From positions 1-42,401 of the forward strand of contig CALDSI010000242.1 in assembly GCA_937911395.1 (NCBI GenBank): DNA of 42,401 nucleotides, written 5' to 3'. This document shows positions 1 through 42,401 of the stretch, in pieces. The stretch is from an uncultured Labrenzia sp. Its GTDB lineage: Bacteria; Pseudomonadota; Alphaproteobacteria; Rhizobiales; Stappiaceae. Position 1 is the stretch's first letter; every line of letters begins with the position of its first letter. A model generated the notes under the pieces. It did no database searches, was not told the DNA's origin, and saw only the letters and a list, made by a program, of their open reading frames with translations. Both the position numbers and the translations under genes were made by a program.

Positions 1-499
1 GGCCGGTGATCGACTTGGCAATATCCGCGGCTGAACCGCCCTGACCGGGTACGGCAGATTCCACGCCCTTGCCCAACCGGCTGAAAACCCGGCCCACACC
101 TGAAACGGTACTCTTGGCCGTCCCGACTGGGTCCTGAATGGTGCTTTCGACAAACTCGACGGGTTTTTGCGCAGATTGTTTCAGGCCGTCCAGGAAGCTT
201 GCGTCATTCTTCAGGCTTTCCAGCGCGACAAATGCCTTGATCTCCGAAAGCCGCATTTTCAAAAGGCCGTCGCCCCGGACCTGTTCGATGCCCTGATCGG
301 CTTGCAGTTCATAGTCGTGCAGAAAGCCCGTGCTTCTGACCGGTGGCAGCACGGCATATCCCGGACCAACCTCTTTCCCGTCAAGCAGTTGGGCTGGAGC
401 CACTTCTGGCGCGGTTTCATATTGGTCAGACAGGCTCAGAGCTGGTCCGGTGAGCAACCCGGCAAAGAGTGCGCACGCCGCCAAACGCTTGAGTGCCAT
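1..499 (-). CDS. Uncharacterised exported protein, N-terminal part (runs off the left edge)
   Basis: Minus-strand reading frame open to the window edge: MALKRLAACALFAGLLTGPALSLSDQYETAPEVAPAQLLDGKEVGPGYAVLPPVRSTGFLHDYELQ...; signal-peptide-like N-terminus. Alternative ATGs at 511/514. Not in the ORF list because it is open at the edge. Confidence 0.7.
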   Translation of the reverse strand, partial: MALKRLAACALFAGLLTGPALSLSDQYETAPEVAPAQLLDGKEVGPGYAVLPPVRSTGFLHDYELQADQGIEQVRGDGLLKMRLSEIKAFVALESLKNDASFLDGLKQSAQKPVEFVESTIQDPVGTAKSTVSGVGRVFSRLGKGVESAVPGQGGSAADIAKSITG

Positions 500-550
500 A
501 TCTGAAACCATCATCAACAAACCTCCAGATTACCTGTGTCAGGAATGAGG

Positions 551-1867
551 TCAGTCTGGCGCCATCTTGTTCCGGGCCAGAGCCTCACCTGCCAAGTAAA
601 GCGAACCGCAAATCAGTATGCGCGGCGGTTCGCCATCTTTTGCGGCACAAGCTGCCACATCGGCAAGGGCCGCGTCTAGGGATGGAAATGGGGTCGCTTC
701 AAGACCGGCACACCGGGCGAGATCTGCAAGGTCTTCCGGCGTGCGTGCCGTGTTGGTGGTTGCAATCGGCACAGTTCCGACATGACGGACAAGTCCGTCA
801 AAGGGCCGGAAAAAGCCGACGGGGGCTTTTGTTGTCAGCATCCCGGCGACCAGATAGAGCGGCCGCGGACCCCGCTCTTCCTGCTCTCCCATGAATTGAG
901 CGACGGTGACCCCAGCGCCAGGATTATGACCGCCGTCGAGCCAAATTTCTGATCCCTCCGGGCACATGTCCACCAAAGGCCCATGGGTAAGCGGTTGCAG
1001 ACGTCCCGGCCAGTTCACGGATTTCAATCCGGCATCGATTGCGGTGACATCGGGCAGAAGGTTAGCAGCTTTAAGTGCGGCCAGAGCAAGGGCGGAATTG
1101 GCAAATTGGTGGCCTCCCCCCAGGATTGGATGCGTGAGATCCAAAAGACCATCATCGTCCTGATAAGCCATGCGGCCCTGATCCGGCTGAGCCGCAAAAT
1201 CCTGTCCGCACACCTTGAGCGCTGCTCTGCATCGTGCAGCCTGGCGCTCGATAACCTTATGGGCCGCGGGATCCTGTTCAGCGGATACTACCGGGCGCTC
1301 GGGTTTGATAATGCCAGCCTTTTCGGCAGCAATGACGCTGAGGTCATCGCCCAGGAACTTCTCATGATCCATCGATACCGGCGTAATGACGGAAACCAGC
1401 GGGTCATCAATCACATTTGTGGCGTCCAGGCGCCCGCCAAGGCCGACTTCCAGCAACACGACATCTGCCGGATGTTCGGCGAACAACAGAAAAGCGGCCG
1501 CTGTCGTAATCTCGAAGAAGGTAATTTCCTCGCCGCCATTGGCCTCCTCACAGCGTTGCAGCGCATCGAAGAGCTCCGGGTCGGAGACGAACTTGCTGTC
1601 ACTTCCGAGCCGGATGCGTTCGTTGAAGGAGACGAGATGGGGCGATGTGTAGACGTGGCATCGTTTTCCGGATGCTTCCAGAATTGCACGCAGGGTCGCG
1701 GTCACCGAACCTTTGCCATTTGTTCCGGCGATGTGAATGACCGGCGGCAGGCGCTTTTCAGGCGACCCAAGCGCTGCAAGCAAGCGGTGCATGCGTCCGA
1801 GAGACAGATCGATCTCTTTCGGATGCAAGGCCAGAAGGCGGTCGAGAATTCTTGTGATTTGATCCAA
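551..1867 (-). CDS. folC: Bifunctional folylpolyglutamate synthase/dihydrofolate synthase
   Basis: 438 aa ORF with Mur-ligase-like ATP motif (HIAGTNGKGSV), SPHLVSFNERI, LDGGHNP; downstream of accD. Confidence 0.95.
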   Translation of the reverse strand: MDQITRILDRLLALHPKEIDLSLGRMHRLLAALGSPEKRLPPVIHIAGTNGKGSVTATLRAILEASGKRCHVYTSPHLVSFNERIRLGSDSKFVSDPELFDALQRCEEANGGEEITFFEITTAAAFLLFAEHPADVVLLEVGLGGRLDATNVIDDPLVSVITPVSMDHEKFLGDDLSVIAAEKAGIIKPERPVVSAEQDPAAHKVIERQAARCRAALKVCGQDFAAQPDQGRMAYQDDDGLLDLTHPILGGGHQFANSALALAALKAANLLPDVTAIDAGLKSVNWPGRLQPLTHGPLVDMCPEGSEIWLDGGHNPGAGVTVAQFMGEQEERGPRPLYLVAGMLTTKAPVGFFRPFDGLVRHVGTVPIATTNTARTPEDLADLARCAGLEATPFPSLDAALADVAACAAKDGEPPRILICGSLYLAGEALARNKMAPD

Positions 1868-2006
1868 GGCGCCCTCCGGAGGGTCCCATGTGTGTCCATT
1901 GGCGGCTCTGCCCGCCTGTTGGAGATAGCGGGTCAGGAGGGCCCATGACCGCCCGGAACTGACTGACCTTGGTCGATTTCCGACATAAGTCAGTCAACTC
2001 TGTAGG

Positions 2007-2972
2007 TTATTCTGCGATTTCGGGCTGTTTCTTCGGCTCTTGGGCGTCGGAAGTTGTCGCTTCTTCGGTCTCCGAAACCTCTGCAGTCGCGGTTTCGTTG
2101 GCGATCATTGCCGGCAACTCGACTTCGCGTTTCATCAAGATCCCGCAGACCCGCGCGAGGGTATCCTTCATCTCCTGACGCGGCACCACCATGTCGACCA
2201 TGCCGTGGTCGAGAAGGTATTCAGCAGTCTGGAAATCGTCCGGCAGCTTTTCGCGAACGGTTTGCTCAATCACGCGGCGGCCGGCAAAACCGATCATCGC
2301 ACCGGGCTCTGCAATGTGAACATCCCCAAGCATTGCATAGGATGCGGAAACGCCGCCCGTCGTCGGATTGGTCAGGACAACGATATAGGGAAGCCCGGCT
2401 TCGCGGAGCATCTGAATGCCGACGGTGGTGCGCGGCATTTGCATCAAGGACAAGATGCCTTCCTGCATGCGGGCACCACCGGACGCGGTGAACATCACGA
2501 AGGGCGTTTTGGCTTCCACGGCCTTCATCATGCCGGAGAGGATCGCCTCACCAACAGCCATGCCCAAGGACCCGCCGACAAAATCGAAGTCCTGAACGGC
2601 GGCGGTCATGTCCATGCCGTTCACCTTGCCCTGGGCAACGTGGATGGCTTCTTCTTCGCCGGTCTTTGCCCGGGCTTCCTTCAGGCGGTCCGTGTAGCGT
2701 TTGCTGTCGCGGAACTTCAAAGGATCGATGGTGACATCCGGTGCATCCAGGCGTGTGTAGTTGCCCTCATCAAAGAGCGACTCAAGACGCTTGCGTGCCG
2801 GCATCCGCATATGGTGGCCGGAGCTTGGGATGACCCACAGGTTTGCTTCCAGATCGCGGTGAAATACCATTTCACCGGTCTCGGGGCATTTGATCCAGAG
2901 ATTTTCCGGAACCTCGCGCTTCTTCCAAAGACCGCTGATCTTGGGGCGCACAATAGAGTTGATCCAGTTCAC
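2007..2972 (-). CDS. accD: Acetyl-CoA carboxylase carboxyltransferase subunit beta
   Basis: 321 aa [35 protein letters not shown]-terminal acidic tail. Confidence 0.95.
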
Positions 2973-3054
2973 GTCAAACGCGTCCGTCTACTCGAGTTAA
3001 ACAACAGCGGAGCGATATGTCCGCCGGAAAACGTACATTTTTAAGGCCTTACCT

Positions 3055-3888
3055 TTAAGCGGCCCGGGCCCGCGCACAACCTGACGCAAGATCTGCGACC
3101 ACGTCGGCAACGGCTTGGACGGTCTTGTCCGTTGCCTTGCCGTCAGCGTCCAGGCTGTCCTTGACCGCATTCACCAGAACAGAGCCGACGACCACACCGT
3201 CGGCGTCCTTGCCGATGTCGGCAGCCTGATCCGCCGTTTTAACGCCAAAACCGACTGCAACCGGCAAGTCGGTGTGACCCTTGATGCGGTTGACAGCCGC
3301 TGTCACACGGCCGGTATCGGCAATCTGCGCACCGGTAATGCCAGTCACGGAAACGTAATAGACGAAACCGGAGGTATTGGCCAGAACTGCCGGTTGGCGT
3401 TTGGCATCGGTGGTGGGGGTGGCCAGGCGGATGAAGTTCAAACCGGCTTCGAGGGCCGGAATGCAGAACTCATCGTCGGCTTCTGCCGGCACATCAACAA
3501 TGATGAAGCCGTCAACACCGGCATCCTTGGCGACTTGAACGAATTTCTTCGGATCGCGCACATAGATCGGGTTGTAGTAGCCCATCAGAATGATCGGGGT
3601 GTCCTGATCCTGTTTGCGGAACGTCCGGACCATGTCCAATGTCTTGTCCATAGTGTGACCGGCGGCAAGTGCGCGCTGGTTGGCAAGCTGGATCGGAATA
3701 CCTTCCGCCATCGGATCTGAAAACGGCATGCCGAGTTCGATCACATCGGCTCCGGCTGCCGGCAGGGCATTGAGAATGGCTTGTGACGTTTCGAGATCGG
3801 GATCGCCCGCGGTTATGAACGTGACCAGAGCCGGCCTGCCTGCGTCAGCACATGCCTTGAACCGTCGATCGATACGCGTTTCCGTCAT
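3055..3888 (-). CDS. trpA: Tryptophan synthase alpha chain
   Basis: 277 aa [45 protein letters not shown]. Confidence 0.96.
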
Positions 3889-3974
3889 TCAGCTGTCCTC
3901 TTACCACCGAGGCAGGCTGTCACCGCCTGCCAATCATCAGAGCGATGTAGGGGAGCGGGCAAGGGGATGTCAAT

Positions 3975-3991
3975 CAAAGAACGGTTCTTTG
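3975..3991. promoter_or_regulatory. 17-bp perfect palindrome upstream of trpA (possible operator or leader stem)
   Basis: CAAAGAAC-G-GTTCTTTG, about 90 bp upstream of the trpA start. Confidence 0.4.
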
Positions 3992-4049
3992 CTGCCTCCT
4001 AAGGGCTTCGACGGTCTTTGATGCGTCAAATGAGGACAATTTGGCGGGC

Positions 4050-4220
4050 TTAGCGGCTGCCGAAGTACTTGTTATAGAGGTGGTTTGCGATGTCGTTGCG
4101 CTCAACCCCCATCCGGGACAGGCTTTCAGGTGACATTTGACGCAAGCGATTGTAGTCGGCGCTCATGCGTTGAGCCTGACCGATTTGGTCCAGAAAATTG
4201 GAAACGGAACGAAAAGCCAT
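4050..4220 (-). CDS. DUF1127-like small protein
   Basis: 56 aa from internal Met: MAFRSVSNFLDQIGQAQRMSADYNRLRQMSPESLSRMGVERNDIANHLYNKYFGSR. The listed longer ORF start (4367) is probably artefactual. Confidence 0.75.
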   Translation of the reverse strand: MAFRSVSNFLDQIGQAQRMSADYNRLRQMSPESLSRMGVERNDIANHLYNKYFGSR

Positions 4221-4467
4221 CGGAACATCCTTTGTGGTCTTCGAGAAGCTGAATTTGTTTCTTTCAATATAAACAATCGCATGGGTGTGAGTAGCACCGG
4301 TTTTGCATTGCAGCATTTCCAAATTGGCGGATCTTGTTTGCCGGCTTTGTGTGGCCGAGGGCGTCATGCATTCGATGCAAGTCAGCCCATCGTTAAATAT
4401 TCGAACTGGAAATGTGCACTTGGTGCGCCTATATTCCGTTCATAGCCAAAAACAAAAGGAGCCGAAA

Positions 4468-4689
4468 ATGGCCCACTCCCTATTCGAACCGGCTCCAATG
4501 CCGTTTCATGAGAAACTGATGCGGCGTATGCGCGACCTCAGCGGCCATGTGCCAGCGCGGATACCAAGGATCGCGGCCCGACTGACGGCGGCCGATCCGG
4601 GTTTGGTACGCCAGGCCAAGCGCCTGGACGCGCGTGGACAACAGTTGTTGCTGGAAGCGGTTTTCGACTTAGAAACGCCCGCAAAATAA
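4468..4689 (+). CDS. Small uncharacterised protein (73 aa)
   Basis: ATG at 4468 preceded by aaaaggagccgaaa (RBS-like); [73 protein letters not shown]; a strong hairpin follows immediately. Confidence 0.7.
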
Positions 4690-5956
4690 ATGCCGCGCAC
4701 CTTGGGGTGCGCGGCATATTTTTTAGCTGCTGTGTTGCGGCTAAAAGATCAAAGCCAAGCATCTCGCCGACTGCGAAAACATCCTTGTCGCCGCGGCCGC
4801 AAAGGTTCATGACAATGATCTGATCCTTGTCCATCTGCGGAGCCATCTTTGCAACCTGCGCCAGAGCATGAGCCGGTTCCAGCGCCGGGATGATACCTTC
4901 GACCCGTGTCAGCATCTGGAAGGCGGCCAAGGCTTCGTCATCCATGATCGGAATGTATTCGGCACGGCCGATCTCTTTCAGCCAGGAATGCTCCGGGCCG
5001 ATCCCGGGGTAATCGAGACCAGCTGAAATCGAGTGACCTTCGAGGATCTGGCCGTCGTCATCCTGCATCAGATACGTGCGATTGCCATGAAGGACGCCCG
5101 GCTTGCCGGCATTCAAGGATGCGCAGTGCTCTTCACCGGTCAGGCCACGGCCACCAGCTTCAACGCCCACGATCTTCACGTCCTTGTCGTCCAGGAATGG
5201 ATGGAACAGGCCGATCGCATTGGATCCGCCGCCAACAGCTGCCACGAGGACATCGGGAAGACGACCTTCGGCTTCGAGCATCTGCTCGCGCAGTTCCTTG
5301 CCGATCACGGACTGGAAGTCGCGCACCAATTCCGGATACGGGTGCGGACCAGCGGCCGTCCCGATCAGGTAATAGGTATCGTCAACGTTGGTGACCCAGT
5401 CGCGGAGCGCCTCGTTCATGGCGTCTTTAAGCGTGCCGGCACCTGCTGTGACCGGGACGATTTCCGCACCCAAAAGCTTCATTCGGAACACGTTCGGCTT
5501 TTGCCGCTCAACGTCGGTCGCACCCATGTAAACCACACAGGGCAGGCCAAAACGGGCACAAACGGTTGCAGTTGCAACGCCATGCTGCCCGGCACCGGTT
5601 TCTGCGATGATCCGGGTCTTGCCCATGCGCTTGGCAAGCAGGATCTGGCCGAGGCAGTTGTTGATCTTGTGGGAGCCGGTGTGATTCAGCTCATCCCGCT
5701 TGAAATAGATCTTCGCGCCGCCCAGCTCCTCGGTCAGCCGCTCTGCGAAATACAGCGGAGACGGACGTCCGGTGTAATGGGTGTTGAGACTTTTGACTTC
5801 GGCCAGAAAGTCCGGATCATTCTTGGCAGCCTTGTAGTGCTGTTCCAGATCCAGGATCAGCGGCATCAGGGTCTCGGCGACATACCGGCCACCAAAAATG
5901 CCGAAATGTCCGCGATCGTCCGGACCTGTCCGGATGCTGTTCGCCATATCGTTCAC
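4538..5956 (-). CDS. trpB: Tryptophan synthase beta chain; ORF has a C-terminal read-through extension of about 65 aa
   Basis: PLP motif [28 protein letters not shown]; homology-like region ends near GEMLGFDL at about 4740 and is followed by [25 protein letters not shown]..., not TrpB-like. Confidence 0.92.
4690..4717 (+). terminator. Rho-independent terminator of the small + strand gene
   Basis: ATGCCGCGCACC-TTGG-GGTGCGCGGCAT followed by ATTTTTT; 12-bp perfect stem. Confidence 0.85.
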
Positions 5957-5960
5957 GCGT

Positions 5961-6626
5961 TTACTCCTTAACCGCTTCCGCCTGAATGTCCTTTACCTTC
6001 GCCAGGAAGGATCGGATCAGTGCCGGGTCCTTAACGCCGCGTTCGCGTTCCACTCCGGACGACAGGTCGATTTCCTTGGCTCCGCTTAGGCGGATTGCCT
6101 CGGTAACGTTGTCCATATTCAATCCACCCGAAAGCATGAACGGCTTCTTCAGGTCAAGATCTTTCAAAAGTGTCCAGTCAAACGAAACACCATTGCCACC
6201 CGGGATGTCTGATCCCGCCGGCGGTTTGGCGTCGAAAAGGATCCGGTCAGCTACAATAGAGTAGTAAAGCGCCTGTTCCAGATCCGATTCATCGGAAACG
6301 GAGATCGCCTTCATGATCTTCTTGCCATGCATCACCTTGGCGGCGGCCAGGGATTCCGGGGCTTCGCTGCCGTGAAACTGGAAATAGTCCGGCGCGACCA
6401 GCTCGTTGATCCGCGACAATCCGTCCAGATCCATATTGACTGTCAGGGCGACGATATCGGCTTTGCAGCGCGCCATATCCGCCAGCTTGCAGGCATCTGA
6501 CAGGTTTACATGGCGCGGGCTTTTGGGAAAGAACACCAGCCCGACCATATCTGCGCCCGCATCAAGGGCCGCCTGCATGGTGTCTTCGGTCGACAGACCG
6601 CAGATTTTAACTTTGATATCCGACAT
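5961..6626 (-). CDS. trpF: Phosphoribosylanthranilate isomerase
   Basis: 221 aa; [56 protein letters not shown]. Confidence 0.95.
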
Positions 6627-6683
6627 GGCTTCGAGGTATCGCCGCTGCGGAAGGGTTTGTCAAAAGGAGGATCGCTTCCCCGT

Positions 6684-6914
6684 TCATTCTTCCGGTTGTT
6701 TTACCAGTTTCGCGACAATTTTGCGCACGATCGGCGCTAGAACGAGGACTGCGGGAAACGCGACCGCCCAGGCAAACAGCCAGGATTCAATCCAGAAACT
6801 GAAAAACTCTGCATGAGGGCCGACCGCTCGGAACGTCGCGATGCCGGATACAAGGAACGACATGGACCCAGACAGCATGGCACCGAAAAGGTAAGGAGCG
6901 AATTTGGGATGCAT
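6684..6914 (-). CDS. DUF2798-like two-TM membrane protein
   Basis: MHPKFAPYLFGAMLSGSMSFLVSGIATFRAVGPHAEFFSFWIESWLFAWAVAFPAVLVLAPIVRKIVAKLVKQPEE; alternative start at 6977. Confidence 0.7.
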   Translation of the reverse strand: MHPKFAPYLFGAMLSGSMSFLVSGIATFRAVGPHAEFFSFWIESWLFAWAVAFPAVLVLAPIVRKIVAKLVKQPEE

Positions 6915-7010
6915 GGGTGGGTCCGGATCACTGAGGGAAATGCCAGATAGCAACTTCAATTGGCGTTGCCGACTCATTTAGGCGGCAATTTTGAATTACA
7001 AGTCGAACCA

Positions 7011-7024
7011 ATTCGCAATCGAAT
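7011..7024. promoter_or_regulatory. Inverted repeat next to the putative -35 of the toxin-antitoxin operon
   Basis: ATTCG-CAAT-CGAAT, followed by TTGACA at 7026-7031. Confidence 0.4.
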
Positions 7025-7075
7025 ATTGACATTTTGTGCTGATACAGAACCTATTGCCCCTTGGAGATTTACGAC

Positions 7076-7768
7076 ATGGCAGACTTGATAGGTAAAGGGC
7101 TATATACACCCGCTGAAGCGGGTCGCCTCTTAAGAGTGCCACCCCAAAAAATAACCCGTTGGCTCAGAGGACACTCGGTCAAAGGCCAATATTATCCTGC
7201 GCTTTGGAAGTCTGAAATCACATTGGATGATGATCAGCTTATCTTGGGCTTCCGCGATCTTATGGAAGTTCGCGTTGCTGATGCTTTCATTCGGGCAGGT
7301 GTATCCGCCATCCGAGTGCGGTCAGCTATCCAGGTTGCGAAAGAAGCTATTGGGTCGGATCACCCGCTTTCTACCGATAAGTTTCGAACCGATGGGCGAG
7401 AGATATTCCTCCGGATAATCGAGATGGACGATTCTGGGGAAGAAACAGAGCGCCTATTGAACCTCTTTCGCCGACAATATGAGTTTAGAGGGATTGTTGA
7501 ACCAATTCTGAAGACAGTCGATTTTGATGCAGAAGGGGAACCGCAGCAATGGTGGCCGAACGGTCGCCGGTTGAACATAGTAATTGATCCTGAACGATCT
7601 TTCGGTCAGCCAATTGATGCTGAAACAAGCGTTCCGACCGCAATTTTGGCTTCTTTTGCGGAAATGCAGGGCATCGAGGCAACAGCAAAAGCTTACGAGG
7701 TACCGGAAAATTCTGTCAGAAGAGCGCTCGAATTTGAGAATATGTTGAGTGAACGGAAGGCTGCTTGA
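7076..7768 (+). CDS. Putative antitoxin: N-terminal MerR-like HTH and C-terminal DUF433-like domain
   Basis: ATG at 7076 (ORF listed from 7061); YTPAEAGRLLRVPPQKITRWLRG (HTH) and IVIDPERSFGQPIDAETSVPTAILASFAEMQGIEATAKAYEVPENSVRRALEFE (DUF433-like). Confidence 0.65.
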   Translation: MADLIGKGLYTPAEAGRLLRVPPQKITRWLRGHSVKGQYYPALWKSEITLDDDQLILGFRDLMEVRVADAFIRAGVSAIRVRSAIQVAKEAIGSDHPLSTDKFRTDGREIFLRIIEMDDSGEETERLLNLFRRQYEFRGIVEPILKTVDFDAEGEPQQWWPNGRRLNIVIDPERSFGQPIDAETSVPTAILASFAEMQGIEATAKAYEVPENSVRRALEFENMLSERKAA

Positions 7769-8184
7769 AGGTATTTTTCGATAACTGTACATCGCCAATT
7801 TTTGCCTCTACGCTTCATGGTTTTATTCAACATGAAGGTCACCAAGCAGTTCATATTAAGAATATTACTGGTTTATCCAAGGGGCGCAGCTCACCTGACT
7901 TGGAATGGATAAACTTTCTGAAATCTTCGAATGAATTTTGGATTTTTGTCACTGGAGATGGCCGGATTTTAAAGAACAAAGCTGAGCGATTGGCACTAAG
8001 GTCCGCGGGTTTGCATGGTTTTGTTATGGCCCCTGCCTATCAGAAGACGCCATTAAATCAGGTTGCAGCGAGTTTGGTCTTCAAATGGCCTGAAGTATTT
8101 GAACTGACCCAGCTTCTTCAAGCCCCGTCGATGCATGAAATCCCGATCGGCAAAAACACCAAACTCAGACCTCTACCACTTTGA
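7765..8184 (+). CDS. PIN-like domain protein, putative toxin partner of the DUF433-like protein
   Basis: TTG start in a 4-nt TTGA overlap with the upstream stop; MKVFFDNCTSPIFASTLHGFIQHEGHQAVHI...WIFVTGDGRILKNKAERLALRSAGL. Confidence 0.6.
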   Translation: MKVFFDNCTSPIFASTLHGFIQHEGHQAVHIKNITGLSKGRSSPDLEWINFLKSSNEFWIFVTGDGRILKNKAERLALRSAGLHGFVMAPAYQKTPLNQVAASLVFKWPEVFELTQLLQAPSMHEIPIGKNTKLRPLPL

Positions 8185-8187
8185 GCA

Positions 8188-8997
8188 CTATCCCTCTTCC
8201 AGCAACTCGGCCCAGGTTTTCGGGTTGTCACCATTGAGCGGGTTTTTGGGCGAGCGTTTGTAGCGGATGGTTTCCATTCGGAAGGCCTTCGCATCAAACA
8301 TCATCAGCCGGCCAGTGAGCCCCTCGCCTGTGCCGGTGAGTTCTTTCAACACTTCCATAGCCTGCATGGTGCCGAGAATTCCTGTCAGTGCGCCAAGAAC
8401 ACCAGCCTGTTCGCAAGTCGGCAACAATCCGGCCCGGGGCTTTTGCGGGAAGAGGCAGCGATAGGTCGGATTGGGAGTACCATCTTCTCCATTCTCGAAG
8501 GGCCGCAAGGTGGTGATAGAGCCATCAAATTGACCGACAGCCGCCGTCACCAGCGGTTTCTTGGCAAAAAAACAGGCGTCCGACACCAAATAGCGCGTGT
8601 CGAAATTGTCTGACCCATCAACCACCAGATCAAAGGCGGAAATCAGCTGCAAGGCATTTTGACCGGTGATCCGGAACGGAAACGGCTTCACCTCGACATT
8701 CGGATTGAGCCTTGCAATTGCTTCGGCAGCGCTCGCGACCTTTGGCTCGCCCAGTTGGTTGGTGTCGTGGATCACCTGCCGCTGCAGGTTGGACAGCGAG
8801 ACGGCGTCATCGTCCACGATCCCAAGCGTCCCGACGCCAGCGGCGGCCAGGTATTGCAAGACCGGGGCACCCAGCCCTCCGGCACCAATCACCAGAACAT
8901 TCGCGGTTTTCAGTTTCTGTTGCCCGGCTCCGCCGATGTCCTGAAGGACAATATGGCGGGCGTAGCGTTCCAGTTCAGCGGGCGACAATGACTGCAT
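8188..8997 (-). CDS. moeB: HesA/MoeB/ThiF family adenylyltransferase
   Basis: 269 aa; RYARHIVLQDIGGAGQQKLKTANVLVIGAGGLGAPVLQYLAAAGVG, DGSDNFDTRYLVSDAC. Confidence 0.9.
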   Translation of the reverse strand: MQSLSPAELERYARHIVLQDIGGAGQQKLKTANVLVIGAGGLGAPVLQYLAAAGVGTLGIVDDDAVSLSNLQRQVIHDTNQLGEPKVASAAEAIARLNPNVEVKPFPFRITGQNALQLISAFDLVVDGSDNFDTRYLVSDACFFAKKPLVTAAVGQFDGSITTLRPFENGEDGTPNPTYRCLFPQKPRAGLLPTCEQAGVLGALTGILGTMQAMEVLKELTGTGEGLTGRLMMFDAKAFRMETIRYKRSPKNPLNGDNPKTWAELLEEG

Positions 8998-9062
8998 ATT
9001 GAGGAGGCCTGTCCAGAGATTTCATTGCTTAGATGGGGGCAAATAATGGTTTCGATCAAGCG

Positions 9063-10133
9063 TTAGCCCAAAATCCGGCTGACCAGCCGCGCGGTGTAGT
9101 CGACCATCGGAATGACTCTCGAATAATTCAGCCGGGTCGGCCCAATGACGCCAAGAGCCCCGACGATCCGCTGGTTGCTGTCCCGGTACGGCGAGACAAC
9201 CAGCGACGAACCCGACAAGGAGAAGAGATTGTTCTCCGAGCCAATGAATATCCGGACACCCTCGCCTTTTTCGGCCAGTCCCAGGAGCTGAATGAGATCC
9301 TTCTTGTTCTCCAGATCGTCGAACAAAAGCTTGATACGCTCCAGATCCTCGGCGGCATCCAGGTCGGACAACAGATTGGACCGGCCGCGGACAATCAGCG
9401 TACCGGGATCTGCGACACCGTCTTCCCCGGTCCAGACGGCGAGGCCGGCATCAATGACTTTTTGACTGAGTTGATCCAGCTCGGCCTGATCCGCCGCGCG
9501 CACTTTTTCAAGCTCAGCCCGGATCTCGCTGATCGTGCGTCCTTGGATCATGGAATTGAGATAGTTCGAAGCTTCGACGAGAGCGGAGGATGGCAGATCC
9601 GGTGGCAGTTCGACGACCCGGTTTTCGACCGACCCATCTTCTCCAACCAGGATGGCGAGGGCCTTCAGCGGTTCTATGCGGACAAACTCGATATGCTTCA
9701 GGCGCATGTCGGATTTGTGCGTCAGCACAACACCTGCGCCCATGGACAGGCCTGACAGCAACTGGCTTGCCTCAGTCAGCACCTGTTCCGCGGAATTGGC
9801 TTGTTGGGAAGCCTTGACCTGAACGTCGATCTGCCGGCGTTCGTCCTGGGTCAGATCGCCGACCTCAAGAAGCGCGTCGACAAAAAACCTGAGGCCCATT
9901 TCTGTTGGCAAGCGGCCGGCGCTGGTATGCGGAGAATGCAGGAGGCCCATGTGCTCCAGATCCGACATCACATTGCGGATCGAGGCTGGCGATAGCGAAA
10001 TGTTGGGGTTGCGCGAGATGTTGCGCGAGCCGACGGGCTCTCCGGTATCAAGATAGGATTCCACGATCGAGCGGAAGATGTCTCGGGATCTTCTGTCGAG
10101 GTCGCTGAGGCTCAAGGTGTTTGTCTCCGTCAT
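9063..10133 (-). CDS. hrcA: Heat-inducible transcription repressor HrcA
   Basis: [69 protein letters not shown]; start MTETNTLSL at 10133 (ORF extends to 10157). Confidence 0.95.
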
Positions 10134-10301
10134 GGTCCCAAAAACGCGTTGATCCAACGCTCATTCTTCAAGATATAGGCGCAAAACGGTCCAATGGTGA
10201 AGCTTGGCCTTTACGGCGCCGGGAAATGGGGTCTAAAAGGCCGTGAACAAACGAGGCGAACCTTTGGGTTTTGCCTTGATAACGGGCTGAAAGGGAGAGC
10301 C

Positions 10302-11015
10302 ATGCGTCCGTCAAAACGCGCTGCCGATGAACTTCGTGCCGTCACGCTGGAGCGTGGCGTATCCAAACATGCCGAGGGCTCGTGCCTTGTGAAGTTCGGC
10401 GATACGCATGTCCTGTGTACCGCAAGTCTGGAAGAGCGCGTCCCGCCGTGGCTGCGCGGCCAGAACAAGGGCTGGGTCACCGCCGAATATGGCATGCTGC
10501 CACGTGCGACCGGCAGCCGGATGCGCCGTGAGGCGAGCGCTGGCAAACAGTCCGGCCGCACACAGGAAATCCAGCGCCTGATTGGCCGCTCTTTGCGTGC
10601 CGTTGTGGATCTGCAGGCGCTGGGCGAAGTCCAGATTTCCGTCGACTGCGATGTGATCCAGGCTGATGGCGGCACGCGAACCGCTGCAATCACCGGGGCC
10701 TGGGTGGCTTTGCGGGACTGTGTTGAGTGGATGAAAGCCCGGGACATGGTGTCCGGGGAGGTGTTAACCGACCACATTGCGGCGATTTCCTGCGGGATTT
10801 ACGAAAACACACCGGTTCTTGATCTGGACTACGATGAAGACAGCACGGCCGAGACTGACGCCAATTTCGTCATGACCGGATCTGGCGGCATCGTGGAGAT
10901 CCAGGGCACGGCGGAGGGCAAGCCGTTCTCCGAAGACGAGTTTGGTCAGTTGATGAACCTTGCAAAGGCAGGGATCACGCGTCTGGTAGACCTTCAGAAA
11001 ATGGCAATCCTGTAA
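10302..11015 (+). CDS. rph: Ribonuclease PH
   Basis: [66 protein letters not shown]. Internal ATG chosen over the 10194 start. Confidence 0.95.
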
Positions 11016-11028
11016 GGACGTGACCACC

Positions 11029-11667
11029 ATGAGCCACCGCAATCTGGAACCGGGAAAACTGGTTGTTGCCAGCCACAACAAGGGAAAGCTGCGCGAGATC
11101 AATGAGCTCCTGCAGCCCTATGGGTTTGAGGTGGTCTCTGCGGGGGATCTGGGTCTTCCTGAGCCGGAAGAGACCGGGACAACGTTTGAAGCGAATGCCG
11201 AAATCAAGGCTGTGGCGTCGGCAACGGCCGCCAATCTGCCGGCCTTGGCCGATGACAGTGGCTTCTGTGTTGCCGAGCTGAAAGGTGATCCCGGTATCTA
11301 CTCCGCGCGCTGGGCGGGCCCCGACAAGGACTTCGCCATGGCGATGCGCACCGTGGAAGAAAAACTCCAATCGGCCGGAGCAACGACACCCGAGCGTCGC
11401 CGCGGCTCGTTTGTCGCGGTGTTGTGCCTGGCTTGGCCGGATGGGCACAAGGAGTTCTTCCGTGGTGAGGTGGAAGGCCAAATCGTTTGGCCGCCGCGCG
11501 GCACTCAAGGTTTTGGCTACGATCCGGTGTTTCAGCCGGACGGACATGAGCGCACCTTCGGCGAGATGACGTCGGAGGAAAAACACGGCTGGGGTCCTAA
11601 TACGCCTGCCTTGTCGCACCGCTCGCGGGCTTTTGAGCTCTTCGCAAAGGCCTGTTTGAAGGGATAA
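11029..11667 (+). CDS. rdgB: RdgB/HAM1 family non-canonical purine NTP pyrophosphatase
   Basis: [55 protein letters not shown]. Confidence 0.95.
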
Positions 11668-11672
11668 GCAAC

Positions 11673-12836
11673 GTGGCGGTCAATCAGGCCTCTGATGGCG
11701 GTTTCGGAATTTATGTGCATTGGCCGTTTTGCGCGGCCAAGTGCCCCTATTGTGATTTCAATTCGCACGTGCGCCACCAGCCCGTTGATCAAGCCCGCTT
11801 TGCGGCCGCCTTCGAGCGTGAATTGAGCCATTTTGCCGAGATGACACAAGGCAAGGTGGTCCAGTCGGTGTTTTTGGGCGGCGGGACTCCGTCCCTGATG
11901 GAACCGGCGACGGTGGAACGTGTTCTGACTGCAATCTCCGACCGTTGGTCACTGGACCCTGGAGTTGAAATCTCTCTGGAAGCCAATCCGACCTCGGTGG
12001 AGGCGGAGCGATTTAAAGGATACCGGGCAGCTGGCGTGAACCGCGTCTCGTTGGGTGTTCAGTCGCTACACGATAACGACCTGAAACTGCTTGGCCGCTT
12101 GCACGACGCTGCGACGGCCCGCAGGGCGATTGAAACAGCCCGGGCGACTTTCCCGCGCTTATCCTTTGATCTGATCTATGCCCGGCCCAATCAGACTTTG
12201 GCGCAGTGGGAAGCCGAGCTGAAGGACGCTATTGCGCTTGCGGCTGATCACCTGTCGCTCTACCAGCTGACCATCGAGGAAGGCACACCCTTCTACACGC
12301 TCTATCACGCCGGCAAGCTGACCATGCCGGATCAGGACTTGGGCGCAGAGTTCTATGAATTGACGCAGAAGGTAACGGAAGCTGAAGGCTTGCCAGCCTA
12401 TGAGGTGTCCAACCACGCCAAGCCCGGCGCCGAATGCCGTCACAATCTCGTTTATTGGCGTTATGGCGATTATGTCGGCGTTGGTCCGGGCGCCCATGGT
12501 CGTTTATCGGTCGGAGTGAACCGGATGGCGACGTCCGTCGAGCGCCACCCTGAAACCTGGCTGGAGGCTGTTGAGCAGAACGGTCACGGCATGATCGAGT
12601 TCTCCGGCCTTAACGAAGAAGAGCAAGGCGACGAGTTCCTGCTGATGGGACTGCGGTTGACCGAAGGGATTGATCTGAAACGCTATCAGGCATTCGCCCA
12701 CCGATCTGTCGATCCCAAGCGGTTAAATGACCTCCTGGAACACGGAATGGTGGAAGAACTCGGGGAAAACCGGGTTCGTGCAACGAGGGAAGGATTTTTT
12801 GTTCTGGACGCTGTGGTCGCGGATTTGGCTGCATAA
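11673..12836 (+). CDS. hemW: Radical SAM heme chaperone HemW (coproporphyrinogen III oxidase-like)
   Basis: GTG start; GIYVHWPFCAAKCPYCDFNSH (radical SAM CxxxCxxC), VFLGGGTPSL. Confidence 0.93.
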   Translation: MAVNQASDGGFGIYVHWPFCAAKCPYCDFNSHVRHQPVDQARFAAAFERELSHFAEMTQGKVVQSVFLGGGTPSLMEPATVERVLTAISDRWSLDPGVEISLEANPTSVEAERFKGYRAAGVNRVSLGVQSLHDNDLKLLGRLHDAATARRAIETARATFPRLSFDLIYARPNQTLAQWEAELKDAIALAADHLSLYQLTIEEGTPFYTLYHAGKLTMPDQDLGAEFYELTQKVTEAEGLPAYEVSNHAKPGAECRHNLVYWRYGDYVGVGPGAHGRLSVGVNRMATSVERHPETWLEAVEQNGHGMIEFSGLNEEEQGDEFLLMGLRLTEGIDLKRYQAFAHRSVDPKRLNDLLEHGMVEELGENRVRATREGFFVLDAVVADLAA

Positions 12837-13046
12837 CCTGATTTTCTTGAGCGCTTTAATACATTTATCACTTTGATTTAAATAGCTAACTTTCTTAATC
12901 ACCGGGTAACTGCTTTGGCGGCAAAATAATTCGTTCGCCGAAAAAAGGTCTAGAATGACCGGGTCCCTACCAATTACCAGTATTGCCGGGGCCAAGTGGC
13001 GTGGCTATCCTGCTGCAATGCAACAGGTGGTGCAGGAACAACCGTC

Positions 13047-14666
13047 ATGTATTCCGAGTTCATAAAAACGGCGGGTAGCAACTACCTGAACAAAGGAGAT
13101 GCCCCTTTGCCTTTTTATCATCTTTACGAGCTGAACCATGCGGCTATGGCGCCTCTGCGCGCAATGGCCGACATGACCAAGCTGTATTTTCAAAATCCTC
13201 TGAACCCGATGACCCACACCAGCATGGGCCGGCAAATTGCCGCCAGCTGTGAAGTTCTGGAACGCACGACACGGCGCTACGGAAAGCCGGAGTTCGGCAT
13301 TGACGACACGGTTGTCGGCGGTGTCCGCGTTCCTGTGCGGGAATCCGCGGTCTGGAGTAGGCCGTTCTGTGATCTGATCCGGTTTGAGCGCGGCGTCACC
13401 ACACAGCGTAACGACCCGAAGGTTCTCATCGTCGCGCCGATGTCCGGTCACTATGCGACACTGCTCCGCGGCACAGTCGAAGCATTGCTGCCAAACGCCG
13501 ATGTTTACATCACGGACTGGATCGATGCGCGGATGGTTCCGATCCAGGACGGCAAGTTCGATCTGGACGACTACATCGATTACATCATTTCGATGCTGCA
13601 CTTCCTCGGGCCGGACGCTCATGTGCTTGGCGTTTGCCAACCATCCGTTCCGGTTCTGGCCGCCGTTGCTGTGATGGAAGACCGGGACGATCCGTATGTG
13701 CCGTCCACAATGACCTTGATGGGCGGCCCGATCGACACCCGCGTTGCGCCGACCGCTGTGAATGACCTCGCCGTTTCCAAGGGGATCGACTGGTTCAAGA
13801 ATAACGTCGTCATGAAGGTGCCCTTCCCGCACCCGGGTTTCATGCGCGACGTCTATCCGGGTTTCCTGCAGTTGTCCGGTTTCATGAGCATGAACCTCGA
13901 CCGGCATGTGACTGCGCATAAGGACTTCTTCCAGCACTTGGTAGAAGGTGATGGCGACAGCGCGGAAAAACACCGCGAGTTCTATGACGAATATCTCGCA
14001 GTCATGGATTTGACGGCGGAGTTCTACCTTCAGACGGTCGAAACGGTTTTCATCGACCATTCGCTGCCACAAGGCACGATGATGCATAATGGGCGCTTGG
14101 TGGATTGCAGCAAGATTACGCGCACGGCTCTCCTCACTGTTGAAGGTGAGAAGGACGACATCACCGGCCGTGGCCAGACGAAAGCCGCGCATGCGCTCTG
14201 CACCAACCTTGCAGACGATATGAAGGCGCACTACGAGCAGCCAAATGTCGGCCACTACGGTGTCTTCAACGGATCCCGTTGGCGGGCAGAAATCGCACCG
14301 CGTGTGATGGATTTCATCCGTTCAAACCGGGCGGATATGCGCGGTAAGAAATCAGCGCCTGCCGCGTCAAAACCGGCTGCTGCACCTGCCAAAGCCGCGT
14401 CTGCGGCCGCGTCGTCCAAGGCACCACTGGAAAAAATCCTGTTGGCCAAGCCGAAAGGCGTCGCCGATGATTTGACCGCCATCAGTGGTGTCGGCCCCAA
14501 ACTGCAAGCAGCGCTTAACGAGGCAGGCATCTTCCATTACTGGCAGATCGCGTCGCTGACTGATGAGCAGATTGAAGCGCTTGATTCCAAACTGGATTTC
14601 CGCGGCCGTATGGCGCGGGACAATTGGATCGAGCAGGCGCGTCAGCTGTCCGAAACAGTGAACTGA
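13047..14666 (+). CDS. phaZ: Intracellular polyhydroxyalkanoate depolymerase with C-terminal helix-hairpin-helix-like domain
   Basis: MYSEFIKTAGSNYLNKGDAPLPFYHLYELNHAAMAPLR...; TLLRGTVEALLPNADVYITDWIDARMVP, LGVCQPSVPVLAAVAVM; Ala/Lys/Pro linker then DDLTAISGVGPKLQAALNEAGIFHYWQIASLTDEQIEALD. Confidence 0.88.
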   Translation: MYSEFIKTAGSNYLNKGDAPLPFYHLYELNHAAMAPLRAMADMTKLYFQNPLNPMTHTSMGRQIAASCEVLERTTRRYGKPEFGIDDTVVGGVRVPVRESAVWSRPFCDLIRFERGVTTQRNDPKVLIVAPMSGHYATLLRGTVEALLPNADVYITDWIDARMVPIQDGKFDLDDYIDYIISMLHFLGPDAHVLGVCQPSVPVLAAVAVMEDRDDPYVPSTMTLMGGPIDTRVAPTAVNDLAVSKGIDWFKNNVVMKVPFPHPGFMRDVYPGFLQLSGFMSMNLDRHVTAHKDFFQHLVEGDGDSAEKHREFYDEYLAVMDLTAEFYLQTVETVFIDHSLPQGTMMHNGRLVDCSKITRTALLTVEGEKDDITGRGQTKAAHALCTNLADDMKAHYEQPNVGHYGVFNGSRWRAEIAPRVMDFIRSNRADMRGKKSAPAASKPAAAPAKAASAAASSKAPLEKILLAKPKGVADDLTAISGVGPKLQAALNEAGIFHYWQIASLTDEQIEALDSKLDFRGRMARDNWIEQARQLSETVN

Positions 14667-14699
14667 CGCAATAATCCGCTCTGAGTTTTTCGAGATTGA

Positions 14700-14725
14700 A
14701 ATCCCCGCCGGAAACGGTGGGGATT
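14700..14725 (+). terminator. Rho-independent terminator after phaZ
   Basis: AATCCCCGCCG-GAAA-CGGTGGGGATT followed by TTTCTTG (one G-T wobble pair). Confidence 0.75.
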
Positions 14726-14830
14726 TTCTTGTTTGGAGTGCTGGAATGCCTGAATACGGATCACAAATCCTTGAAGCGCGCTGCGTCAATCCCCACCTCA
14801 AGGTCGTGGATGTCTTTAATGGATAGGACA

Positions 14831-15256
14831 ATGACGACGACCAAAAGCTGCATGATTAAACCTGCCTGGACGCCGATGACAATTGGTCTAATGGTGCTCG
14901 GGTTCGTGGTGTTCTGGCCGCTGGGCCTCGCCATGTTGGCCTACATTTTGTGGGGCGACAGATTTGAGGGAATGGCGCGCGACGCACGGGATCAATGGCG
15001 TGGAAGTCCGCTGAAAGGAGCCTTTGAAAACATGAACAAGCCTTCTTATAGCCGGACCGGCAATGTTGCTTTCGATGAGTATCGCGAGCGCGAACTGAAA
15101 CGTCTGGAAGAAGAGCGGGCGAAGATCGATGCCATGCGCAACGAATTCGATGAGTTCCTGACCGAGTTGCGCCGTGCGCGTGATCAGGAAGAGTTCGATC
15201 GCTTCATGGCCAATCGTGGCCGTCCCAACACCGGGCCGGAAGCAAACCCGGCCTAA
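14831..15256 (+). CDS. DUF2852-like membrane protein
   Basis: MTTTKSCMIKPAWTPMTIGLMVLGFVVFWPLGLAMLAYILWGDRF...NVAFDEYRERELKRLEEERAKIDAMRNEFDEFLTELRRARDQEEFDRFMANR. Confidence 0.75.
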   Translation: MTTTKSCMIKPAWTPMTIGLMVLGFVVFWPLGLAMLAYILWGDRFEGMARDARDQWRGSPLKGAFENMNKPSYSRTGNVAFDEYRERELKRLEEERAKIDAMRNEFDEFLTELRRARDQEEFDRFMANRGRPNTGPEANPA

Positions 15257-15306
15257 GTCTGATACCTCCTCCCAGAGCCGCCTTATCCCCGGGCGGTCAG
15301 ACCGAG

Positions 15307-15330
15307 AGCGGCGCCCTGAAAAGCGCCGCT
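15307..15330 (+). terminator. Rho-independent terminator candidate
   Basis: AGCGGCGC-CCTGAAAA-GCGCCGCT followed by TTCG. Confidence 0.55.
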
Positions 15331-15376
15331 TTCGTCCGTTTCAACCACCTGCTTTCTCGCTTAATATCCACCCACA

Positions 15377-16138
15377 ATGATTCGACTTAAAACCTTTGGG
15401 GGCAAGCTGCGCGCCCGAAAGCCGGCATTGCCGGACCACATCGAAATCGACACCGGTGATGCGCCGGTCCGAATTCGCCTGCGCGCCAATCCAAGAGCGC
15501 AGCGCTATCTCTTACGCTTGCCGGCGGACCATTCCGGACCGGTTCTGACGGTGCCGAAAGGTGGTGATTTACAAAGGGCCGAGCGGTTTGCCCGCCAACA
15601 CATCGACTGGCTCATTGAACGGCTTGAATGCCGGCCGGACCACGTTGCGTTGCGTCCTGGCGATCTCGTGCCGCTTCGGGGTAAAGAGCATCTGATTGTC
15701 CCGACCGGTCAGCTTCGTGGTCTGGTCTCAACCGGACAGGCTGTGTGCGGGACCCCGGCTCTGCTCGTGCCCGGTGCTGAGGAGCACGCGCCGAGGAAGG
15801 TGACCACCTGGTTGAAGGGTCAGGCAAAGGCCGATTTGACGCAACGCGCCGAAGACCATGCGGCAAAGATCGGCAAGAAAATTGCCGCGATCAGTGTTCG
15901 CGACACAAAAAGCCGCTGGGGCTCGTGCGCGTCTAACGGCCGATTATCCTTTTCCTGGCGCCTTATACTGGCACCACCGGATATCCTGGATTATGTCGCG
16001 GCCCATGAGGTGGCGCATTTGAAGGAAATGAACCACTCGGACAGGTTTTGGCGCTTGTGCGAAGAGCTTGCCCCGCAGACACCCGAAGCCCGCGTCTGGC
16101 TCAAAGAACACGGGATCCGGCTGCACGGCTACGGATGA
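15377..16138 (+). CDS. SprT/YgjP-like zinc-dependent metallopeptidase
   Basis: HEVAHLKEMNHSDRFW (HExxH plus downstream H), SVRDTKSRWGSCASNGRLSFSWRLILAP. Confidence 0.88.
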   Translation: MIRLKTFGGKLRARKPALPDHIEIDTGDAPVRIRLRANPRAQRYLLRLPADHSGPVLTVPKGGDLQRAERFARQHIDWLIERLECRPDHVALRPGDLVPLRGKEHLIVPTGQLRGLVSTGQAVCGTPALLVPGAEEHAPRKVTTWLKGQAKADLTQRAEDHAAKIGKKIAAISVRDTKSRWGSCASNGRLSFSWRLILAPPDILDYVAAHEVAHLKEMNHSDRFWRLCEELAPQTPEARVWLKEHGIRLHGYG

Positions 16139-16178
16139 GGCACTGGGCCATCGCGCGTTCAGGAGCATACCCGCCAAA

Positions 16179-18506
16179 CTAGCCACCGCCGCCAAAGAGG
16201 TTGCGCAACAGGTTGAGAGGCCCTTTCCGTTCACCCGTATCGCCAACACCTGCCGGAGGAACGGGTCCGCTATCAGGCCCGGTGCTGGTGGGCGGAGCCA
16301 CCGGCCGTTTGGGCGCAGAAACGGTCGCAGGCAGGCTCGGAACGCCTGGCAGATCTGCCACAGGACGGCTCTTGTGTGCGGAATCCATCACCGATTTCCA
16401 GACTTCGGCAGCAATCTTGCCCCCTGATGCCTTTTTGGTCGGGGAGTTGTCGTCATTGCCGAACCAGACGGCCGTCGTCATGTTGCCCGTGTAGCCAATG
16501 AACCACGCATCACGGAACGCCTGACTGGTGCCGGTCTTGCCGCCGGCCGGCCGGCCGTCGTCCAGCCGGGCCTTCCGGCCGGTTCCGGTCAGAAGCGTTT
16601 CCGACATCATCAAGTTCATGTTGCCGACATCGCGCCGGTCAACCACGCGGCCCCGGCCATCGCCGGTTCGAGAGTAGATCGTCTTGCCGTCCACGGTTTT
16701 GATCCGGCGGATGATGTGCGGCAGGACCCCGTAGCCGCCGTTGGAAAACGGAACATAGGCGGCGGCTATTTCAAGGGGGGTGACTTCGGACGTGCCCAGC
16801 GACAGAGACAGGTTTGTTTTCAGATCCGACGTGATGCCAAGGCGTCGCGCCGTTGAGGCGACATTGCCCGCACCGACCTCATAAGCAAGCCGGGCGGCCA
16901 CGGTGTTGAGAGACAGGCTCAAAGCACGTGTCAGTGTCACAGGGCCATAATATTGTTTCGTATAGTTTTTCGGCGACCAGCCACCGATGGTGATCGGCTG
17001 ATCCTGACGAACAGTTTGCGGCGTCATGCCGTTCTCAAGAGCAGCCAGATAAACAAACGGTTTGAACGCAGAGCCCGGCTGGCGTTTGGCATAGACGGCC
17101 CGGTTGAACTGGCTTTTGGAGTAATCGGCCCCGCCGACCATCGCCTTGACCGCGCCGGCCGTATCCATCGTCACAATCGCACCTTGCGACACGCCCAAGG
17201 CTTGCCGGTTTTCCGAGATTGCGGCGCGAAGTGCGGCCTCTGCAGCCTGCTGGATGTCAGGGTCGATTGTCGTGTCAACGATGATGTCGCTGTCTATGGA
17301 CCCGACAAAGTGCGGCAGGATGTCCATCACCCAATCAGCGGCATAATTCTCGCTGGCGGTCGTGTAGCGGCGGACAACCTTGGCCGGGGTGGCCAAAGCA
17401 TTTTTGGCTTCATCTGAGGTAATGTATCCCTCTTCGTGCATCGCAGCGAGCACAAGCTGAGCCCGGTCTTCCGCAAGATCCGGGTTTACCGCTGGAGAAA
17501 AACGGGAGGGTGCCTTCAAGAGCCCGGCGATCGTCGCCGCTTCTGCGATCGTCATAAGCCGGGCGGACTTGCCGAAATAGCGGCGCGCAGCGGCATCAAC
17601 GCCGTAAGCGCCCGAGCCGAGATAGACCCGGTTCAGATACATTTCCAGGATCTCGTCTTTAGAGTATTCGGCCTCCAGCCAGAACGCGAGGACCAGCTCC
17701 TGGATTTTCCGTTTGATCGTGCGGTCCGGTTCCAGAAACAGGTTCTTTGCCAGCTGCTGTGTCAGCGTCGAGCCGCCCTGTACCAGCCGGCCAGTCGTGA
17801 TGTTTGTGACAAAAGCCCGGCCAAGGCCAATGGGATCAATACCGAAATGGGACCGGTAGCGGCGATCCTCGATCGCGATCACCGCATTTGGCAAATAAGG
17901 CGGCAATTGTTCCAGACGGACGGCTTCGCCGCCTGTATCGCCTCTGTTTGCGATCAGCTGGCCGTTGGCAGCAACGATTTTTACGTTTGGCGGCCTTGCT
18001 GGAACCTGCCATTCGGATGTCGGCGGGAGGTAAGCGGCATAATAGCCAACAATACAAACGACAGCGATGCCTACCCAAATTCCAAGGACCGCGCTCCAGT
18101 AAAGTCCGCGTTTTACAAGCCTGCCCAGAGCGGGCATGAACGATGAACGGGCTTTTCTTTTCTGGCTGCGGCGTTTGGCGCCGGACCGGCCACCTCGGCC
18201 CTTCGAGTTTCCGGACCTCGATTTCGCACTGCCACGCTGCGAGGTGGACTTGGCAGACGAGGGTTTCTTTGACTTCGGGGTGCTGCCGGCTTTGGACTTG
18301 GGCTTTGATTTGGATGTGGTCTTGGCCTTCGTGCGCTTCTTGCCCGCGGGGCCGCTCGGACGGTCATCCGGGCGCAGACGCAGGTCCAGCAGACTGCTGC
18401 TGGATGCGCCGAAAGTCGGCTCAACCCGTGCCTGGCGTTTTGCCCGTGGCGCCATCAATTTCCGTCCCATACCAAGTTGCCGGAAACTCCGGCTTTCCCC
18501 GGTCAT
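16179..18506 (-). CDS. Class A penicillin-binding protein 1A family with a long basic N-terminus
   Basis: Transglycosylase motifs IEDRRYRSHFGIDPIGLGRA, GGSTLTQQLAKNLFL; transpeptidase KRQPGSAFKPFVYLAA, GGKTGTSQAFRDAWFIGYT. Likely start 18455 or 18506. Confidence 0.92.
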   Translation of the reverse strand: MTGESRSFRQLGMGRKLMAPRAKRQARVEPTFGASSSSLLDLRLRPDDRPSGPAGKKRTKAKTTSKSKPKSKAGSTPKSKKPSSAKSTSQRGSAKSRSGNSKGRGGRSGAKRRSQKRKARSSFMPALGRLVKRGLYWSAVLGIWVGIAVVCIVGYYAAYLPPTSEWQVPARPPNVKIVAANGQLIANRGDTGGEAVRLEQLPPYLPNAVIAIEDRRYRSHFGIDPIGLGRAFVTNITTGRLVQGGSTLTQQLAKNLFLEPDRTIKRKIQELVLAFWLEAEYSKDEILEMYLNRVYLGSGAYGVDAAARRYFGKSARLMTIAEAATIAGLLKAPSRFSPAVNPDLAEDRAQLVLAAMHEEGYITSDEAKNALATPAKVVRRYTTASENYAADWVMDILPHFVGSIDSDIIVDTTIDPDIQQAAEAALRAAISENRQALGVSQGAIVTMDTAGAVKAMVGGADYSKSQFNRAVYAKRQPGSAFKPFVYLAALENGMTPQTVRQDQPITIGGWSPKNYTKQYYGPVTLTRALSLSLNTVAARLAYEVGAGNVASTARRLGITSDLKTNLSLSLGTSEVTPLEIAAAYVPFSNGGYGVLPHIIRRIKTVDGKTIYSRTGDGRGRVVDRRDVGNMNLMMSETLLTGTGRKARLDDGRPAGGKTGTSQAFRDAWFIGYTGNMTTAVWFGNDDNSPTKKASGGKIAAEVWKSVMDSAHKSRPVADLPGVPSLPATVSAPKRPVAPPTSTGPDSGPVPPAGVGDTGERKGPLNLLRNLFGGGG

Positions 18507-18590
18507 GATTCTAGAATGCGGCGATTTAAGGGGGCGTTAAGCCTTTCGGAAATTGGGCTTCAGTATGGAGATTCGATTTACAACGGCGGT

Positions 18591-19517
18591 TTAGCTGGCG
18601 TATCGGCTCGCGTCAGCGCCATAGTAGTTAACATACCGCGTGTTCAGTTCCGAAACCGGCATCACGATCAATACGTCGGTCGTCCCGAACTGATGGTCAA
18701 TCACTGCACCCTCGCCAACAAAAGCCCCCAGACGGAGATACCCCTTGATGAGCGGCGGCAGCGCCCGGAGGGCTTCCTTCTGGTTGATGTCGGCAGCGGG
18801 CCTGCGATTCATGTCCACAAAGCGGTTCTCGACAGCGCGAACCCGCCATTCTTCCGGCGCGAGTGAATTGTGGTGCAGAAAACCCAGCTGATCGGCCATG
18901 GCGTCGGGGTTGGTCCCTTCAATGGACGCACAGCCCAGCATGACGTCGATTTTGTGCCGCAAAATGTAAGACCAAAGACCGTGCCAGAGCAGCTCGATGG
19001 TTTTCTTGTTCCGGTAAGGTTTCAGAACGCAAGATCGCCCGAGTTCCATGAACCGTTTGCCGGGATTGGCATCGATCAATGACTGGATGTCGTATTCTGC
19101 GGATGTGTAGAACCCGCCATGCCGGTCGGCAACATCCTGGCGCAAAACACGATAGGTGCCGACGATTTCGGGCTTCAAACGGCCGAGCTTGTTTCGCTTG
19201 AGAGAGGCGTGATCAACGACCAGAAGATGGTCGCAATAGGCATCGAAAGGATCGGCGTCGCGCCGTGTCGCCAAAGTCTGTGCGTCGGCGACCGCGGACA
19301 TTTCTTCATAAAACACGTCATAGCGAAGGCGCTGGGCCTTTTTGACTTCCTTGAAATCGCGCGCCATGCGCACTTCGAGGGATCCGATACGTCCAAGGGT
19401 TTCACCGGTTTTGGCCGGCATCTGAACGGCCCCGTGCGGCACAGCTGGCAGCGGGCGCATCGCAGGCGTAAATTTCCGCACCAGTTTTCTTGGCGAAAAT
19501 AGGTTCTGGCGCATCAT
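18591..19517 (-). CDS. GNAT family ornithine-acyl-ACP N-acyltransferase-like (OlsB-like)
   Basis: RMARDFKEVKKAQRLRYDVFYEEMSA, DPFDAYCDHLLVVD, ELGRSCVLKPYRNKKTIELLWHGLWSYI. Confidence 0.8.
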   Translation of the reverse strand: MMRQNLFSPRKLVRKFTPAMRPLPAVPHGAVQMPAKTGETLGRIGSLEVRMARDFKEVKKAQRLRYDVFYEEMSAVADAQTLATRRDADPFDAYCDHLLVVDHASLKRNKLGRLKPEIVGTYRVLRQDVADRHGGFYTSAEYDIQSLIDANPGKRFMELGRSCVLKPYRNKKTIELLWHGLWSYILRHKIDVMLGCASIEGTNPDAMADQLGFLHHNSLAPEEWRVRAVENRFVDMNRRPAADINQKEALRALPPLIKGYLRLGAFVGEGAVIDHQFGTTDVLIVMPVSELNTRYVNYYGADASRYAS

Positions 19518-19774
19518 GGACGGTCCACCCTTCGTCTGTTTCTTATCGAAAACCGGGCCGGATCATTGCATTGACCGCTTGGATCTCCGCCAGTCTTTCT
19601 ATGCCGGCTCAGATTGCGAATCTACGCTGGCTCTGGATTGACAAAGCCGTAGACCATACTTTTCCGACATCTGCATGACATTGGGTTGAGCTCGGCGTCT
19701 TTCAAGGCCAGCTTATATTACAAGATGGTTATTGGGAAATCTGCCGGTCGTGCACCGCTGGCGGGAGCCGCCAG

Positions 19775-22237
19775 TCAGCCGGCAGTTTTCATCCGTCCAA
19801 TTTCCGCAAGGGCGTCTGAGATATCGTCTACCGACAGTGGTTTCGTGAGATAGCCCGCGGCCCCAACGTCGGCCGCCTGATCCCGGGCTTCCTGCATCAC
19901 GTCAGCCGTGACAATAAGGACCGGAACTTTAGGGCGTCCGCTGTCACGCTCGTCGCTGCGGATTTGCTTGACGGCGCTTATCCCGTCAAGGCCCGGCATG
20001 TGAAGGTCCATAAGGATCGCATCAAATGCCCCGCTCGCCGCTTCTGCGACAGCCTTTTCGCCGTCCACAACCATCACCGGGACGTGGCCGAGTTTACGTA
20101 ACATGGCCTCGCTGAGCAGGCGGTTGATGTCATTGTCTTCTGCGACGAGCAATTTCAGGGGCCGGCCGGGTACCGCGGCGCGGTTTGAGAGGAAACTGTT
20201 TTGAACGGGTTCCGCACTGACGTCCCACGCATGGTCGGTGGTCTCGGCGTCCAAAAGGCCCGAGAATACCTGAACAAGTGTGTCAATGCGCACAGGGCGG
20301 ATCAGATAGGCCGCATAGCCTGCTTCCCGCAAATGTTCCAGGCGATCGCGCTCTGGCGGAGAGATCAAGACAACAGCCGGTGCCTTGCACCCGCTGAGGT
20401 GCGCCGATGCCAGCCAGCCGGCGCTATCGGAAAGCGCCGAATTGTCAACGACAAGCAATTCTGCTGTCATTAGCGCCTCATCCAGACCGTCGCTGCCTGG
20501 TTCCAGAACCGAGACGCTCGCGTCATGTTGTTCCAGCCGGTTGGCAATCAGTTGGCATTCGATCCGGCTGGACGTGACAAAGACGACCTTCTTGCCGGAA
20601 AACTTCTCCAGGCGCGGGTCTGTGGTTTCGGTCAGGTCTTCCGGGATTGGCAGGGAAACTTCAAAAAGTGCGCCGCCTTCTGAAGCCGGGCGCGCACTGA
20701 TGCCGCCGCCCATGAGGTGTGCCAAGCGCTGCGCTATGGCGAGGCCAAGGCCGGTGCCGCCAAACTTTCGGGCTGGTCCATGATCGAACTGTTCAAACTC
20801 CTGGAACAGGCGTTCAGCTTCGTCGGCAGCAAAACCGATGCCTGTGTCCCGCACAACCAAATCGAGGAAGCTGCCACCTTCAAGGTTCGGACGGCCGTGG
20901 AGCTCGACGGCAACACCGCCGTCATCGGTGAACTTGACGCCGTTCCCGATGAGATTGAAGAGGATTTGCCTCACGCGGGTCGCATCAAGCGTGACGTGTT
21001 CCGGTAACCGCGAATCGATCAACGTACCGATCTCGAGGTGCTTCGCGTGAGCTTTCGGCGCCAGTAGTTCGACCACACTTTCAGCCAATGCACCGATCTT
21101 GACCGGTGCGGCGTGAATATCCAGTTTCCCGGCCTCAACCTTTGAAAAATCGAGCACTTCGTCGATCAGAAGCAATAGGGTTTCGCCGGAGGTTTCCAGT
21201 GCCTCGATATAGGCGCTTTGTTCCTTGGTCAGGCGTGTGTCGCGCAGCAGAGCTGCCATGCCGAGAACGCCGTTCAGGGGCGTCCGAATTTCATGGCTTA
21301 CCGTCGCGAGGAACCGGGATTTGGCTTCATTGGAGGTTTCAGCAGAGTGACGGGCCGCGAGCAGCTCTTCTTCGATCAAGCGGCGCTCGGTAACATCGCG
21401 CAAGACTGTCTGGACCAACTGCCGGTCGGTAGCAGTGTCCCGGACAGGAATATCGATCCGCGAAAACCAACGCTCGCCTTGGGCAGTGCGCAGCCGAAGG
21501 TCGCCAAAACCAATGCCGGCGTTGTTTTCCGTCGGCGCCTCCAGATCGAAAATCTCACCTGCAGCCTTGTTCGCGATCGGCAACTGCATCAGCCGCCCGG
21601 GCTGCAGCTCATGGTCTTTTCCAAAAACATCGTCCGCAGCGGAATTGGCGTAGGTGATCGTGCCGGCTTGGTCGCGCCGGATGACCACGTCGCCGAGCGT
21701 TCCAAGAATACTGGCGTGCCGTTCGTCGGACTCACCGAGTTCCCAAGCCCGGTCTTCCAATTCCTCACAACGCGCCATCAAGCGGCGGATCTTTTCGTCC
21801 TTGTGCTGCAGGGACTGGATAGAGCGCTGCATGTCATCGGCAAACAACCGCCAAACCGCCAAACCACCTGCAAAGAATGCCAGTCCGACCCCGAAGAAGC
21901 GGTTGATGCCTTCTCCGGCGACAACATAAAGGGCGGCCGCCAAAGCGATGATCAGCCCAAGCGTTGCAAGGTTCTGCAGTGCTTTGGCAGGTGCATCCAC
22001 CGGAATGTCTGTGGCGCGGCGTCCAGGGCCAACTTCCGGGGTGTCGTCGAAATCGAATGTTGTCCGGCTGGGCCGCTTCGCGCGGGTGTCGACCACAGCG
22101 CCGTCGAGGTCGATGTCGCTGGTATTCGCGGCGATGGTGACCTGCTCTTCAGCAGACGGATCGGTGGCGCGCTGCTCTTTGTTCAGAGCAGCGTCCATCT
22201 CGGTAGACGACGCTGTTTTGCTGGAGTAACTGACCAA
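19775..22237 (-). CDS. Hybrid sensor histidine kinase (TM, PAS, HisKA, HATPase, degenerate REC, REC)
   Basis: FLATVSHEIRTPLNGVLGMAALL, DATRVRQILFNLIGNGVKFT, GGTGLGLAIAQRLAHLMGG, LLVAEDNDINRLLSEAML...ILMDLHMPGLDG. Confidence 0.93.
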   Translation of the reverse strand: MVSYSSKTASSTEMDAALNKEQRATDPSAEEQVTIAANTSDIDLDGAVVDTRAKRPSRTTFDFDDTPEVGPGRRATDIPVDAPAKALQNLATLGLIIALAAALYVVAGEGINRFFGVGLAFFAGGLAVWRLFADDMQRSIQSLQHKDEKIRRLMARCEELEDRAWELGESDERHASILGTLGDVVIRRDQAGTITYANSAADDVFGKDHELQPGRLMQLPIANKAAGEIFDLEAPTENNAGIGFGDLRLRTAQGERWFSRIDIPVRDTATDRQLVQTVLRDVTERRLIEEELLAARHSAETSNEAKSRFLATVSHEIRTPLNGVLGMAALLRDTRLTKEQSAYIEALETSGETLLLLIDEVLDFSKVEAGKLDIHAAPVKIGALAESVVELLAPKAHAKHLEIGTLIDSRLPEHVTLDATRVRQILFNLIGNGVKFTDDGGVAVELHGRPNLEGGSFLDLVVRDTGIGFAADEAERLFQEFEQFDHGPARKFGGTGLGLAIAQRLAHLMGGGISARPASEGGALFEVSLPIPEDLTETTDPRLEKFSGKKVVFVTSSRIECQLIANRLEQHDASVSVLEPGSDGLDEALMTAELLVVDNSALSDSAGWLASAHLSGCKAPAVVLISPPERDRLEHLREAGYAAYLIRPVRIDTLVQVFSGLLDAETTDHAWDVSAEPVQNSFLSNRAAVPGRPLKLLVAEDNDINRLLSEAMLRKLGHVPVMVVDGEKAVAEAASGAFDAILMDLHMPGLDGISAVKQIRSDERDSGRPKVPVLIVTADVMQEARDQAADVGAAGYLTKPLSVDDISDALAEIGRMKTAG

Positions 22238-22368
22238 GAACCCTACTAACTACAAGACCCAGTTTAGGTCACAGTGCACAGGAATCTTTGAAAAATCGTT
22301 TCATTGGCAGTTTTTCCGAGGATGTAAGTCTCCTCGGGAGTTTTCAGCACGCACCGGTATCTGCTTAC

Positions 22369-24165
22369 TCAGTGGTTGTCGCGGGGCAGACCTTTGTGCG
22401 CGACGTCCTGATATTTGACCGCGGGCTCCAAAACCATGCCCTTGTCGAACTGGGCCACCATGCTCCGCTGGATTTCCTGCCAGGGCGTTTGGCTCTCGGC
22501 AACCTGGAACCCTCCGCTTTGTTCAAGCTGTGCGCGGCGCTGGGCCAGCTCTTCATCCGATATGAGAATGTCGGCTGATCCTGCTCTTAGATCGATACGA
22601 ACTTGATCCCCGGTATGCAACAACGCCAATCCGCCCATTGCTGCGGCCTCGGGAGCTGCATTCAGGATCGAGGGAGAACCTGATGTGCCCGACTGACGGC
22701 CATCGCCAATGCATGGCAGGGCCGTGATCCCCCTTTTGATAAGCGCTGCAGGTGGCTGCATGTTCACCACTTCAGCCCCGCCCGGATAACCGATTGGACC
22801 TGTTCCGCGAACGAACAGCATGCAGTTCTCATCGATCTCCAGGTCTGGATCGTCAATTCGGTGGTGATAATCTTCCGGTCCTTCGAAAACAATTGCGCGG
22901 CCTTCAAAAGCGTCCGGGTCGTTCGGATTGGAGAGGTAGCGGCTGCGGAACTCTTCAGAGATAACGCTGGTTTTCATGATAGCGCTGTCGAAGAGGTTGC
23001 CCTTCAAGTTCAAAAAACCGGCTTTTTCCAGCATCGGCGCGTCGAATGGTTTGATAACATCGGGCAGATCGGTGACAACGCCAGCGCAGTTTGCCTCAAT
23101 TGTTTTCCCGTTTGCTGTCAGCGCGCCGGGGTGCGGGAGCTGTTGATGTCGGAGCAGCTCGGCAACGACAGCCGGGACACCGCCTGCGTGGAAGTAATCT
23201 TCACCCAAATAGGCGCCGGCAGGCTGAAGATTGACCAGAAGCGGCACGTCATGCCCAATCTTCTGCCAATCGTCATTCGTGAGCTCGATCCCAAGATGCC
23301 GGGCGATGCCGTTCAAATGGATTGGCGCGTTAGTGGACCCGCCAATTGCCGAGTTCACGACGATGGCGTTTTCGAAGGCTTGCCGGGTCATGATGTCGGA
23401 CGGTTTCAGATCCTCATAAGCCATTTCCACGATCCGGCGGCCGGTTTCATAAGAAATGGCGCCGCGTTCACGGTAAGGTGCTGGAATAGCAGCCGCGCCC
23501 GGAAGCTGCATTCCAAGGGATTCGGCGAGGGAATTCATGGTCGTTGCCGTGCCCATCGTGTTGCAATAGCCAACCGAAGGGGCGGATGAGGCCACAAGAT
23601 CCATGAAGCCTTCGTAGTCGATGTCGCCTGCGGCGAGCATTTGCCGGGCTTTCCAGACGATGGTGCCCGAGCCTGTGCGCTCACCCTTGTGCCAGCCGTT
23701 GAGCATGGGACCAACAGACAAGGCGATTGCCGGAATGTTGACTGTCGCGGCAGCCATCAGACAGGCCGGTGTGGTCTTGTCACAGCCAATGGTTAGGACA
23801 ACCCCGTCAAGGGGGTATCCATGCAGCAATTCGACAAGACCGAGATAGGCAAGGTTCCGGTCGAGCGTTGCCGTTGGCCGCCGTCCGGTTTCCTGAATCG
23901 GATGGACGGGGAATTCAAATGCGATCCCGCCAGCGTCCCGAATGCCTTCGCGCACACGCTTGGCAAGTTCAAGGTGGTGGCGGTTGCACGGTGAGAGATC
24001 CGACCCTGTCTGGGCGATGCCGATGATCGGTTTTCCGGACTGCAGTTCTTCGCGGGTAATCCCAAAATTCAGATAGCGTTCGATGTAAAGCGCCGTCATC
24101 CCCGGGTTGTCTGGGTTGTTGAACCAAGCGGCAGAACGGAAATTCGGTGTCTTGGTATGTGTCAT
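22369..24165 (-). CDS. IlvD/Edd family dehydratase (sugar-acid dehydratase type likely)
   Basis: [79 protein letters not shown]; start MTHTKTPNF. Confidence 0.88.
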
Positions 24166-24249
24166 CGGCGCCTTACCCTCTGTTTCCCTCACGGCCGAGG
24201 GTGTGAGCCGATAAATACCCGCTCGAACAGGCTTGTAAAGCGCATTAGA

Positions 24250-25818
24250 TCAACTCGCAGGGATCAGGCGCCCTGCGTTTGTTTCCTGTTTCCGGTCCGC
24301 AACAGAATAACGCGCGAAAGCCCAGAGGACGGTGAGACTGACAAGGAACAGAACAGGGGCCGCCGACATAGGGAGCAACAGCGAACCACCGCAAACACCA
24401 CACAAGATCGACAGGCCCGACAAAAACCGTTGCGCGTGGGCGGCGAGCGCAGTGCGTCGCATGGCAAGGTCCTTAAGTGCAGGGAAAGCGCCGATGTCTT
24501 CGGTGTTACTTACAGCCAGGATCGCCGTTTGGGGCGCACTGTTATCTTCTGCGGCCTCATGGACAAATCTCAACTCCAAAGATGTCCGATCCTGTGACAA
24601 GGTCAGCACCAAAGGATGTTGATCGCCCGAAGAACGGTGTGCGGCTTCCGCTGCGCTTTCGCCGGGACGCGGATCTGCAACTGGCTCCAGGCCCAGCATG
24701 TTGGCAAGGGCTTCGCGTGTCTTTTCACTGTCCCCACTATAAAGCCAGGGCACGAGGCCTTCCCCGCGCAGCGCAAAGGCAGCAACACCGGCATCCTGAC
24801 GCAAGGTGCCTTCAAGGCCGAGAACACCAACAACCCGGCCGCCAACAGCAACCCTGAGAACCGTTTTGCCGTCTGCTTCTAGCGAGCGGGCGATGGCATC
24901 GGCGGTGAAGCTGTCGATCTTGTGCTTCTGCATCAGATTAGCCGTGCCGATCACGACACTTTGCCCGCCGAGCAAAGCAACTGCGCCCAGTCCAGGCGCG
25001 TGCTCACAGCGATCGGGCTGCTTGATGTCGACACGCCATTGTGCTGCCAGGTGGCGCAAAGCATCTGCGACAGGATGATCGCTCCCGCTTTCGGCCGATG
25101 CGGCAACGGCAAGCAGTGTTTTGGGTTCATTGTTGAAAGCCATGACATTGGTCACCGTCAGGTTTGGTCCCGACATGACAGCGGCCTTGTCGATGACGAT
25201 ATCGCGGGCTGACGCAACCTTGGCAAACGCAGCAGTCCCAAGACTCCGAACCCCGGCGGCCTTGGCCGCTTCCAGATAGACTTTGTCTGCAAAGGCGTTG
25301 ATGCCGTCAATGAGATAGGGCCAGGAGAGCACCAGGCAGACAACAGCCGCAACGGGTGCCTGTTCGGGATCCACGCCAAGCCAAAGGGCACCGCATAGGA
25401 AGCTGAGTTGGCTGGACGCGAAAGCTTCTTTGAGGCCGCTCCGCTCGCCCCGCGGCGGCAGGACCCAAACAGCGAGTGCGCGCAGGATCATCATGATGCT
25501 GGCGGAAAACGCAGGGGCATGGGGGGTGATCTCCCCGGCTGAAATGAATGGGAGGAAGGGATCTGCAATCAACAGGCCTCCACAAACAAGTGCCGTTGCA
25601 TAGTTCAAGCTCCGTCCAGCCGCAGCTTCCGGACAAAAAGCCAGACTTGTGGCTGAGAACAGAACCGACATGGCGCAGAGGCTGATGACGGACACTGTGT
25701 TTGGTTCTGAGCCAGAATGCGTTGATGCTACGGCGAGAAGAATTGATGCGATTGCGATCAGTGTCGCCCTGCCGATGACTTCCAGTGAAAGAGCCGGCTT
25801 TTTTGCGGCCTGTTGCAT
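24250..25818 (-). CDS. P1B-type ATPase-like membrane protein with degenerate catalytic motifs (putative pseudo-ATPase)
   Basis: CLVLSWPYLIDGINAFADKVYLEAAKAAGVRSLGTAAFAKVASARDIVIDKAAVMSGPNLTVTNV resembles the TM6-P-domain of P1B ATPases; also SGSDHPVADAL, LGAVALLGGQSVVIGTANLM. Start taken as MQQAAKKPALS at 25818, not the listed 26229. Confidence 0.7.
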   Translation of the reverse strand: MQQAAKKPALSLEVIGRATLIAIASILLAVASTHSGSEPNTVSVISLCAMSVLFSATSLAFCPEAAAGRSLNYATALVCGGLLIADPFLPFISAGEITPHAPAFSASIMMILRALAVWVLPPRGERSGLKEAFASSQLSFLCGALWLGVDPEQAPVAAVVCLVLSWPYLIDGINAFADKVYLEAAKAAGVRSLGTAAFAKVASARDIVIDKAAVMSGPNLTVTNVMAFNNEPKTLLAVAASAESGSDHPVADALRHLAAQWRVDIKQPDRCEHAPGLGAVALLGGQSVVIGTANLMQKHKIDSFTADAIARSLEADGKTVLRVAVGGRVVGVLGLEGTLRQDAGVAAFALRGEGLVPWLYSGDSEKTREALANMLGLEPVADPRPGESAAEAAHRSSGDQHPLVLTLSQDRTSLELRFVHEAAEDNSAPQTAILAVSNTEDIGAFPALKDLAMRRTALAAHAQRFLSGLSILCGVCGGSLLLPMSAAPVLFLVSLTVLWAFARYSVADRKQETNAGRLIPAS

Positions 25819-25914
25819 GTTGATCCCCGTTCCCTGTGCTTTCCCGGTCACGCGACGCCGGGTGTCGCTTCGGCTTGAAAATGCAGTACAGGCGATGGGT
25901 GCTGCAATCTGGCG

Positions 25915-25930
25915 GTTAGAACGCTCTAAC
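25915..25930. promoter_or_regulatory. Inverted repeat upstream of the pseudo-ATPase gene (operator candidate)
   Basis: GTTAGA-ACGC-TCTAAC, about 100 bp upstream of the start codon. Confidence 0.35.
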
Positions 25931-25980
25931 AGGGGACGGCTTTGCTCCTTGTCAGGAATATCAATGAATTGGCCGAGTGG

Positions 25981-26220
25981 ATTGAAATAAAATATCAGAC
26001 AGAATAATAAAAATAAGATGTTTTGATAGAAAAGGAAATATAAATAGAGAAAATAATAAATTATAAATAGTAGAGTGAATAAAGAAAAAGAAATAAGAAT
26101 GAAATTATTGATCAGAAAAGATAATATTATAGTGCAGAAAATCTTTTTAGTAATTCGAAATACAAAATATTTGCAATAGAATACAAATGAATACAATAAA
26201 TAGAAAAGTCTTAAAAACAG
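25981..26220. other. Extremely AT-rich intergenic segment
   Basis: Hand count 45 G+C in 240 nt (about 19%); no C on the + strand from 26001 to 26112. Confidence 0.9.
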
Positions 26221-26244
26221 CGGCGGCAAGAATTGCCGGGTCCG

Positions 26245-26337
26245 GAGTCCACTGTGACTATCGCCGGGAGGTCAAACGGGAATCGGGGGTGTCTGGAGAG
26301 TCAAGTGGACGACTCAGGCGAATCTCAAAAAAGACTC
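26245..26337. other. Cluster of GANTC sites (CcrM-type methylation motif)
   Basis: GANTC at 26245, 26280, 26298, 26311, 26320 and 26333: six sites in 93 bp. Confidence 0.7.
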
Positions 26338-26365
26338 ATAAACAGTCACTTACCTGGTCTGAGGT

Positions 26366-26390
26366 ACTGTCCCGCGAAGGGCGGGACAGT
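26366..26390 (-). terminator. Perfect 10-bp stem-loop downstream of the ABC transporter operon
   Basis: ACTGTCCCGC-GAAGG-GCGGGACAGT, just after the dppDF-like stop codon; no adjacent U-tract, so intrinsic terminator function is uncertain. Confidence 0.55.
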
Positions 26391-26406
26391 GTAAATCTCT
26401 GAGGTG

Positions 26407-28179
26407 TCAGGCTGTTTCGAGATTGGCCCGAGACAGCAGTTCCATCGACGGCATCAGATTGAGAAGTTGCTGCGTGTATTCATGCTGCGGGTTCTCAAAC
26501 AGCTGATCGCAGTCCGCGACTTCGCAGAGTTCACCGTTGCGCATGACACCGATCCGGTTGCACATCTGCCGGATCACCGCGAGGTCGTGACTGATGAACA
26601 GCATGGTAAGGCCGAGTTCTTCTTGCAAATCCTTCAGAAGATTGAGGATCTGAGCCTGAATCGAGACGTCCAATGCGGAGGTCGGTTCGTCGCAAATCAG
26701 GAAGCGCGGCCGGGTCGCGAGGGCCCGGGCGATCGAAATTCTCTGGCGCTGACCGCCGGAAAACTCGTGCGGAAACTTTAGGCCAGCAGCCGCACCAAGA
26801 CCCACATGATCCAGCAGATCGTCAACGATCTGGCGCACTTCGGAATTGCTGGAGGCCAGTTTGTGGAACTTGATCGGCTCGGCGATGATATCCTTTACCC
26901 GCATACGCGCATTGAGCGACGAATAGGGATCCTGGAAGATCATCTGCATCTGGCGGCGCATCGCCATCGTTTCGCGTTGGTTCTTCAGCGAAGTCAATTC
27001 TGTATTGCCGAAGAGGATTGAACCTCCACTCGGGTGATAAAGCCCCGTGACCACTCGCGCGACGGTGGATTTGCCGGACCCGCTTTCGCCAACAAGACCA
27101 AAAGTCTCGCCCTCGTTGATGTCGAAGCTTACCTTCTTGACCGCGTGAAAATACTCTCGTTGCGATGGGAAGACAGATCCTTTGGTCTCAAATCGCATTT
27201 CCAGGTCACGGATTTGGACAAGCGGTCCATTCACCTTTTCATATTCTCGGGACTTGCCGAGCCAGTGGGTGGAGATGTCGATGTGTTTTTGAGGCGTGCC
27301 GGCCTTTTCGATGTAGTTGACCACCGGAAAGCGTTCAACTTTGATATCAGGCCGGGGTACGGCAGATATCAGGCTTTGTGTATAGGGGTGGTTTGGAGCG
27401 CCGAGGACCTGATTGGTTTCACCATACTCCACCAGTTCACCGTGGTACATCACCGCAACGTGATCGGTAATGTCCGCAATCACGCCCATGTCGTGGGTGA
27501 TCACGAGCATTGCAACGTTCCGCTCTTCACAGAGCTTTTTCATCAGCTCCAGAATTTGCGCCTGAATAGACACATCGAGCGCCGTGGTCGGCTCGTCAGC
27601 AATCACCAATTCAGGCTCGGCGCAAAGAGCGAGTGCGATCACCACGCGCTGGCGCATGCCGCCGGAGAATTGATGCGGATATTGTTTGATCCGCTCAGCC
27701 GGATTTGGAATACCGACTGCATCGATCAATTCGATCGCTCGCTGCTGTGCTTCCTTGCCGGAAAGCGGAAGGTGTGTGCGGATGGTCTCCACCAGTTGTG
27801 CTTCAACAGTCTGCAGAGGATCCAATGAAGTCAGTGGATCCTGGAAGATCATACCGATCTTACGTCCCCTCAGTTGACGCATTTTCTTGTAGGGCAGTTC
27901 ATCGATCCGCTGACCGTGCAGATAGACTTGGCCGCCTGCAATGTGACCAGGTTCTTGGAGAAGGCCGATGACGGCATTGCCAACAGTGGACTTGCCGGCG
28001 CCGGATTCTCCGACAACGCCGAGAATTTTACCGGCTTCTACTTTCAGGCTCACCTCGTCAACCGCGACAAAAACAGATTTGCGGCCCGGGAACTCGACCC
28101 GAAGGTCTTTGATATCTAGGACGTTCACAGGAAGTACCTCAGCGCAGTTTTGGGTTGAGCGCGTCACGCAGCCAATCAC
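26407..28179 (-). CDS. Dipeptide/oligopeptide ABC transporter, fused dual ATP-binding protein (GsiA-like)
   Basis: Two Walker A ([24 protein letters not shown]), two signature motifs ([18 protein letters not shown]). Confidence 0.93.
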
Positions 28180-29089
28180 CCAACAAGTTTACGTTCAAGA
28201 CCAGCAATGCCAGCGCAATGCCGGGGAAAATAGCGATCCACCATTCGCCTGAATAGAGGAAATCGTTGCCAATGGCGATCAGAGTTCCAAGAGATGGTTG
28301 TGTAGGCGGCATGCCGACACCAAGGAACGATAGGCTGGATTCCGTGACGATTGCCAGCGCCAGGTTGATCGTTGCAATAACCAACACCGGACCCATAACA
28401 TTCGGCAGTATGTGGCGCACCATTATGATGACCGAGGGAATGCCGATCACGCGTGCCGCCTGAACATATTCCTTGTTCTTTTCCACCATCGTCGACCCGC
28501 GAACCGTCCGGGCGTACTGCACCCAGAACGACAGCGCGAGTGCTACGATCAGGATGTAGAAGGCGAAAACTTCCCGGTCGATTCCGCCGAAGATACCCGC
28601 CGCAACACCGTCAATCAGAAGCGCGATCAAAATGGCCGGGAATGTCAGCTGGACATCGGCGATCCGCATGATGATCGCATCGACACGCCCACCCATATAG
28701 CCGGCGACGAGGCCGGCGGTGATGCCGATGATGGCGGCTGCGATGACAGAACAAAAACCGACAATGAGCGAAATTCGCATGCCGTAGAAAATGCCGGACA
28801 ACAGATCCCGGCCCTGATCGTCGGTGCCAAGCAGGAAGCGGGGGTCGGCAAACTCCATCCAAACCGGTGGAACACGGGCATCCAGAATGGAGATCGTCGC
28901 CAGATCAAACGGATTGTGGGGGGCGACCCAGGGCGCGAGGAATGCGACCAGGAACAGGAGGAGCGTCATGACGGCAGCAACCACGGTGACCTTCGAGCGG
29001 AGGAAGGAGTGGAACAGGTCGCTGTCGATGATGCGTGCAAGGCGGCCTTTCGGCTCGCTGTTCGATGTGGAGACATCAGCCATGGTCAA
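28139..29089 (-). CDS. Dipeptide ABC transporter permease (DppC-like)
   Basis: FLLGTDDQGRDLLSGIFYGMRISLIVGF, EYVQAARVIGIPSVIIMVRHILPNVMGP. Confidence 0.93.
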   Translation of the reverse strand: MTMADVSTSNSEPKGRLARIIDSDLFHSFLRSKVTVVAAVMTLLLFLVAFLAPWVAPHNPFDLATISILDARVPPVWMEFADPRFLLGTDDQGRDLLSGIFYGMRISLIVGFCSVIAAAIIGITAGLVAGYMGGRVDAIIMRIADVQLTFPAILIALLIDGVAAGIFGGIDREVFAFYILIVALALSFWVQYARTVRGSTMVEKNKEYVQAARVIGIPSVIIMVRHILPNVMGPVLVIATINLALAIVTESSLSFLGVGMPPTQPSLGTLIAIGNDFLYSGEWWIAIFPGIALALLVLNVNLLGDWLRDALNPKLR

Positions 29090-29095
29090 GTCTCC

Positions 29096-30070
29096 TTATG
29101 GCCGTCCGACCCGCAGACGCGGATCGATGAAGAAATAGAGAATGTCGACGATGAAATTGATCGCGACGAACAGGAAAGCGGTCAGCAACAGATAGGCCGA
29201 CATGATCGGAATATCGACGTTCTGTACCGCCTGCAGGAACATCAGACCCATGCCCGGCCACTGGAAGACGGTTTCCGTAATGGTGGCAAAGGCGATGATC
29301 GACCCGAGCTGAAGACCGGTGATCGTGATCACGGGGACCATGGTGTTCTTCAGCGCATGCCGGAAATGGACCAGCCGGTCCGGCAAACCGCGCGCGCGGG
29401 CAAACTTGATATAGTCGGTCCGGATGACTTCCAGCATTTCTGCCCGGATCAGGCGCATGATCAGTGTCATCTGGTACATGCCGAGCGTGACTGCTGGCAG
29501 GATCAGTGCTTTCAGACCGGAGGCTGTCAGGAAGCCCGTTGTCCACCAGGAGCCGACCTGGACGACATCGCCGCGGCCGAAGCTTGGCAGCCACTGCAGC
29601 GTGACCGAGAACAGGAAGATCAACAAGATCCCGATGAAGAAGGTGGGCAGGGATATGCCCACAAGGGATACCGAGAGAAACAGTTTTGATATGGCCGATT
29701 CCCGGTTAAGCCCGGCGTAAATACCCATGGGTATGCCGACAATCAGCGCAAATACAAAGGAGGCGAAACTGAGCTCAAGCGTCGCCGGGATGCGTTTGGC
29801 GAACAGTTCGGAAACGGGTTGTTTGAACTGATAGGAGGTGCCGAAGTCGAACTGCACCGCATTGCCGATGAAACGGGCAAACTGTACCGGGATTGGATCG
29901 TTCAAGCCCAAACGTTCGCGCAGCGCTTCACGTTCTTCGATGGATGTCTCGATGCCGACCATCTGGTTGATCGGATCTCCGACGAAACGGAACATGGTGA
30001 AGGCAAGAAGCGCCACCACCAACATGACAATCATCGCTTGAAGCAAACGACGTGTTGCAAAACCTATCAT
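29096..30070 (-). CDS. Dipeptide ABC transporter permease (DppB-like)
   Basis: RRLLQAMIVMLVVALLAFTMFRFVGDP, DYIKFARARGLPDRLVHFRHALKNTMVPVITITGLQLG. Confidence 0.93.
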   Translation of the reverse strand: MIGFATRRLLQAMIVMLVVALLAFTMFRFVGDPINQMVGIETSIEEREALRERLGLNDPIPVQFARFIGNAVQFDFGTSYQFKQPVSELFAKRIPATLELSFASFVFALIVGIPMGIYAGLNRESAISKLFLSVSLVGISLPTFFIGILLIFLFSVTLQWLPSFGRGDVVQVGSWWTTGFLTASGLKALILPAVTLGMYQMTLIMRLIRAEMLEVIRTDYIKFARARGLPDRLVHFRHALKNTMVPVITITGLQLGSIIAFATITETVFQWPGMGLMFLQAVQNVDIPIMSAYLLLTAFLFVAINFIVDILYFFIDPRLRVGRP

Positions 30071-30097
30071 TTCGGCTCTTTACGTTTTCAAGAAAAG

Positions 30098-30122
30098 GCG
30101 CCCCCGGCGGAACCGGGGGCGC
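30098..30122 (-). terminator. Intercistronic GC-rich stem-loop between SBP and permease genes
   Basis: GCGCCCCCGG-CGGAA-CCGGGGGCGC; minus-strand 3' flank CTTTTCTTG. Confidence 0.7.
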
Positions 30123-30143
30123 TTCTATTTTTGTTAGGACCGC

Positions 30144-31727
30144 TTAGTTCTTGGTGACGAAGCGGAAGTGGAACTGGTTATCCGCACGCTGGACGAGCTC
30201 AACGTCGTCCGCAACGCCCCATGCCAGACCCTGCTGGTGCAACGGGATGTAGTAGGCATTGTCGTGGGAGATCTTGTAGGCTTCCGCGATCATGTCGTCG
30301 CGTTTCGCCGGATCGTTTTCAACCAGGATCTGTTGAGTCAGCTCATCGATTTTCGCATCGCACCAGCCACCGTTGTTGAACGGAGAGCCTTTGCCAGCTT
30401 CGTCGCGGCAGTTCATCAGGTTGGACAGAACGTTGAAGCTGTCGAAGGAACCCGGGGTCCAGCCAAGCAGGTAGAACGATGTGTCGTAACCACCAGAGGC
30501 CAGGATCTTGGCAAAGTACTTCGCTTTCGGCTGGGCGTTCAAGTCAACCTTGACGCCAACGCGGGCGAGCATCGCAGCAACAGCCTGACAGATGGCTTCG
30601 TCGTTGACATAGCGATCGTTCGGGCAGTCCATGCCGACAGAGAACCCGTCCGGGTACCCGGCTTCTGCAAGAAGGTCCATTGCAGCCTGCGGGTCATACG
30701 GATAGCGCTCGAACTCTTCCGACTTGGAGAACAGGAACGGAGAGATCATGATTGCGGACGGTGTTGCAAGGTTCCGCATCACTTTCTGCTTGATCGCTTC
30801 AATGTTGATGGCCTGGTAGAACGCTTTGCGAACCTTGGCATCCTTGAACGGGTTTTTGCCCTTCACGTCGGAATAGAGCAGCTCATCGCGCATTTGGTCC
30901 ATGCCGAGGAAGATCGTGCGCAGTTCAGGACCAGTCAGGGCGACAGTGCCGTCATTGTCGTTGATGCGTTTGATGTCCTGGATGGGGATCGGATAAACCA
31001 TATCCATCTCGCCGGACAGAAGCGCTGCAACGCGGGTTGCATCAGATCCGATCGGAGTGAACTCAACGGTGGTCAGGTTGTGAGCCGCTGTATCCCACCA
31101 GCCGTCGTTTTTCTCGTAGACGGTTTTCACACCCGGCTCGTGGCTGACCAGCTTGAATGGGCCGGTGCCGTTCGCGTTCAGCGCCGCATAGTTTGGTGTG
31201 GTGTCGGATGCAGAGGTGACTTTGACCGCGTCGTTGGCCTCGGTCCACTCCTTGTCCATGATGTAGAACGTGTCCCACTCATAGTGCAGGATCGGGTTCG
31301 GCCCGGTCAGAACGAAGTCGACGGTATAGTCGTCAACGATCTCGACTTTGGCATCGCCCGGAACGCGGGTTGTCAGGTCGGAACCTTCGGAACGGACACG
31401 GTCAACGGAAAAGGCGACGTCTTCAGCTGTAAAGTCGTTGCCATTGTGGAACTTCACGCCTTGGCGAAGGTAAAAACGCCAGCGGTTCGGCTCGACAACT
31501 TCCCAACGCTCGGCAAGGCTCGGCTCGATCTGCAGGTCTGCACCGCGGCGGGTCAGACCTTCATAAGTGTTGCCTAGGGCGGACAGCGTGAAGGTTTCGT
31601 TGAGGCTGTACGGGTCAAGGGCGTTCAATGTCCCCTGAAACGCAAACTTCAATGTTTCCGCCTGCGCAGCGGATGCCACGCCAAACGTTGCTACAGCAGC
31701 AGCAATCAATTTGGTTTTGGTATTCAT
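30144..31727 (-). CDS. Dipeptide ABC transporter substrate-binding protein (SBP family 5)
   Basis: MNTKTKLIAAAVATFGVASAAQA signal peptide; LNALDPYSLNETFTLSALGNTYEGLTRR, WRFYLRQGVKFHNGNDFTAEDVAFS. Confidence 0.93.
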   Translation of the reverse strand: MNTKTKLIAAAVATFGVASAAQAETLKFAFQGTLNALDPYSLNETFTLSALGNTYEGLTRRGADLQIEPSLAERWEVVEPNRWRFYLRQGVKFHNGNDFTAEDVAFSVDRVRSEGSDLTTRVPGDAKVEIVDDYTVDFVLTGPNPILHYEWDTFYIMDKEWTEANDAVKVTSASDTTPNYAALNANGTGPFKLVSHEPGVKTVYEKNDGWWDTAAHNLTTVEFTPIGSDATRVAALLSGEMDMVYPIPIQDIKRINDNDGTVALTGPELRTIFLGMDQMRDELLYSDVKGKNPFKDAKVRKAFYQAINIEAIKQKVMRNLATPSAIMISPFLFSKSEEFERYPYDPQAAMDLLAEAGYPDGFSVGMDCPNDRYVNDEAICQAVAAMLARVGVKVDLNAQPKAKYFAKILASGGYDTSFYLLGWTPGSFDSFNVLSNLMNCRDEAGKGSPFNNGGWCDAKIDELTQQILVENDPAKRDDMIAEAYKISHDNAYYIPLHQQGLAWGVADDVELVQRADNQFHFRFVTKN

Positions 31728-31785
31728 AGTCCCCTCTTCAGTGCTATTCAGCGCTTTTGTGAACTCGGTGTTGTTCAATTTGTTC

Positions 31786-31807
31786 TTTACGACCGGAAAG
31801 TCGTAAA
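31786..31807. promoter_or_regulatory. Perfect 8-bp inverted repeat upstream of the SBP gene
   Basis: TTTACGAC-CGGAAA-GTCGTAAA, about 60 nt upstream of the SBP start. Confidence 0.45.
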
Positions 31808-31859
31808 TTGTGCCAATTATGACAGCGTTGGCGGAATGCATCAAATCGGATTTCTCCGA

Positions 31860-33020
31860 TTAGCGCAAAACTTTTTCACACAGGTCATCCAGAAAACTGG
31901 CACATTTATCAAGTTCCGTTAGGTCGATAAACTCATCGGCCTGATGTGCCTGGTCGATCGATCCGGGTCCGCACACCACCGTTGACAGGCCATGCTCCTG
32001 AAACTGACCACCTTCTGTTGCGTAGACAACAACATGACGGCCGTTGTCGCCAGTCAGGCGCCGGACCAATTGCTCTGCGGTTCCGTCGGTTTCTTCGGCC
32101 AGCCCTGGAACCATGGCAAGGACATCGATATCGATCCGGCAGCCCTTTGAGATCTCCTGCATGCCTGGAAGAACATGGTCGGCGGCATATGTCCGGTAGG
32201 CAGCAATCCAGTCTTCCAGGTTCTCGCCGGGCAGCAACCGGATATCTGTCATGAATTCGCAGCTCTGTGCCGTGATGTTGTGTGCTTTTCCGCCCTGGAT
32301 CGTGCCGCAATGCAAGGTCGTGTAGGGCGGCTCGAATGGACACTCCGGATCTGCTTTGGATTTGTTCTTTTCGGTCTGCCCGTCCAGCCAGGAAATCAGT
32401 TTCACAGCGGCGGAAATTGCGGATGCCCCGCGGTGCAGCTGGCTGGAATGTACAGGATGCCCATGGACGTGGGTTTTCAGAACGGCGATTCCCTTGTGTC
32501 CGGTAACGACCTTCATGTTGGTTGGCTCGCCAACAATTACGGCAGCTGGTTGCGGCCCCCCGGCCAGCATCGCCTTGATCATCGGCGGCGCGCCAAAGCA
32601 GCCTACTTCTTCATCGTAAGACAGTGCGATGTGGATCGGTTTGGAGAGGTTTGCGCTCAGAAAATCCGGCACTTTTGCGAGAACTGTTGCTGCAAACCCT
32701 TTCATGTCAGCAGTGCCGCGCCCGTAGAGGCGGCCGCCATCCTCCCATGCCGAGAACGGATCCGACGTCCAGTTCTGTCCGTCGACGGGAACCACGTCGG
32801 TGTGTGCCGACAAAACGATACCGCCATCGACATTTGGCCCGACAGTGGCAACCAAGGCGGCTTTTTCACCCGTTTCGTCCGGTACACGCACGGACGATAT
32901 TCCATGACTGGACAGGTACTCTTCGACGAATGAAACAAGCTGAAGGTTGCTGCGATCTGACACTGTGTTGAAGGACACGAGTTTCGTCAGCATTTCTTGC
33001 GGTGTAAAAGTGTTTGGCAC
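31860..33020 (-). CDS. argE: ArgE/DapE family deacetylase (acetylornithine deacetylase-like)
   Basis: LSAHTDVVPVDGQNWTSDPF, YGRGTADMKGFAATVL, SYDEEVGCFGAPPMIKAML. Confidence 0.85.
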   Translation of the reverse strand: MPNTFTPQEMLTKLVSFNTVSDRSNLQLVSFVEEYLSSHGISSVRVPDETGEKAALVATVGPNVDGGIVLSAHTDVVPVDGQNWTSDPFSAWEDGGRLYGRGTADMKGFAATVLAKVPDFLSANLSKPIHIALSYDEEVGCFGAPPMIKAMLAGGPQPAAVIVGEPTNMKVVTGHKGIAVLKTHVHGHPVHSSQLHRGASAISAAVKLISWLDGQTEKNKSKADPECPFEPPYTTLHCGTIQGGKAHNITAQSCEFMTDIRLLPGENLEDWIAAYRTYAADHVLPGMQEISKGCRIDIDVLAMVPGLAEETDGTAEQLVRRLTGDNGRHVVVYATEGGQFQEHGLSTVVCGPGSIDQAHQADEFIDLTELDKCASFLDDLCEKVLR

Positions 33021-33035
33021 GTGCGCCCCGGTTAT

Positions 33036-34775
33036 TTACACGGGGTCTTTTGCCCCCGTTTCCCCGGGCAGCAATAAACCATTCATCTGCTTAAGTGCAA
33101 AGGCTTGTAATGGTTTTTCCTTGCCGCGTACGCTGACGTCGTACAGCGCTTCGTCAGGTGCCGTAGCGCGAGCCGCGTCGATAACATCTTTAGAAACAAC
33201 AAGGAAGCTGTTCCGAGATTTGTTTTCAGTTTCCAGCCGGCTAGCTGTGTTGACGACGTCGCCAAGCGCGGTGAGCCCACCTTCAGATTTGCCCGATCCG
33301 GCGGCGCCAATACGTCCGAGGATGGCCTGGCCGAGATGGAGGCCGACACCGAGACGGATCGTGTCACGGAACTGCGGGCCTTTTTCTGTGTTGAGGGCTT
33401 CCATGACCTGCTCAATGCCTCGGCAGGCCTTTAAAGCTTGGCGCGCACCGGTCTTAGCACCCGTTTCCATACCGAAGATGGCCATGATGCCATCACCGAT
33501 GAACTTGTCGACATAACCGCCTTTGGCCCGGATCACGGCTGAAACCCGGTCAAGGTACTGGTTCAGGAGAAAGACGACGTCGTAGGCGAGTTGCGCCTCG
33601 GTCATGCTGGTGAAGTTCCGAAGGTCGACGAACATGACCACAACATCCTGCTCGACCCCCCAATAATAAGCATCCTGAACATGGTCCTGCCGCACCATGT
33701 TTGCTTTCACCGGCACCAAGGGCTGAACTTCAAGGTTTGCCGCTGGCCGGATCTGGCAAGCCAACCGGACATCCTCCGGAACTCCAATCCGCTTCAAGAC
33801 GGTCGTTTCAGCCGGGCTTGGCTGTGACAAACCATCCAGTCCGTTTAAAACTTTGACACGGCAGGTCGAGCAGCGTGCACGGCCGCCGCAAACAGAAGCG
33901 ACGGGAATTCCGTTCATGCGGCTGATCTCAAGAAGAGATGCACCCGGTTGTGCACGAACGGTAAGGCCGCCTGGATAGGAAATCGAAATTCCGCTGGACA
34001 CACGGCTCGCGAGATACCGGATGACAATGACAAACAGGCTCAAGAATATCAGGCCGAATACAATGGCTCTGATATTGCCGGTCTGCGTATAGAGCCACGC
34101 CCACTGATCTTTAGTAACCGTGACTGTCACGTCCTTTGCCAGAGCCAGCCGCCGGGCGCCCTCGACAAACCCCCAAAGCGCCATCACGGGCCATGCGATA
34201 GCGGCGGCCAGGGCGATGTACTTCATCCGGTGGTAGAACGGGTAGAGCCGCAGCCAGAAATGCAGCCCGATCATCGCGTGGGTCCAAACCACCAGCAAAA
34301 GGATGGATTGCATGACGGCATTTTGCGGCCAGAGGATCGTCAGCATCTGATGGTAGTTCGGGATAAAGCCGAATTCCTTCGCCAGCCCCATCGTTGTGAT
34401 GACATGTGGGATGAGTGTCCAGGGGATGTAAAGCCCAAGTACAAGCTGAGCGAACTCCCAGGGCGGCATGCGCAAAGTGCGTCTCTTGGATGTTCGCCAC
34501 AGCGCCAGCGCGACATGGGTGAGGGCTGCTGAGATCAACACGGTTTCGCCGATCGGCCCGCGCCAGATCCAGTAGTGCCACAGGGACATTTTCTCCATCG
34601 CATTGACGGAAATGATGCCCATCGCGTGGTTGGAAAAGTGACTGAGGCAAAACAGGAAAAGGACCATTCCGCTCCACAGGCGCAGCCGTTGGCGCCAGTT
34701 GCCGTGCCCGGGGTTGGGCCATGCCGCATCCGCAGCGGTTGCGGGCACTTTTGATGGAATGGCGGGGTCGGTCAC
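33036..34775 (-). CDS. Membrane adenylate cyclase: His-rich TM anchor + 2Fe-2S ferredoxin domain + class III cyclase
   Basis: TM anchor with many His (SHFSNHAMG, WTHAMIGLHFWLRLYPFYH); CGGRARCSTCRV...LACQI (C-x5-C-x2-C...C); VVVMFVDLRNFTSMTE, VDKFIGDGIMAIFG, ALGDVVNTASRLE. Confidence 0.9.
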   Translation of the reverse strand: MTDPAIPSKVPATAADAAWPNPGHGNWRQRLRLWSGMVLFLFCLSHFSNHAMGIISVNAMEKMSLWHYWIWRGPIGETVLISAALTHVALALWRTSKRRTLRMPPWEFAQLVLGLYIPWTLIPHVITTMGLAKEFGFIPNYHQMLTILWPQNAVMQSILLLVVWTHAMIGLHFWLRLYPFYHRMKYIALAAAIAWPVMALWGFVEGARRLALAKDVTVTVTKDQWAWLYTQTGNIRAIVFGLIFLSLFVIVIRYLASRVSSGISISYPGGLTVRAQPGASLLEISRMNGIPVASVCGGRARCSTCRVKVLNGLDGLSQPSPAETTVLKRIGVPEDVRLACQIRPAANLEVQPLVPVKANMVRQDHVQDAYYWGVEQDVVVMFVDLRNFTSMTEAQLAYDVVFLLNQYLDRVSAVIRAKGGYVDKFIGDGIMAIFGMETGAKTGARQALKACRGIEQVMEALNTEKGPQFRDTIRLGVGLHLGQAILGRIGAAGSGKSEGGLTALGDVVNTASRLETENKSRNSFLVVSKDVIDAARATAPDEALYDVSVRGKEKPLQAFALKQMNGLLLPGETGAKDPV

Positions 34776-34951
34776 AGTGTCTGAACGCCTGGCGAAAAAG
34801 TGGACTGATCGTATTTGTCGACAGTGCAGCTTGAAGCGCCCGCGTCAAGACGGAACCGGGCTGATCGTGGATTGTCGGGCGATGGTCTTGAAACACTCAG
34901 AACAAAAAGTAATTGTGCCGCCAAATGAAATTCAAACCGGCAAGAGGCATC

Positions 34952-35311
34952 ATGAAGGTCTACGGCATCAAGAATTGCGACACGGTCAAGAAAGCGCGGA
35001 AGTTTCTGGATGAAGCCGGGGTGGAGTACAGTTTTCACGACTACAAGAAGGACGGTGTTGATGCCGACAAGCTCGCCAAGTTTGTGGGCGAGTTCGGCTG
35101 GGAAGCGGTTTTGAACAAGCGCGGCACGACCTGGCGCCGGCTGGATGAAGCCACCCAGGAGGGCGTGACCGATGCAAAAAGCGCGCTGGACGTCATGATC
35201 GACAATCCATCCGTCATTAAGCGCCCGATTGTAGAAGGCGCTGAAAAGAATTTCATCGGGTATGACGCTGTTGCCTGGGAAATGGCGCTGGAGTTGGGTG
35301 AACTGAAGTAG
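34952..35311 (+). CDS. ArsC/Spx/MgsR family protein (YffB-like)
   Basis: MKVYGIKNCDTVKKARKFLDEAGVEYSFHDYKKDGVD. Confidence 0.85.
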   Translation: MKVYGIKNCDTVKKARKFLDEAGVEYSFHDYKKDGVDADKLAKFVGEFGWEAVLNKRGTTWRRLDEATQEGVTDAKSALDVMIDNPSVIKRPIVEGAEKNFIGYDAVAWEMALELGELK

Positions 35312-35316
35312 CGCAC

Positions 35317-35793
35317 TCACTTGATCTGCGAAAGAACCAAGGCTCCGGTGACGATCCCCGGAGCCTTTTGTTTTGGTTGCCAGGTTCGACGTGGCCCGGT
35401 GTCAATGTGATAAAAGCCTGACGAATAGTACTTGTAGCCGCCCACTGCAGATTGGGATTTCAGGAAAGCCAGTACGGACGACGGGTTGCCGCCGACGGAA
35501 AAGTCCACAGCCTGACAATTCAGGTGATAGGAATTGCGTGCACCACCTTTGCGCCAATTCTCGAACCACCAGCGTTTGGTGGAATGGACCTTCACAGGCC
35601 CATACCTTTTGGCGACCTTGTTCAGGACCTTTTTGAGTTTTCTCGGAACACACCAGGATGAGTCGTTGTAGTCGATCGCACCATGGGAGGCCGTTGCCCA
35701 ACCCATGCCGGTGACACCGGCAACCGATCCACATCCAACCAGAACAACGGACAATCCCAAAAACATTATCCAGGCTAAAAAACGCTGACGCAT
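35317..35793 (-). CDS. M15-like (DUF882/peptidase M15_3-type) lipoprotein
   Basis: LSVVLVGCGS lipobox; NSYHLNCQAVDFSV ... YYSSGFYHIDTGPRRTW (H-x6-D and HID metal-ligand pattern). Confidence 0.75.
   Translation of the reverse strand: MRQRFLAWIMFLGLSVVLVGCGSVAGVTGMGWATASHGAIDYNDSSWCVPRKLKKVLNKVAKRYGPVKVHSTKRWWFENWRKGGARNSYHLNCQAVDFSVGGNPSSVLAFLKSQSAVGGYKYYSSGFYHIDTGPRRTWQPKQKAPGIVTGALVLSQIK
35339..35367 (+). terminator. Rho-independent terminator of the arsC-like gene, inside the 3' end of the convergent M15-like gene
   Basis: AAGGCTCCGG-TGACGATCC-CCGGAGCCTT followed by TTGTTTTGG. Confidence 0.8.
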
Positions 35794-35890
35794 AACAAAC
35801 AGCCTTGCAAATTCTAAGTGTTTGCCCCCTCCCCACAACTGCCAGCAATTTGATTAAAAATTTAATGAAAGAGATGGTTAACGTGACGAA

Positions 35891-35904
35891 GAAACATATG
35901 TTTC
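35891..35904. promoter_or_regulatory. Palindrome 1 upstream of the aminotransferase operon
   Basis: GAAACATATGTTTC, perfect 14-bp palindrome. Confidence 0.5.
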
Positions 35905-35920
35905 ACATGTAGCAAAATCA

Positions 35921-35936
35921 TGATACAAATGTATCA
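35921..35936. promoter_or_regulatory. Palindrome 2 upstream of the aminotransferase operon
   Basis: TGATACA-AA-TGTATCA, perfect 7-bp arms. Confidence 0.55.
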
Positions 35937-35980
35937 AGCGCACAATCCGGCGCGATACACCCTTGGTGAGGTTCGTGTTC

Positions 35981-37297
35981 ATGTCTCACGTTTTTCCGCG
36001 TCATACCAAAGCATCCACCCCTGTCGCTGTTGGTGGCGATGGATGTTACATCATTGATAAAAATGGTAAAAAATACTTTGATGGATCGGGCGGCGCAGCC
36101 GTATCGTGCCTTGGGCATAGCGATCCCGACGTGACCGCTGCGATCAAGGGTCAGGTTGACCAGATTGCCTTCGCACATACCGGGTTTTTTACCTCAGAGC
36201 CTGCCGAACAGCTGGCCGATCTTCTGATCGAACATGCACCGGGCAATCTGGACCGGGTGTATTTCGTTTCAGGCGGTTCGGAGGCGATGGAAGCTGCGCT
36301 GAAACTGGCGCGTCAGTATTTCCTGGAGAAAGGCGAAACATCCAGACACCGGGTCATTGCCCGCCGGCAAAGCTATCACGGCAACACGCTTGGCGCGCTT
36401 GCGACCGGCGGAAATCAGTGGCGCCGCGAACCCTTCGCGCCATTGATGATCGAAACCTCTCATATTTCACCGTGTTACGAGTATCGCGGACGGGCGGACG
36501 ATGAAACGGCCGTCGAATACGGACGGCGCGTTGCCAATGAACTCGAAACCGAAATCCAGCGCCTTGGCGCGGAAAATGTCATGGCCTTTGTGGCTGAGCC
36601 GGTCGTCGGCGCAACGGCTGGCGCGGTCCCGCCTGTCGAAGGTTATTTCAAGCGGATCAGGGAGATCTGCGATCACTATGGGGTCTTGCTCATACTAGAT
36701 GAAGTGATGTGCGGCATGGGGCGCACAGGCAGCCTGTTTGCTTGTGAGCGGGACGGCATAGCGCCGGATATTCTTGCAATCGCCAAGGGCCTTGGCGCAG
36801 GGTATCAGCCGATTGGTGCCATGCTATGCACCTCTGAAATCTACGAAGCCGTCGAGAACGGGTCCGGTTTCTTCCAGCATGGCCACACTTACATTGGCCA
36901 TCCAACGGCTTGCGCTGCCTCCCTTGCCGTCCTGAAAAAGCTCACTGGTGGCTTGGTCGATCAGGTTGATCCTCTGGGCGACAAACTGGATGCGACCCTG
37001 AGAGACGCTTTCGGACAGCAGCCCTATGTTGGCGATATCCGTGGACGCGGTTTGTTTCGCGGGATTGAGATTGTTGAGGACCGGGAGAGCAAAACACCCT
37101 TTGACACCAAACGCGGGGTGAACAAGGCCCTGAAAAAGGCCGCGTTCGAGGCCGGTCTCATCTGTTATCCGATGGGCGGCACGATTGACGGCGTGAAAGG
37201 GGATCACATCTTGCTGGCGCCGCCCTTCATCATGGAAGATCAGCACATCTCGGAGATTGCAGATAAATTGCAAACTGCGTTCAAGGCCGTCTTCTGA
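35981..37297 (+). CDS. Class III (PLP) aminotransferase
   Basis: MSHVFPRHTKASTPVAVGGDGCYIIDKNGKKYFDGSGGAAVSCLGH; LILDEVMCGMGRTG, ILAIAKGLGAGYQPIGAML. Confidence 0.9.
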   Translation: MSHVFPRHTKASTPVAVGGDGCYIIDKNGKKYFDGSGGAAVSCLGHSDPDVTAAIKGQVDQIAFAHTGFFTSEPAEQLADLLIEHAPGNLDRVYFVSGGSEAMEAALKLARQYFLEKGETSRHRVIARRQSYHGNTLGALATGGNQWRREPFAPLMIETSHISPCYEYRGRADDETAVEYGRRVANELETEIQRLGAENVMAFVAEPVVGATAGAVPPVEGYFKRIREICDHYGVLLILDEVMCGMGRTGSLFACERDGIAPDILAIAKGLGAGYQPIGAMLCTSEIYEAVENGSGFFQHGHTYIGHPTACAASLAVLKKLTGGLVDQVDPLGDKLDATLRDAFGQQPYVGDIRGRGLFRGIEIVEDRESKTPFDTKRGVNKALKKAAFEAGLICYPMGGTIDGVKGDHILLAPPFIMEDQHISEIADKLQTAFKAVF

Positions 37298-37299
37298 TC

Positions 37300-38115
37300 A
37301 TGGCCCTTGATACCAAACCTCAGGCGCTGCCACTCATCATGGTGGCGCCGAATGGCGCGCGGCGTACCAAGGTGGATCATCCGGCCCTGCCGATGTCGAT
37401 CACCGAAACGGTGGAGACAGCCGTGGCTTGTTTCGAAGCGGGCGCTGGCGCAATCCATGCCCATGTCCGCGACGAAACAGGGGCGCATGTTCTGGACAAA
37501 GACTTCTACCGGGCGCTCTTGTCGGAATTGAATGCTGCATTGCCGCAAATGCAGGTTCAAATCACCACCGAAGCTGTTGGAAAATACACACCGGACGACC
37601 AGCGCAAACTGGTCCAGGAGCTGAAGCCGTCACTGGTGTCGATTGCTGTGCGCGAGATGGTGCCGGACGATGACACACATACGGCTGCAGAGTTTTATTC
37701 CTGGGCCATGAAGGAAGGAGTATCTGTTCAACATATCCTCTACAGTGCAGAGGACCTTGACCGGTTCTTCGACCTCGTCGAAAACGGCAGTATTCCTGGC
37801 ATTACGCATCAGGTTCTGTTGGTTCTAGGCCGCTATACGGACAATCAGGAAAGTGCGCCGGAAGATCTGTATCCCTTTCTGGATCGGTTGAAAGCGCGCC
37901 GGAGCGATCATGAGATCGACTGGGGTGTGTGCGCCTTTGGTCACCGGGAAACGGAGTGTCTGGTGCACGCGATCGAGAACGGTGGCAAAGCCCGGATCGG
38001 ATTTGAGAACGGCCTTTGGAACCGCGATGGTGCAGTTGCGAAGGACAATGCTGACCGGGTCCGGGATCTGGTGTCGGCCCTGGAAGAAAAAAACATCTCC
38101 GTTCTGTCAGGCTGA
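37300..38115 (+). CDS. BKACE/DUF849 family beta-keto acid cleavage enzyme
   Basis: PLIMVAPNGARRTKVDHPALPMS, AGAIHAHVRDETGAH (zinc HxH), GVCAFGHRETECLVHAIENGGKARIGFENG. Confidence 0.88.
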   Translation: MALDTKPQALPLIMVAPNGARRTKVDHPALPMSITETVETAVACFEAGAGAIHAHVRDETGAHVLDKDFYRALLSELNAALPQMQVQITTEAVGKYTPDDQRKLVQELKPSLVSIAVREMVPDDDTHTAAEFYSWAMKEGVSVQHILYSAEDLDRFFDLVENGSIPGITHQVLLVLGRYTDNQESAPEDLYPFLDRLKARRSDHEIDWGVCAFGHRETECLVHAIENGGKARIGFENGLWNRDGAVAKDNADRVRDLVSALEEKNISVLSG

Positions 38116-38135
38116 ACCGCCTTCAGGGCGGTTCA
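38113..38135. other. First of two tandem stem-loops between the BKACE gene and purU
   Basis: TGAACCGCC-TTCAG-GGCGGTTCA, starting on the BKACE stop codon; second hairpin TCGGGC-AAC-GCCCGA follows. Confidence 0.6.
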
Positions 38136-38174
38136 CATTCGGGCAACGCCCGACAGAGTAGAGAGATTGAGATT

Positions 38175-39032
38175 ATGGCGGAACACCATTACGTTCTGAC
38201 GCTTTCATGCGCGGACAAGCCGGGAATTGTCGCTGCCGTCACCACGGAATTGGCCGATTTCGGCGCGAATATCGCGGAGAGCGACCAATTCTGGGATCGC
38301 GCCACCAATCAGTTCTTTCTCCGCATTGCCATGCTCGCGCCGGAAGGCGTAACTCTGGACAGCGTCCAAAAGGCGCTTGATCCGGTCATCGCCCGCTTTG
38401 ACATGAAAGCAAAGCTTGTCGACACGGCCAAGCGGCCGAAAGTGATCATCATGGTTTCCAAGTTTGATCATGCGATGCTGCATCTTCTTTATCAGATCCG
38501 GGTTGGCTGGCTGGATGCCGAGGTGGTTGCCATCGTCTCCAATCATCCGGACAGCGCCCGAACTGCCGATCATGAAGGCATTGCGTACCATCACTGGCCG
38601 GTGACCAAGGAAAACAAGGCAGAGCAGGAGGAAAAACTCCTGAAGCTGGTCAAGGAAACCGGCGCGGATCTGGTGGTGCTGGCGCGCTACATGCAGGTGC
38701 TGTCCGACAATCTGTCCAAGCGGCTCTTCGGCAAGGTGATCAACATTCACCATTCGTTTCTACCGAGCTTCAAAGGCGCCAAGCCGTATCATCAGGCCCA
38801 TGCGCGCGGCGTGAAGATGATTGGTGCAACCGGGCACTATGTGACGCCGGATCTCGACGAGGGCCCGATCATTGAACAGGATGCAGAACGCGTCAGTCAC
38901 GCCTTGTCGGCAGATGATTTTGTAGCGCGGGGCCGGGATATTGAATCCCGCGTGCTCGCGCGCGCCGTCAAACACCACCTTGAAAACCGCGTGATGATTG
39001 TTGGCAACAAGACAATAGTGTTCACGCCGTAA
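38175..39032 (+). CDS. purU: Formyltetrahydrofolate deformylase
   Basis: YVLTLSCADKPGIVAAVTTELADFGANI (ACT), VLARYMQVLSDNLSKRLFGKVINIHHSFLPSFKGAKPYHQA. Confidence 0.95.
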   Translation: MAEHHYVLTLSCADKPGIVAAVTTELADFGANIAESDQFWDRATNQFFLRIAMLAPEGVTLDSVQKALDPVIARFDMKAKLVDTAKRPKVIIMVSKFDHAMLHLLYQIRVGWLDAEVVAIVSNHPDSARTADHEGIAYHHWPVTKENKAEQEEKLLKLVKETGADLVVLARYMQVLSDNLSKRLFGKVINIHHSFLPSFKGAKPYHQAHARGVKMIGATGHYVTPDLDEGPIIEQDAERVSHALSADDFVARGRDIESRVLARAVKHHLENRVMIVGNKTIVFTP

Positions 39033-39041
39033 GCCCGAAGA

Positions 39042-40016
39042 TCAGACGGTTTCCGGCTCCCGCCCGAACGGCAGCTTGCGGCCGTCTTTTTCAAGTTCGG
39101 AGAAGAGCCAATCCCGAAACAGCCGGATTTTCCGGCTGTTTTTGCTTTGCATCGGGTAGCTCAGGTTCCAGGATTCGCTTTCAATCCGCGAGACCAACTC
39201 AAAAGGTTGGATCAGCTGGCCGTTTGCAAGCGCGTCCCGCACGAAATATGGGGTGAGAATGGCAACGCCTTGCCCGGCAATGGCCCGGTTGGCTTCCAGT
39301 GCCTGAGAGCCCATCCGGCTGGATGGATTTTGGCTAAGATCAACATCTGGCAAGCCGGCATCGGCAAACCACGTTTGCCACCAATGGTCTTCCGGATCGA
39401 TGATTGGCGCCTTCAAGAGATCCGCAGGTTCATGGATTCCGCCAAGTCTTTCGGCAAGCAGCGGAGAAATCATCGGAGTGAATTCGGCCTGGATCAGCTG
39501 GTGATAATAGCACCCCTTGGGTGGTTGATAGCAGGCGGTGATTGTCAGATCACCATCGGTAAAGGCCGGTTTCTCCCAGGGGCCAAACGGAACAAGCCGG
39601 ACGGCAATGGTGGGGTTTTTGATTTGAAACTCGAACAGGCGTGACGACAGCCACGTGACGGCAAACGTCGTGTTGCTGCTGATCACGAGTTCGGACGATT
39701 CTGCTTCCTGGACGTCGTGAAACGTGCCGCGAAGCCGGTCGAATGCGTCAGTTACACCATCTGCGAGCTGTTGGCCGCGCAGCGTCAGCTCAATTTTCCG
39801 GGGTTTTCGCTCAAACAGTGAAAATCCGAGTTTTTCTTCCAAAAGTTTGATCTGGTAGCTGACCGCGGCCTGCGTCATGCCGAGTTCATTACCTGCTTTC
39901 GTGAAGCTGAGGTGTCTTGAGACGGCATCGAACGCCCGGACAGCGGATAATGGGGGCAATGAGGCGAACATGCATAAAAACTCCTTATGCATATCTATTG
40001 TATTTTCATTGGTCAA
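39042..40016 (-). CDS. LysR family transcriptional regulator (GcvA-like)
   Basis: LPPLSAVRAFDAVSRHLSFTKAGNELGMTQAAVSYQIKLLEEKLGFSLFERKPRKIELTLRGQ. Confidence 0.92.
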   Translation of the reverse strand: MTNENTIDMHKEFLCMFASLPPLSAVRAFDAVSRHLSFTKAGNELGMTQAAVSYQIKLLEEKLGFSLFERKPRKIELTLRGQQLADGVTDAFDRLRGTFHDVQEAESSELVISSNTTFAVTWLSSRLFEFQIKNPTIAVRLVPFGPWEKPAFTDGDLTITACYQPPKGCYYHQLIQAEFTPMISPLLAERLGGIHEPADLLKAPIIDPEDHWWQTWFADAGLPDVDLSQNPSSRMGSQALEANRAIAGQGVAILTPYFVRDALANGQLIQPFELVSRIESESWNLSYPMQSKNSRKIRLFRDWLFSELEKDGRKLPFGREPETV

Positions 40017-40071
40017 TCAACAGTCGACACGCGATACATCTCGAAATCATATATAAATTCGAGTGGTTTTC

Positions 40072-40305
40072 ATGACTTCTATCGACTGTAAATGTACCAA
40101 ATCGAGTTTGCACTCAAGATTGGTATTAATCGGATTTATCCATGATTGGTTTTCCGGATGGTATGGCCATCGGCGCAAACGCGCAGTTCTCTCTGAATTG
40201 CCGGCGGCATTGAAACGGGACATTGGCCTTGTGGACACACGCCCAAGCCCGCACAGCCTCCAAGAAAACTGGCGCATTGAGTTCGACAGGCTGCAACGCC
40301 GCTAA
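40072..40305 (+). CDS. DUF1127-like small protein
   Basis: ...WFSGWYGHRRKRAVLSELPAALKRDIGLVDTRP... matches the DUF1127 L-x-x-L-x-x-x-L-x-x-D-I-G-L pattern. Confidence 0.6.
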   Translation: MTSIDCKCTKSSLHSRLVLIGFIHDWFSGWYGHRRKRAVLSELPAALKRDIGLVDTRPSPHSLQENWRIEFDRLQRR

Positions 40306-40365
40306 GTGCGGAGCGCATTACCGGTACCGGGCGTGGATACTTTCGTAGGTTCCGTCAGCTCGTAT

Positions 40366-41103
40366 TTACGCCAATCCTTCATTGAACACCTGTCTCAACT
40401 CCTCGGAGTCAGGGTGTTTTCGTGAAAAACACAAGAAATAGTCCCAGACAACGAAGGATCGGAAACCAAATTCATTGCGATAGCCAAGCTTCTTTTTGAG
40501 ATGCTGACCGGCCGCCTGTCCGGTATGTATAATGTCGACTCGCCCTAGTTCTAGCATCTTGAATCCGTCCGCATCTGTGTCGATGTTGACCAATTGTGCG
40601 CCTTGCCTCTCCATTTCCGCGTTTGGGGCGTATTCAAGAACAGAGGCGACCCGCTGGCCCGCAAGGTCCGCTATGCTCCGAATGTTTTCGACCGGATGCC
40701 CTGTCCGGTAGAAAACGCCGTAGGCTTCCTGGCTGATAGGCGCGCTGAAAAGAAAGTGCTCAGCACGTTCAACGGTATGGGCGCATGTCAGAAGTCCGGG
40801 ATAGTTGCCAGCCTCTGTTTCACGGACCGCTCGGGACCACGGGACATAAACAACCTCTGCCGTAATGCCTTTGCGCTTGAAGGCTTCAACGGTAACTTCA
40901 TGATCAAATCCGAGGCGGCCATCTTCGGGTTCTGCGATATCAAAGGGCGGGTAATCGGTCGCCAAGATGATCACAGACCCTGCAGGATGCCCAAGCGTAG
41001 GCAGTCCGATCGACAACATACCGACCACCAACAGCGCAACCCAGAGCCAGGACCGTATCGCCACCGGAAACGACCTCCGTGAAAAATCGGAACGAGACCG
41101 CAT
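40366..41103 (-). CDS. Orphan transporter substrate-binding (SBP family 3-like) protein
   Basis: ILATDYPPFDIAEPEDGRLGFDHEVTVEAFKRKGITAEVVYVPWSRAVRETEAGNYPGLLTCAHTVERAEHFLFS; no permease or ATPase neighbour. Confidence 0.8.
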   Translation of the reverse strand: MRSRSDFSRRSFPVAIRSWLWVALLVVGMLSIGLPTLGHPAGSVIILATDYPPFDIAEPEDGRLGFDHEVTVEAFKRKGITAEVVYVPWSRAVRETEAGNYPGLLTCAHTVERAEHFLFSAPISQEAYGVFYRTGHPVENIRSIADLAGQRVASVLEYAPNAEMERQGAQLVNIDTDADGFKMLELGRVDIIHTGQAAGQHLKKKLGYRNEFGFRSFVVWDYFLCFSRKHPDSEELRQVFNEGLA

Positions 41104-41201
41104 GGGACCACGAAAACATATAATTTTTTATTGGCAGTTTTCTGTAAGTCGACACCGTGTCTTGAACTACCAGCCCGCAAACACCGGTGCCGGGTAAGCA
41201 G

Positions 41202-41798
41202 TTACAGCATCAGAGCCCAGACAGTCGCCGCGAGCATGGTGAGCGCCATCACAACTGTGATGGAGCGCATCAAGCGGCCTTCGCCAATAAGGGCCAGAAT
41301 AGATACACCGACCAGCGCCCAAAGCGAATGAAAGACCATACCGCCCAAGAGGAAACCGGTCGCCAGGATGGCGGCGTTGGCATGTAGATCCAGTCCGTTC
41401 CCCGCGAAGAAGGTCGAGAACGCGACAAGGCTCATGGCCCATGTCTTGGGGCTTAACGGGTGGATCAACAACCCTTCCCAGAAGGTCAGAAGGGTGGCTT
41501 CACCCTTGGGCCGGATGGTCAGAGAAATGATCCGCCAGGCGAGAAAAGCCATATAAGTCAGGCTCAAAGCCTTGAATACCGATACGATGATGCCACCCTG
41601 CGCCATGATGTGGCCAAGCCCGTAAGCGACTGCCAGGTTCAAAGGCAGCGCACCGATCTGTGAGGCAATGATGACCGGAAATGCCGTCCGGTACCCGGAA
41701 CTCGCTCCGATCGCGAGGAAAGCAAGGTTTCCAGGTCCTGGGGTGCCGGTCATGATGATAACAAAGACCGCGAAGGCCATCAGTGTGGCGGTGTCCAT
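41202..41798 (-). CDS. LysE family amino-acid exporter
   Basis: MDTATLMAFAVFVIIMTGTPGPGNLAFLAIGASSGYRTAFPVIIASQIGALPLNLAVAYGLG; start at 41798 preferred over 41918. Confidence 0.88.
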   Translation of the reverse strand: MDTATLMAFAVFVIIMTGTPGPGNLAFLAIGASSGYRTAFPVIIASQIGALPLNLAVAYGLGHIMAQGGIIVSVFKALSLTYMAFLAWRIISLTIRPKGEATLLTFWEGLLIHPLSPKTWAMSLVAFSTFFAGNGLDLHANAAILATGFLLGGMVFHSLWALVGVSILALIGEGRLMRSITVVMALTMLAATVWALML

Positions 41799-41819
41799 TT
41801 CGGGAGCCTCGTAGAATTT

Positions 41820-41875
41820 CGATACAATCGATACAAAAGCGTATAAGCAATCTCTGTATTGAAATATTGTATCGG
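41820..41875. promoter_or_regulatory. Triple CGATACAA operator candidate between lysE and mocR
   Basis: CGATACAA at 41820-41827 and 41829-41836, reverse complement TTGTATCG at 41868-41875. Confidence 0.6.
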
Positions 41876-41895
41876 TCAATGATAACATTGTTCTC

Positions 41896-42401
41896 ATGAC
41901 AATGTGGGTGCCCAACATCGAGGCGGCTTCCGGGCCGATTTATCTTGCGATTGCAGATGCGCTGGAGGCGGACATTCTGGCCGGGAGCCTGGCTCAGGGC
42001 GACCGGCTTCCACCGCAGCGTGAACTTGCCTATCAGCTCGGCATAACGCTCGGCACGGTAACCAGGGCCTATGCGGAGGCGGAGCGCCGGCGTCTGGTCA
42101 AAGGCGAAACCGGCCGCGGAACGTATGTTGCGCCGGAAAGCCAGAAGGTTTCTCCCCTGATCCCAAAGGAAGGGGAACCGGAGACGTGTGATCTGGCACG
42201 AAATTTTGCCTATCCGTTTCTCAATCCCAGCCTTTCAGATGGGCTGGTTCGCATGGCCAAAACGGCGGGAATTGAGAGCCTCAACGGATTTGTGCCCTCC
42301 GAAGGATTGAAGGCCCACAGGGAAACAGGCGTACTCGTGTTCAAGGACTATGGACTGGACGCGGATCCGGACCGGGTCGCGGTGACTTGCGGCGCACAGC
42401 A
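41896..42401 (+). CDS. MocR/PdxR-type GntR family regulator with aminotransferase-like domain (truncated by window edge)
   Basis: Open to right edge: MTMWVPNIEAASGPIYLAIADALEADILAGSLAQGDRLPPQRELAYQLGITLGTVTRAYAEAERRRLVKGETGRGTYVAP... then start of the aminotransferase-like fold. Confidence 0.85.
   Translation, partial: MTMWVPNIEAASGPIYLAIADALEADILAGSLAQGDRLPPQRELAYQLGITLGTVTRAYAEAERRRLVKGETGRGTYVAPESQKVSPLIPKEGEPETCDLARNFAYPFLNPSLSDGLVRMAKTAGIESLNGFVPSEGLKAHRETGVLVFKDYGLDADPDRVAVTCGAQ

Follow-up and report, generated by a model that had tools for sequence, protein, structure and literature searches.

A conserved P1B-derived pseudoenzyme with a hyperconserved N domain at a CopA locus in Roseibium

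Results

The window, a stretch of 42,401 nucleotides from a draft genome of 4.86 Mb, carries on its minus strand (to which the parts of this gene and its two conserved neighbors described below also belong) an open reading frame of 522 codons plus stop, located at 24250 to 25818. We classified it as a pseudo-P1B-ATPase gene based on the open frame, profile matches and predicted fold. The frame continues upstream as far as a TTG at 26229, and this extension is very probably spurious since it is AT-rich and finds no alignment in orthologs. An upstream tract of some 280 bp (window positions 25960-26240) has a GC content of about 20–25%, compared with about 57% for the genome; this tract is seen again in the closest relatives (loci L003-L006), and most others show it more weakly or not at all. 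A scan for consensus promoters returned none on the strand of the pseudo-pump gene. The downstream neighbor, at 22369 to 24192, encodes an IlvD/Edd-family dehydratase, as determined by domain matches and locus comparison, and a peptide-type ABC operon with a binding protein, two permeases and a fused ATPase lies upstream at 26407 to 31844. Co-transcription with this operon was considered and rejected: the ABC ATPase and pseudo-pump genes stand about 590 bp apart in the window, and the former is followed by a GC-rich inverted repeat.

A family search recovered the pseudo form in 37 of 45 genomes of the marine genus Roseibium. Six of these 37 carry divergent versions (29–36% identity), yet at the same locus, and the frame is open in 36. 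The one broken copy (locus L067 of genome G092, about positions 3010-3430) loses its frame near residue 402 and continues its C-terminal part in a different frame, owing either to a genuine mutation or to a sequencing error. Gene order in the loci that we read was ArgE-like protein, binding protein, two permeases, ABC ATPase, pseudo-pump and IlvD/Edd dehydratase; in one divergent ortholog (L031) the close-by match was on the dehydratase side alone. Among the eight genomes without the gene, the dehydratase locus was readable in seven, while in G022 the contig ends there. Three of these seven slots (L069, L072 and L073) are occupied by an NAD-dependent, GalE-like epimerase on the opposite strand and the other four are too small for the gene, with gaps of roughly 40–550 bp. 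No remnants of the pseudo-pump gene were found in species without it. The gene is therefore dispensable, as seven Roseibium genomes do without it. When 398 genomes of the order were searched with a profile (E ≤ 1e-50), the matches were Roseibium members, followed by intact CopA proteins of genera from the same family, and nothing else. Spread by mobile elements was rejected based on this confinement to one genus of the order and on the lack of any match among plasmid records.

Homology of the 522-residue protein to P1B-ATPases is far above chance. The NCBIfam P1B model TIGR01525 matched with E = 4e-24, at a score of 85 bits that does not reach the curated family cut-off of 346, and the ZntA-type model PRK11033 matched with E = 1e-23. 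Pfam detected a partial HAD hydrolase domain alone (residues 232–382, E = 8e-7), and the best sequence match among solved structures was Legionella CopA (3rfu, E = 3e-20, residues 137–385). The AlphaFold2 model (mean pLDDT 81, pTM 0.67) shows six membrane helices in the N-terminal part, with M4 broken at W166-P167, a cytosolic part in P-N-P order and two C-terminal helices. The N-terminal set, MA to M4 (residues 12–188), is encoded at 25255 to 25785 and agrees with hydropathy, whereas M5 and M6 (residues 444–515) are encoded at 24274 to 24489. When the model was searched with Foldseek, the top matches were CopA 4bbj (E = 3e-16), CopA 3rfu and the zinc pump 4umw; global TM-scores were moderate (0.53) and rmsd was large, as expected because this is a multidomain protein with one domain missing. 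A separate model of a divergent ortholog agreed in layout but was less confident (pLDDT 72), and a viral fold library matched nothing but distant P-type ATPases. The fold of the P and N domains and the P1B helix layout are thus both present, and the P-type fold suspected from sequence in the preliminary description was found.

The same description had reported an intact frame of 522 codons in which P1B signature motifs are replaced. Reading the minus strand from 25818 to 24250, we confirmed the frame, the motifs SWPYLIDG, VIDKAAVMSG, LYSGDSEKT, SDHPVADAL and GLGAVALLGG and the missing GDGxND; the list was correct as far as it went and overlooked that the actuator domain is lost altogether. At the place of this domain, which bears TGE in CopA, the protein has a loop of about nine residues (120–128; 25435 to 25461, from Pfam, model and alignment) that joins the helices 101–119 and 129–149 in the AlphaFold2 model, and PF00122 gave no Pfam match even at an E-value limit of 10. 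The N-terminal metal-binding (HMA) domain is missing too. In M4, W166-P167-Y168 (25315 to 25323) stands instead of the copper-binding CPC and the helix is broken there; among 38 orthologs W and P are found in all 38, and the third residue is H, Y, F, Q, S, N or C. The phosphorylation motif DKTGT is replaced by D210-KAAV (25177 to 25191), and the orthologs follow the pattern D-(K/R/N)-x-(A/T/S)-(V/L/I), with aspartate in 38/38 and neither the glycine nor the last threonine in any. Not every reported substitution is a fixed trait, however. The 38-sequence alignment showed W-P to be fixed and DKTGT to be lost everywhere, whereas the SGD at the TGD position (residues 361–363; 24730 to 24738), correctly seen in the window gene, varies among orthologs as SGD, TGD, TND or SGA. 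Where the GDGxND hinge belongs, the alignment places a TLSQDRTSLE region (approximately 24583 to 24612), and the Mg-binding hinge aspartates of HAD enzymes are missing. Similarly, the copper residues YN (M5) and MxxSS (M6) are missing although the C-terminal helices are there. In short, a TGE actuator domain, an M4–M6 metal site, DKTGT and GDGxND were all looked for as features of a functional pump and none was found. In the known P-type cycle, phosphorylation and dephosphorylation depend on the A domain and Mg ligands. With both missing, P-type phosphorylation and dephosphorylation should be impossible, and it is well supported, as judged from these residues, that the protein would not pump. 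The appropriate label is P1B-derived pseudoenzyme, not P1B-ATPase.

Sister genera of the same family have a full-length P1B-ATPase in the slot of the pseudo-pump. It carries TGE, CPC, DKTGT, TGD and GDGxND, and also the YN and MxxSS that mark the P1B-1 copper class; in one of these proteins, L052, the domains detected were HMA, E1-E2 ATPase and hydrolase. Orthologs with intact motifs, raised earlier as an argument against a pseudoenzyme, do not occur within the genus, and the intact CopA of the sister-genus slot probably represents the ancestral type, leaving the pseudoenzyme assignment unaffected. No cueR-type metal regulator was recognized by eye beside the syntenic CopA, where the slots contained a GntR-like regulator, a LysR or nothing that could be clearly assigned. 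In the tree, the pseudo group falls beside the syntenic CopA with a support of 77/30, and other placements were not rejected (p-AU 0.43 and 0.33). Given this weak support, descent from the syntenic CopA rests chiefly on position and similarity.

The N domain (residues 216–335; 24814 to 25173) is the most conserved part of the protein by alignment and invariance counts. In 31 main-clade pseudo sequences, 73 of its 120 positions are invariant, in comparison with 23 of 120 in 13 CopA sequences, and counts in all other domains run the opposite way. Mean pairwise identities for pseudo and CopA sequences, respectively, were 0.42 and 0.58 in MA-M3, 0.66 and 0.86 in M4, 0.65 and 0.81 in P1, 0.87 and 0.55 in N, 0.62 and 0.60 in P2 and 0.65 and 0.80 in M5-M6; the two sets are unequal in depth and number, which alone is unable to reverse the order of domains. 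Constraint is thus inverted: CopA conserves its membrane and P domains and lets N vary, whereas the pseudo form conserves N. This inversion suggests that the functional part of the protein is its N domain. The N domains of the two groups are closely alike in sequence, as shown by the aligned segments LKIDRFTADSLRRNFEADGKT in CopA L052 and LKIDSFTADAIARSLEADGKT in most pseudo forms.

Several of the conserved positions correspond to the nucleotide site of the ATP7B N domain. E1064 and H1069 are among the N-domain residues of this site. By ortholog alignment their equivalents are E243 and H248-P249 (25072 to 25092); histidine is found at the H1069 position in 36 of 38 orthologs and glutamate in two, and position 243 is Q, not E, in syntenic CopA. 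NMR signals in ATP7B put ATP near G1099, G1101, G1149 and N1150 (PMC3203118). The first two correspond to the invariant G276-x-G278 (24985 to 24993) and the latter two to G291-T292 (24943 to 24948), as aligned with the residues of PMC3203118. Equivalents of E1064, G1099, G1101 and G1149 are invariant in 38 orthologs, and the N1150 position is T in 31, N in six and S in one. As the ATP7B mutants N1150A and H1069Q alter ATP affinity little (PMC3203118), ATP binding by the pseudo N domain stays plausible.

Pairwise dN/dS in 16 close pairs was 0.09–0.26, with all but one value below 0.2 and none near 1, so the gene is not decaying. With all pairs taken together, synonymous sites were saturated evenly along the gene. 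Two regional comparisons gave 0.11 and 0.13 for the pseudo-pump, 0.10–0.11 for the ArgE-like neighbor and 0.01–0.07 for the others. The protein is under purifying selection, which is laxer than that on the ABC neighbors. Within the ABC operon, the ATPase gene (window positions 26407-28179) has a synonymous divergence to its nearest relatives of about 0.77–0.79, compared with 0.15–0.47 for its neighbors, a difference that hints at local recombination. Overall, the initial suggestion of a repurposed pseudoenzyme instead of recent decay is borne out by genus-wide open frames, dN/dS, fixed motif loss and constraint on the N domain.

Discussion

We propose that a CopA-type (P1B-1) copper pump occupied this locus in the family ancestor, and that in the Roseibium lineage both the actuator and the N-terminal metal-binding domain would have disappeared, together with the copper ligands of M4, M5 and M6 and every catalytic motif save the acceptor aspartate. 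Judging from sequence, the P-type phosphorylation cycle and pumping would thereby have been abolished. The protein appears to have been retained, anchored in the membrane, with an N domain that keeps its fold and most ATP-contact residues. This domain most likely binds adenine nucleotide and, via its conserved face, the protein may regulate or scaffold a membrane or metabolic partner. Overall, the gene probably encodes a former CopA that is unable to pump and is retained as a regulator or scaffold, anchored in the membrane and binding nucleotide. Weighing against this reading are the weakly supported tree placement, T at the N1150 position of most orthologs, E at the H1069 position of two, Q at position 243 of syntenic CopA and the dispensability of the gene. 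We put forward more tentatively a narrower version, in which the resident copper pump stayed in place and became a nucleotide sensor, bound to the membrane and devoid of catalysis, by which a partner is regulated; such a sensor would imply a class of P-type pseudo-ATPases with the A domain lost and the N domain hyperconserved.

The strongest competitor holds that the N domain is a protein-binding surface only and that the protein is a scaffold or modulator of an active P1B pump, as a hetero-oligomer, or of another membrane complex, with no nucleotide sensing. Constraint on the N domain indeed far exceeds the ATP-contact residues, and canonical P1B pumps are encoded elsewhere in every gene-bearing genome that we examined. 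We nevertheless find this version rather unlikely, as the nucleotide-contact residues are themselves among the invariant positions and no candidate partner emerged: the neighbors are common to intact CopA loci and therefore do not name one. Transport by an unusual mechanism, such as a passive path or an ATP-driven step using D210, is quite improbable. The aspartate is invariant and all eight core helices are retained, but the protein is without A domain, Mg-binding hinge aspartates and copper ligands, has a tryptophan at the first ligand position and is least conserved in its membrane part. It is highly improbable that we are looking at a slowly decaying CopA pseudogene, even though the gene was lost in at least seven genomes, is frameshifted in one (G092) and evolves faster than its ABC neighbors; frames that are open in 36 of 37 genomes and the low dN/dS over synonymous divergence up to saturation contradict it. 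Finally, residues 301–345 are near-identical genus-wide in a protein that is about 55% identical as a whole, but constraint by an overlapping gene or RNA can be dismissed, as synonymous sites there are equally saturated (pS 0.66–0.69) and no Rfam match was found.

The inactive regulator or scaffold that we favor resembles CopA, both in solved structures (3rfu/4bbj) and in the syntenic proteins of sister Stappiaceae-type genera, in its MA-M6 layout, P/N fold, N-domain sequence and acceptor aspartate, and it shares the locus with the syntenic CopA. In contrast to CopA, it has no HMA, actuator domain, CPC, YN, MxxSS, DKTGT or GDGxND and its conservation pattern is reversed. General P1B homology (PRK11033, 4umw) relates it to ZntA-type Zn/Cd P1B-ATPases, yet the probable syntenic ancestor is of the copper class and none of the Zn-site residues are kept. 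KdpB, the catalytic subunit of KdpFABC, is another P-type protein that works with partner proteins, but it retains the A domain and catalytic motifs, and its model is reached weakly by only 2 of 31 pseudo-pump orthologs; we found no positive evidence for the KdpB-like partnership suggested earlier. PINA, the truncated pineal form of ATP7B, is similarly a P1B-derived product without N-terminal parts. However, it arises from an intact gene by alternative transcription and keeps DKTGT, whereas the pseudo-pump has a gene of its own in which the motif loss is fixed.

Pseudokinases and pseudoproteases are well-known classes. In a partial search of the literature we found no P-type pseudoenzymes or P-type ATPases lacking the A domain, and likewise no description of a conserved pseudo-P-type ATPase of traceable ancestry. 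As the presumed ancestral type is still found intact in the sister-genus slot, the route from pump to non-pump is open to stepwise study, and one can test directly which functions a P-type N domain may have once catalysis is gone.

Other features of the window

Two further observations were made in the window. At 4538-5956, the TrpB frame runs into a C-terminal tail of unusual kind, and TrpA comes only after a gap of 650 bp; the cause may be a frameshift, an inserted segment or faulty assembly. At 33036-34775, a single protein combines membrane helices with two domains, one a 2Fe-2S ferredoxin and the other an adenylate/guanylate cyclase.
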